The translations under genes and the position numbers were made by a program. From Paramacrobiotus metropolitanus (lineage: Eukaryota; Tardigrada; Eutardigrada; Parachela; Macrobiotidae): a stretch of 64,000 nt of DNA. Location: positions 558,001 to 622,000 of the forward strand of contig NW_026570231.1 in the NCBI RefSeq assembly GCF_019649055.1, written 5' to 3'. Each line of letters opens with the position of its first letter. The stretch's first letter is position 1. Shown in pieces: positions 1-64,000 of the stretch. Below the pieces are notes generated by a model. It ran no database searches. It was given only the letters and a program-made list of their open reading frames with translations, and had not been told where the DNA came from.

Positions 1-167
1 TATACTATATGTCCCAAAAGCATGTGTGCGCAGTTTCTCGCGCACACAGCAGCGCACATTACTAGTACTGCCCAAGAATATAAAATATAAAAGAATATTC
101 CTACCGTAACCGTACTATCCAATATTTGTATAAAAGAATATCCCTACTGTATAAAAAATATTCCTAC

Positions 168-1203
168 CTGGTAACCGTAATAAAAATTGTGCGACATCCT
201 CCTCGGACGGCAAGGGTATTTCCATTTTGTAGTGGTGGTCGATCATCTGATCGCAGAAAGTTTTCAGAGCTGAATTATCACATACGCCCACGATCGGCAT
301 CGGCAGAGCAACGGGCAAGGGAATATCTTCTCGAGCATCTCTCTCATCCACGATAAAAGGCTGAACTAGCATTACATACCCGATAAAGTTGACCGTTGCA
401 GAGGACGATGCGTGCAGCGTATTCATACCTGTAAACTCCTTGTCAACGACGCTTCTGCCTCGCGTTCGTCCGGATTTCGCACACGCACCATAAGAGGAGC
501 ATCAATCTGCCAGAACATAAACGCCGAAAATGAAAATCCAAGCGTGAGGTCCAACTTAAACGCACTTGCGCGGCTTGCCTGATCATCGTCATCGTCAAAA
601 GTGGAAGAAAAAGTCTGAGACTGAGAGTGCGCTAGATTTTCTCGAACACCCGTACGGGTAGCACCTTTGCGTCGATCTATATTAAAACCGAATGGTCAAT
701 CGAAGTTCGACAATTTAAATTACAGAACTATTGCATACCGCCTATACGTAAGTACGTACCTTGAATTCTTGCTAACGATGACCGTATCACCGATCGCGAA
801 ACTGCAGCTGTGGTATTATCTTGACTGGATGGAGGGGCGACGTCGGTGGCATTTCCGCCCATATCAGGCAACAAATCACTTTGTCCTGGCTGGGACTGAG
901 GACTGCAATCAGTAAATTCCGATCAGGCAGGCTTCTGTCGCAGTTCTGACACCATGGTTAGAAAGACTTCGTGTGCAGGTGTGCTTACGATTCAGTAAGC
1001 AACCAGTGGAACTGTGGAAGATAGGTATAATAACACTACAAAACCCTAACAGTGTGCACTTACAGCTCACCAGAAGCAGCCTCATAGTTCAACTGAAATA
1101 TACTCTCAATTTCCAATTCCGGATCATCGAAGACATCCGGGAAAGCCCCAGAAGAGCCCGACACAGAGCCTCGAGCACTTCTGGGAGACCGTCTCACACT
1201 CAT
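168..1203 (-). CDS. Unrecognised spliced gene, 5' part only
   Basis: I do not recognise this protein. Four minus-strand exons join in consistent phase: 1064-1203 (ATG at 1203), 760-902, 429-676 and 168-360, with donors GTAAGT, GTACGT, GTATGA and GTAGGA. The gene then runs off the left edge. The visible product is about 241 residues. It has a basic, Ser/Arg-rich start (MSVRRSPRSARG), a low-complexity Ser/Gln/Asp-rich middle including a DDDDD run, and from about residue 125 a hydrophobic, more ordered stretch (LGFSFSAFMFW) followed by an acidic segment. This suggests a disordered N-terminal tail leading into a folded domain whose remainder lies outside the window. The consistent phases and coding-like third positions make a real gene likely, although each exon alone is short. 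The last donor (at 167) and the acceptor at 361 are the weakest calls. Confidence 0.5.
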
Positions 1204-1968
1204 CGCGATGCAGTCCGAATGGCGCGAAGTAATTCCGTCCAAGCAAAGGCTACGCTTTGGTCAATCAGAAAAGGTTTTTAAAACTGCCTTCACATCAACG
1301 CAGTAATGTTTCATAATCAACACCAAAAAGTACGTAGATTAAAATTAATAGTCTTTATCATCTTCTATTTTCCTTTTTGAACTTATTCGGATTCCCTTTC
1401 AAATTTCAATATTAATTTTGTCAGTTCACTACTATTTCCTCACAGTCAGTCTGTCAGTGGGAAAAGCCTGCCAAAGCGCTAACCAGGCTTAAGTAGATAC
1501 ACAAGGGGGTTACCCACATAAAAGGCCGCTCGGGTGGGGTGCCGCGGAGCGTAGGGGCTGCGTTTGTACCACTTGCCGTACCAAAAAGTTTGCGTTTGTT
1601 TCGGTTTGTAGTTGTACCAAAACTTGTTTTTTTTAAGTGTTTTTTTGAATTTTGATAAGTACAGTACTTTACTGTACACAGCTTACTGTTACTCAATGTC
1701 ATTGGAGTCTTGGACACTGTGATTATATCCAAAAACTTACGTTTAATACGAGTACCTCCTGCAGCTTATTTTTATTTTATTTTGCATTAATCTGTTAGGT
1801 AGGTACTATTAGTACTTTTGGTTTTCTGGAACCCTTGTTTCGTCAGAAATCCAGGACACTGTACTCACGCTCAGATTGCCGACTGTGATCTGTGGGTGAC
1901 AGATTAAAATTTGCGACATTTCCGGGATTTCCCGTGTACTTTTGAAGGGAAACCACTAAGATCTGAAA
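1204..1968. other. Intergenic, probable divergent promoter region
   Basis: This stretch separates the minus-strand gene at the left edge from LSM2 on the plus strand, so it probably holds both promoters. It contains a GC-richer patch near 1520-1570 and T/A runs near 1620-1650. I see no convincing gene or repeat family; the minus-strand open frames at 1454-1732 look random. Confidence 0.4.
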
Positions 1969-2343
1969 ATGTTGTTTTATTCCTTTTTCAAATCCCTCAT
2001 CGGCAAGAAGATCGTGGTGGAGCTCAAAAATGACATGAGCCTTGGAGGCACCCTGGATTCAGTGGATCAGTATTTGAACATGAAGTTGATGGACGTTGCT
2101 GTGACGGATCCGGCGAAGTTCCCGCATATGCTAGCGGTGAAGAATATTTTTATCCGCGGTTCGGTCATTCGGTATGTTCACTTGCCAGCGGAAGAAGTGG
2201 ATGTGGAGCTGCTGCAGGACGCTTCTCGGCGCGACGCTCAACAGGCCAAGACCCAAGCAAAAACTCAGTCTTCTACCAAACCTCAGCCTCAACAACGTTC
2301 TGCGGTGCCGTCAACCGGTGGGGGAGCAAATGTTGTTGGTTAA
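1969..2343 (+). CDS. LSM2: U6 snRNA-associated Sm-like protein LSm2
   Basis: LSm2 is a subunit of the LSm2-8 ring, which binds the 3' U-tract of U6 snRNA in the nucleus, and of the LSm1-7 ring, which acts in cytoplasmic mRNA decapping and decay. The 124-residue product is intronless. It opens with the almost invariant MLFYSFFKSLIGKKI start of the family and carries the Sm1 motif (VDQYLNMKL, about residues 31-39) and the Sm2 motif (IRGSVIRYV, about residues 62-70). The conserved core ends near residue 95. A Gln/Thr/Ser/Pro-rich tail follows and is some 25-30 residues longer than the usual animal protein of about 95 residues; it is probably disordered. The ATG at 1969 is fixed by the conserved N-terminus. 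An AATAAA at 2685-2690 is a plausible polyadenylation signal. Confidence 0.97.
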   Translation: MLFYSFFKSLIGKKIVVELKNDMSLGGTLDSVDQYLNMKLMDVAVTDPAKFPHMLAVKNIFIRGSVIRYVHLPAEEVDVELLQDASRRDAQQAKTQAKTQSSTKPQPQQRSAVPSTGGGANVVG

Positions 2344-2684
2344 AGTACAGTACAGAAAAGACATTCAACATTAGTTCCATTCTCTGTTTACTGTTGCAAG
2401 GTTTGTATAGGAAATTAGGAATGCATTGTTACTTTGTAATTCACAGAATCACAGATTAAGTATTCTCCGTTTTTTAAATTGTGGTGGTGATGTTGACAAC
2501 TTGATGCATTGCGGGCTCGCAATCTTGGATTTTTAACAGCAAGACTGGAAGATCGCTCCAAAGAAAAATTCGGATCTTTATGATATCAGAGAAATCAGAT
2601 TGCGTTCTTTTGTTACTGCTTCTTGATGGATGTACCTTTGCAGTTTGCCGTTGAACGCTTGACGGATGTTACTGAATTGTGAGA

Positions 2685-2690
2685 AATAAA
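2685..2690 (+). promoter_or_regulatory. Polyadenylation signal, LSM2
   Basis: A canonical AATAAA lies 342 nt after the LSM2 stop codon and is the first such hexamer downstream on that strand. The assignment rests on position only. Confidence 0.5.
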
Positions 2691-3553
2691 AAGGTCTCTT
2701 GAAAACGGGAGTCTTTAAAATTAATGGCATTATTATAGCAATAATATTATAATAGAAAGTTTAAAATGTCAAACCGGAGTTACCGGACAACTTTATTCCT
2801 TTTCATAGTTTTCAATAAACAAAACTCGTGCAACGGAAGCAACAATAAGGTAGAAGACCGCTTACTCTCCACTACTTTGCTGTCTGCACATGAATCTTTT
2901 TTTGTATTTCTAGAAAACAAATAAACGTTATACGTTAGAAATGATAGTGGTTTTTATACAGTAGTGAGTAGTCAGTACGACTCACCATCAGTACGTACGC
3001 ATATCTACACTCTGTGGTCTGCACTTACTGCAAACACCCAGGGAGAGCGATTCACTTGCGACGGTGTCGACGGCAACCAGTTTGCATAGGTCCGCCTCCT
3101 ACAACTTCATTGGATTTCGGTTGGGGTCTGGTTTTGTCCGAAGTTGACAGTTGAGTTTTTTGAGAGCTGCTCTCTCCCTACGTCAGCTTTTTTTGCAGAA
3201 TCTCTTTAATTACGCACTGTCAACCCTGGAGATTTGGATCAGTTACAAATTTACACCCGAGTTAAGGTTTCAGAATTATTTTTTCTACGTGATAAGTGAA
3301 GATATTTTCCAAATCTTCGAAACATCACATATGCTATAACTAAGATGCTGCCGTTGTGATCGCCTGGGAGATAGAAAAAGTCAGCCTTCAACGCTGATTA
3401 CAATCTGCTAGGATTATTGATTGTGGTGCTTCAAAAGTGTGTATACGGTGAAATCCTTCATCTGGATGCGCTCGTTTACACAAGGTTCGTGACATTTAAG
3501 TGCTGGGTTTGTTTTAGAACTTTGCTTATGTCACGCTTATCTAGGCTGGAAAA
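2691..3553. other. Intergenic and 5' flank of the coiled-coil gene
   Basis: AT-rich DNA between LSM2 and the next plus-strand gene. It should hold that gene's promoter and 5' UTR. The open frames at 3151-3339 and 3417-3701 do not look coding; the real first exon starts at 3554 in a different frame from the second of these. Confidence 0.35.
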
Positions 3554-6500
3554 ATGTCTGCACGCTCTAAACCTTCTCCCCAGCTCCAAGGGACAGTGCG
3601 TTCATCTGCGTTTAGTTTGCATTCTGCCAAAAAATCTTCGGACAAAGGCTCATGTAAGCAGTAAGATGTTTATATATGCAGTTTCACAGCGTAATAATTA
3701 ATAATTACAGTAATAATTACAGTAATGCTTGATAATATTTAAAAAATTTTGGTTAAAAACCTTACAAGTTATAATTATAATTTCTACACAATGTTTACAG
3801 TGTAATAATAATATCGCAGATTGCTGATCGAGAGAAGCCATTTAAAACGTGCATCTTCGAGTAGGATTGCAAGACTTTTCAGAGTGTTTTCAGTTTCTCT
3901 GCTTGCGATTTGCGGAATTTGCTTTTTGTACAATAAGCTGAATAAAGTAATTGCAGCTAATTCGACTTCGTGATGTTAATCGTTGCAGTTGAATCGTTGA
4001 GTGTTGCGATTACTGGAATGTGGTTATGGGGTTGGCATAAGCGATAAGCCGCATAATTATTATGTCTAATATAAAACATAGATTTTTGTTTTGTTAACCA
4101 GAATTAGATTAGTATTTATTTCATGATGAGTTGCAGCTGCTGAAGTGAATCTGCCCTAGCTGTTGCTGCATTAGTGGCGTTAGGGGACTTACTTGCTGGA
4201 ATTCAAGTTGAACGATGTACTCGGTTGTCATTTTGCGACTAACCTGTCGCTAACTTAAAAGTAAACGAACTGCTTATAATCTTATCTCAAGTGATTCTAG
4301 CAAATCGTTCATGCGAGCACAGTGCATTATGTTGCGTTTGTTGCCACTTAATTGCATTGCAGGCAATTATAATTTGCAATAACGCAAGCACGCTTTTGAA
4401 AGTGACAAATGGCTCCCACCAGTTCACTCGTTCTGATGGTCTTTATAGACTTTGTAAAATATCTGAATAGAACGATCGATTGTGGGTGCAGAGCTGTGTG
4501 ATGCAGTTTCTGAATTGTATACAGTAACTGCAGCATTAAACAGAATACGGCCCGTTTATCAATTGCTATATACAACCAGAATATCTGCAAGATGGACAAC
4601 CTAATAAAAAATTGGCTAAGAAATATGATAGATGACTATTGCGTGATGAGCGTCAGGTTGATTAACCAGGTTCAGGTCTGTAAATGCCGGTTTGAATGTG
4701 TAGAATTGTGCGCAACGACAGCGTTTCGGTTTTTCGTGGTCTTGATCAAAGTTAAACAATTTGCAATCTGAATGGATTTTATGAAGATCGTTTACCCTAT
4801 CTAGTTGCGCTTGGTTGCTTATAACCGCTCCGCTTTTCCAATGCAAATTTGCTCGGCTTATCTGACGCGCGCAGTTTATGGTAACTTTTTATTTCGATGT
4901 CAGAGCGAAGTTGGCGCGTTATTATTTGTACATGATAGCTTTTCGACGGAATTTTATATGTCCAGTTAAATCCTTGATACGCCAGTAATAAACCTGCAGC
5001 GTAGCGGAATATACTATTTTGATCCAGATACGAACACCCGTGGAATTTCGAAAAACGCTGATTTAGCCGTGTCTACATCATCGACGCTTATGCCGCCACC
5101 ACGTTCGACTGTTAAAAAGAAGCCTCAGACGTTAACCAAAGAAGCAGCACCCCGGCCTACTAAGAAGCTGGCTAAGGAAAATTCTGATGGTGAGAGATGC
5201 TGGAATATCAAGATATTTGGTTGTAGACGGATCATTTTGTGTTCTGCTTAGAAGTTCCATCCCTTGAGGGATTATCCCGAAGTATAACCAGTTCAGCCCG
5301 CAAACCGGTATCCTCTCGTGGGACATCCTCTTCTCCACACAGTGCTTCGCCTGTTCACTTTGATGGTGGTAATTTGTCTGATAAATCTGCCAAAAAACTG
5401 GATTCGTCAGGAAGCATCATCAGATCGAGACTTGCTGCACCGGGTGAGTTGGAACATATGCTACCAAGCATGCACTAACCATAACTGGTAACTTGTAAGC
5501 CGTAGTTAATTGTAATTATTATAATATTTATCTTTGTTGTATTAGTGGAAAATTTTTCAGACAAATAGATTAGTTTACTTACTATTTCAGTGGTGGTTTG
5601 AAGTATTAGCTTTTTTTTTATTACAGGAGCTTACTATAGCCGTGTATTTCACACTATAGTAAGTATGTAAGTACTTATTATTTAGCTTGCATTAAAACAA
5701 TTTTGCATCAAATCAGCCGATCGATGGTTTTGCATCAAATTAACCGACCGTTCCGTATGAGTACAGATTATTCTTCAGCAGTCACACCATCCGCCAAAAG
5801 CGTAGTTTACCCGATTTTTAAGAATTGATTTTTGGATTTTTGTTGATGCCCTTCGTTAGTTGGGAAAATTGAGCTTCATACTTTTTAAAAAAATCAATAC
5901 GTCGTGTAAGTCCCAGTGAAATATCGCGCTAATGGCTCTGAAACGGCAGACGGATATCCGATCAATGCGCTTGGCGTCTTTGAGACTCGATACTTTCCGA
6001 TGTACAGTAGTTCGATTATTTTTGTAACTCGGTTGAGCCGAGTTTTGCTTATTTTTATAGATGCTTTCCCAGTTGTTTATAAAGACACCAAATGGTGATC
6101 GCAAGAAGTCTTGGAGAGATTGTATAAACAATAACCTACAACAATAGCACCAGAAATAGTTGGAGCAGCATTTAATGAATTTATTTAGATCGACCATTTC
6201 CTTTTTTTCTCATTACTGATTTACGAATTGAACTGCTGCTGACTCGATACGAAAAAACGGACTATCGTATAGAATTTCGCGCTTGATGCGCAAGGTTTAA
6301 GGTTTTGCAGGCCATAAGTGGTTTATACAAATACTTACCTAAACAAATGTCATCAGCATCTGTTATTTTGAGATTTCCTTGGCTTGTTAGATGAGTGTCG
6401 GTGTGTGTTAACGTTTCTCGTTAGTGATTTGCATCTTTTCTGTTGTACGTTTGAATTCCTAAAAGTATAAACGCTCTGAATACTTCTGTACTTTCTTTAT

Positions 6501-8932
6501 CAATCACTCGAAAAAATTTGGTTTTCAGCAGATTGATGTAACGTGTAACTAACTGGTAACACGAAGTTCATGCGATTATTTTATTGTGTTATGATGATAA
6601 TAATGGCATGCGCGCCTCGCGCGTATGGCTATTTGCTTAGGTTTCTTTTACAGTTTTCTCTTTATACCGGTCCCTAGTTTCGTTTTCGTGCACAAAAAGT
6701 TAAAAGACGTCAGTGCTAGTGAATTTAACGTTTCAAAACGTGAAGTCACTACGCTCCAAAAATGTTTTTGCCAAATTTATTCGACTGAATTAGTATTCAC
6801 ATTGTGTGGAAAAGCATTTCTTGAACAATTATACCAATAAAAAATTAATCTGATTTTGATGATAAAAATATGTTACATTCTTTCGGGTTTACAGTATCTG
6901 AAGTCGGTAGTTGCATGAATTACGCTATATTTTCTCCTTTTTATCCTGTGTAGGAGCACTTACGTACTCCGGTTCGTTATTGTTGTACATTCTAACGTGT
7001 TCTGTATTTTCGTACACGTAAGAACACACACAGATGGTACCACCAAAATTTGAATACGACAACAATAACACCCACTGTTTACAGGAACACTTACGCGCCG
7101 GTTACGAGAAACTGCTCGTGCCGAACCATCGGATCATGGCTCCTCCAGAACCATTGGCCATCAACCCGGCCGTAACACGGTTTCTACTAGTATGCCGGCA
7201 CGACCAAAGTATCCTGTCCAAATGTCTAAATCGGGTGTCGACAGCAACACCAAGGTAGAACAATGGCGAGCAAAACTTCAGAACTGCTTTTGTCTTACAT
7301 ACTCAATTGCATATTTCTTTGTGCTATTGTACTCCTACATATAGATCTCCATCAAAAGGAGTTGGCTACTGTAGTGCGATAATAATAATAATTAAAAACG
7401 CTCGCTCGCTTCGCTCGCTCGCTTGATAATATAATAAAACTCCTCACTATCATGTATATTAGCGGAAATTGATTTATACGAGGAAGAATTTTGTCAAGTA
7501 TATGATTGGATGATTGGATCCAGTGAGTAGCAGTATTTTATTTAATGTAAATTGAAATATGATTAAACATTTGCTGTATGGTTGAATTACCACAGCGGTG
7601 GTTTCTTAGTGCTTAGCTATGAGGTCATGGGAAATACTTAACTTTTTATGGTTGACTTTATTCAGATGGATGGTCACCCACCCGAGAAAGCGCCGTCCAC
7701 ACCCGGAACGGATGCTTGCAAAATTATTGGGGAGGGCGACGTACCGGTGGAAAATGTCCCACCCATTTCCAGCGACTCTCAGCTGTTCCTGCAGATCCAG
7801 TCTCTGGAGGAACGGATGCGGCTGATCTCCGATGAGCTGACCATGACTATTCGCGAGAAAGAAGCAGTTCAGCAAAGACTTGAAAATTTGACCGAAGAGC
7901 ATAACGCGACATTGCAGGAATTGCAGGCAACTCACAGTAAACAAGAGGTCTTGTTGGCCGAGAATCAGCAGTTGACCCAATCTCATAACAGCTCATCTGG
8001 ACAACTCGAAAGCCTCAAAATGCAGGTGGACGACTTGCGCACGCAGTGTGATGGATTATACACTGAGCAAAAGCGTGTATGTGATGCTAATGCAGCGCTG
8101 CAAGTCGAACGTGATCAGCAGAGCGAGCAGCTGCGCGGGATGATGGATGAACGCGAGCAGACCCTGTCTGAACTTGCCGATTTCCGGGCACAAGCGGCGG
8201 CTGCTCTTGAAAAGGCTCAAAATGCGGAAGACCGACTTACTAAAGTGCTGGATGAACGAGAAGCGATTAAAAAAGATTTCTCTGCTGTTAAAAAGAAACG
8301 ACATGTAGATTTGGAGAAAGCCCAGGAGGAGGTGATTCTCCTGCAGAAGAAAATCGAAGAAAAAATAAATGAAGCGGAAAGTTGGCGCGCCGTCGCAGAG
8401 CTGAAAGGCGAAGAAATCCGGAAGCTGCAGAAAGAGCTGGAAGATGCGCGAAGTATTGTGGAGCGGCATCAGTTGTGCGAAGCGGAATTGAAACGCCAGT
8501 CAATTGATATCACTAGTTTGCAAGTAAAAGCAGACAAATGCACTGCAGTCGAACGGTGAGCTGTTTATAAACGTAGTCAGTCAAGTACTGAAGTACTCAA
8601 TTTTTAAATCGACTTTGATACAGACATGATTTTTATATCGTATTTGTTGGTCAAAGTTTTGTCTTTTGTACAGCGTATTGCTGTGTTGGGTGCTGCCACA
8701 AATCATTTTGCATTATTCTAGGGACCTTCGTACTCTACTAGCAGAAAAGGAAGATGAGCTGCGAAATCTCCGGCGTCAGTCAATGTTGCTTACCCAGGAA
8801 AAAGATACGTTGAAATACCGACTGGATGAAATGAGCGAGCAAGAACCGCGGCGTCCTCGACATTCCACTGTGTTAGTTGCCGGATCTCTTAATGAACAAC
8901 TGGAGTGCTTGGAAGAGGGCGAAGATCTTTGA
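3554..8932 (+). CDS. Long coiled-coil protein with Ser/Pro-rich N-terminus
   Basis: Six exons join in consistent phase: 3554-3653, 5067-5189, 5252-5443, 7085-7254, 7666-8555 and 8722-8932, giving about 561 residues. The first four exons (residues 1 to about 195) encode a basic, Ser/Thr/Pro-rich, probably disordered region with many Lys and Arg. Residues from about 225 to 530 are continuous heptad-rich coiled coil, rich in Glu, Gln, Lys and Leu (for example LEERMRLISDEL and LLAEKEDELRNLRRQ). The C-terminus is acidic (LECLEEGEDL). This layout is common among microtubule-, centrosome- or Golgi-associated coiled-coil proteins, but coiled coils align to each other non-specifically and I do not assign a family. 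Introns 1 (1.4 kb) and 3 (1.6 kb) are long for this window. Exon 5 begins with an ATG right after its acceptor, so a shorter isoform from an internal promoter is possible. Confidence 0.8.
5701..5754. repeat. Two-copy 27-bp tandem repeat in intron
   Basis: Two adjacent 27-bp units share a TTTTGCATCAAAT start and diverge in their last ten bases. They lie in intron 3 of the coiled-coil gene. No function is evident. Confidence 0.6.
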
Positions 8933-9933
8933 ACACTTTTTTTCCATGACTATGCGGATGCGTGATCTGGCCTGTATCGGGCCGCTGTCGGCATTGTTTC
9001 ATTGCTCCGCGACGTTTTGTCAGGCTTACGCTATTGCATTTTGCGATCTTCTGTGCCTGCACGGATATTTTTTCCAAAGTTTTCAAGTATTGCCAGTTGT
9101 GTGAGTTTAGTGTTAGTTTCACATTATTCCCGGTTTAGATTGTTTATTTATAACGAACGCTCCCTTCTTTTTATCGTGTATAGGTTCATCATGATCTTCC
9201 TGAACCTTTGGCTTGTTCCTTTTGATTTGGTGATAGGTGTCTGTACATAAAAACTTTCAATCAGTCCATGCGAAATGCAAACATGGTGCATGTTGTATGC
9301 CGAGCTTAAAAGATTACTCGGTATCAGGTTATTCCATATTCTACGTAGCAGGATAATGTAATGTGTAAGGCTGTGATGTATAGTGTATATACTAACAATT
9401 GGTAGGCTATTTCCAAAATTATTAATGTAAAAGCCCTTCCTGCATACATATTACGCTCATTGACTTCATTCTTTGGCTTTATTGCACCACAAAAAGAAAA
9501 GGATAGCTCACGACCGCCGAGTGCCGACAATCCGAAAACTTTAAAAAGTTAATGCTGAGTCTTCTGACAACACTCATGGTCAGAAATAATGAACATAATT
9601 GCACTGCACTAATATAATACACATCACCCTTCAAACAAAGACGTCCATGAAAAAAATTCATTGGAGCAAGATGACATATCACATAAACATGCACAGCTTT
9701 GATCACTTCCGCAGGCGGTGAGGCAAGTTTTTCCTTAGCCGACAACAAGATGTTCTAAAAGAACAACCAATGCCAATTATAGATTTCCAGTTTTTCACAT
9801 ATCGAATTTTTCTGAGCACCAGCCATTCTACCGAAAATACCACTATCAGATGAAAGTATCCATGAAATAAAATTCAACTGTACAGTGTACATTAATCTTC
9901 GTATCGCAGCATAGCAAATAATTTAGGGTAATG
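8933..9933. other. Convergent intergenic / 3' UTR region
   Basis: This lies between the stop codons of the plus-strand coiled-coil gene and the minus-strand DNAJC11 gene. A minus-strand AATAAA at 9478-9483 sits about 450 nt past the DNAJC11 stop and could end its transcript. A minus-strand open stretch at about 9640-9748, preceded by a good AG acceptor, has coding-like composition (starting NILLSAKEKLASPPAE). I cannot attach it to any gene. Confidence 0.4.
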
Positions 9934-12900
9934 TCATAACGTAGCTATACCGGGTGAAGGCAAATGTAACGCCTCGTCATCCATGACCTGAACTAAATGA
10001 TGTTTTCCTCCAAAAATATAATGGATCTGTAATCTTTTCCGTTCACTAATACATGGATCGTAAAAACCGGGTAAATCCGTCTATCCAGAAAAAGAAACGA
10101 AATTCATGCACTGAAGTGCGAACAGATCACAGCCAAGCGTAACGAATAAGCATAAATATAATGAACTATCTATAGTATACAAAGTATCTATATGTACATA
10201 CATGATACATAACGAACGCCAATCTACATAGTAAGTGCGATAAAAATGTTTTCTCATCATTCGAAATCTTCAACAGACCTTCGACAAAGCGGGTAGATCT
10301 AACTGGTGATTTCTGACCAAACACTGTAGTTGAACATGGACGTCTATTGTATCCATGGTCCTAATGGAATGTAACCACCAAGAAAATAATTACATTCAAC
10401 AGTACAGTAAATATCTCAGTATGTACATAAATATCTCAAGCAGGCACGACCTACGGTTGAAAATCATCGAATCTTCCGTACACTGCTCTGTCGATAACAA
10501 GGCCATTGGACAGTCCTTCCGAATTTATTAAATCCTCGTATTTATCGATCATGAGCTTCAACTAATGAGCAATGGAATATAACAATAACACTTAAGAAAA
10601 ATTTGGAACGAATCGGTACTTACAAAATTTTCATATTCTTTTCTTTTCTCTTCTAATCCCGACCGGTAAGAATTTCGCTTTGACCGTAAACGTCTACCAA
10701 ATAAAAACTGTCAGTAAAATGTATTATTTCAAGCTTAAATGTAAACTTACTCGGTGACATACGCTTTCCACTGAGGGATGAAATATATAGATTTCACACA
10801 AGCGTACAGCAGGAGAGGGGTCACTGTTCCATAGAACACCGGTGCTGGAAGGATATCATGAGAGAGGAGAATAGGAAAGGAAAATGCCTGGTTCGATCGC
10901 TGGAACCTGGAACATGATTTCATTACAGAACTTTTCCGACTGATGTTAAATCAGCTAGGAATAAATGCGCTCAAAAAGTTTCGAAAAAATCCACAAAATT
11001 TTGAAAAAGGTTGGTGCCAACAAAAAAGTCTCTATATAAAACTTACGTTATGCGTAAAGTCACTCCACCGGGAAGGGCAAGAGCCATACTGGCGGCAAGC
11101 TGATTATATTTGCTAACACGTCTGGAAACTCCATACTCCAGGGTCACGCCTCGAAATCCCGTTCTGAAATGGTAACTTTCATTAACATCCACTAATATAT
11201 ATATACAAATTCATTGTATATTTTATACTCAATAAACAACGTACTTCAAACCAATAGACAGTTTCGGTTCATGTGCCAACGGGAGTTTTCGCGAGTATGT
11301 AATTCCCAACACGACGTCATCAGGACTCATCTACAACAAAAAATTAATTTCTAACTCTTTCCATAACATAATCTACAGCATCATTTCACACGAATATCAT
11401 CGCGCGTTAGATCCTATACTGCTTACCTCTGACGTCACAGAAAATCTGCTATCTTTAAAGTCCTTGTCAATTCTCGTTACCACATTCACCACCCGTGTGG
11501 TGCCACGCACAATAACCCGCCCATTTCCGAGTTTTCCAAGATTTGATCCATAGGCTACACGCACAGTCACGAACGTCTACCCAGAATATCATATATGGTA
11601 CCAATCAAGTTCTACCTATTTCCATCAAAGGCATCATTCCGAATCGGGAAAAGGCAGAAAATGCGCTAAGTGAAATATACCTACAAGATAAATTTATTGC
11701 AACAAATTAGAGATTTTTTCTTTCAAAAGATAACAAAATGGCGCTCACTTTCCAGCATCTAGTCGTTTGTTCAACTTTAGATGTGCTACCAAACCTCGAC
11801 TCGGACCTGTCATAACTTTGAACTACAAAGCAGGGTATCAATGGATTAGCACTGGTCTCAGGAAATTTATACAGGTAATTCTAGCAACATGCACGCACAT
11901 CACCGGTAACAGTCTCCGACAAAGTTTTATTCATTTCCACACCAAACATGCCTCCTCCGGTTCCACGCTCGTAATTCACATTAGAAAACAATTGAAATCT
12001 ATCCACTTGAGGCCACGGTGCTTCGATACTCTGGACAGTTGATAGCGTCGTGATTTCTACATGTGGTATATAGCTGTCAAGCAGAAAGTTGAGTTTTAGG
12101 AAAAAAATACGAAAACTTCAGCAAATAAAAGTCCAAATGCTTCCGGAATTCGAAGAAAACGTTCTTTATGTACAAACGTAAAATAATGTAAAATAGCGTA
12201 ATTTGCAAACCGAAAAAATAAAACAGCGAAGTAAAATATTCAAAACTGTCAGGCTGCTGACAGACGTACTTTTGTATTCCATAATCTTTTGTGTCACGGT
12301 TCCGTCGTTCGAACAGATCTGTCACATCCAATCCCATGGACATTTCATTGTGAGGATTGGTTGACTCTTTTTCTTTACGCTTTTCTCGTTCCTCTTTTAG
12401 TTCGTCTAAGGTTTTCCGGTTAGCCGGGTCGACCGGGACAACCTAGAAAAAATTAAGAGCATAATCAAGAATCTGGAAAACCACATGTCCAGACTGCTGC
12501 CCATGGAAAGTGGTTCTAACCTGCCACAAATCGCTAACAGTCCCGCTGGCGCCACATGCGTCATAAAGTGATTTTCGGTACGGATCCCTTAAAACTATTC
12601 AAAGAAATCAAAGAAATCCACCACGGAACAAATCAACAAAATGCACTACCAGAGAGTGAGAAACACGCGAGTACAGTTAACACCCAATTCACCTACTATA
12701 AAAAGAATTTGCTTTCAATACGTAACCTAATCGTAAACGCAGAATGAGAGCATCTTTTATTGAAAGATGGTTAATTATGTCTTCTTATTTACGTATTTAA
12801 AAGCTAACTGAAAATACAATGCCACACCTGACCCAGCAAATCATAATAATTTTGAAAATACTATCGAGCTAACAAAAATAGTACCTAATTACCATACGGA

Positions 12901-13537
12901 ACAACAAAACTCCAAGCTGTATAATTCTCAAGCAAGATAAAACTCTGTAAATTTCAAAATTTAAAAGAAACCATAAAATCAACACCGGGATACTGCGTAA
13001 TTGACGGGAGCAGATCTGATGCAAGAATATTTGGACTTTCCTGTCATATGCTGCATACTTCAACAAGGCACAACGATAAACAGTAAAAACCAATTTCACA
13101 GAGAATCGTGAGCACGGTTTACCTTCGTAGGCGGCATTTATACTATTGAAGGCATTCTCCGCGAGTGACTTTTTCCATGGCTCCGTATGCTTGTCGGGAT
13201 GCAAAAGTCTGCTTAGCCTTCGATAAGAGTTTCGGATCTCCTCCTGTGATGCCTAAATTGAGCACCAGACCATTTCGTCAGGATCATTTTTAAAAAGATT
13301 TGACAATCGGTTTATAACCGCTCGCGCCACACTGAATGGATCGCTTACGTTGTGATCAACATTTAAGCGGGCGTAGTAATCATCTTGGAAGACCGTGTGA
13401 AAATCGTCCTCATCGAGAAAGAACACTTCATCGTCGTTCAGGTCCTCTGCAATCATTTCGCGCGGTAGTCGCTGGTCTCCGTCCTCCGCCGTTGGTCGTG
13501 CGCGCCTGCTATTTGGAGAAGTCGCCCGTCCAGCCAT
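9934..13537 (-). CDS. DNAJC11: DnaJ homolog subfamily C member 11
   Basis: DNAJC11 is a mitochondrial J-protein associated with the MICOS/SAM (MIB) complex that shapes cristae. Fourteen exons on the minus strand: 13349-13537, 13123-13252, 12521-12594, 12270-12442, 11899-12073, 11749-11822, 11427-11576, 11245-11330, 11047-11163, 10751-10906, 10624-10693, 10455-10561, 10279-10360, 9934-10080; about 576 residues. The J-domain spans exons 1-3 and has the catalytic HPD tripeptide (RLLHPDKHTEPWK) and YEVLRDPYRKSLYDACG at its end. The C-terminal DUF3395 region follows, with family landmarks such as GLDVTDLF, VQSIEAP, a VEYG-like TLEYGVSRR and LPGFYDPC. The start has about 40 extra acidic residues before the J-domain. 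Every junction closes in phase except exon 6 to 7, where canonical GT-AG sites leave the frame one base off although the protein alignment continues on both sides. Confidence 0.93.
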
Positions 13538-13932
13538 GATATCACGTAAATATCTTCCTTCGTGCACTTATAATGCTCCCAAGCTTAACTCTGCCCTCTC
13601 GGTCCCGTAGCGTGGGCGATGTCGTGTTTTATTCAGCTTTCATCTTGATCAAACAGCAACAAGAATCCCAAATCAGATACACAGCTGGCACTGCACTCCG
13701 TGCGAGCCTCAGCCTTCAAAACTAACATTCTTGTTATTTAAAAAATACTGGAAAAACTGCAGAGTCCATTTTGTCCAGGATCAAAAACTAAAAAGTACTT
13801 GCAAAGTGGCAAGCAGCGATAAACTCTACTGTAGAGCAGCGATAAACTTAAAACCATCTGGGTTGGAATTGTAGGAAAGCGAAAACGACAAACTGTAGAT
13901 AACTACCGCCTCTGGCGGTCGGAGATATCTAG
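13538..13932. other. DNAJC11 5' flank
   Basis: Upstream region of DNAJC11, bordered on its right by a transposon island. It presumably carries the DNAJC11 promoter. I see no gene. Confidence 0.35.
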
Positions 13933-13940
13933 ATGTGTAC
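13933..13940. repeat. Left 8-bp target-site duplication
   Basis: ATGTGTAC directly abuts the left terminus of the hAT-like element and matches the copy at 14448-14455 base for base. Confidence 0.85.
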
Positions 13941-14447
13941 CAGACTTGGCCCATTTTCGCTTTTCCCACTTTCATCCCACCCCCACCTTCACAGTTTAAT
14001 TCCCAGCCCAGCCCATCTCCGGCTACTCAAATTTTCAGCCCATCTCACCTTTTCGACCTCATCTTCATCCCCATTTTTTACAGGCTCAACGCCGCTAATT
14101 TTGCAAGTTTTCCGCATACGATAGAGTTGCCGGGCGAAAAAAAATTTTGGTTCTCAAGAAAATATGTTTACTTACTAATAAAATCCGCGCGGAGCGCGGA
14201 AAAGTTTTTGTTTTTGGAGCTCGAATGGTGCATTTTTACATGCTCCTACCCTGAAAAACAGATGAAGATATCACCATTTTTTATTTTTATTTGTTTTCTT
14301 GATCCCATCACATCTTTCAACAATCCCAGCCCATCTCACCCCATCTGTGACTCTTTCCCACCTCATCCTCATTTTCACCTAAAAGGTGAGATGGGCTGGG
14401 AAAAATGGGGAAAATTTTCACCTCACCCAAAAGATGGGCCAAGTCTG
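13941..14447. mobile_element. hAT-like MITE, 507 bp, non-autonomous
   Basis: The element begins CAGACTTGGCCCAT and ends with the exact inverted copy ATGGGCCAAGTCTG. It is flanked on both sides by the identical 8-bp sequence ATGTGTAC (13933-13940 and 14448-14455). An 8-bp target duplication with termini starting CAG is the signature of the hAT superfamily. Inside are pyrimidine-rich and purine-rich segments with a second inverted pair, AGCCCATCTCACC near 14329-14341 against GGTGAGATGGGCT near 14385-14397, and a small GC-rich hairpin near 14185-14200. The 186-codon open frame across it shows no transposase features, so the copy must have been moved by enzyme supplied from elsewhere. The perfect target duplication suggests a fairly recent insertion. 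Confidence 0.88.
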
Positions 14448-14455
14448 ATGTGTAC
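14448..14455. repeat. Right 8-bp target-site duplication
   Basis: The second copy of ATGTGTAC. Its last three bases are the TA target and first C of the neighbouring hairpin element, so the hAT-like element landed on that element's left tip. Confidence 0.83.
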
Positions 14456-15123
14456 AGACATACTCCCAGTGCACTACATCATGATTGCGCAATAAATTTT
14501 TTGATGCTGAAAATGATCACTTAAGCCAGCACTCAGCACGGAGTCAACAGTACTTTAGCAGTAACGTAGTGACACGTACGCATGCGGTGGCCCATGTCGC
14601 ACGCGGTTGGAATGCAAATCTTCAAAAAATCATAACTTTGTTAATTTTCGCGTTAAATTTTTATACAAAGGCTTAAAAAACACAGAATAATACATACTAG
14701 TAGGCAGAACAAGTGGTTTTTCGTTTTTCTTTTGCAGTTACGCACTGTGAGCATGCGTGGTTAGCATAGCCGCCTATGAGAAATCTTAAATGAGTCCTCC
14801 ATAGACAACTATGCTAACTGCATAGGCTCACAGTGCGTAACTGTAAAAGAAAAACGAAAAACCACTTGTTCTGCCTACTAGTATGTATTATTCTGTGGTT
14901 TTTAAGCCTTTGTATAAAAATTTAACGCGACAATTAACAAAGTTATGATTTTTTGAAGATTTGCATTCCAACCGCGTGCGACATGGGCCATCGCATGCGT
15001 ACGTGTCACTACGTTACTGCTAAAGTACTGTTGACTCCGTGCTGAGTGCTGGCTTAAGTGATCATTTTCAGCATCAAAAAATTTATTGCGCAATCATGAT
15101 GTAGTGCACTGGGAGTATGTCTG
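14455..15123. mobile_element. Hairpin (foldback) MITE, about 300-bp inverted arms, TA-flanked
   Basis: The left arm starts CAGACATACTCCCAGTGCAC at 14455 and the right arm ends with its inverted copy at 15123. Both are flanked by TA (14453-14454 and 15124-15125). The arms are near-identical for roughly 300 bp, up to about 14754 and from about 14826, around a short loop of about 70 bp. I see only a few mismatches, for example in the CGCATGCG stretch. TA target duplication with termini starting CAG fits a Tc1/mariner-type non-autonomous element. No transposase frame is present. The mirror-image open frames at 14485-14676 and 14902-15093 are simply the two arms read in opposite directions. A transcript across this element would fold into a long double strand. 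Confidence 0.85.
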
Positions 15124-15326
15124 TACACGTAATATCCAGCGACAATCTTTTTCACAAGCAAAAGCCAAAAGGTCGTATCTAAAAATTGATGTAAACTTTT
15201 GGGCGTTAGTTTTTTTCAGATATTTGACTTTATTACCGTAAGAGTTTCATATTTGCGCGTCGCTATAAGCGACTAACACTGTTCTCTCAGATAGTATCAA
15301 GTTTAACGTACTTAATTCGTAGTTCA

Positions 15327-15358
15327 TACGATACCATGCCCTTTCGCATGGTATCGTA
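15327..15358. repeat. Perfect 13-bp-arm palindrome
   Basis: TACGATACCATGC, a six-base loop, then GCATGGTATCGTA. A perfect inverted repeat about 200 bp beyond the hairpin element. Confidence 0.8.
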
Positions 15359-15536
15359 CTACTAGTACTCGGGTAATTAATTAACGTAACCATGATTTTT
15401 TGTTTTTAGTTTCCGCAACCCAGAGATGACAGGCCAGGCGTTTCTTTCCATTACTTTATGATCCTGATTCTGAAATATGATGCTCTGAAAAGCTTACTAT
15501 ACGCTAAACGTATAATGCAGGTGTAGCGGTACCTAG

Positions 15537-15555
15537 CGCCGGTACAGTACCGGCG
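15537..15555. repeat. 9-bp-arm GC-rich palindrome
   Basis: CGCCGGTAC, one base, then GTACCGGCG. It is GC-rich in an AT-rich neighbourhood and lies 16 bp from another palindrome built on the same CCGGTAC core. Confidence 0.75.
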
Positions 15556-15571
15556 GTACTGACCATTATAA

Positions 15572-15599
15572 GCATGCACCGGTACCTACCGGTGCATGC
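15572..15599. repeat. 13-bp-arm palindrome
   Basis: GCATGCACCGGTA, two bases, then TACCGGTGCATGC. A perfect inverted repeat sharing ACCGGTA-type cores with its neighbour at 15537-15555. Confidence 0.8.
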
Positions 15600-16012
15600 G
15601 CAGTGATGCACTTAAGTGTCTTTACGAGTAGGGTGGCACCCGAAAGTGTTCTCATTTATCGATTTATTCGCAGACACATTGACTACAAGAATTTTATCGA
15701 CTGCAAATCAGATCCATTTTGTGTTTTTTTGTATGTATCTGTTGTATGCTTACACATGGACAAATTTTTCCCAGTATCTAGTTATATTTGCGAAACAGTT
15801 TTCACTGAATTTTTTGACATGGGCATCGATATGATACGGAACCTTTCGCTTTGATCTGTGCAGTCCGCTGAAGCAAACGTACATGAGAAAACTCCACTTT
15901 CCTGCAACCCATTTTGTTGCTTCCTAGACTACTTTCAGTTTTCTGCTTACAACAGCTTCATTTCCAAGCTTTTTCTGGATTACCTTTTGTGCTAGCAGCG
16001 GTTTAGATTCAA
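15600..16012. other. 5' flank of DYNC2LI1
   Basis: Short region upstream of the DYNC2LI1 start. It contains overlapping open frames (15603-15854 and 15616-15834) with no family resemblance. An AG acceptor at 16005-16006, a few bases before the ATG, could mark a spliced 5' UTR. Confidence 0.3.
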
Positions 16013-17044
16013 ATGGACCAACCCAGTGCATTAACGCGTCCGATTTTTGGAAAGGGCAACACCACTGGCTTAATGGACATCTGGGACTGTGCCGCTGCTT
16101 TAGCAAATGGAAATCTGCAATCTCAGAATTCCGAAGATATTGTCAAACCTTTTCCCAAAGAGAAACTGCGGAATTTACTGATTCTAGGCGGAAAAGGTGC
16201 CGGGAAAAGTACAATCATTCAGCGATGTCAGCCTAACAATTCCGCTGCAGTTATTACCGAAACCGTCGGCCTCAGCTACTCATTTGCCATTAAGCAGAAC
16301 GACGACGAAGTCCAGACGGCTAACATTTGGGAGCTCGGGTCATGTCCCCAGATGAAGGAGCTGTGGAGAAGTGTGGTGAACGGGCAAAACCCAAGCGAAT
16401 TCGCGGTGTTTTTAGTGTTTGATCTGTCGCGTCCAGAAGTGATCATCAGTATATTTGAAACTTTTATTAGTTGCATTTCCGGGCACAGCCTGCACGACGG
16501 AAATGACTCGCGGCGGGACAACCAAAATGAAATCATTGTACCGGAAAAGCTGTGGCTAATTGGTAACAAAAGCGACATTTTTCACACGTATGAGCTGGAA
16601 AAACGTCAGATTATTTCGCGATGTCTGCATCAGTGCGCAAAAGCGCTGTCGGCAGGAATTATGTACACTTCCGCCATTAAACAGCAGATGGGAGAATCCA
16701 GACTGCAGAAAGTTATGGAGGAAACCGTGTTTGGCAGTAAAGCCGAATCACTGGAGATACAAATTGATTATGGAAAGACAATATTTATTCCACCCGATAC
16801 CCGCAATGCACAGACAACTTCCGGTGTCACGTTTGGTGATGTTGTCGAGCTAGTGCGCAGCGTCCGAAGCGAATTAAACTCGCGCATCGTCCAGAAAGCG
16901 GCTGTCGAGTTCATCAAGGAAATCCACGAATGGCGAAGTAATAGAAAATACGCGGAACCGGAAATAGATGCGATCTTGGCTGTATCGGACGCGGAGAGTA
17001 ACAGTAAAAACCAGAACAGAAGAACCACTTCCGGTTATTTGTAA
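16013..17044 (+). CDS. DYNC2LI1: Cytoplasmic dynein 2 light intermediate chain 1
   Basis: This is the light intermediate chain of the retrograde intraflagellar transport motor. It stabilises the dynein-2 heavy chain and acts inside cilia. The intronless product has 343 residues, close to the usual 350. A Ras-like fold is visible: P-loop GGKGAGKST at 59-67, the family's WELG motif where Ras-like proteins have DTAG (NIWELGS, about residue 103), LVFDLSRPE on the fourth strand, and GNKSD as the G4 motif around 182-186. The C-terminal third is helical and charged, ending in a Ser/Asn-rich tail. The WELG substitution separates this family from true GTPases and from the dynein-1 light intermediate chains. 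Having no introns beside multi-exon neighbours, it may be a retrocopied or intron-lost gene. Its presence implies that the animal keeps a functional IFT system. Confidence 0.9.
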   Translation: MDQPSALTRPIFGKGNTTGLMDIWDCAAALANGNLQSQNSEDIVKPFPKEKLRNLLILGGKGAGKSTIIQRCQPNNSAAVITETVGLSYSFAIKQNDDEVQTANIWELGSCPQMKELWRSVVNGQNPSEFAVFLVFDLSRPEVIISIFETFISCISGHSLHDGNDSRRDNQNEIIVPEKLWLIGNKSDIFHTYELEKRQIISRCLHQCAKALSAGIMYTSAIKQQMGESRLQKVMEETVFGSKAESLEIQIDYGKTIFIPPDTRNAQTTSGVTFGDVVELVRSVRSELNSRIVQKAAVEFIKEIHEWRSNRKYAEPEIDAILAVSDAESNSKNQNRRTTSGYL

Positions 17045-18128
17045 GCGTCCGAGAATGCCGACCGGGAAACCGAATGGCCGAGAAAAAAAACATTATAATT
17101 GCCGATGTCGAGCTGATTAAAGAGTTCCGTTGATTTGTTTATGCATACTTACATAATGCATACGAACAATGCAATGAAATCGAATAAGAAACAAGGAATA
17201 TGTATGACCTGCAAGGTCGGATGAGGATCGTAACTACCGTACATAGCGTTAAAGTAAGTACTCGTACTGTTTAATAACACCAGGTACATTAATATTAACT
17301 CCAACACCAAGCATGGTGTTTTTTTTTTAAAAAATGGTTTGAAAAATTTGATCTTACCGTTAGGATTAGGAGCCTAGTACAATATATATACCCACAACTC
17401 TACCGCAGTGTTATTAAAAATACAAAAGTTCAAAATACAGATTCGGTGAAAACGAAAAAACTTGTAGTTCTGCAGTACAGAAGGGCGGTGGCGGGTACAG
17501 TTGTTGTTGACCAAATGCCTGCAACAGTGCAACTGCTACTGTTTCATGTTTGTAGGCATTTGTTGACCATGGTATGTAGTACTATGTACTATGTACTCGT
17601 AATTCGTGAAATATGTCTGACGAGTGAATACATTTTATTTATAAGTACTTCTGTACGATATACTTATCGCCGTTGGTTCTGCTTTGTTTCTTCAAGGTCA
17701 GACGTCTTGATTTGGCTGGGAATTGGTTTCCAGGTCTGTTACTTCCAGTGTTTGTTATTCGAAAAATCGGTTTATTGCAATTTGCAACTGGACTCTGGAG
17801 AAGATTTTTTGTGGGAGTCAAGTGGATCAGCTGATCGGGATCCATGTGTGTTTGTATTGGGCCTGTTGGCTGGTTGTGGTAAGCACTAAGCAGTAACCGT
17901 AAGCTGTTACCGTAAACCTAATAACCTGGGAAGTAACCGTAATAAATATGGCGGTGCCGTGTGATTGTCCATAATCCATATCATTCAGTTCTGTTTCCAC
18001 TCTGCTGACGTAATTCAGATTTTTCATGTGTGCAGTATTCTGAGTAAAACTGTAAAGGTTTTGCAGAGCCTGCCAGTGCGAGAAACTGCAAGTGCAAAAC
18101 CGAAAGCCTTTGCATAGCTCGGTAAGCC
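17045..18128. other. Intergenic
   Basis: No recognisable gene. The 147-codon frame at 17446-17889 is Cys/Tyr/Val-rich and looks like chance. The motif GTAACCGTAA occurs several times between 17890 and 17945 and resembles the sequence near 170-184 at the left end of the window; it may be a dispersed genomic repeat. Confidence 0.35.
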
Positions 18129-18881
18129 ATGAATGGTGCAACGGATAACAGTGTAGACTCGGATCAAGAAGATCTGCGAATGCGCTCCACCAAAAACAAG
18201 CAGGGTTGGGTGCTACCATATCTGGATCCGTTCTGCAAAGAATTCGTGGATCTAATGCGGCAGCTGCCCAGCTCATCTCCTGTAGCCGATCTCGGCTGCG
18301 GCTATGGATATACCAGCTTGAAACTACTGGAAGCTGGCTGCTCCGTTCTAGCTAACGATCTGGACAATGATCAGCTGCAAGAACTGCAGCAGTCTGTTCC
18401 CGCTGATCTGTCTGGACGTCTCACAGTGATGCCTGGAAACTGCGTGGAGTTATCGTTTTCCGATTCCTCATTCAAAGGTATTCTGGCAGCGCGTTGGATG
18501 CACTTTTTAACCAGCGAAGAAATCATTCGATCGGTTTTGAAGCGATTTTATTTATGGCTGGAAAAAGGTGGTGTTTTGTGTCTGACATGCAACACCCTGG
18601 TGCATATTGCCACTCCAGAGGCGTACGAGAAATACGTAGAGAAGAAGAGCAGCGGTGATGAGTGGCCAGGTTGGCTGGATAAATCGCAGAACCATATCCG
18701 GAAGCATTTAGTGGACAACATTCCCGACATTTTTTACGGCTTTGATGTCGAGTCGCTTTCGCGTGAAGTAACGTTGGCGGGATTCGACGTCGTCAAATGT
18801 GAGATGTATGGCTCGACGGGGGTAACCAAGCCGTGGCTCGAAGATAACTGCATTGGAATACTTGCTACCAAATCCAGATGA
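18129..18881 (+). CDS. Class I SAM-dependent methyltransferase, copy A
   Basis: An intronless 250-residue protein with a complete Rossmann-type methyltransferase core. Motif I, which binds the methionine end of SAM, is VADLGCGYGY at 52-61. The acidic residue contacting the ribose is in ANDLD at about 75-79, MPGN at about 98-101 follows, and the post-motif region FKGILAARWMHFL ends strand 4. The segment before the core, GWVLPYLDPFCKEF (26-39), is a conserved cap shared with the paralogue at 26073-26897. The substrate is unknown. To my memory this GWxxxxLDPxxxEF cap is typical of bacterial methyltransferases of uncharacterised function and not of named animal families, so horizontal origin is possible. 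The copy lies 441 bp from the convergent BLTP3 gene. Confidence 0.85.
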   Translation: MNGATDNSVDSDQEDLRMRSTKNKQGWVLPYLDPFCKEFVDLMRQLPSSSPVADLGCGYGYTSLKLLEAGCSVLANDLDNDQLQELQQSVPADLSGRLTVMPGNCVELSFSDSSFKGILAARWMHFLTSEEIIRSVLKRFYLWLEKGGVLCLTCNTLVHIATPEAYEKYVEKKSSGDEWPGWLDKSQNHIRKHLVDNIPDIFYGFDVESLSREVTLAGFDVVKCEMYGSTGVTKPWLEDNCIGILATKSR

Positions 18882-19321
18882 GAAGGGTCGAAGGTAGTTT
18901 TCGTTGTTGTTGCAGCATTTTCGTTTTCCGGCTTCCCTTTTTCTCTGTTAATGAGGTCTTAATTTGGCTATGTTTTTGCAGAACGAGCGATGTCTGTGAT
19001 GCGACAATTGAATAATTTTTTACTGTTAATCGTAAGTGTTAAATGTGTAAGTACAAATGTTAGTGTACAAGTGTTTATTCACATCTTTGATTATTTTATT
19101 TGTGATTCATTAACGGATGCTGTTCCGGATAATCATTTTACGAACTGACAGAGAACATTCAACAGCAGTAAGGTGCATGTTTTCTTTAGCGATAATTATA
19201 TCATGGAAGAAAAGGCTGTGAAAAACCTGCAATCACACGTCATTATTAGTACACCAACGAAACAAATGTCAAAAAAATTTATACAATACTCCGGGCATTG
19301 GCTATCACAGACATATTTGCA
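18882..19321. other. Convergent intergenic region
   Basis: Lies between the stop codons of methyltransferase copy A and BLTP3. A minus-strand AATAAA at 19074-19079 is positioned to end the BLTP3 transcript, 243 nt past its stop. Confidence 0.4.
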
Positions 19322-22300
19322 TTATTTAGACTCTTGATTCTGTTGCAGCAGTATCTCTACAGATTTTATTTCTTCTTCAATAGCCTTCCGTTCCTTTTCC
19401 AATCGGAACAGTCTTCCTTGTATTGAAGAGGTAGATTCGTTCACAACTCCATTTTCCTTAGCTTGGTCTGCAAGCATACTAGTGTAAACGAAACGCATTA
19501 ATTTTGTTAATAGCTCTCACCATCAGTATCAGTGTACTGTATAGTGTATACTGCTTCAAACAAAAAAGAACAAGTAAGTAAGAAGAAAAAACATGCAAAT
19601 CAGTCGACTCATGGTCAGCTCACCACTGCAGTGCACTTTGCAGTGCAGTTTGTGCTAACATAAAGTCAGAAAACGTACAAGAATAGCCATGCACGATCTT
19701 AACTCGTCGCGGAAAGCAAATAAGCTGGGAGCAAGCAACATAAACCAGACTCTGATTTGGGTTTACCATTATTGTCTATTTTTGTTGGTTCGACCACAAA
19801 TATCCCGTCCTGACTTCTTTGACAAAACAGCAAAGGTATTTTCAGTGTAAAAGGAGGTGAAGGAACATCCCGAGGTATCTTTTCAGTAAGCGCAACGGTG
19901 AAATTCTGGAGTCGTAACAACAAGGGTAAAGGATCACCAACCACGTCCGTCACAAAAAATGATCCGATTTGCGATGCGGCATCGGAAGATATACTGAAAG
20001 ACAAATCTTGACAGTGCACCGTAGCTTCGCGCTCCACTTCCCCATTTGGTAACTGCTCAATTTGGAATCGCCCGACGACGGACGAGGAAACAGTGGGGGG
20101 AGTATCTAAGCTCATTTCCTCTTCTGCTGAATTTTCTGAAAAATACGACACAATGAACAAATAGAGTAGTCGATATCGCTGTGATATTAGCGGTTTTCAT
20201 AGTACACAAACGTTTTAAAAGCAATCTCCCAGCACATTGACCACGTACTTGAATAAAAGCGCTCATTCGCGCCCTCCAAATCCATATCGCCGCTTTCTTT
20301 GGTACCAATTCGGAGAAGACGCAGCTTCGTAACAAAAAATTCTTTCCAGTTCGCCAAGGTCAGTTCTGATTTCTCGATTTCAACAACCAAGAGGTGAACC
20401 TAAAACGGAAGCAAATCAACCAACAGGGTCAGCCTCTAGCATAACGTAGAATAATGTTTGTTAGCCTATAGCAAAACAATGAATAGAGAGACCCTTACAA
20501 CCGCTCTGTTCGTCGGGGAAATCAAATCCAAATTCCCACGACTCAGCGCCGAATTGTCAGGAATTACAGGCGCCGAGACTTCACTGTCAGATGGGATCAG
20601 TAAGTGGTCATCGAAGGTGAAACTGCTCATGTCCGCTATACTGGCCTCACTGACGACCGAGTGCATCGATCGTGCATCAAAATCGCCATCTTTCAAGAAT
20701 AAATTTTCGCTTGATCCCAAATTTTGCCCCATATCATTCTCCCCAAATGAACCTAGGTCAAAAGCTTTATCCGCAGTCTGGGCAACTGCCGGTAGCGGCT
20801 CCGGCGTTTTCTCCTGTATCGGACCGTCCCCAGAAATCCTGTCCAATGACTCGGAAGGCGATTGGCTGGCACCCAATAACAACGTAAATTCTATTTTGGG
20901 AAGGATTGCGACAGACTGGAATACCAGCGCGGAAGATTCGGTGGCTACGGTATCACGAGCCAACATTTTGACAATGGATTCAGAGACCTTCATTGCTGTT
21001 TCATTACAATGCATAATCGTGTTATATCCTTCAGCTGTGGTTTGAGCTTTAATAATTGGGGTGAAAATATCGACCAGCATCAGCACTGCCGTAGGCGTTA
21101 TTTGATCCGATGCGAATAACAACGGAATCATCCATACTGTAACAGGAATGGCATCCAGAAAAGGAATCGGACGTAATTTGGGAGATTTCAAATCGATAAA
21201 TTCAATCCACATTGGATCAGTCGTCGCAGACCAGACAGAGTACGGCAGAGGTGGGTTTTGCGCTAGATTTTTAGCCAAATCCAGAAACAAACATACATCC
21301 GGATCACCATTGTAATTAGGAAAGGATCGGTCGTCGACTAAGCCACTGTTGTACTTGTCGATGGAAGACAGGCTATCTGAAAGAGATCTCGTACGTCCTA
21401 TATCGGTGTTCGTCATAATAACGCGACCACTCTGCAGCTGCAGACATTTCGTAAACGGATGCGAAGCATGTAAAGGAGACCCCGGAGAAATAATCTACAA
21501 AGCAAAAGAAAAATGTAAATGAAATGTACCATTTACGCAAACCACGTGTAGTAATGTTAATATCCTTTTATAAGCGCGTTTCCTATACGTACTTTAAGTG
21601 ACCTGCACTTGTGTTACAGTACTTTGTAGTTCGTGATCCATCAACATATTACAATGAACAGCGTAACGGAGTGTTTCTTTAATTGTAAATTGATTTCAAA
21701 TGGTTCGGCCACCATCAAATTCAGACACCGATAATCTGCCAAATAGGTCCCTAGTCTTGAACTAAAACATTCTTCGGCTGTTCTGTATGTACCAAAGAAT
21801 TCTGATGTTCTTTTCTGTATCAGAAGCTTAATGCGTTAAGACTAAGTCTTCGACAAAGTATCAAATTATAAATCAAGTATTTTCCATTCGCATAAATACC
21901 TTTGGTAATAGTGTCTCGAATCGACAAGCCACATCAGGAACCATGTCAGCAGATAATTTCGTTCCCGGGGATAACTACGACAAAGCGTAACTGGTGTACC
22001 ATATATAAATCCATCCAAAGGCAACACTTGACCTTACATCTTTAAATATCAGCTCCGAGCAGATTAGTGAAAACCAATCCAACGTTGATGGATCGAGTGT
22101 CACCTGCAGGGGATTGCAGTAAACAGACATAATGTGCGGTGGAGCTGCAATGGAAAACAGATCTTCCTAATAAACGCAGAACAGAGGAAAGCTCAAGAAC
22201 AAGCACATTACATACGAGGACAAGGCATCGCCTGCGGAAAGTAATGAACGATATATTCAGCATGTAATGCTGCGCATTGTTTTGGCAAATGTAGCAGCTT

Positions 22301-24840
22301 CTTTGTGGAGCAACAGAACGGAAACAGATTAATGATATCATTTTCCCTGGATTTTTGTGACTGGAATGTCGTCATGTTGTTAATACGGAAATCCTCCAAA
22401 CGAAATACCCAGCAAGCATTCATCATGATTTTAAATGGATTCACCGGCAACTCCGGAACCGAAAGTTCTGTAAAAATTATAGTGACTTCCAGTTTTCCAA
22501 TGTAAATAAAAATTATTTTACAATCACACAGTAGCACCTATTTTCCTGACATAATCTCCCAAAATATCCTTCTGCCAATCCAAATACTGGACTGTCGGTT
22601 CCTGATAAGTCAACCAGTGACGTCGAGCAATACCTACAGGAGTATAATTTTCCATGAAAAGTCAGATTTTGCAAACTTTGTTGACAACGTTAAGGCTCCT
22701 GTCAGGCTGTCTGTAAGTCATAAAGTAGGAAATATACTTACTCGGAATATGAAATGGATAATGATCGACTTTCAACATCGTTAATTCGACTAAAATGGCA
22801 GCATCATCATATTTTCTAGGAGGTGCAGCGTCGCTTCTTTGTGGTTCATCACAAATATGCATGTTCAGCTTTCCCAGGTGGAAATGGTAGGATGTCTCGC
22901 GGATATCAATCTTATCGAAATACTGTGACATTTTCCCAGCTGGAGTATTAGGATTTATCGGAACTTTTTTCGAGTTTCGATTAAAATCCAAAGAACTCTG
23001 TGAAAACAATACGAAAAAGTGCTCTTTAATTTAGGAAAAATGGCGGCACCCCCTGGCTCACTTACATCAAGCTTCTTGGCAGCCTTCTTATCACGTTCCT
23101 GCAGCTCGGCCTGCTTTGCTAAATCTTTAATCTGTTCCAACACCAGCAATGCCGCCTTCAGTTGGGTAGGCGTCAAAACCCACAGGAGGTCATCCATAAT
23201 AATTTGCAATCTCGATGCCAGCAGAGCACAAGCTAGAAATTATAACATACATACAAGCCAATTCGGCAAGTTAATTGTAAGGAGTGCCTTCAATTACAAT
23301 CAACGTACACGATAAGCTCTTTTTCAAAGCTATTCTGGCCTGACCACCGTTAGTAATAAAACGAATCGATGAAGAATTTAATCCTTGAGTTTCCGGTCCC
23401 GAAGAGGCTTCTACTCGAAGCGTCTGCCATGCGATACACTTAAAAACCATTATTGCATCTTTGGCTTCGTCTTTGATTCTGGTCATCCTGCAAAAAGGCC
23501 AGTTTTACAAATTTTTAAAATTCGTTTAAGGACAATAGTAAGTGTAAAATCAAAGATGGTGCCGCTTTTATCCAAAAGTCAAATTAAGAATAGAATGTCA
23601 GTATATATTATTTTTAAGGTGGCATTAGATGAAAAAAAAATCAGCGGAAATAAAAGGAAATCGACTGAATAGCTGAATAACTCGAAGTTCCGCTCTAGCG
23701 CACATACCGGAGATCATTTGTGCCGTCGTAATTTGACGTTGTGCTGAAGCACTTCACCCTATTGATCTGAAAGGCAATCATAATGAAAACGTTGTGCCAA
23801 TGTTGCGTGAAAACGCATAATCACCTGGAAAGACATGTGAAAACTGGGCGCGCGGAAATGCATTTCGATCATGTTGACAGTGATGAGCATGCCATCCATA
23901 GCCATTTCCGTTCTCCCATATCCCGAAGTAGCTCTGTAAATACCGTTTTGCGCAAATAACATTATTTATTAACGTCTCAGGTTCGGGTTCAGTCAGGGGT
24001 ACCCAAACGTACACTGTGGGAGCATCGGAAGGCTTCCGAAATTCTTTGCATGTTTCCATATCTACGTAAACTTCGTCTAAAGCCTAAAAATAATAATGAA
24101 AAATCCTGTACGAGTACTAAAATTAGGTTTGAATTTACATAGTAAAGAATATCCTTCACTTATTTTATTACTTAAAAGAAACACCACTAAAAATAAACAG
24201 TGCGTGGAATATTGCTGCTCTTATAATAATTATGACATAGCAACATTAAGTACTGTAATTCACTCCAAGCTACGGTACTTACGATGCGAATCGGTTGAGA
24301 TGACAAATTCGTCCATGGTATCTATAAAAATCACGGGTCGTGAGTCAATCAGGAAGACAATGATTTGAGAGAACGATGAAATAACTGCATTAACCATAAA
24401 CGAAGTATCGATTTTTTGCTTGAAAAAAGTAATAACGAATGTAAAAGGTTGAGACATTAGCCACTTACTTGGATTGTCACTCGGTTGCATACTACTCGGC
24501 TGATTTTCATCCACACCGGGAAGTCCAAAATGTCAGTGAGGACCGTTTCGTTAAGAACTAAATCCGATAGCGACGCTTGAGAAAGGGATGAGAACTGCAC
24601 CTTATCCGGGTCAACATTTTTTGTAAATCTACAAAAAAAAACACAAATCGGGCTAGGCGGACAACTTACGGAGCAGATCACAAAATCATCAAGAAAGCAG
24701 GAAATGTATATGACAAAAGCAGGTAATGTATACAGACAACAGCAGGTTAAATCCGTTAATTGTATACAGTAATACAGTGTACCCAGTACCCACCTGGACA
24801 ACACTTTCAGAAGCTGCTTTTTTATGATTCCGGTGGCCAT
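19322..24840 (-). CDS. BLTP3: Bridge-like lipid transfer protein 3 (UHRF1BP1/UHRF1BP1L type)
   Basis: BLTP3 proteins (also SHIP164) are chorein-type tubes that move bulk lipid between membranes and act in endosome-to-Golgi traffic. Eighteen minus-strand exons: 24794-24840, 24469-24628, 24283-24321, 24013-24083, 23825-23933, 23708-23766, 23309-23487, 23066-23232, 22742-22997, 22538-22633, 22216-22467, 22038-22144, 21900-21974, 21653-21826, 20499-21494, 20249-20399, 19767-20135, 19322-19467; 1150 residues, every phase closing. The chorein N-terminus MATGIIKKQLLKVLSRFTKN is followed by family landmarks: IPWTNL, ASGYGRTEMAMDG, DDLLWVLTPTQLKA, ETSYHFHLGKLNMHICDEP and, in the large exon, WIEFIDLKSPKLRPIPFLDAI. 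It ends in a short coiled coil like its vertebrate relatives, but is shorter than their roughly 1400-1460 residues. The weakest boundaries are exon 4's donor (24013) and exon 14's start. Confidence 0.92.
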
Positions 24841-26072
24841 AATGTCATTAGCACTACGGATGGTCCAATGTCCAGTTTAGTACCAAAAAAACAGCCAGAA
24901 AAAGAGCACTAGGCAGCTGCAAAAAAATTGCCGCCGCTATACTGAGTTAAAAATATTTAACTTGTACATTCGTATCGCTGATAAAAGTTTTGCACCGTTA
25001 GACTGTTAGAACAATGTTTATCCAGAATGATCTTATAATGTATTCTTCGATTCTCCAACTGCGCTTTAAAATTTGACAGCACTGTTATGCCTTTCTGATA
25101 ATAAAACATTAGCAAACAATGGAACACGTACAATAAGTGAAACCGATCATTCGAAACTGCAGATCGCAAAGCAGTAAGCATACGACCATCGCACTCAATA
25201 AAACTCGAAATGGAAACCCGAAAAAGCAGGAAATATTTACATACGAGATAAGTGCTATATATTAATATATGTGAAGTACAAATACTGAAATATTAAAGCA
25301 CAAAGCTTGTCCTTACAAAGCTGTCAAGTGTCGACCCTTCCGAACAACAGTACGACCAGTCCCGCAGCGACAAAGGTGTTGTAAATCGCACCGAAATCCA
25401 CAAAACAATACAAAGAACGAAGCTGTATCCTCAATGATTATCGTCAATTTAGATTAGGATCCTAACACAACATTCGAAATGTAAGTTAAAATAAACAATA
25501 ATTTGCGCAGTTCAGAAAGTCAAGAAATTTCCCCAATTTTTGTCACAGGCAGACTGTAAGTTCACGTCATCGTCCAACACGGGGAAATACGTAAACAAAT
25601 AAGATAACTGCCTCCGGGAGTCGCCCGTTTTCAGACTCGAATCGTATGTATTGTAACATAGGGGCACATCTGTAACTAAACTTACTAAAGCCGTCGGCTC
25701 GAGATCTGTGTGTTTGTGATTTGTCATTAATTTTGTGCTTTACTATCCGTTTTCCTTTTCCAAAAATTCTGACGATGAACAGAAAGTAGCACTAGAAAGT
25801 ACAAACTAACTGATAAGAAATGAGCGCTTTAATTCTTTAAATTCCCATATTATTGCAATTAGTACTTTAATACCTTTGTTGACATACTTTATGTCTAGTA
25901 GCAAATCTAGCAATCGTATAGCAAATCTAGCAATCGCCAGATAAAGCGTGCATATTCCGATATTTTCCGGAGCATCTGTGCTGTTTGTAAATTTGAGCAC
26001 GTTATAGCGACGTTACAGTCGTTACTTGATAATTAGTATTGCTTGTTATATTGCCACTGGAGTTATCACATC
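24841..26072. other. Divergent intergenic region
   Basis: Separates the start codons of BLTP3 (minus) and methyltransferase copy B (plus), so it probably carries both promoters. It contains a two-copy 18-bp direct repeat at 25899-25936. The open frames at 24957-25181, 25512-25727 and 25806-26000 show no family resemblance. Confidence 0.4.
25899..25936. repeat. Two-copy 18-bp direct repeat, 20-bp period
   Basis: TAGCAAATCTAGCAATCG occurs at 25899-25916 and again at 25919-25936. It lies about 140 bp upstream of methyltransferase copy B and could be part of its promoter, but nothing shows this. Confidence 0.75.
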
Positions 26073-26897
26073 ATGGAGAGAGAAGGCACAAACTACGCTA
26101 CATCTAAAGTGAAACCTACGCTCAACAAGTATGGTTGGGTAATTGAACAGCTGGATCCTTTATGGTAGGTACTGAAAGCTGAAACCCGTTGAAAGCTTTT
26201 CTTATTCTTCTGTTAATAAAGTGCAGGGCGTGAAATCGATGTCATAATATTATGTTTCAGCGCGGAATTCTTCACGATGGTCCCGTCCATTCAGGCTCCC
26301 ATTGCCGATTTTGGTTGTGGATACGGCTACAGTAGTAAGAAACTCCTTGAATTAGGAGCCACTGTCATATCGAATGATCTCGACGATCGGCACATGGAAG
26401 ATCTCCGCGTCACGGTGAATCCCGACCATGCCGATCGCCTGACAATTATGTCGGGAAATGTTGCCGATCTCGATATAAAAGCGGAATCTCTCGGTGGCAT
26501 ATTAGCCGTTAACTGGATCCATTTTCTTCCAACGGCGGAAGCTATTCGAGATGTTTTGGACAAGTTTTATCGCTGGTTAGCTCCCGGCGGGATCCTATGT
26601 GTTACAGCGGTGCAGCTGATCCAGTATGTCGAGCCGGAAATATATAAGAAATACATGAAAGGCCGGGGGAAGAAGGAGTGGATCGGATGGGTGACTCAAG
26701 AGGAAATGCGTGAAGATATGAAAGATAACTTGCCCAGTACTATCTGTGCCATCGATGAAGTCATCTTGCGAAGGGAGCTGCTGCGGGTTGGGTTCAGTGT
26801 GGACAAATGCTTTCCATACAGTGCACCTGACGTTTACGAAGACGACTACATTAAAGATTTTGCTGTGGGAGCAATAGCCTCCAAGCCTGTAATTTAG
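26073..26897 (+). CDS. Class I SAM-dependent methyltransferase, copy B
   Basis: A 242-residue paralogue of the protein at 18129-18881. Two exons (26073-26164 and 26261-26897) join in phase inside the conserved cap: GWVIEQLDPLCAEFF. Motif I is IADFGCGYGYSSKKLLELG, the acidic motif is SNDLDDRHME, and LGGILAVNWIHFLPTAEAIRDVL matches copy A's FKGILAARWMHFLTSEEIIRSVL position by position. Both copies also share the FYRWLAPGGILCVT / FYLWLEKGGVLCLT strand. The intron has a GTAGGT donor and a pyrimidine-rich TTTCAG acceptor, so this copy is a genuine eukaryotic gene and not assembly contamination. Copy A lacks the intron, so it was either gained here after duplication or lost there. The substrate is unknown. 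Confidence 0.85.
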
Positions 26898-28039
26898 ACA
26901 GGTAATGCTTGATCACTTCAAGCGCTCTGATTCAAGTTCCAAAAGGCATTCCTTGCATGAATGATGAGGAATAGGATATTGTTTGTGCGGCTATCGCTGA
27001 TTGTGTACGTACTTGGATTGCTTTTAGAAATCTTATTTTTTATGCTTCGCATACTTCTACCGCATAATTTACCTGTACATCGTTGCCTTTCTGTGACTGA
27101 GCGACTTACAGTTAGAGGAATGATTAAATATACATGCGCCTTGCGGCCTACAATCTACAGTAGATGCACTTCAGATATATCGACTATAAGGCAGACGACT
27201 AGTTCCAGTTGTTGAAAATGTTTTTTTTTGTATAGTTAACTGTACGGGGCAAAAGCTTTTAACTAACAAAAAATTATTTTCAAGTTGATCGTGTACGCTC
27301 AAATTTCAGTACGAATACAGATCTATACGTCTTAAGCGAAACGCTGTAATAATTTTCTGTCACTCTTTCTCTCTACCGTTTATGTTTTTACTGTAAACTG
27401 CGTATACAGTATGGCGCTCCGTGATGCCGCTTTGATTTAACCCTGACCGTTTCTGCCAAGTTCTTGTAGAAGTTCTTAGGAATAGATTTTAAAACGAACA
27501 GACGTTCGCGCGTAGGAACAAACGTGTTCGAAGCCAACACTGCACACAAGGTGGCACGGTGTTGAGTAAACGGACAAGTACAACGACACAGTTTTTTCAA
27601 GTTTTTGATTTTTAAAATATCGGTTACGGTCGCCTTGACTGATGTATGTTATGTAAGTAGATGACCGTGACATTAAGCAGTTCTGGAAGTTTCCATCATC
27701 TGGATTCGTGCTGGGAAGATTAGGGATTTCTGTTTGTGGTAGCTCGTTTGACTTACTTTGCTTTCTTACGGGGTATATTTGGAACTCATTGAAAAACTCT
27801 GGATTATTACTGATCGTTGCGTAATGGTCATTATTATTGTATGAAGCGTATGTTTTTTCCTGATCGAGAGCGACAATGCGCAAAGCGTACTTGATGCATC
27901 TCGTCGACTGCGGCTTCGATAAATTCATTATTATCTAAGTGATGTTCTGGATAATGCCGCAGAGCTTTTTGGGGTGAAATATTGACATCGCACTGGTTTT
28001 TATGAAAAAATCATTGAATTCGCTGTGCAATTTGGAAGT
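26898..28039. other. Intergenic
   Basis: Upstream region of the repeat-protein gene. The only frame worth keeping is the minus-strand one at 27476-27928, listed separately. Confidence 0.3.
27476..27928 (-). CDS. Possible orphan ORF, 150 codons
   Basis: A minus-strand frame starting with ATG at 27928. Its first 60 or so codons have coding-like composition, reading STRCIKYALRIVALDQEKTYASYNNN, and an Asn/Pro/Ser-rich stretch follows. The C-terminal third loses this character and may be intron read-through. I see no domain, signal peptide or relative. It could be one exon of a lineage-specific gene or chance. Confidence 0.25.
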   Translation of the reverse strand: MNLSKPQSTRCIKYALRIVALDQEKTYASYNNNDHYATISNNPEFFNEFQIYPVRKQSKSNELPQTEIPNLPSTNPDDGNFQNCLMSRSSTYITYISQGDRNRYFKNQKLEKTVSLYLSVYSTPCHLVCSVGFEHVCSYARTSVRFKIYS

Positions 28040-30362
28040 ATGACGTTAGCCGGCATAACCGGTTTTGTGACCTTTGGATTGGCAAACTTTCTTCTGTCAG
28101 GTATGGACGCCGATGTCGGGTGAATAAAACCTTTTGACATAATTACCGTTACCAGAAAATTTGACAAGGTTTTATTAAGCAAATAACACTTTTTTATACT
28201 CGATGGTAATAACTGTACGTCCAAAGATGGAATTCGATGCTGTACCATTGAGCTGCCTGCACTATAGATCATATACGCAGTAACGCAACTGTAGGAGCTT
28301 ACTCGCTGGTCAGTAGGAGTAGTACATCAATACGATATAAAATGGTTCATAAATAATGTTAGTATGTACATAAATAAGTACATACATTATATAATTATAA
28401 AGGGTCTTTCGCCAATGTGCGTCAGAATAAAAGTTACTTTTTTCTAAATTTTACTGATTGTCGGCAGGTGCCTCATCCTCACAGTACGACAATTCGTACG
28501 GGGATTCCTCTGGGTATCAGACAAACTCGTACAACTATCCTGCTCGCCATTACTACATTCCTTCGTACAGTATTTATGTACCCTTGCCAAAGAATCCCAG
28601 ACCACCGGATGTACCGGATGCTCCTGGTGCTCAGTTAGGCTATCCCTATCTCCCCAGTATCCCTGGAGCACCGAGTGGGCCAAATGCTCCCAGCGCCGTG
28701 ATAGGCATTCCCCACTTTCCACCCAATCCAAATTCCCCCAATGCACCGCGACCAGAAAGCGGTTACCCGCTAGGACCCACGCATCCGGCTGCGCCGCCGG
28801 CACCTGCCGGTCCGTCCATACCGGGCGTCAAGCTTGATGTGCCGTATTTTCCCTCCAATCCCAGCGCACCGCCTGCTCCCGACATTAAGGCTGGCTATCC
28901 AGCTGGACCCATATACCCTGATGTACCAGGTGCACCCTCCGGTCCACCAATACCCAATGCGCAGATTGGTGTGCCATATTTCCCTCCCAATCCAAATTCA
29001 CCGAATGCGCCAAATCCACAAAGCGGTTATCCATTAGGGCCCACTCACCCGGCAGCACCACCGGCTCCATCTGGTCCATCCATACCAGGCGCTCAAATCG
29101 ATGTACCATATTTCCCATCCAATCCCAGCGCACCGCCTGCTCCAGACATCAAAGCCGGCTATCCCGCTGGCCCGATGTTTCCGGATGTGCCTGGGGCGCC
29201 TTCTGGGCCAGCTGTGCCCAATGCCCATATCGGTGTTCCATATTTTCCTCCTAATCCTGACTCGCCCAATGCACCGAACCCCCAAAGCGGCTATCCGTTG
29301 GGTCCAACACATCCTGCGGCGCCTCCCGCTCCTTCAGGTCCTTCGGTGCCGGGTGCCAAGATCGACGTTCCGTATTTCCCGTCTAATCCCAGCGCTCCTC
29401 CAGCACCGGATATCAAAGCCGGCTATCCTGCCGGACCCACCTATCCGGATGTTCCTGGCGCTCCATCGGGTCCCGCTGTTCCCAATGCGCACATTGGGGT
29501 GCCGTACTTTCCACCAAACCCCAACTCTCCCAATGCGCCTAACCCTCAAAGCGGGTACCCAATAGGACCTACTCATCCCGCTGCGCCTCCCGCCCCGTCC
29601 GGCCCTTCTGTGCCAGGCGCCAAAATTGATGTGCCATATTTCCCATCGAATCCCAGTGCACCTCCGGCTCCCGACATTAAAGCCGGCTATCCCGCTGGAC
29701 CCATTTACCCTGATGTTCCCGGTGCCCCCTCCGGTCCCGCAGTGCCGGGTGCACATATCGGTGTTCCGTATTTCCCTCCAAACCCAAACTCGCCCAATGC
29801 ACCATCTCCGCAAAACGGCTATCCATTAGGACCAACGCATCCGGCAGCTCCTGCTGCACCTTCCGGTCCATCTGTTCCTGGCGCTAGTATTGATGTACCA
29901 TATTTTCCTTCTAACCCAAGCGCGCCTCCCACGCCCGATATTAAAGGCGGCTACCCGGCTGGGCCCTCGTATCCGGATGTTCCCGGTGCACCTTCCGGTC
30001 CTTCCGTTCCCGGTGCCCATGTGGGAGTTCCGTATTTCCCGGATAATCCCATTGCACCGTCTGCTCCTACTGCCAGCAGTGGATACATTTCGGGGCCTTC
30101 CTACCCATCTGCACCGGATGCTCCGTCCGCGCCACCCGCTCCAGCGGCTATGATAACCTACCCAGGATATCCCGCCCAGGATTCGTACGATACGGTATGT
30201 TACGGTGCTTCCGTGCTTCAAGGTGTTTGTATATCTCTACAGTTTCCAATGGCTGTAATTTTACAGAACTATTACCATTATGGAGGAAACAGCACCGGAA
30301 ACGGGTATTCAAATGGCGGTAATCAAACAAATGTGGCGAAATTTCAAAGAGAACTTAACTGA
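28040..30362 (+). CDS. Secreted proline-rich repeat protein
   Basis: Three exons in phase: 28040-28100, 28468-30194 and 30267-30362; 627 residues. Exon 1 is a signal peptide alone (MTLAGITGFVTFGLANFLLS), so the mature chain is exported. The body consists of 44-residue modules of two alternating kinds. Type A starts IGVPYFPPNPNSPNAPNPQS; type B starts IDVPYFPSNPSAPPAPDIKA. Each A+B pair is 88 residues. Five full pairs follow without an indel, flanked by a degenerate leading module and a final divergent A. Proline is roughly a third of the residues, with Gly, Ala, Ser, Asn and Tyr making up most of the rest; Cys is essentially absent from the repeats. The tail (NYYHYGGNSTGNGYSNGGNQTN) is Gly/Asn/Tyr-rich. 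Such composition suits an extracellular structural material (cuticle, eggshell, silk-like or adhesive), but I recognise no named family. Confidence 0.82.
28701..30020 (+). repeat. Five coding 264-bp tandem repeats
   Basis: The type-A module begins at 28701, 28965, 29229, 29493 and 29757, an exact 264-bp period (88 codons). Each unit is two diverged 132-bp halves. Units differ mainly at synonymous third positions while the amino acids stay nearly constant. That points to selection on the protein, not a recent copy-number burst. A sixth, diverged A half starts at 30021. Confidence 0.9.
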
Positions 30363-31328
30363 CCTTTGCGCCTGTGTGGAATGAGAAGATTCAGCTGCTG
30401 ACCGAAACTGAATTGTTCGCCACCTAAAGGATGTTTAAAGTACTTAACCCATTACGTTTATGCTTTTTTGTCCTTAAAGCTGCACTTACATACTGTTTTC
30501 GTAATGCGCCGTTAAGTTTATGTAAGTACTCACTACTCAGCATTACTACATCGATTTTGTTGGTTTGGTGGGATCGGATACCCCGAGTCTGTGCTTAACT
30601 GTTCCTAGTTGCTGCGAAGAGTCTGGACTCTTGAGACATGACAGTTGCTATTACAACAAATTCAAAAAGTAAACGCGATATAAGACCGTGAGAAACGCTG
30701 AGGTTTAGGGACAGTAAATTGGCAGTTTAATTTGTTTAAATAGTTACTTACTTATTTACGTTCCTCTTTAGCACAAGACCACCGGTAATAAAATTATTAT
30801 GTATCTATTAATTTTATTAAATCGTGGTCGCCAAAAAACACGAAGTGCCACGAACTATGAAATATATGGCGTAAAAAAACAATCCGATAAGAAGAAAACG
30901 TTTACAGTGTCAGGAAGTGCAGTACGAGTACAGTAAGTACTAATTTTTTAACCAGCTGCCTACTTGCTCACCTGCTCCGGGGCACAGTACGCTAATTAGA
31001 GTGGTATGAAGACTAAACCGGAAGCTGGCGGAACATCCCACTCGTTAGTGACGGTTAGTCGTTACGAGACTGGATTTGGGATAAACGGTGTTTCATTCCT
31101 TGCTTAATTCATAGTTTGCTATCAATAAAATTTAATATCCGTGGGAGTGGGAGATTATAACAAACTGAAAACGAGCCCTTTTTGTTATTCCCGTATTTGC
31201 AATCAAAGTTCCTGGTCTCTCAGTTGTTACACTCATCCGTTTTCTGTGGTTTCATTCACCAGTCGACGCTCTTGAGTCTTTCTGAAAGCGACGCTGTATC
31301 TTGTTACCAGTTACCTGAATCGAGTACC
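30363..31328. other. Intergenic
   Basis: AT-rich region between the repeat-protein gene and cornichon. I see no gene; it should contain the cornichon promoter. Confidence 0.35.
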
Positions 31329-33119
31329 ATGGCTTTCACATTTGCTGCGTTCTGCTTTCTTGTGGCGATGATTGTTACTGCCATTTTGATATTTTTTGCG
31401 ATTTTCCACGTAAGTGCAGTAGACTTTAAAGAGCAACGATAATGTGCCAGACTGTCGGCGTACACTAGCTGTGCAAAATAAGCAAGTTTAACTGTTTATT
31501 TCAACTTTAGCGACAACTGATTAGTACTTCAATACGATGATAACTTTCCTTACAGATGATCGCTTTCGATGAGCTGAAGGTAAGTACTTGATTCGATTTC
31601 CACTCAGAGCTGGGCTGAATTGGTTGGAAGTTGTCCTTGTGGTTCTTTTGGCTTGTTTACCCAGCATAACACGGTATATGCCTACATGGGCTTTTGATGT
31701 TGCAGACTGATTACAAGAATCCAATCGATCAGTGCAACACGTTGAACCCAGTAAGTTTCGCTGCAATTTCAAAGAGCAAAATTGCGTCTTTTAGCGGGTA
31801 AACTTGAATTATAAGCCGCTGTATTTTGTAAAATGCCGCTTCGGTTTGTGTCTTGGCCATATTGTACTTGTGTATTGTGATGGTTAATCTGCAATCACTA
31901 ATCAAAAATTTAGTTCAGGATCTGAATCCACACTGGAAAATCTGTTTCAACTTCATTTTAATTTTTTAAACGTTTTTGATAAACAGCCCCGGATGCGGTA
32001 ATTGTCACGTGTAAACTGACTTGGAGCTGTCTGTAGATTCTCTAGCACAGTTTGTCATTAACTCCGAATAGCTCTTGTGACGGATTATCTACAGTAATTT
32101 ATATCTGTAGTTGGTTCTGCCAGAATACTTTTTGCACCTGTTCATCAACATATTATTCTTGCTGAGTGGATCCTGGTGGACTCTGCTGTACGTTTGGATG
32201 ATCCTTTTATTGCGTTTGAAAGTTGTGATCTGTTGATCTTTGCCTTTTGCAGGTATAATGTGCCTCTGTTGGCTTATCACGTTCGGAGGTTAGTTTTCCT
32301 AACATGTTGTTTTATTTACCGAAAAGTTTTATTTGTCCACTCTAAAGTTATTCATATGCCTAGCGCTACGTTTTTCGCGTGCCCACACAGTCTTGAACAT
32401 TAAAATACAATGATATTAAAATCCGCCGTAGGGATTGCTGCTATTACCGGATAAATATTTGACATTTTGTTCACAAAAAAAAGCGAAATAAGCTGAACGT
32501 ACATAGCACAAATTTGGTGTTCAACTCTTCAAAAAGTTTTAGCGAAACCACTGCCATCTGTGTCAGGTTTGTTATAAATATACATAGTAATTAGGAAGTA
32601 AGAAGCGCTGCCTACCGTAGCATGTCTATAATTTGGAATCGTTCGATTACTTGATTGTTAACCATTGAACTGATTGAAGGTACAAAAATCGACCCATTAT
32701 GTCTCATTATGGACTCTATGATCCCACATCGATCATGAATGCGGACGAGTTGAGTCACTGTATGAGGGAAGGTTGGATCAAGCTGGCATTCTACTTGATT
32801 TCCTTCTTCGTTTACTTATACATGTAAGCATTCGTATTTATTAAGATTTTTTTAGTTTAAGGTTATAAGATTTTCAAGGCTCTTTGCCAATTTCTTCCTT
32901 TTATTTCACACAGTTTAAATAATGGTAATAGCGAAATGCGAGACTAACGTTGAAGACACTCATTTTTATTCGTAATGACGCTTATTATATGTTTGATTAG
33001 ATAAATTATTATGCATTTTAATATTATAAATATTTTTGTTGCACTTTTATGGAAGTTATGTGCTTCGGAATAATCATTGCAGGATGATTTATGAGCTCGT
33101 TACGAGCACCTCGAACTGA
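31329..33119 (+). CDS. CNIH: Cornichon homologue (ER cargo receptor)
   Basis: Cornichon proteins are small membrane cargo receptors that load selected transmembrane proteins (TGF-alpha/Gurken-type ligands, AMPA receptors) into COPII vesicles at the ER. Seven exons: 31329-31409, 31556-31579, 31706-31750, 32111-32187, 32253-32288, 32680-32823 and 33083-33119; 147 residues, matching the family's usual 144-160. The sequence is highly conserved: MAFTFAAFCFLVAMIVTAIL forms the first membrane segment, then the COPII-binding IAFDELKTDYKNPIDQCNTL, VLPEY, the central hydrophobic stretch ending in NVPLLAYHVRR, GLYDPTSIMNADEL, and a last hydrophobic segment KLAFYLISFFVYLYMMIYELV. It lacks the acidic insert typical of CNIH2/3, so it fits the CNIH1/Drosophila cornichon type. 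Exon 2 is only 24 bp. Confidence 0.95.
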
Positions 33120-34049
33120 AAGGTTTGTGATCTCCGAGTGCACGGTTTGCATTGCGCCTTTGATGACCATTTTCGCGCCGGTCGGTTGGATGAAAACCAA
33201 AGAAAACGCTTAAGCTTTCACCGTTATAATTATTTTGTTTAATTTTGTTGAGTTTGATGGAACAGTACTTAGTTGTCTGATTCGAGTTTTTGTGTTGATT
33301 TTATTTGTTCACAAGTGTCGAAAATCACTGCGCTGTAACCGCGACTAAGCCATCATATGTCGTGATTCGTGAACTGTCGAACAATTCTGGCGTAGGGATG
33401 GGATCTTGGATTTTCATGAATCATCGGTGTTGTCTTTTGGTAATTACATGCTGTAGCTGTAGTACATGTAAGTGCTGACAATAAATAATCGACGTTTTGA
33501 CCTGGAGTTCTTAAGCAGAAGGAGTACTTTCTTTAGTGTTGACTGTTCGGATCTTGTTGTTCAGTTACTTAACTGTCACTTTATCACACTGAAACATATT
33601 TTGGGTCAAGGACTCTACCTATCCCGAAACGAAAATACAGATTAAATAAAAATGAAAGACTACATACTGTGATGTGATCGGCAGGTTGCAATGCTCGGGG
33701 CAATTTAACAGCAATGGCAATTTATTAGCTTGCAATTTTTTCCAGATTGCAGAGTATAATTCAATGTAGATTTTGAAAAATTATTCATACAAAAAGCAGC
33801 ATCAATATTCAATAACCATGCTCAGAAAACTTTATAAACGAAATATTCCACCACTTTTCAGTCAGCATCAGCCGAAAGTTTCCACAACGAAAATATACCG
33901 CAAAGGCGCAAACTAAAAAATGTTTTCTTTTCGCATGATTTTACGTATTTATAATAATTACAATCAGAACACAATCAGTGCGGAATTTAGTCAGTTAGTA
34001 CATGATCCACGTCGAAGAGCCAATCAATCCTGAACATCCTTCCACCAAC
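33120..34049. other. Convergent intergenic region
   Basis: Between the 3' ends of cornichon (plus) and RBX1 (minus). An AATAAA at about 33480-33485 is a possible cornichon polyadenylation signal. I see no gene. Confidence 0.35.
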
Positions 34050-34721
<672 letters not shown>

Positions 34722-35364
34722 GCTGAATTTTCGTTCTGAGCCGTGTAGTAAGAAATACAACCTCGTAATTTGGAAATATACGCTACTGTTGGCGTTGTAA
34801 CTCTTAACTGTAGGAAGGTACGTAAATTAACTAAATTTCGCTGGCAGAGCACGCTAGGTGGAACTAGAAAACGAAAATGAGAAGGATTTTTTCTGGTTCA
34901 TGTGGAAACAGCGGCTCAAGTTGCTGCTGGCTTTCTAACAGTTCTGGCACGGTACCGTGGTCCTGGTTCCGGTTCCAGTATGCACTACGCACCCGCTCGG
35001 CTGCAAACCGGATTTAAAAGCAAAACAAGCCAAGAGGAACGCCGAATTTTTAAAAATTACGAATTTAAAAATTGTCGAAATTATGTAATTATATTCGTAA
35101 AATAATTTGTACATATACTTACAAAACTGATGATACAGATAATCCAAGAGTTAACGTTGCAGTTTACTGCAACTTTCCCTTTCGTAAGTATAAAATTATT
35201 ACGATTGTAGGCGTTTCTGTTTTGGGCCTTGGCTGTACAGATAAAGATTACTTATCACTGGTGTATGTGAAAAATTTTCCGAGTTTACCATTTATGATCT
35301 CTGTTCCTGTTCTCAGCAGTTACAATTTAATTGAGTTATGCTTGTGTCAGCTGTATGCGTATAA
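34722..35364. promoter_or_regulatory. Bidirectional promoter region RBX1 / SEC15
   Basis: 643 bp separate the two divergent start codons, so regulatory DNA for both genes must lie here or in 5' UTR introns. A GC-richer patch at about 34930-35010 is the likeliest core. I identified no specific binding motif. Confidence 0.4.
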
Positions 35365-38300
35365 ATGGATGGGAGAAAACCGTACCCACTTTCCGTTTCG
35401 GATCAAGAAGAGCCGAAGGTTCGTGCCGTCACACGACATCATGCTGGATCAGGCGACGCCCGCACTACCGAAGACGAGGGAATACCAAATTCTTTTTCAC
35501 TGGCGAATGGGGTAGCGGAGCTTGTTCAGTCATCTGTAGAACTCGCTCAGAACTCCGTAGACGGCGATGCTCAGGCCCCTCGTTCAGGGGCCAATGGGAG
35601 AAATGCGAATGTTCATGGAGCTTTCATTCCGAAGGACATTGTAACATACTCGGCTGCTGATAAACTGGAAGCTCTAGTGCCTTTCCCTGCCACTTTACCT
35701 GCACAGTATAAGGGGCTAATAACCCAGATTGAGAATTCAAAGCATCCAAATTATCCGTTTATCCTTAGGCGGGTAAGATTGAAATTCGCGGAAACCAAAT
35801 TTTTTAATAAGAATACGCAGTGGCCAGACAGAGGTTGTCGTATAAAAATTTGTGGGACGAGATTTAAGACTGTTTCAGTGTTTGTTAAGTTATTACGGCT
35901 CGTATACGGTACATCCGGTAGCCTTGTTTTCGTTGTTGTTTTCCTCTTCATTATTCCAAACGCTTGTGTTTCAGGTTTATGAATCCGGCCACCTGAAAAA
36001 CTTTTTGCAGTATCTGGATAAGCGAGCGGAAGCTCATGACTCCGAAATTGAACGCGTTTGCGCTGCGCATACTTTAACGCTTACGGAGACTGCGCGAGAT
36101 TTAATGGCAGTCAGCAGCGGAGTGGAGGAACTACGTGACACTTTGGTTCTAGATCGTAACCGTAGTGATTCTCATTTGAAAGAAATCCAAGCTGCCGGTA
36201 AAGGAGCTACTACATGGAATACAGCTCTTGTTAACACTGCGTTGCTGATTGAAAGGATCAGTATTTTGAAGCCGGTAATCAAGACGGTCGGCGAAGCACA
36301 GTCGTGTATGGACAAGGGTCAACTGGTGAAGGCATTGCGCAAATTACACGATGCTTGGGAACGCACTCGGAAATTACCGCATCACATCCGATTAGTGAAA
36401 TCCCTGGCCGATAACATACCGTTCATGAAATCCCAGTTAATTTTGGAAGCAAAGCGAGGTTTGTGATAGAGTCGCTGAAGGAAGAGCCCCTTAATGAGAA
36501 TAAGTATCATAATTATACTATACCATCTTTTTTTCCGTTATAAAAATTTTTGAATGAAAAGGAGCATCAGTATTTTGGAGTTTTGTATTTTGCATAACAA
36601 AACGTTAGGATAGTTATGACTTATGAGTGGTTAGGTAGCATTTCGGTCCGCACTGTATTTGGAGTTTATTCCGTGCTGTTTCGTTAGGAGTGACAACTGC
36701 ACTGGAATCGATAAGGAACGCTAATTTAAAGGCGGGCTACATGACATTAAAAAATGTTGCCGAAACCAACGGTTTACACGTGGAGCCTTATCATATGCCT
36801 GCTGGGAGAGTGCTCCCCAGTCGGTACACGGAAGAAGTGGCGTTTCTTTATGACCGCAAATGGTCTTTAGATACCGCCCTTAATCTACAGCCGCTTTTGG
36901 TCTTCCGGCATGTTATGCTCAATTTTGCTCCTGATGATTTGGATGCGGACGCATATAAAGCGTATTATGAAAATTACATGGTTCAGCGCCGCAGCCAAGT
37001 GGCTCAGATGGTAACTCCGCCGAACAATATGCACAGTGTGGACCATTTTCGCTTATATATCCAGGATATTGTGGGTATATTTGCGCTGGAAACATACATC
37101 GGTGGATGTGTCTGTGCAATCGCTACCGATGCGTTTTATTCTGAACTTTGGAATGAAAATGCGTCTAATATAGCGTCGGCGTTAAGTTCCAACTGTGTGT
37201 TTATTACTGATGACGAAAATTGCGCCCAAATAAAGAACTTGATGAACCTCTTTGCGGTGGCGCTGAATTTTCTCAAGTGTGATTCTAGCCGAATTCATGG
37301 AGTACTGCAAGACATTCGTGATCATTACGGTGAGATACTATTAAGGAAATTGGTAGAGCAGATGAACGCGGCTCTCGACGAAGATAGTTTCGTTGCTGTA
37401 AGCGCTGCCAATGAAATGGAAGAACAGCGCATCTTGATAGATTTCCCGTTCAGCAAAGATCCTACCGAAAAATCGATTACACAATATCCAAAGAAGTTCC
37501 CGTTTTCCTCGAGTGTTCCTAAATTTTATTCGCTGATCAAGCAGTACATCTCAACCTTTGTCAAATTTAGTCGCGATCTGAACTTGAGTCAAAGTGAAGT
37601 GGACGAAAAAGTTCGTAAATCGATGAATACAGTGTTGTCCCGAAATCTTCGGGGGTGCATCAGTGGCCTAGTCGAGCGCGGAAGATTAACTCCAGAACAA
37701 CTGGTGCAATTGTACACCAACTGTACATATTTGGAGTATTCGTGTCGGTTTTTGGAAACGTACATTTCGGAATTGCTTAATCTGAATGCCGCTGCCGCCT
37801 CAGCACTACCAGGGCTTTCTATGCGTTTAGATAGCGACTCCCTTTTCAAGGATATCCGCTCGCAGGTTGAACAACAGGTACCTTTCTTGTTAATTTTGCA
37901 TGTTAAGTTGTTATGCATGTTGTTTGCTTGTACGTATTATAAACTAACCAGAGAGCTTAACGGAAGTACGTGTTTAACGTAAACGCGTTCCTGAATTATT
38001 ATACGAGTAAGTTACCAGTATTCGGTGAAAAAAACTTACTAGTATAGCGTATGCTTTTGTTTATTGCGCTTGCAGGTTTATACCACTCTTATGAACTCGA
38101 TTGAAGCGATGGTTGGAGAAAGTAGATTTGACTCAGCCGCACAGGAAGCAACAAATGAGCCTTCGGTTCTGTGTCAGCGCGTTATTCGGTATCTGGAAGT
38201 AGTTTTCGGCTTCATCAGGAACATGCCCTACAGCGTCTGCCAAACGGCCTGGATGACTGCCTGTAAACACATCGCCAACCAGTTGCAGGAAACCTTCATC

Positions 38301-38678
38301 CATAAATCCCCACTGATCACGATCGGCGGTGTTCAGCAGCTGAAAAATGATCTGGGATTTTACGAAGATTTCCTTCTCCGTCAAAGAGACAATACGGATC
38401 CGGCTACTCTCCTTATGGCCTTCAGCGATATTCGTCAGTTAACGGACTTGCTGCTTTTATGGGATTGGAATAAATATTTCCATGAATTTGGAAAGAAAGA
38501 TGCAAAATACAACCGAATACAGCCTCAAACAGCTTTGAACATTTTGGAAAAAATGAAAGAATCGGACCGGAAGAAAGGCTCGCTTCTGCAAAATTTGCGA
38601 AAAAACGAGCGAGATAAGAAGAAATTATTAGATACTATTATTACCCAGTTGAAAGATTTGATTAATGAGCCACGATAG
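35365..38678 (+). CDS. EXOC6: Exocyst complex component 6 (SEC15)
   Basis: Sec15 is the exocyst subunit that links secretory vesicles carrying Rab11/Sec4-type GTPases to the tethering complex at the plasma membrane. Four exons in phase (35365-35772, 35975-36458, 36688-37877, 38076-38678) give 894 residues, somewhat longer than the usual 800-820. The first 136 residues are a Ser/Gly/Asp-rich extension. The family core starts at VYESGHLKNFLQYLDKRAEAH, with the CORVET/exocyst coiled coil after it. C-terminal landmarks include PPNNMHSVDHFRLYIQDIVG, PKKFPFSSSVPKFY, ACKHIANQL and the ending LEKMKESDRKKG...KNERDKKKLLDTI, which matches animal SEC15 closely. A Rab11-type GTPase lies 22 kb downstream. 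Confidence 0.95.
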
Positions 38679-39405
38679 CTGGTGAGCTTTAATATAAAAC
38701 AGCAGTTTATTGTTGATAAACTCGCCACGTTCCTTGCCTTTCAGATGCATGCCTTAATTATGCCTATTTATGAGGGTCTAGTACACTTTTTATAACATTG
38801 CGGTTTTTCTGTCAAAAATCTACAGAAAGGTCTGGTCTTCGGTAGAACGTAATGCTGCTCGGTGATACACTTTTGTTTGTTGGCCATGCTAACCTGTGGT
38901 CCTGTGCCAGTCTTTCCTTTGATGAATGTAGTCCCTTTTATGATTGGTAGTCGGTTTGCTTTTGAATGTCTGCACACACCTTCCATTTCACTGTTCTGTT
39001 AGACTGCTTTTACTGACAATATACACTAAATCAAACGCAGAAAAAATTTCGGACCGGTTAGGCCCTCGACTGCTCATTTGAGCAGTCGCAAATTTTTTTA
39101 TTGCTTTTGTGTTTGAACCGAAGTCCTTCTCAAAACAATCTAAAATCTACTGCAACAACATCCATTTTCTACAAAATCTACCGGAGACCTACAATGGAAC
39201 ACATAACAAAATGAAAAAGGAGGAAAAGTGTTCAACGCATCAAAGATAATCACAAAGTTAAAATAAACCTATCGACAGCCGAGAAATACCGCAACCAACG
39301 AGAATTAAAGCACCAATACATCGTTTTGAAGAAAAACTTTTCAAAAACTTAAGTAACTCTTGTAACGGGTCTGCAAAACTCAAAAAACTATGTATTCACA
39401 AAACA
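38679..39405. other. Convergent intergenic region with stem-loop
   Basis: Between the stop codons of SEC15 (plus) and the PNRC-like gene (minus). A minus-strand AATAAA at 39097-39102 could end the PNRC-like transcript. Beside it, at 39067-39088, is a perfect 9-bp stem (CGACTGCTC / GAGCAGTCG, loop ATTT) followed by a run of seven T. Confidence 0.4.
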
Positions 39406-40149
39406 TTAGGCGCTAACTTTGAGCAAGGCTTTGAGGCCCATTGAAAGCATCTGGCAAGTTGCAGCAGTATCCATACTGCGTGCAGCCATGACGGACGTCA
39501 GAGTCTCAAAATTACTCAACGTATTCACAACACCATCCTCGTCATAGTCATCTTCGCTCACATTTCCAGACTGCGTTTCACTCGATGAGGAAGACGTCTC
39601 GCCAGTGGAATTCGACCCTAGCAGCCAATTATCCGGAGGTACAGGAAAATCTTCCTCCTTAGGTTCATTTTTAGCAGACTTACGACTGGCGTACAAATGC
39701 ATCTTTGGTTTTCGTGGTGCAGATTCTTTCTTTGGGTGTTTGTCCATTCCACTCGACTTCGCCACGGACACAGTTTTCGAGTGCAATACAGCTTCACGGA
39801 TGGGCTTCGTTTCGCCAATGTTGCGATGCATAGCAGATTGTCGAAGTTGTGCGTTTACATGCAATACTGGATTGGATGCTGGAATTCCGCTATTATGCAG
39901 CAGAGCAGCATGAGAAACCATGACAGGAGAACTCGGATAGCTGAAGGGGCACGATGACGACGGGACAGTTACATTCTGATACAATGATGCTATGGGGACC
40001 TGGTGAGATCCAGGAGGCATGAAATTCACAGGTGATGATGGATGAGATCGGGAACCAGTATGCGCTGGACCAGATGAGCTGATCGATCGATGGCGACCCA
40101 GCGCCTTCTTGCTCGCTTGCGTTTTGCCTGGATGTGATGCCACGTCCAT
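39406..40149 (-). CDS. PNRC-like protein (proline-rich nuclear receptor coactivator family)
   Basis: PNRC proteins bind nuclear receptors and, in vertebrates, bridge Upf1 to the Dcp1a decapping complex. This intronless frame of 247 residues begins at ATG 40149; the upstream GTG frame is not needed. Most of it is Ser/Pro/His-rich and disordered. Two features match the family. One is a KMHLYASRKSAKNEPKEEDFP...VPPDNW block, like the YAGAKFSEPPSP...PPxHW region that binds SH3 and Dcp1. The other is a C-terminal end MLSMGLKALLKV, closely like the LKTLLKV nuclear-receptor box at the end of vertebrate PNRC1/2. An acidic Ser/Asp-rich stretch lies between the two. The protein is longer than vertebrate PNRC2 (about 139). 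The call rests on two short motifs in the right order, so it is moderate. Confidence 0.62.
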   Translation of the reverse strand: MDVASHPGKTQASKKALGRHRSISSSGPAHTGSRSHPSSPVNFMPPGSHQVPIASLYQNVTVPSSSCPFSYPSSPVMVSHAALLHNSGIPASNPVLHVNAQLRQSAMHRNIGETKPIREAVLHSKTVSVAKSSGMDKHPKKESAPRKPKMHLYASRKSAKNEPKEEDFPVPPDNWLLGSNSTGETSSSSSETQSGNVSEDDYDEDGVVNTLSNFETLTSVMAARSMDTAATCQMLSMGLKALLKVSA

Positions 40150-40260
40150 GGCAACACAGTACTCATCCACGAGGAAACACGAAATAAAATTTACAAATGA
40201 CTAAGGCTGGGAATACACTGGCGGGAAGGATGGCGTTATTAAAATTTAAATATGCATCAG

Positions 40261-41014
40261 CTATATGAATCCAAGCGAATTAGGAGGATGTACGGTCGAA
40301 GCAGTAACATATATCGTTCTTTGTTCCACTTCTTTTAGCAATGCTCTTTCAGTCTTCCTTTTGTCAGCTTGGCATCCACCATGCAGGACGCTTGGAGTTC
40401 GTAGCTTGCTATTACAAGACAACAATTTGGCTTTAGTACAGACGCATTCAGTAACCGTAGGAATGAAAGTTAAGGAATTCATATTCAGCCGGGAGAATAT
40501 CAATACAGCAACAAGAACTACTGGAGGAGATTTTATTGTTAATAAATCAAGTGATCAGGCTGATCCAGGCGCAAGGTAAACAGTACGTAAACAATGCAAC
40601 TTATTACTTATAATACAAAACTCAAAAGGTCACAACATTAGGGTTTCGTTTTCGTACCTTGCACGGTAACGGATCTCCTTCTTGTCTGACAAGAGGTAGT
40701 AAAAATGTTGTGTAACCTGTTAGAAAATCTTCCCTGTTGGAGTTCAAGGGAAGTTTGCTGTTAGATGGAATAAACGATCTTCCAAAAGATGGTCTAAAAT
40801 ATTTTTGTAACACAGATCTCGGCCGCATTTTCTTTGAAACTGTTATGCTCGCTTTGGCAAGGCATTCCTTTTTAAAGCGTAATCTGTATCCCACTTGCGG
40901 TACATTCGCTGGTAACATGTTGTTTAATCTGCCGAAAATGATTCGCCAGACTTGGTTCACCAATAACATCGAAGAAATATAGTTTCTAGTTGTGTGATTG
41001 GTCATATATGACAA
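40261..41014 (-). CDS. Tentative unrecognised gene, basic protein
   Basis: The frame 40622-41014 (minus) opens with several ATGs, and its first 90 residues are basic with few acids (KKECLAKASITVSKKMRPRS), as in a mitochondrial targeting region or an RNA-binding protein. A spliced alternative uses exons 40717-41014, 40658-40685 and 40261-40408. Its phases close and it yields a well-charged C-terminus (DKKEIRYRARSKLRTPS...ALLKEVEQRT) ending at 40261. However, its first intron would be only 31 bp, below normal limits, so one of the boundaries must be wrong or the simple open frame is right. I recognise no family. Confidence 0.3.
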
Positions 41015-41514
41015 AGAGGTCTGACGTCACTTTTTCTCGAACAGTCAATTTTGCAAAGCTTCTCCGTACTCCATGTGATCACGGCAGCCAGGCAGCTGAT
41101 CTTTAATTTTCGTAAGTGTACTGCTCCCCGCAGGCGACAGCAAGTCACATTTGTAAATTAGTGTTGGTGGCGATGGTGGCGTGACCACGAAACGGCCGCA
41201 AAAATCACCTCAAAAAATCGCAACAATAGAGTGACTCACTCATTCATTCAAATTCCGGAGACTGGACTGAGCCTGGAGGTGAGCAACAACAAATGCTTGG
41301 CGGGTTCTTACGATTTCTCATTTCTGAAAAAAGAATCTAGTTGAACTGGCAAATACGTACAAAGACGTATATGCGTACTTCCGTCAGATTTCTTTTTATC
41401 TTTAATAATAGTTCTGCAGTTAACTGTAAAGCTACTTGCAGTAAGTAAACTAACAGCCTTTACTGTACCGCAGTGATTCCAGCAAGTATTTAATTTTGTA
41501 TTTTTATTAGAGAG
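41015..41514. other. Intergenic, upstream of PEN-2
   Basis: No gene visible. It should carry the PEN-2 promoter and, on the other strand, that of the tentative gene. Confidence 0.35.
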
Positions 41515-41826
41515 ATGGATTTGAGTAGAAAGACCGATGCCTTTAAAGTGGACCTCTGCAGAAAATATTTCTTGGCTGGATTCGCTTTGCTACCTTTCTT
41601 GTGGTTGATCAATGTGATTTGGTTCTTCAAGGATGCTTTCCTACGGGATCTTTCCGTTAACGACGATAGAAGAAGAATTCGTCGCTATGTTATCCAGAGC
41701 TTCATCGGATGTGTGATCTTTACTGCGGGATTACTGGCTTGGATTGTCATCTTTCAGACGAAGCGTATTGAATGGGGAGCCACGGCCGACTACATTTCTT
41801 TCATTGTACCTATTGGATCACCCTAA
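41515..41826 (+). CDS. PSENEN: Gamma-secretase subunit PEN-2
   Basis: PEN-2 is the smallest of the four gamma-secretase subunits. It triggers presenilin autoproteolysis and is required for Notch and APP cleavage. The single-exon frame encodes 103 residues, the usual size (101). Conserved landmarks are LCRKYFLAGFALLPFLWLIN (first hydrophobic hairpin), VIWFFKDAFL, a second hydrophobic segment (VIFTAGLLAWIVIFQ), the WGA motif near residue 91 and the C-terminal DYISFIVPIGSP. The family's DYLSF motif is required for complex assembly and is preserved as DYISF. An 11-bp-arm palindrome (41926-41948) lies 100 bp downstream. Confidence 0.96.
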   Translation: MDLSRKTDAFKVDLCRKYFLAGFALLPFLWLINVIWFFKDAFLRDLSVNDDRRRIRRYVIQSFIGCVIFTAGLLAWIVIFQTKRIEWGATADYISFIVPIGSP

Positions 41827-43520
41827 GAAAGAAAAAACTCTGAGCTCTTCGGTTTGGTCTTTGTGCTGTAGAGATATAGTTCTGTTCGATTATATGAAAC
41901 TTCATTTAGTTACTAATTATTATTGGTGTTACTAATTATTAGTAACACAAAAAAAATCGAAACCAGCGATTAACCAGTTTCGAAAAAGTCTCGAAGCGAA
42001 CTGTTGTCACTTGTCATTCACAGGTCTCGTTTTTAATTTTTTATACTTATTGTTTACAACTTTACAGTTAGCTTGTGTTGGAAAATGCTGATCTCTTTTG
42101 TTGTTTATAATTTCGGCACACTTTGGCTTGCATTAATATAAATTTTTTGAAGCGTAATGCTTTTGTTTTATCTGTACAAGTTCTTTAATACCTGAAATGT
42201 AAATCACTCCAGAGCCCTGACGTATTTAGTAACCTTTCCTTTTTTACGTTCTTGTTAATTTTGCAGTCTTCTGTTTCCGTGTTCTTGCAAGTGTTATGAA
42301 TGGTTAATAATTGTGGAGTCATTGAATTTGATCAAATTGGTGTCGCCGCGCAGCAGTACTTAAAAGTCAGTCTAAACGATTTAGAGGTGCTTGGAACTCT
42401 GTTAACTGTTAAGATACGAATACCCGATAGCGAATACTCATACCAGTTTTTGGTACGAATATTATATACCGAAATACGCTCTGATAATATCCAAAGGATT
42501 CAAGGTTATTTTATAAATGCAACTCTGTTGTGCCGTATTTTAGTAATTATACTTCTCGCTGTTTGTACCTAGCTATCTACTCAATAGTAAAAAAGGTACA
42601 GTATTACTTTTGGCTGAAGCAATTAAATTAAAAATTGACACAGTAAGTGTTTCAAAAAGACAAAAGTACTGTGAGGGTTTGTATGTCTGAACCTTCGATT
42701 TCTTTATCAGTGTCCTGAGGCACGAGTTCGAAAACATGATAATTTGATGATAATGAATAATGATCATATCGGTATTATCGGTAACATACACGATGCTCAT
42801 CATAAATAAAACACGACACAAAAATAACAATGCAATGCATGGAGAACGGAAAAATCATTACCGGCAGTCCAGACACCACCGTATTAATCGTGATTTTACT
42901 CATTTGATTGTTTTATACCAAATCGACCACAGAAAGCAAAATTAATGATAATAAAATATTTTGTTACGTTAGTACGTACTGGTTTTGGGAGCGAAAGTAC
43001 GGCATGCGATTGCGATGTTTTTGTCTGTCATGACTCATAAATTCATAATGACGCAGTAGTGCGCCAGTAAAAAGCAATCATAGAGTATTTTACTGTAATT
43101 TTTATCGATAATAAATAGTAATTCATTTAATCTGTATTTTGCAGTACGAGTACGAAAGTAATCCAAACTTGTTTCGTTAACTGTGCAAGAAAAATCATTC
43201 CCGATAAGCCATTCTGAAGCCCAATGTGCATGTGTTAAAATGTGTTTAATGTGACTGTCAAGTATGAACAAGACTTACTGGCGTCTTTGCGTATACTTTA
43301 GCCGAGTCTAGCGTATTTTTTTAAATTTTATCTCCTTGTTCTTTTGGTTTTGTGTTCCGTTTTCACATTTCGCTTCCGCGCCAGTTTTATTGATATTCCT
43401 TTGCGATCGTCCACTCGGTTCTTCATTTTTTCATCAGCTCTGGTAGGCGTCGCTTCTGTACATCGCTTTTGAAGTCACGAGCAAAGACATTTAGAGAGTC
43501 AAAATTCGACTGCTTGGACA
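41827..43520. other. Intergenic
   Basis: 1.7 kb of AT-rich DNA between PEN-2 and ATG7. At 41926-41948 is a near-perfect inverted repeat, GTGTTACTAAT, one base, ATTAGTAACAC. The frame at 42300-42572 has no family resemblance. The ATG7 promoter should lie at the right end. Confidence 0.4.
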
Positions 43521-46500
43521 ATGGGTGAGGACGATCAGGAAGGTAGAAGCCAGCGTGTTCTTCAGTTTGAACCCTTTTCGTCGTGCATTGATGCTGGTTT
43601 TTGGAGTGTGATTACGAAAAAGAAATTGGAAGATTACGGTTTGGATGAATCGTTTCGGAAGATTTACGGAACTTATACAATAGGTACCGTCATCGGCGTA
43701 CAATAATACAAGTGCATGTCACATGTGCAATAGTGAATACGAGTACTAATAGTGGTTGTCTTTTGTGCAAAACGGTATTAGTGCTGTCGCAGTTACGTTG
43801 TTTTCTTGTAAATGATATCAAAATGATATTTTGATCTTTGGTTGGTCAGTCTTCAGTATAGCAACAATGTGCTGAACTATAGGAAGTTCTGCGAATCTCC
43901 CGTGTTTGATCAATTTGGATCATGATGCGACTAGGGACCAAACAACTTTTGGAGCGCGATGGTATCCCGTTTATGGGAAATTGCGGATATTTAATACGAT
44001 TGAAAATTTTCGAGATGCTGATAAGCAAATGTTAGCTTCCGACGCTGCATCCGATGTAAGAAAACCGATTGCTTTATGTTTACTTGTTTTTTTCCGCTGG
44101 TTTGCCTGTATTGAATCTATTGATTGTGAGTATTCACTTTTCAGGAACATTTCATCTATTAAGCTTTTTTATCGCATTATTTAATTGATTCCTATCGCTT
44201 TTTCTCTGTTTGATTGCGAATTTTTCCGTCATAAAACATCCTCGATTTTTGCTATTGTACGATTGTAGTGCTACCATAAATGATAAATATTGTGCAGTTT
44301 TTGTAATTTTCTATTTGACTATATCTGTGCGGTTTCCAGATATGGCAAATTATAACGTCTGGCGAAGCTTTAAAAAATCCCTCTCTTCTAAGCCGGTTTT
44401 ACATGCTGTGCTTCCTGGACCTGAAGAAATACATCTACAATTACTGGTTCCTTTTCCCAGCACTCGTATTTCCCGACAAATGGGTACATGAACGGGAGGC
44501 TAGAAGAGTGGGCAGCGTTTTTTCTGAGCAGGAATTGACAGATATCAGCACTTTCGTGGATAAACTGTGCTACCAACACAATGCCTTCCTTATTTCCCAT
44601 GAAACTCCGCTAAGACTGTGCCTACTGGAAGAACTTCCTGTGTTGTTATCGGGCAGTGCTCAGGTGGGTGATGTGATTTACGTTAATTTTGACATAACCT
44701 TTCTGTGTTTCGCTCTTCCTTGCACTGAATATGCTGCAACTCGCACTTTTGTTGTACCTTTAAATTGATAATTAGATTGTAAATAATCAGTACGCGTACG
44801 GCGTTTAGCTTGGACTATCATACAAGAAATATTGCAAAATCCTCCGTGCACTCATATGTACTTTCCATGTCGCAATTCCAGATTACGTTTGTTGTTTGTG
44901 ATGCTTCGGTACTGCCTGACAATCCGGGATGGACAGCCAGAAATGTGATGGCGTTGTTAGCTTACCATATTCGGCGTCATCCATCGTACAAGCACATGCA
45001 GATCCTCTGTTACCGCGATAGGTTTCGCGACGGTGTGCGGGACATCTCTCACAGTGTGGTGTTTGATTTGAGGCCGGTGTTTAGTCCCAAGCAGGGTGTG
45101 TAACAAGTAACTTTTTTAACTATAGTAAGTATGTATGCGGATTTTTTGCGTTTTCAGCTGCAGAAAATGTTGCGGTGCCGAATGGTGTTGGATGGGAAAA
45201 GAACGAGAAAGGCAAACTGGGGCCGCGTCAGGTTGATCTGAGCGGTCAGCTGGATCCAATAAAACTGGCGGAGCAAGCAGTTGATTTGAACCTTAAACTG
45301 ATGCGATGGCGATTAGTTCCGGAACTGGATTTAGCAAAAACTGCTGCTGTCAAATGCTTGATTGTGGGATCGGGTACCCTTGGGTGCAACGTTGCAAGAT
45401 GCTTAATGGTAATTAGGAATTTTGCATACCTGATATAACATTTTTTCAGGTATACGATATTACTTTCTGATTTGCCGGTTTTTCGCTATCAGTTTTTTAT
45501 GCATTATATTGGATTAAGCATTTAAAATCCTTTTCGACTGGGTTCCTGTACTTCCGTATATTCAATTTTGCACTTTCGATCATGATTGTAACTGTACTAT
45601 TTACGTATCTGCATTTTATAGGGTTGGGGAATAAATAATTTGACGTTCATCGATAATGCCCGGGTATCATACTCTAATCCCGTAAGACAGAGTTTATTTA
45701 CCTTTGAAGACTGTTTGAATGGCGGAAAAATAAAATCACAAGCGGCATCTGACGGAGTGAAGAGGATTTTTCCCAGTATGGTAGGCAATCATCTGCTGCA
45801 CTCCTTTGGCCTGAATTCCAAATGTTTATATACTTTTACTGTTTGCGCGAATAGAATTCGGTTGCGCATCAGTTCAGCATTCCTATGCCGGGCCATCCTG
45901 TTAGTGAGCACGTGCGGGATAAAACGGCCGAAACTATTCGCGCTCTGGAAAGTCTTGTTGATGAGCATGATGTGCTTTTTCTTCTTATGGATACAAGAGA
46001 AAGTCGTTGGCTTCCCACCTTACTGGGGGCAGCGAAAAGAAAGGTAAATGGATGCATTGCGCTTTTAGTCGTAGCATATGGTATTACGAAAGGAAAATTT
46101 TAGATTGTAATCAACGCTGCTTTGGGATTTGATTCGTATTTGGTTATGAGGCACGGTATGATCCATGAAAACATTCCAACATCCGACAAGGCTGTTCGGC
46201 AAAGATTGGGTTGTTATTTCTGTAATGATGTCGTCGCACCCGGTAATTCCACGAGGGATCGGACCCTTGATCAGCAGTGCACGGTTACCCGACCCGGTAT
46301 TTCCATGATCGCCGCCGCACTGGCAGTAGAGTTGCTGGTCACTTTACTTCAGCATCCTCTTGAGTGAGTGTCTGGGTCCTGTTGAATAATATCAGATGCT
46401 TCAAATATGCTTTTTTCAATACATGCAAAGTTTTGCATGGACGATTACTGGATGGGGATTTTTAATAGAAGCTTTAGTGTAGAGAATTCACGATCACCTA

Positions 46501-46936
46501 ATTATGTTGTTGCTATTCTGTGAAGTGGGTGACAAGTAGGCCCTTGAGCCTTTTAGGCCTTTGATTTTGCCTACGCCGTTTGTTTTGCAGGGCGGAAGCA
46601 CCAGCGGATGTCGCCAGTGAAGATAGCTATTTTCCATCGGATGCAGATTCGGTTTTGGGAATGGTTCCACATCAAATTCGTGGTTTCCTTTCCCGTCATA
46701 AAACGGTTTTGCCGGCCACATATGCATTTGATAAGTGTACCGCATGTTCGGACATTGTAATTCAAGAGTATCGCAGCAGAGGCATGGAATTTCTCTTTGA
46801 TGTTTTTAATGGCCCAGCTTCGTTTTTGGAAGATTTGACTGGATTAAGCAAACTGCATGCCGATTCTGAGAAAGCCGAAATCTTAGACTTTAGTGATGAT
46901 GAAAGTATCACCAGCGTTCCGGAGCCGGTCAACTGA
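43521..46936 (+). CDS. ATG7: Autophagy E1-like enzyme ATG7
   Basis: ATG7 activates both ubiquitin-like modifiers of autophagy, ATG12 and ATG8/LC3, and hands them to ATG10 and ATG3. Nine exons in phase: 43521-43683, 43883-44055, 44340-44663, 44882-45095, 45158-45408, 45622-45780, 45855-46043, 46104-46363, 46591-46936; 692 residues against 703 in humans. The N-terminal domain starts [15 protein letters not shown]. The adenylation domain has the nucleotide loop [12 protein letters not shown] near residue 360 and [13 protein letters not shown]. The catalytic cysteine lies in RTLDQQCTV at about residue 550. Zinc ligands are paired as CYFC and CTAC, and the C-terminus has FLEDLTGL and an acidic DFSDDESI tail. 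The loop between MRHG and LGCYFC is about 20 residues shorter than in humans. Confidence 0.96.
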
Positions 46937-46954
46937 TTGATGCGTTCCACAGCA

Positions 46955-46960
46955 TTTATT
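46955..46960 (-). promoter_or_regulatory. Polyadenylation signal, CDK gene
   Basis: A minus-strand AATAAA 277 nt past the CDK stop codon and only 18 nt beyond the ATG7 stop on the other strand. If used, the CDK 3' UTR would almost reach the ATG7 coding end. Assigned by position only. Confidence 0.4.
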
Positions 46961-47236
46961 GCTTTATGCATACATTTCCGGGAACGATCAATTCAGAGTT
47001 TTCAAATTAAAAACTGAGACAATTACGCGATTTATCATATCCACACAAGCATAATTCAACTTTTACAGATTCTTTCAAAATAATCCCCTCGATCAATCCA
47101 ACGTCAATTCAAAAGAGATTTGTTAACAGGTATTTTTAAACCCAAAACGGACAAATATGCATACCTTGAAACTGCCGTAAATGTAACAAAACAATGCAGC
47201 AATAACTGTACGAAGCGCATCTTTTCCAAAAAAATT

Positions 47237-49410
47237 TTACGGTAATCCGGTGGCCAGCGGCAAAGCGGGAATTGTGTCTTTGTCGAAATCTTCAAAATAC
47301 GGGTGCACCAATGCCTCGACAGCGAAAACTCGATCCGAAGGATTAAAGAAAAAACAACGCTGCAATATGAACACAATTTCTGATCTAGAAAGATCATGAC
47401 TGGTAACCGAACGGATATCGAATAAAATGCCATCACCACAATAGCAAAGTATGGCTTCGTTGAAATATCGCGTTTAGTCGCAAGTCATGAATTCTTCCAA
47501 CTTGCAGTAGAAGTACAGATAGCATGCTCACCTTCAGCAAATCATATGCATCCTCGTCCACGTCGCGCATATCATCCACATGTTCATGGAGAGTGTACGC
47601 CGACCAGCGCGGAAATGTGTCAGTCCAATTTGGTAATTCCGTAACTCCAGGCCAAATATCCTCATTAGGAGTTGACAATATGCTACAAATTACAATTATG
47701 TTTCATTTAAAGGACTTCATGCAAACTATGCCTATTACCGTCTGATGTTAGCGTTAACTAGGAACTAGAAGATTAAACAACTGCCGGAAAATGCACGCTG
47801 AAATGCATTAGCAGAGCGGAACACATGAAGACCTTCGTCGCGCGTTGGTCAACGTTTTTTTCCTGCACTCATGTCAGTGTCACAATAAACAAATCAATCG
47901 CTTTACCGTAAGATAAAATGTGTTTGTTATCATTATTCAGATCCCCTTACCTAAAGATTTTGAAACACTGGTCGATTTCCGAATCGCCTTCAAACAAAGG
48001 GTTCAGTGTCCACAGCTCCGCGAAGATGCAACCAATGCTCCATGTATCAACACCCAGGCCGTATAAACTTTCGCACGTCCCCAACAGTACTTCCGGCGAG
48101 CGATACCATAACGTCACAATCTGTAAGAAGCATTAAATACGAATAGCATTCACCACATGGAAAATATCATAATATCTGTAAGGGTAAACGAAAAACGGTT
48201 GACATCCACATTCACACTTACTTCGTGGGTTACACTGCGCATCGGCACAGAAAACGCTCGAGCCAGCCCGAAATCCGCAATCTTAATGCCCCCGTCCTTG
48301 GCCACAAGAATATTCTGCGGCTTTAAATCACGATGGATAATACGACGCGCGTGACAGAAGTTAATGCCATCCAAAATCTGGTACATGAAACTCTGCAAGA
48401 TCGACAACACTAAATATTTTCTCCCAACTGGTGTGATAAATTCAAAATCGATACATTAACATTTTTAGAATTTAGATGATATCCTACAACAGAAAATGGC
48501 AGTTCCGTACTAGCTACTGGAACAAACCGTTGAACGTACACGGCACTATGCAAAAAAAGCTCTTCCTTCGCCAAATTATTACTTTGATATCACTATAACA
48601 ATTTATTACAGAATTCGAAACATTGCTGTAATTTTTAGTGCACATACCTTAATCAAATCCCGGGGAATTTTATCTCCTTCTGCAACCGTATCCATGTAAC
48701 GTCTCATGTCAAAATCGATATACTCGAACACTAGATACAATTTGCCGACTTCCATAAGCGATTCGATGAGTCTACAACGGCCAAAAGCACTTGAAGGCAG
48801 AAACTAATGAACACAACATGCATTCCTACCTGACGATGCGCTTGTGCTCGAGTTCCTTAAGAGCACAGACTTCGCGGAGAGTTGTGGCTGGAATGCCCTG
48901 ATCATCGTTGATGCGTACTTTCTTCAAGGCGACGAAAGCGTTGGTGGATCTGTCCCGTCCCTTGTAAACAACTCCGTATGTACCTACAGCCAATAACAAT
49001 ATCGGATCTTAATTCTGGCACTTACTGATCCACTGCGCACTAATTAATTCCAAACTGAATATGCGATGGAGAATGTCCAGACTAGAGTAAACGTTCTATT
49101 ATTCTCCCATAGCGTAGTATCACATAATACGAAAAATAAGAATTATTAAGAGTACGATCCAAATCCCTGCGCAAAAATTGAGCTAAACCATACCTTCGCC
49201 AATCTTCTCGATTTTTGAATAGTTTTCGATACGATTAATCCTTCTTTTCGCGAATTCTTTCAGCGTAATCCTGTCGATGGCATCGCCATTGCTGGCTGAA
49301 GTAGGCTTTGAGCTCGAGGAGATTTCCAGCCCTCTCGCTGTTTTCAACGAAGTTCCCGTCGTTCCCGTTAAAATGGTTTTCTTTGTAGGCGGACGACTAG
49401 CCTTCATCAT
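47237..49410 (-). CDS. Cyclin-dependent kinase, CDK1/2-like, with diverged cyclin helix
   Basis: Seven minus-strand exons (49194-49410, 48830-48983, 48648-48771, 48222-48392, 47951-48120, 47532-47682, 47237-47359) give 369 residues. About 62 Ser/Thr/Lys-rich residues precede the kinase domain, which begins [20 protein letters not shown]74 and Y75 correspond to the inhibitory T14/Y15 of CDK1, and K93 in VALKK is the ATP-anchoring lysine. HRDLKPQN and DFGLARAF are intact, and the activating threonine is in [19 protein letters not shown]. The C-lobe retains [13 protein letters not shown]. The best overall match is the CDK1/CDK2 group. The cyclin-binding helix, PSTAIRE in canonical CDK1/2, reads PATTLRE here. 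With the long N-terminus this suggests a lineage-specific CDK using an unusual cyclin, not the canonical CDK1. Alternative upstream starts cannot be excluded. Confidence 0.88.
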
Positions 49411-51317
49411 GGGTATAAATTGGAGCAGAAGCTGACAACAGAAAACGGCTTCGTTAGAAACTGCCCAGACAAGTTACTATAGGTACTACGTCGCTTTTAT
49501 TATGCTTTTACCGGACTTCGATAATTTATCGTGCAATCTTTCTTAACTTGATAGAAATTTTATTCAAGGCTTAATTTAATACTCTGTACCTTCAAATTGA
49601 TTGCAGGAGGACAACCCAAAAACAGTCTTGGGTGTCTGCTTTCCCGAAATGCGCTATTAAAATCCGTAAAGTCTGGAATAACCATCCAGAGACCTGGCCG
49701 CCGTCCTAAAAACGGTTTGAAAATCACAAAAAAATCGTAACATTCAACTACATCCTTCCACTCCTTTCACTTTTCCTACGACTGGTATACAGGCAATCCC
49801 AGCGAAAATTTCTCCCAAATTACGCGTAGGTCACGATCAACACGCATTGTTTACTGTTTTACGCTTGTTTGCAATTTGGCAGTACTTTTCTTGATAGTTA
49901 TGACTGATCTTCTAAAAACCAGATCTACTCACTTTTTGTCCCAGGCGTCAATCTTCCACGAAAAAACTAATCTTTTATGAAATAAGTACGACAAAACAAA
50001 TAAAGACTAATGGTAGTCGTTCAAAATTCCCCAGTTCGCGATCGAAGATCAGCATAATATCAGACCGTTAAGGAAACTGGAGATCCTTAGTACTTCGTCA
50101 CAAAACAAAAAGGCAAATTTAACTTCAGACAGTAGTAAGTACTCGTATAACGTATCAGAACGTACAGACAGTAGTAGATGGCGTGCGGCACGATTCAAAC
50201 ACATTTCGCCGTTTTCCATTCATTTTGCAACTCATCCTGCCGCCTCCGGTTACCGTTGCCATTTTAAAGTTGAAGTGTTGTATTCGTTTTCATGATTTTA
50301 TCATGACCTATGTACATTCCTTTTAATAACTCATACTTGTATGGATTCATTAAATAATTATTATTAAATATGGAATAAGTTTTTTACAACTTTAAATACT
50401 CTGCTCATTACACGGATTACAGTAAGTAAATTCACGTTTGGAAAAACACTTACAGCTTTGTAATGTTATCAATTCATTGTAAGATTTTACAATTTTCAAC
50501 ATCTGTGTGATACCTTACGGCTGACGATACTCTCTAATGACTAATTATAATGGGCAATTAAGCAACTGTAAAGAATTGTAATCGGACTGGAACCCAGAAA
50601 ACCACGTATACCGTATACTAATTTTATGATTCAGAATTATAAACATCTATAAGCAATCGTAAAAGGGCACGATTGCTGCTTTTAGCTACAAAATAATTTA
50701 GAAGTTGTTATTATTAAGTAACTTTTTAGGCTGAAATCATATGGATCGGTGATCCGTACGCACGTGCATCAAACCGCTCTAATTATTAGATGCATAGCGC
50801 TGACTTCATATCTATACTTCATATGCAAGGTGGTCTATAATTATCCCAACTCATGTTTATAAATGTGCAGATTATGAATCATTTCCAAGCTTGCAACTGG
50901 TTTGGATAGTGCGAGATGAAAACGGCTACATATTTTAATCATGATGCATGCGCAGCAACAGCTCAAAGAATAACAAAATACTTATTGCAGTTGACAGTAG
51001 GTGAGTACAGACTAATATGTATTGCGGAACTTGTCTGTACTGCCCTTTCCGGTTGCCGTATTGCAATTGGTCAGTCATTTTATCGGCGACTCCATGCTAA
51101 TTTTATACTGCGGCCTGCCGCTCAAGCTGAAATGTCAAAGTGAAGAAATACGCTGCATGTACGTATGTACAATAGCTCCAGCGGTATATGTTCTTATCCT
51201 GCTTTAACCAAATTTACAAATTTAACACTTGCATAAAATTAAGAGGCTCTGAAGCGTGATTTCAATATTACTATAAGTGCAGATCAAAAAGCGAGCCTCA
51301 TCATCTTATGGTAAACC
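49411..51317. other. Intergenic, CDK / SoxE divergent flank
   Basis: 1.9 kb between divergent start codons, AT-rich especially at 50330-50720. It probably contains promoters and enhancers of both genes. The frames at 50916-51207 overlap each other without coding character. Confidence 0.4.
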
Positions 51318-54300
51318 ATGGCGGCACAACAATTTACCGTGGATAGACCGGAAAGATCCTGTGGGAATTTTTCGGAATCGATAAAAAAGTCAGACGCAAT
51401 TAATTCTAACCGCTCAGCTATGACCAAATCAGTTGCGGAATCAACTAGCGGTTCCGGTGACAGCAGTAAATGTCCACCTACCGATATCCGTAACGCCGTA
51501 GCGTCTATTATGCATGGTTATGACTGGACATCAATCCCCTTACCGACCCGCCAAACTCCGGGAGAGAAACGCATTCCCCACGTCAAGAGACCGATGAACG
51601 CATTTATGGTATGGGCACAGGCGGCGCGGAAAGAACTGGCCGAAAAGCATCCTCATCTGCACAACGCGGAGTTATCAAAAACACTGGGGATTCTATGGAG
51701 GTAAGCGTAATCATGGACGCATACGAAGTAATATACTGCCTTGTGACCTCTTATCGCTTGTCGTTTGTCGATGTTTCATTATCAAATCAAAAAAAATTAA
51801 TTTGAGAAGTTGTCCAAAAATCGAAGTTTCAGTGATACTGTTATAAAGAATTTTTTAGTTTTTAAAACAAGGAAATCTTGCGGGTAATTTATGAATGCGA
51901 TTATGCGTTATGTAGCTAGTGTCTCTGGGCTGCTTTAAAATTGTTGGGCGCAGCTTTACCTATGTATTTGTACGGCGTAAAACGATTTTTTTGCTCAGTT
52001 TTTAAATGTTTCATTGAATTCATTCTGTTTGCGTCGACATTTCTGTAAAGGGTACGAGTACCCGAGTAGGTAACGAACAAGTTAGACCATCCTGTGCGAT
52101 ACCGGGATCGACTGCTTATTCAGAACGTAATGAGTGTAGATGATAACGATAATCTCCTCGCTCGAGCCTTGTGGACTTTATTGTAAAATTTCCGCTCAAC
52201 AGAATTACGGCGGTTAATGCAAACGAAATTATAGCGCTAAACAAAACGCTCCTGGAAACGTGCATGCAGGATTACCGCGTACGTATACGGCATATCCTGC
52301 ACCGTTTTACTGGCTTAAAGGTCATACTCTTAAACCTTCTGCCGCGTTTTCGTCATAATGTGTGGCACAAAGCAGTGTGTTGGTAACAGAGACCATACCT
52401 GTAATCAAGAAAATAACTGTATGATGTCAAAATGAATATGACAACCTCTCGCCTTCTGTTATAGCATTAAGCTTGTGGTCGTCCACCAGAAAACTCGGGC
52501 TCGCGCTCCTCAACGTCAGTTACATATCAGTGTGTCTGTAATTTGTATCCACGATTTCTTGCTGGGTGTCTTTTTGAAAGACATACTTTGAATACTCCGG
52601 TCATCATTCTTTGCTTGAAGTTTAATTATCAATTAACCGTACCGACTCGTACGTGCTAAGTACGAATTTATTATTTTCATCTGTAATTAAGGCACAGTAG
52701 GCACAGTAGAAAACAAAAGCCATGGACAATAAGTAGTTGTCCAGTATAAGTATGGTTGAGACCTTTCCATAAAGATGTAGAATGTGGATTATGCACTGCC
52801 GCATGCAGCTTACACAGAAAAACTATCCTGTGAAAACGCTCATGATTCCTTGGATTATGTTGTTCACGGATTTTATTTGAATGAAAGAGTTTGAAAACAA
52901 GTGTTTTGACTGGATTTTCAATCTTTTGACTGCTTCAACCATTAAGCGTGAATGACAGTGTTGAAAAAATAATACAGAAGTATACCAAGTTTAAAAAGGT
53001 CACTCTAGCCGAAACTTATCTCTCGGCGTGGCCAGATAGTTAGTATCCGTTAAATATCATATTTCATTCATTGTGGTTAGAGGAAACCCGCTGAAATCCT
53101 CTTTGAGGTTCACTTTTTGCCTGTTGGTTAAAACTTGTTGATAGTAACATCGATATTTAACAAGCTAAAATAGATGACGAAAGTCTATCCATAAATTTGT
53201 AAATGCATGTAATAAGTCAATTGGACTAATTTAAGTATTGCACCTGTAGAGTTCAGAGGAGGTTCAAATCGTTTTAGGGATTTGGAAAAATTCGGATCAT
53301 TGGTCAACAGTGAACACCTCGATACCTCTAAGAGCTCTAACATACACAATTAGTTACGTACTAAAAAGCGATCGAAACCTTTATATGTCCACGCATGGCA
53401 TAATACACCATATCACTGTATTGCATTTTTGCGCCCTGGCCCGAATTCGAAGCTTCAACGTCCAGATTAAAATTATTGTCTGTATATGCGGCAGCTATAC
53501 GTACTGAGTTGCACTCTGATCATATTGGCACATTCTAAACATTAAACCGTAAGTATTTAAAGGTGTTAATGTAAGCCTTGCATGTTACCCGTGCTTTTGT
53601 ACGCATGAAACTGTATAATTGCTCCTCTTTTCGATCGAAAGGCACTGGTTTCGGAACTCACCCGTGATAACAGTGCACGAACATTATCTTGTGCTATAAG
53701 TAGTGTTTAGTAATCTGTCAATGACCCCTTTGAGTGCAGAGAAAGGTGGCAAGTCATTTATCCCAAAACCAACACATAATTGTCCTTAAATTATTGATTA
53801 CAGACCACTGCCGGCTGAATCGGAACCTGCGTGCGCCTCACTGTTTAGCGATTGCATTGTGTGGTTGTGGCAGTAAAGCCCCAACGAGCGAAACCATAAT
53901 TTCTTTACTACAAAAATTTTGCTTCAAGTTCTCACATCATAAAAATAATTTTTTAGTTTGCCGGGAAGCAACTTTTCGTGCACACATCGCCAGCTTTTAT
54001 CTGACAGATTGTTTAGGGCTTTGAAAGTTTGTATAAGTTTATTAGGTACGTAAAAGGTAAAAGTAATAGCATATGCGACCACTGGGCACCAAACAAGTAC
54101 TCTGTAGTTGCCGACTGCAGGTTTAATTAGTCGAACCTTGTACTGCATATCACTGCATTATTATTAGTATTGGTATGAAAGGTTCGACTAATTTGAATTT
54201 TGCAAGTGGTTTACATGATTGCTTCTTCATACACCGCATTACGACTTATTAGCACGAATGTGGATCATTAGTCGATTAGCAATTACAGTAGACTGCTTAC

Positions 54301-56978
54301 AGCAGTATTACCGATTATTGACTTAAGCAGAATATTCACAAGCGCAACGATCGATGAAGTTAAGTTTATTCCTATTGTTCGTCATCGATTCAACACATTC
54401 ATATTGTAAACATTTTACACTCATGTTCGACTTTGGCAGCGAACCGGTCTGTTGTGCTATAATTAAATTGGATAAAACTTCTTGACCCTACTTTTTACTT
54501 TGACGCTTACGTATTGATGCTTTGTAATAATTGTTTGCCTAAGAAATGGATGGCTGTTGCAGTTTTTCAATCCACTATCGCGGCACTTTGAGCTTGTGTA
54601 ATACATGGTCATTTCTTACATGTTATTGTTTATTTTCTTTAACCCGACCTATTGCAATGACATTTTAATATCAATAAATATGAGGGAAAGTGCGGCACTT
54701 TGTGTATATGCAAGCTGCAAGATGGACAGTGTAACTATTCAAAGCGATGCCGACATCTCGCCCGGCGCGTGCAGCAAGTTGGAAGTGGAGAGATTTCAAA
54801 TCGATAAACATTTACACCGCTTGCCGCTCGATTATACGGTTTCCCAGCTTGTGTTGCTACATGGTAGCTGCCTAGCTGTTACACTATCTATAAACTCTGC
54901 AGCGCTTTCGAAATACGTAAAAGCACTAAAAATGCAACAGGTAATGCGTGCTTTTGATTTGGACAACAACAGCGTGTGATTCTGAAAGATGAATTTAATA
55001 TTTTACAAATTACATGATATTTTACACCCAACTCTTACAGTTAATTCTGACATTCGCTGCAAACTCAGACTGTCTCCGCAATAACCATCGATCACCATTA
55101 CTTGTAGGTAATACTCTCCTAATTTTCAATAAAAGGAAACTGTATGTATATCTTGCAGTTGTAAGTTAATGAAAATTAAGCAGTTCTATGTACAGATAGA
55201 TTATCATCGTAGCTTGTATTACTTCCTACCTGGTAGAGCAAATACCGCTTTGGGTGTGGATAAAGCAGATTGGTTTGCAATTTGATGCAAAGCAAACCTT
55301 TGTTTACCATTGTGAACGCTGGCATAGCAGAATTATTTTGAATTTTTGTTTGATTTTACAATAGGTAAAGCTGGCAGCACGTTTGTAATTTGATTTTCAA
55401 CTTTTCCTCGATAAGCTTCGCATTCCAGCCACATTTAATCCATTTCTTACGTCTGTTGCCGTAATTTGATCCTGCATGCATGTGCTCAACGCAAATGTGC
55501 TTGCCTCCGCATCGCCGAAGTTTTAAATGAAAGTGGTTGAGGCAGGTACTAAAAGGCATCAGAGCAGGACGTATTAAAACCTATTTAACAGATTAAAATA
55601 TCTGCTCGTTCGGACGGTAGAATGTTGGCAGATTAACTAATACTATTAAGCAGTAGGTAGGATGCATCAGCAGTTATATTGTAATATGAGTAGTTGAGTA
55701 CTAACAATTGTTAAACGTCATAAATTCGCCGCATACGTAGAATAAGTTCTTTTGATGAATTCCTTTCTTAGTTTTTGGTTTTCAGGAGGATCCGATAAGA
55801 TCGTTTAATAGATAAATCAATCGTCTCACAAAATTAATTCAAAACTGTATATTTTTGGCCAGGCAAACCGACGACGACAAGAAGCGCGTATTTATTGAAA
55901 CAGCCGAATATTTACGCCTGCAGCACAAGAAAGACCATCCCGACTATAAATATCAGCCGCGCCGTCGGAAAACAAGCAAACGCTCCACAACTGATATTGC
56001 ATCCGGAAACGACGACAACGGCCATCTGGCTGGCAGTGAGAAGTCGTCAAAAGCAGTAAAAAAACAGCGCAAAATATACACATCACTCAGCAATGTTTAT
56101 GACGCCGTCCAAGAGCGCGATGCCTGCACACCGACATCGTCATTGTCCAATAGCTCGCACGAATCAGCCAATTCCCCCGCAGCACTGACATCGCAGCATC
56201 CACCTGTAACGGATGTCCTCTCTCTCATGATGACCTCCCCGCCATCTAAGCACATCTTTCCAACCGGCGCCGCACCGTCAAACTGTTTTGACGCTAGCAG
56301 TCTAATCAAACGGAACGCATATGTCCGTGAGGAAAAAAACGGTAGGTGAAGTAAATATTCCACTCGCAAATTAGCCGCAGCTGCCTCATTAAACTGTCGC
56401 CAGCGTGCAATTTTTGACATGCGCGAATGTCACACTGCGACCATATTCGTACACAACCGATTCATATGGTTGGCTTTTTGTCAGGCCTCAATGATTTACC
56501 ACCACCACCAAATCATCATCAGCCAATGGAATTTTTCACCACAGCCAGTTGCAGCTACCAAAATTCCGCGCATTTGACACCAGCAGCAGCCGGTCCGCTC
56601 GACGGCAATCTAAACGCTCCGTCAATGGACAATTTGGATGATGGGGAATTTGAACGCTACTTTACACCGGTGCAAATGGATAAAGGTCACTTTGGATCCA
56701 ATACCGTCACCAACTGGATGGGTCGGTATTGCTATCCCAGCGAACAGTACAGCAACAAATTCCCTACGGAAATGGAGAAGAATTGCAGCGATGTTCCTCC
56801 CAATGCCATGTACATCCACAATAATCGCCATTCAGGACAGTGTTTCGGAAATTTTCATCCGAACATGCTGAGCGAACCGCAACCAGTAGTGCACACATTG
56901 TATACTCACATTGCCGAACTGCCACTAACGCGATCTGGACCGCCTGCCAGCAGTGCCGACTGGCAAAACCTTAACTGA
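51318..56978 (+). CDS. SOXE: SoxE transcription factor (SOX8/9/10 group)
   Basis: SoxE factors are HMG-box regulators of neural, gonadal and mesodermal cell fate. Three exons in phase (51318-51700, 55863-56341, 56485-56978) give 451 residues. The HMG box begins [20 protein letters not shown], continues [20 protein letters not shown] and finishes [19 protein letters not shown]. The AQAAR and [10 protein letters not shown] signature is diagnostic of group E. Intron 1 splits the box directly after LGILWR. Residues before the box (about 65-80, [11 protein letters not shown]) resemble the SoxE dimerisation region. The exon 2-3 region is Ser/Thr/Pro/His-rich and probably activating. In the second half of the box, [17 protein letters not shown] replaces the usual LLNESEKRPFVEEAERL, an unusual divergence inside an otherwise conserved domain. 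Confidence 0.94.
51701..55862 (+). other. Long first intron of SoxE
   Basis: 4.16 kb, more than ten times the typical intron here, interrupting the HMG-box coding sequence. It has a GTAAGC donor and a GGCCAG acceptor. The frames inside (for example 54605-54979) have no family resemblance. Long first introns of developmental regulators often hold enhancers, which is the likeliest explanation. Confidence 0.7.
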
Positions 56979-59900
56979 AAACATTCAGATTCTTTGCTTT
57001 TATTTTTCGAAGGCTAATTTAAGTGTTTATTAGCAGGGCTTTTACTTTTCGAAATCTATTCGTATAGTAATACAATTTTGCCGGTTAATCAAGATGTATC
57101 AAGTGTTCTTATTTTACAGATGCCGCTTAACCTTTCTGCTGAATATCCATTGCTTGTTTGTCATGTTGTGTACATTAAGTAGTTCGTTTTCCTTCCTGAA
57201 GTATCCTTCTGTTTTGTTCTAGTTTACCGTTTTGTTGTAATGACGTCAAGTTTAAGTACGATTTGTTGGTGCATACGGGAACTATCTGTATAGCCAATGA
57301 TTTTTAATGTCGAATTATGAAGAAGAACTTCGTATTAACATCGATATACTTGTGTGCGCTTGCATTTATGTATTAATGCGCAGTTTATCGTATAGAATCA
57401 GCTATTGTTTCTGCATAATTTTAGCAATTGTCTGCTTCATTTGCATATACCCCAATCATCGGTCGCGTAAAAAGCAAGAATTTTAATCAGAGCTTTAAAC
57501 TCATTTAGAAATGTAAAAAAAGTGTGAATGACTTCTCACCTCGATGCACTCTCTCCCATCGCTGTTGGTATGTCTTTAACTCGGCCAGTCTGTTTAATCG
57601 GAAAAAAATCGTGATAAGGTTAGAAACACCTTTTCGTTAAGAAAAAATATGTGTACCAGCTTAATTTTATGATGCACTGCATGGTAAATGCATCTTGCCG
57701 TTGTAGTTCACTAGGCTAAAGCCGCAGCAGGAAACATATGGACACCACATAAACGTCGAAGATGGTATCCATTGCCATCCGCTGATCCGCTTATAATGTT
57801 ATACGTGATGGCTTCCATGAGCGGCCGCGAGCACGGATACGCTTCCTTGCACACGGCATGACTGCAGTCCGCTGCCGATCGTTGACATAAATTTCACATT
57901 TACCACAAAATTAATAAAGTGTAACACCCGACACATGTTGGCGGTGCACTAATTTGAAGAAGAGCCGAATGGTAACGCGCATGTCTGCGATTTGTAAATT
58001 TGCCGCCTGTCCAGTAGCCGCTCATCTGGGTAGGATAGAATGGATGGAATATTTTAAGGTTACGCTCAGCAAAGGAAAGGCGATTATAGATGGCTCGCGT
58101 TTCGAATAAAAACAACCATTAAAAATTAACGCCAGATCAGTCATACTCAGCCCACAGCTTAAATAATTATTAATCTCGTAATATGCATGTCCATATTGTT
58201 TGACCAAAAGTAAGTATAAACAGCCAGCAGATCATCTACGATCCGTAGACTACGGCAGCAAGTAATAAATTGTATCTACTGTATACGCTTTAAGTGTAGC
58301 ATTCGGCCTGGCCTGCGCAGGTAGTTAGAAACTGAACTTAAAAAAAAATTAATCATTAAAAAACAAGAAGTGCCCCACAGCGGCGGTAAATGTCATAATG
58401 CCAAATTTACAGGCATAACTTTGAAAACTGCTGCCGAAAATACAGCACATGAGGTTGCACAATATCCGGCACATCCGGGTGCGCATAGAAGATGAACGCC
58501 TGGAATACATAACATGCTTGAATAAAACGCTAAACTTATTTTAGCGGATGATTACGAGTTGCTAGGGATAGCTTGATATTACAAACAAACAAACAAAACA
58601 GCTTAAATTTTGTGTAAAAAAACACCTTTGTGTTGCGAAAATTCCTGGAGTATGCTCGCATTAAGGGTTTGAGTTTTCTTAACAGAAAGTGGTTGTTGCC
58701 GCTGCTTTCTAAAGTTTTGGAGATTTCGAATAGATTTCGGTGATGCAAAATAACCGACCAGTTGTCAATGTTGCATGCTTACTTTGTTACCTTGACGATT
58801 CAGATATTTTAAATGTTTGTTGGAGCAATGGTCCTTTTAAGGACTACACTGTAGCTGTATATCTACGCAACAACAACAACAACAAACAAAACAAACCACA
58901 GCTCAAAAACATTTTGATACTTTTTCACTATTGTTAAGCTACTACTACTGTTATTGTTATGTTCCCAACAACAACTTATAGTACTATCTGTACTACTATA
59001 GCTATAGTACTACTAATTACTTGGATTCTGCTACTTAATTAAAAAAATTATTTTCAAAGTTATCAAATCCCCTTGTTTTGCATTATTTCATTAATTTATA
59101 AAGCTGCCGGCTCTTATAATTTGCATATTGCATATCTACAAACAAAAATTAGATTAAGTAGTCACTGCAGTATTTCACCAACATTAAGCATTATTCATGA
59201 AACAGCTCAGCGTTCCCAACACAAACTACAGACGCACTGACAAATGTTGAACGTATACAAATTAATGCTCATCTTTTTCGTAATATCTATTCAACACTTT
59301 GTACTTAAAAACCCCTCCTCCCGTTTAAATACTTTCGTGGTCAGATTGTTCCTAGATCATGGTTCCAGTATAAAATAATTAATTTTTCTGGAAATAACCC
59401 ATGAGTAAAATAACAAAGACTTAGAAGTCTCTAATTTTTATCGAATAATGTAAGTCTCTATATATACATAAGTCTCTAATTATATCGAATTTGTATTTCT
59501 CTGATTTTGTATAACGGATTTGCGTAGTTTAAACAATGGATTTTGTATTTCTCGCTGTAAAAATTTATACTTTGCGGACGGTACAAATCACAACGAAGTC
59601 GAAAGATGTGGGCAAGAAATGAATATCATAAATTAAAAATTATAATTACGTAATTATTACTACAACTACCAATTCTTAATGTACTCATAATTACATTTTT
59701 ACTTAGGTAATTGCTACCGGGACAAGTGATTACATAAATCCTGGTATTACTTCAGTAGGAAACAAAATCTGGACAATCTACCAAGTAACTGGCTAGCGTC
59801 ACAAAAGGAGTACTCATACCATATGATTTTGGCAGCTACTATAGGGTTAGTGCTAGTAAAAATTTATTATTTTGATCTTTGTGGTAATAAATTCAGTAAA

Positions 59901-60215
59901 TTTGTAGTACAATATTTTCCATAGACACAGTCCAAACTTTCATGTTTTCACATTTCCCTTGTTTTAAAAACCGAATACCTTCTTAAAAATTACAGACAGG
60001 ATTTAATCTGATCCATATGTCGTGAATAGACCGTTTCCCACTTAGCGCAAAAGATAGCCATGATCTTCTCATGCCTTTTGCGACGATTTAACATTTGTTT
60101 AGAATATACTGTTGCAGCATCGACATACAGCAGGAATTGTTAATGCATATGATGTGTTTGTGATATGGGAACTGCCAGAAAAGTGTCCAGCTCGCAGTTG
60201 TTTCCAGCAGCTTCA
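56979..60215. other. Gene-poor intergenic region with microsatellites
   Basis: 3.2 kb, the longest stretch here with no gene call. It contains an (ACAA)n tract near 58580-58600, a (CAA)6 tract at 58868-58885 followed by CAAA repeats, and CTA/GTA-rich sequence at 58940-59020 that includes the palindrome TACTATAGCTATAGTA. I see no coding or RNA gene. It may hold SoxE 3' regulatory DNA. Confidence 0.45.
58868..58885. repeat. (CAA)6 microsatellite
   Basis: Six CAA units, continued by imperfect CAAA units to about 58897. Confidence 0.85.
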
Positions 60216-61565
60216 ATGAAAATTGTTCGTAGTAAGGAAGAAGCATACGATTACCTTTTCAAAGGTGATTAAGACGAAAAAGTTAATACCTTACAAAGTT
60301 TACACGGAAAGTAGCTAAATCGATTTTAATATGTGTAACCTGCACCAGATTTGCTCCAGTTAAATGCAAAACAGATATGTCTATGGTAGAATTACTGTGT
60401 GCATGATAATATTTAAGTCTATCGTGTTATACAACGTTTAAACAGAACAGCTTACATACAGGTTGCGCTTTTTGCTAATTTCTCAGTTTTAGTCGTCATC
60501 ATTGGAGACTCCGGAGTAGGAAAAAGTAATCTTCTTTCAAGATTCACGAAAAATGAATTCAACCACGAATACAATATACGAAGTACAATCGGAGTGGAAT
60601 TCGCTGCTCGAATTGTTGAAATAGAGGGACACCTGATAAAGGTCAGTCTGACTCTGCACCTACCTGTTCATTCTTGCAGCTGCATTTTACAGCTGCAGCA
60701 GATTCAAGCAATTTTTAAAGACAATATAAAAATGTTTGTTGACTGGTATAACAATGCATAGAGCTGCATAATGGGCAGTGTTATGGTAGTAATTATTATG
60801 GACTTGTTGTCACTTGCAAGACCATGCAACGTGAAACTTAATCAGACTTCTTCTACTTTTTGGCTGTTTTGAATTGGCAATCGTGCGTTCACCGAAGTTG
60901 TTGAAACATGCTTTGAATTTCCCAATTAGGCGCAGTTCTGGGATACAGCCGGTCAGGAAAGATTCCGTGCAATAGGCAGCGCGTGAGTATGAATGATGAG
61001 AAAGTAAAGTTATCTCTTTTTATAAATATCTTTTTGTAATTGTAATTTTCTTTTAGATATTACCGCGGAGCAATGGGTGCCCTTCTAGTGTTTGATATAA
61101 CGAATTTTTCCTCATTTGATAACGCTGACGCTTGGCTTAAAGATTTTCGCAATTCAACAAGTGATGATGTTGTTGTTATGCTTATTGGGAATAAAAGTGA
61201 CCTTCAGGCCAGAAGAACAGTATCGACTCAGCAAGCCCTGGCATATGCAGGTACTGTAACAGACACTTCCGATAGAATGTACAGTACTTGCCGTATAAGC
61301 CAGACTGCGTTATAACCAGAGTTTTTCAGATCGTAAAGGAATATCTTACATGGAAACGTCTGCACGCGACACAGCCTACGTGGAGAAAGCATTTTTTGCG
61401 CTATTAACAGACATCTATCACAGATTTGTACTAAAGCTCCACCAGTCACGCAGTGTGTTGTTAACGGATACTGTTATTCTGAACAGTAATTCTAATACCG
61501 GAAAGCAACCCGATTTAGGCGCCGGTGACCAGTCTCAAAACAACGCATCTAAAAAATGCTGTTGA
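60216..61565 (+). CDS. RAB11: Rab11-type small GTPase
   Basis: Rab11-group GTPases drive recycling-endosome and exocytic traffic and recruit the exocyst through Sec15. Five exons in phase (60216-60264, 60493-60641, 60930-60982, 61057-61250, 61330-61565) give 226 residues. All G motifs are present: P-loop GDSGVGKSN, switch [11 protein letters not shown], switch [15 protein letters not shown]4 GNKSD and G5 ETSA. Rab11 signatures are [11 protein letters not shown] before the P-loop, [12 protein letters not shown] after it and [17 protein letters not shown] long polar tail ends in the double-cysteine prenylation site KKCC. Divergence from vertebrate Rab11 is greater than usual for this very conserved protein (a much altered G4-G5 segment), so it may be a Rab11/Rab25-like paralogue and not the canonical one. 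Confidence 0.88.
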
Positions 61566-61604
61566 AAAAATATAAAAAAAATTAAAACAACAACTCTCAC
61601 GCGG

Positions 61605-64000
61605 TTAATTCTTAAAGATCACAAGGCTCTGCTGAATGGACTCAAACAGTTTCACAACTCCCTCTGGTACTCGCAGCTCCCCGGAAATGTCATTTAGATA
61701 CGAACGTTGAACTTTAATAACGACACTCTCCAACATGACCCTTAGCGATGACTTGATCGACTGGCGCTCTTCTTCACTGATGTCAGCTTCCATAAGAGAC
61801 GTCTGAGCGTCTGTTAGTTCTTTTACTATCATCAGGCAGTTCGTCAGGGAAGACTCTTCCTTTTCCCAATCTTTTTCTCTAACGGAATGCCGATATGCTT
61901 TCTGCAGTTTCTGCACAACAGATTCCAGCACTTCTTTTCGCTCACTTCCTGGGACAGTTGTCATTTCAGCTGCTTGCAGCTTGCCATACAAATACCAAAT
62001 TCGGGAGTTATCAGGAATTTTCGCAGTAACCGCGCCCATAAGGGTTTTCACTTTGGCTAATAAACGCGTGGCCGATGCACCTTGGAGATCCGTAACACCC
62101 CCGACGACAGCAGCTACCAACAGGGCCAGCGCTTCAGCATTCACACTTCCCCGTAATTCCAATAAACGATGAAAAGCATGGATTTCTTCATCAAAATCCT
62201 TAACACGCTGACACGCATTCTGATAATTATCCCATATATTCCAGTTCTCGAAATTGGTTTTAACTGACTCACGAAGAATTTTGTAAGCTTTTTGGTCATT
62301 TCCGAGATGTAACGCAATCGAGCCCAGGTTATTCCAAGCTAACCTGCAACATACAACTTTGGATAACGCCATGAGTCCACTTTGCGGAAGAAAAATGGAT
62401 TTATACGCATCAGAGAATTTCTAACAGTCTATTAATTAAAATCACCGCTGATTTGCAAATTCACACAAACTCACGAATTGTCCGGGTCAAGGCTAATACA
62501 GCGCCGGAAGGCTGTTTCCGCCGAACCGTATTCTTTCAGTTTCACCAGCGCATATCCCAGAAGGAACCACGTGCCTGATTCGACGGCGTTCACTTCTAAA
62601 CCTTCTCGCAAAACTTTCACAGCCTCGGTGAATTCTTTTCGTTTAATGTACAACCGTCCCAGGTCTTTCCGCGACCGGAAACTACGATGTTTCGACAGTT
62701 CCCAAGCTTTATCGTAACACTCCACATCTTCTCGCAGATCTCCCAACCGACACCACATCGATGGCAGTGGACGGGCCGCCAGTTCCTTCACAATCAAATC
62801 TTCTGCCTTGACTTTTTGACCGACGCGCTGATAACACTCAATGACATCTTCCCATAATTCCATCGAAGTAAAAATATTCACAGCATCCCTTGTGCATCCA
62901 TTGAGCAGAAGCGCGTAGCCCAGTTCCTGCTGTATTTTCCAGAAAGGTGGCAAATTTACCGCCAGAGCCAGATTTTCTCGTTCGGAGAAACTGGCACCGT
63001 CCGCTGAATTATAAGCGGTCAAGAGGGTTTCCAACTGCTGCATAGCACGCAGCGTTTTGCGTACTTTGTCCACTTCCAACTTTGATCGCTGGAACAGGGC
63101 TGTGGCCTGGATGGAGTAGGGTGGCCGGGATCGGAGGATGAATTCAATGAATGCCATGATCTCCTCATCCTGCAGATTCTGTTTCGCTTGACGGCGGTGC
63201 AAAAGAAGACCTTCGGATAAAAGCACTGCAGCTTCGTGGTCTTGTAAATGACGCTGTGGAAGGTCTTCCGCTAACGTTCGCACAGGAAGTAATGTGTCAT
63301 CGTCTAGTGGAACATTATGCGGCAAATTGCGCCACTCCACATCGGTGTCATGTCTGCAAGTCACTCAAAATAAGCGAAAGCGAACACATTTCGTTATTCA
63401 ATGCAATTATTTTCAAAATGTGAAAATAAGAATTTTCTATCCAAATCTGATTAATTCACACCAAAGCGCAAAATTAATGCAAACACTCCTATGTAAGGAA
63501 AATGCATTCACTAATTCACACAATAAGTCACTAAGTGACTAATTCACACAATTTCGTACCCCGTTTTCTTCACAGTGTTATCGTTGCCCACATCCACAAC
63601 TAATTGCGCATAATCTTTTTCCTGAAACCGCGTCCGTTTGCCCAGGATCCCAGTAATACTCGAAGATACCTTCGCCAGCTTTTGTGCTTTTTGAATAAGG
63701 AATGTCGCCTTGGCGAAATCTTGATAATATGCGGCAATGTGGCACATTATCAGGTAATATTCAACTTTATTCCTGACATCACATTCGGCTGTTAATGATT
63801 CATCGTTGTCCACAATCGCGGAAATCTTCTGGACATTTTCGTATAGCTGCGGCAACGATTCTTCCAACAAATTCTGTTGCATCCAGTAAATCTTAACGAG
63901 CTCCAGAAGATACTGAAATTTCGATGTGGTACGTGTGAGGCTCTCTAAGATTTTCAAGGCGATCACAAGATTCGACGGACTTCGGCAGAGATGGTAAGCA
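61605..64000 (-). CDS. TTC27: Tetratricopeptide repeat protein 27 (C-terminal part)
   Basis: TTC27 is a conserved TPR protein; its yeast relative Emw1 is needed for cell-wall integrity, and the animal protein is thought to act as a co-chaperone-like scaffold. Three minus-strand exons in the window (63560-64000 and beyond, 62475-63353, 61605-62343) encode about 685 C-terminal residues. The 5' end is missing because the gene runs off the right edge. The TPR core is clear: LWEDVIECYQRVGQKVKAEDLI, ECYDKAWELSKHRSFRSRKD, WFLLGYALVKLKEYGSAETAF and SLDPDNSLAWNNLGSIAL, matching the family's CYDKAWELSRYRS and EPDNAEAWNNL blocks. The rest, to the stop, is helical. The stop codon is 39 nt from that of the Rab gene on the opposite strand. 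Confidence 0.92.

Follow-up and report, generated by a model that had tools for sequence, protein, structure and literature searches.

A 264-bp tandem repeat in the genome of the tardigrade Paramacrobiotus metropolitanus raises the question of what kind of protein it encodes, and of what has kept the length of its units constant while their codons diverged. The repeat lies in a stretch of 64,000 nucleotides (contig NW_026570231.1, positions 558,001 to 622,000 of the forward strand; assembly GCF_019649055.1), which was analysed as a whole and is hereafter called the window; all coordinates are those of the window. The open frame spans 28458-30362, and the gene model built around it comprises the following features:

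28040-30362, + strand: predicted gene of 3 exons (splice motifs, frame, open frame)
28040-28100, + strand: exon 1, start codon and predicted signal peptide, 20 codons plus 1 base, 61 bp (splice motif, frame, hydrophobic profile)
28101-28467, + strand: predicted intron 1, 367 bp, phase 1, GT-AG (splice motifs, frame)
28468-30194, + strand: exon 2, Tyr-rich leader stretch followed by the complete module array (open frame, gene model)
30195-30266, + strand: predicted intron 2, 72 bp, phase 0, open in frame (open frame, gene model)
30267-30362, + strand: exon 3, Tyr/Gly/Asn-rich tail and stop codon (gene model)

The product of the spliced model has 628 residues, of low-complexity Pro/Ala/Gly/Tyr composition, with 169 Pro, no Cys and no Trp, and with few charged residues (24 Asp, 2 Glu, 4 Arg and 10 Lys). 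There are 29 Tyr in the array, 8 in the 35-residue stretch that precedes it and 7 in the 44-residue stretch that follows. Exon 2 has no stop in the coding frame, against 8 to 25 in each of the other five frames, and an in-frame stop at 27983 lies upstream of exon 1. The leader encoded by exon 1 is, by its sequence profile, hydrophobic and devoid of basic residues. Exon 1 had been annotated initially as a signal-peptide exon; the part of this claim that stands is a hydrophobic exon ending in a phase-1 intron, while the signal peptide itself is plausible. A phase-1 intron near the signal cleavage site is a common arrangement in secreted proteins, and the product is probably secreted, judging from the hydrophobic leader and from an intron of this phase near the presumed cleavage site. 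Since exon 1 is based on splice motifs and frame only, it might have been misassigned, in which case the protein would be intracellular and its regularly spaced prolines (see below) would form a multivalent ligand for SH3- or WW-type domains, PxxP being described as the core SH3 ligand. We regard this as very improbable: a hydrophobic leader is followed by a phase-1 intron, and SH3 ligands mostly have flanking basic residues, whereas here Arg and Lys together make up only 4 + 10 of the 628 residues. Intron 2 (30195-30266) is a multiple of three in length and has no in-frame stop, so that a form retaining it would still be translated, with 24 additional residues that would include two cysteines, the only ones.

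The repeat had been described from the letters of the sequence as a translated array of five exact 264-bp units, each made of two modules. Tandem Repeats Finder returned a period of 264 with 5.0 copies and 76% matches at 28725-30040, in agreement with a translated repeat; the exactness holds for length (0% indels) and fails for sequence, the DNA identity of the units ranging from 71 to 77% over the 10 unit pairs, with 69-84 of 88 residues identical at the protein level. Two further rows, at period 132, had 65% and 62% matches with 3% indels; despite these indels, the two kinds of module, hereafter A and B, align without gaps as protein, which confirms an 88-residue unit of 44 + 44 residues with a spacing that is constant over the ten core modules. 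The five units, each an A module followed by a B module, have their first residues at 101, 189, 277, 365 and 453 and occupy 28707-30026 (1320 bp). They are flanked, in unbroken register, by one degenerate module per side, B0 and A6, which extend the array beyond its initial description:

28575-28706, + strand: degenerate module B0, residues 57-100 (profile score, grid prolines; coordinates by subtraction from the unit positions)
28707-28970, + strand: unit 1, modules A1 and B1 (unit alignment)
28971-29234, + strand: unit 2, modules A2 and B2 (unit alignment)
29235-29498, + strand: unit 3, modules A3 and B3 (unit alignment)
29499-29762, + strand: unit 4, modules A4 and B4 (unit alignment)
29763-30026, + strand: unit 5, modules A5 and B5 (unit alignment)
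30027-30158, + strand: degenerate module A6, residues 541-584 (profile score, grid prolines)

The profile score of B0 (-9.1) was the best among 12 offsets (50-61), and the top score of 5000 shuffles was -13.7; A6 scored 21.0 at the expected offset. Across residues 57-584, self-identity was 0.825 at a lag of 88 and 0.558 at a lag of 44, and its maximum in 1000 composition-preserving shuffles was 0.217 (lags 20-196, in steps of 4). The mean number of identical residues, out of 44, is 38 between two A modules, 39.4 between two B modules and 25 between an A and a B module. The array is most simply explained by the duplication of a 44-residue module, divergence of the two copies and subsequent multiplication of the pair.

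As the initial annotation had it, the units differ at many third codon positions: among the 88 codon columns of the five units, 17, 8 and 81 are variable at codon positions 1, 2 and 3, respectively, a pattern that points to a translated sequence and that purifying selection would be expected to give. Over the 10 unit pairs, pS was 0.60-0.83 and dN 0.029-0.136; the Jukes-Cantor estimate of dS was infinite in four pairs, and omega was at most 0.077 in the other six, indicating strong purifying selection between units. A tandem array with a period divisible by three could also be a recently amplified minisatellite that is open in frame by accident and has no function, but the distribution of variable columns over the codon positions, the near saturation of synonymous sites and the low omega in the six of 10 pairs with a finite dS make this extremely improbable. 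Where two units agree in residue, they use the same codon in 302 of 774 cases (0.39), against 0.325 expected for independent choice, and this codon identity shows no fall-off along the array (0.381, 0.380, 0.424 and 0.391 at unit distances 1, 2, 3 and 4). There is thus no sign of recent copying between neighbouring units. Taken together, the nearly saturated synonymous sites and the flat codon identity mean that the units are old by this clock and have been held at the protein level; the array is old and conserved, its age being read from synonymous saturation, so that a high mutation rate would shorten it. The idea that codons were chosen so as to scramble the repeats against recombination was also considered and rejected, codon identity being above, not below, that of independent choice. 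From a module spacing that has stayed constant despite saturation, seen here in one species, it is a fair inference that the exact period, that is, the length of the module, is itself selected.

A further rule emerges when the modules are superimposed. The ten core modules have 19 invariant columns, 12 of which are Pro, at positions 2, 5, 8, 11 and 14 and at positions 21, 24, 27, 30, 33, 36 and 39 (120 of 120 cells); each core module has one to three further prolines, none of which falls in an invariant column. Prolines of this grid are encoded by the four codons in near-equal numbers (33, 32, 28 and 27). When 12 positions were placed at random 200000 times, at most 8 spacings of three arose, against the ten observed. 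Likewise, 118 pairs of Pro at a lag of three were observed, against 51.1 +/- 4.9, with a maximum of 68, in 5000 shuffles. The whole protein contains 24 runs of four or more prolines spaced by three (12 runs of five, 10 of seven and 2 of six), whereas shuffled versions of the array had 3.4 on average and never more than 10 (2000 shuffles). Long single runs do arise by chance, the longest in 2000 shuffles having 12 prolines; it is the regular succession of runs, rather than any single run, that is beyond chance. The distance from the last Pro of one run to the first Pro of the next, hereafter the hinge, is 7 residues at 22 of the 23 junctions; the sole deviating junction is the last, with a gap of 10, where Ile561 occupies a grid position. 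Charged residues (Lys, Arg, Asp, Glu) are found in 20 of the 120 cells of the hinges, but in just 6 of the 320 cells of the runs.

The same rule extends into the degenerate modules. B0 matches the B consensus at 10 of the 12 grid positions and at 9 of the 32 others, and A6 matches the A consensus at 11 of 12 and 14 of 32; for comparison, the A and B consensus sequences agree at 12 of 12 and 14 of 32. In B0 the hinge is shifted one triplet further along and the second run lacks one Pro, yet a gap of 7 is retained. The grid thus persists where the remaining positions have drifted. The VPYFP and GYPxGP motifs on which the modules had initially been said to be built are real; they are, however, mere pieces of this larger rule of a Pro at every third residue, in runs of five and seven, with hinges of 7, which is stricter than the one first seen.

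A polyproline-II (PPII) helix makes one left-handed turn per three residues (PMC8409303), with a rise of 3.1 Å per residue (PMC2787623), and Pro recurring at this spacing would favour such a helix, so that the runs can be read as rods. Each run would form a short, stiff PPII rod that makes about four or six turns and has its prolines on the same side; a hinge of 7 residues, being two turns plus one residue, would rotate this proline face by about 120 degrees from one rod to the next. This layout suggests a jointed structural fibre. Together with the gene model, it leads us to favour, with some reserve, a secreted, cysteine-free structural protein of the extracellular matrix, whose 528-residue core is a proline ladder of 24 runs and 23 hinges; with the above rise per residue, such a core could extend over about 164 nm at most. 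Since there are no cysteines, oxidative linkage of tyrosines would be the likeliest covalent bond, and we may guess from the composition that tyrosines in the array and in the tails are cross-linked in this way into an insoluble, extensible network. It is reasonable to look for the site of action, as a class, in the cuticle, pharyngeal lining, eggshell, silk, adhesive or another secretion. A bolder proposal, which we put forward tentatively and consider rather unlikely as it stands, is that the jointed ladder is an architecture of its own, in which PPII rods of alternately five and seven prolines are joined by hinges of a near-constant 7 residues that swing the proline face round by one third of a full turn, and in which this fibre or bundle geometry has been selected over the long term while the codons became saturated. 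With synonymous sites nearly saturated and grid and hinge nearly fixed, the sequence itself marks the geometry that matters. If true, the protein would make it easy to test whether the phase of Pro along a PPII chain determines how an extracellular material assembles or how elastic it is, and would serve as a template in the design of fibres.

The rods may be shorter than the runs. In the amelogenin peptide PXX33, the PPII stretches are just four residues each and are absent from the first 12 residues, according to the portion available of PMC2787623; PXX spacing alone is thus no guarantee of PPII structure. An AlphaFold2 model of two units, made from a shallow alignment of four rows (89-94% identical), had a mean pLDDT of 41.4, a pTM of 0.10 and no secondary structure, an output that would fit an extended or disordered chain and that neither supports nor excludes PPII. 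The low confidence of the model and the low-complexity Pro/Ala/Gly/Tyr composition would also be expected of a matrix protein that is disordered, condenses or binds mineral, where the spacing of Pro sets the size of the assembly and the hinges have no special geometry, with amelogenin (PMC2787623) and the disordered proteins of the Caenorhabditis elegans pharyngeal cuticle (PMC9629831) as precedents, as far as the accessible parts of these papers go. That 22 of 23 gaps are identical, the degenerate modules included, would however exceed the need of a chain that tolerates changes in length, and acidic residues (24 Asp, 2 Glu) are few for a mineral binder; we hold this explanation to be unlikely. 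Alternatively, the runs could fold back into a compact bundle of PPII helices with the hinges as turns, giving a folded, perhaps ligand- or ice-binding, protein rather than an extended fibre. Runs of fixed, alternating lengths with near-constant hinges do resemble strands and turns; the snow flea antifreeze protein is described as six PPII helices with short loops between them (PMC8409303); and Ala or Gly fills 49 of 100 third positions among the triplets counted. Known bundles are, however, glycine-rich, and the residue that recurs at every third position of collagen is Gly, in the accounts available, whereas the regular third residue here is Pro; and AlphaFold2 found no confident fold, although four near-identical rows make this a weak test. 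We therefore think a bundle distinctly unlikely.

Relatives of the protein were sought in Pfam, NCBIfam, the PDB and viral, prokaryote and plasmid collections, a coverage that has little bearing on animal relatives. Exon 2 matched no Pfam family at E up to 0.01 and no NCBIfam entry, and the plasmid collection gave no match. Searches with exon 2 and with the two-unit alignment gave 30 and 65 candidate stretches, respectively, among viral contigs and 25 and 58 among prokaryote genomes, none of them confirmed as a relative by tblastn. Two weak matches were obtained in the PDB, to AKAP14 (E 0.0048 in one search and 0.023 in another) and to a capsid protein (E 0.24). The alignment with AKAP14 consists of low-complexity, Pro-rich sequence with a similar Pxx spacing, and its bias of 59.4 bits exceeds its score of 15.8; we took it as no relationship in spite of an E below 0.01 in one search. 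The aligned stretch of AKAP14 (PDB 9d2f chain a, residues 155-308) itself has Pro at about every third residue. The VPYFP string occurs, in the text available, within a predicted serine beta-lactamase-like protein (PMC4447460) and also in a paper on Chlamydomonas light-harvesting proteins, and the GYPAGP string was not found in the open-licence PMC literature. In that literature, to the extent that its texts were available, no description of the 7-residue hinge rule was found, and the titles and abstract openings of the tardigrade and oikosin literature name no such protein.

We regard the ladder protein as a variant among secreted proline-rich repeat proteins, several of which invite comparison. 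The PXX/PXQ region of amelogenin, from vertebrate enamel matrix, belongs to a matrix protein, the class proposed for the ladder protein, and has Pro at every third residue, a triplet feature that is found here too; its PXX peptide has PPII stretches by NMR, and the length of the PXX region compacts the matrix, according to the available part of PMC2787623. There, however, PXQ triplets matter, whereas Gln does not figure in the counts of residues that follow the grid prolines here; moreover, the ladder is interrupted by 7-residue hinges into runs of five and seven, and exon 2 had no Pfam amelogenin match. In the nematode epicuticlin Asu-epic-1, according to the excerpts available of PMC9612446, an intron separates the signal-peptide exon from an exon of tandem repeats in which Pro, Ala and Tyr abound, and the protein is associated with a layer that contains dityrosine; the predicted layout here is the same (61-bp exon 1, 367-bp intron, repeat exon). 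Those excerpts describe epicuticlins as predicted to be disordered, as located in the outer cuticle and as having a signal peptide in some but not all cases, with repeats of 49-71 residues, YGD and GYR motifs and a number of repeats that varies between clones; here the repeat has 44 residues, GYR does not occur, YGD occurs once, before the array, and the units have near-saturated synonymous sites. Titin PEVK shares tandem Pro-rich repeats, and a title cited in PMC3859903 names PPII as its key motif, but its repeats, in muscle, are described there as 28 residues long and mostly Pro, Glu, Val and Lys, in contrast to modules of 44 residues in a predicted secreted protein with 2 Glu. The snow flea antifreeze protein and other PPII bundles have several PPII strands with short loops, in the available part of PMC8409303, strands that for the ladder are proposed; that protein is glycine-rich and folded, whereas the invariant third residue here is Pro (120 of 120 cells). 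By analogy, these four kinds of protein (amelogenin, epicuticlins, titin PEVK and PPII bundles) may work similarly, although in each case the ladder protein lacks one of the defining features that were tested. By their description, the secreted low-complexity proteins IDPA, IDPB, IDPC and APPG of the C. elegans pharyngeal cuticle also resemble the predicted product, and a proline ladder is not mentioned in the portion available of PMC9629831. Collagen is set apart by a Gly at every third residue, which is not the pattern found here, and exon 2 matched 0 Pfam families. The chitin-binding R&R domain of arthropod cuticle proteins is represented in Pfam, and it too was not found in exon 2 by that search.

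Within the 64-kb window, tblastn at E 0.1 found no second copy of the ladder gene outside 28000-30400, and ARAGORN and Rfam returned 0 matches each. Nearby frames match eukaryotic LSm2, PEN-2, the Rab11/Ypt31 group, exocyst Sec15 and ATG7. A single open frame of 345 codons at 16007-17044 matches the dynein-2 light intermediate chain (E 2.5e-18; the best stretch covers residues 153-331), and this part of that gene thus seems to be without introns. At 51315-51704 lies a Sox exon, which we take to belong to a SoxE-type gene; it encodes the Sox_N domain and positions 1-40 of the 69-position HMG box, which is apparently split by an intron. Sox genes are characteristic of animals. A gene starting at 31329 is presumably cornichon-like; its 46-residue exon piece had no match in Pfam. 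Two class I methyltransferase genes, both matching Pfam Methyltransf_11 and Methyltransf_25, lie on the + strand at 18126-18881 and 26220-26897 and share 86 of 215 residues (40%), the second ending 1143 bases upstream of the start codon of the ladder gene.
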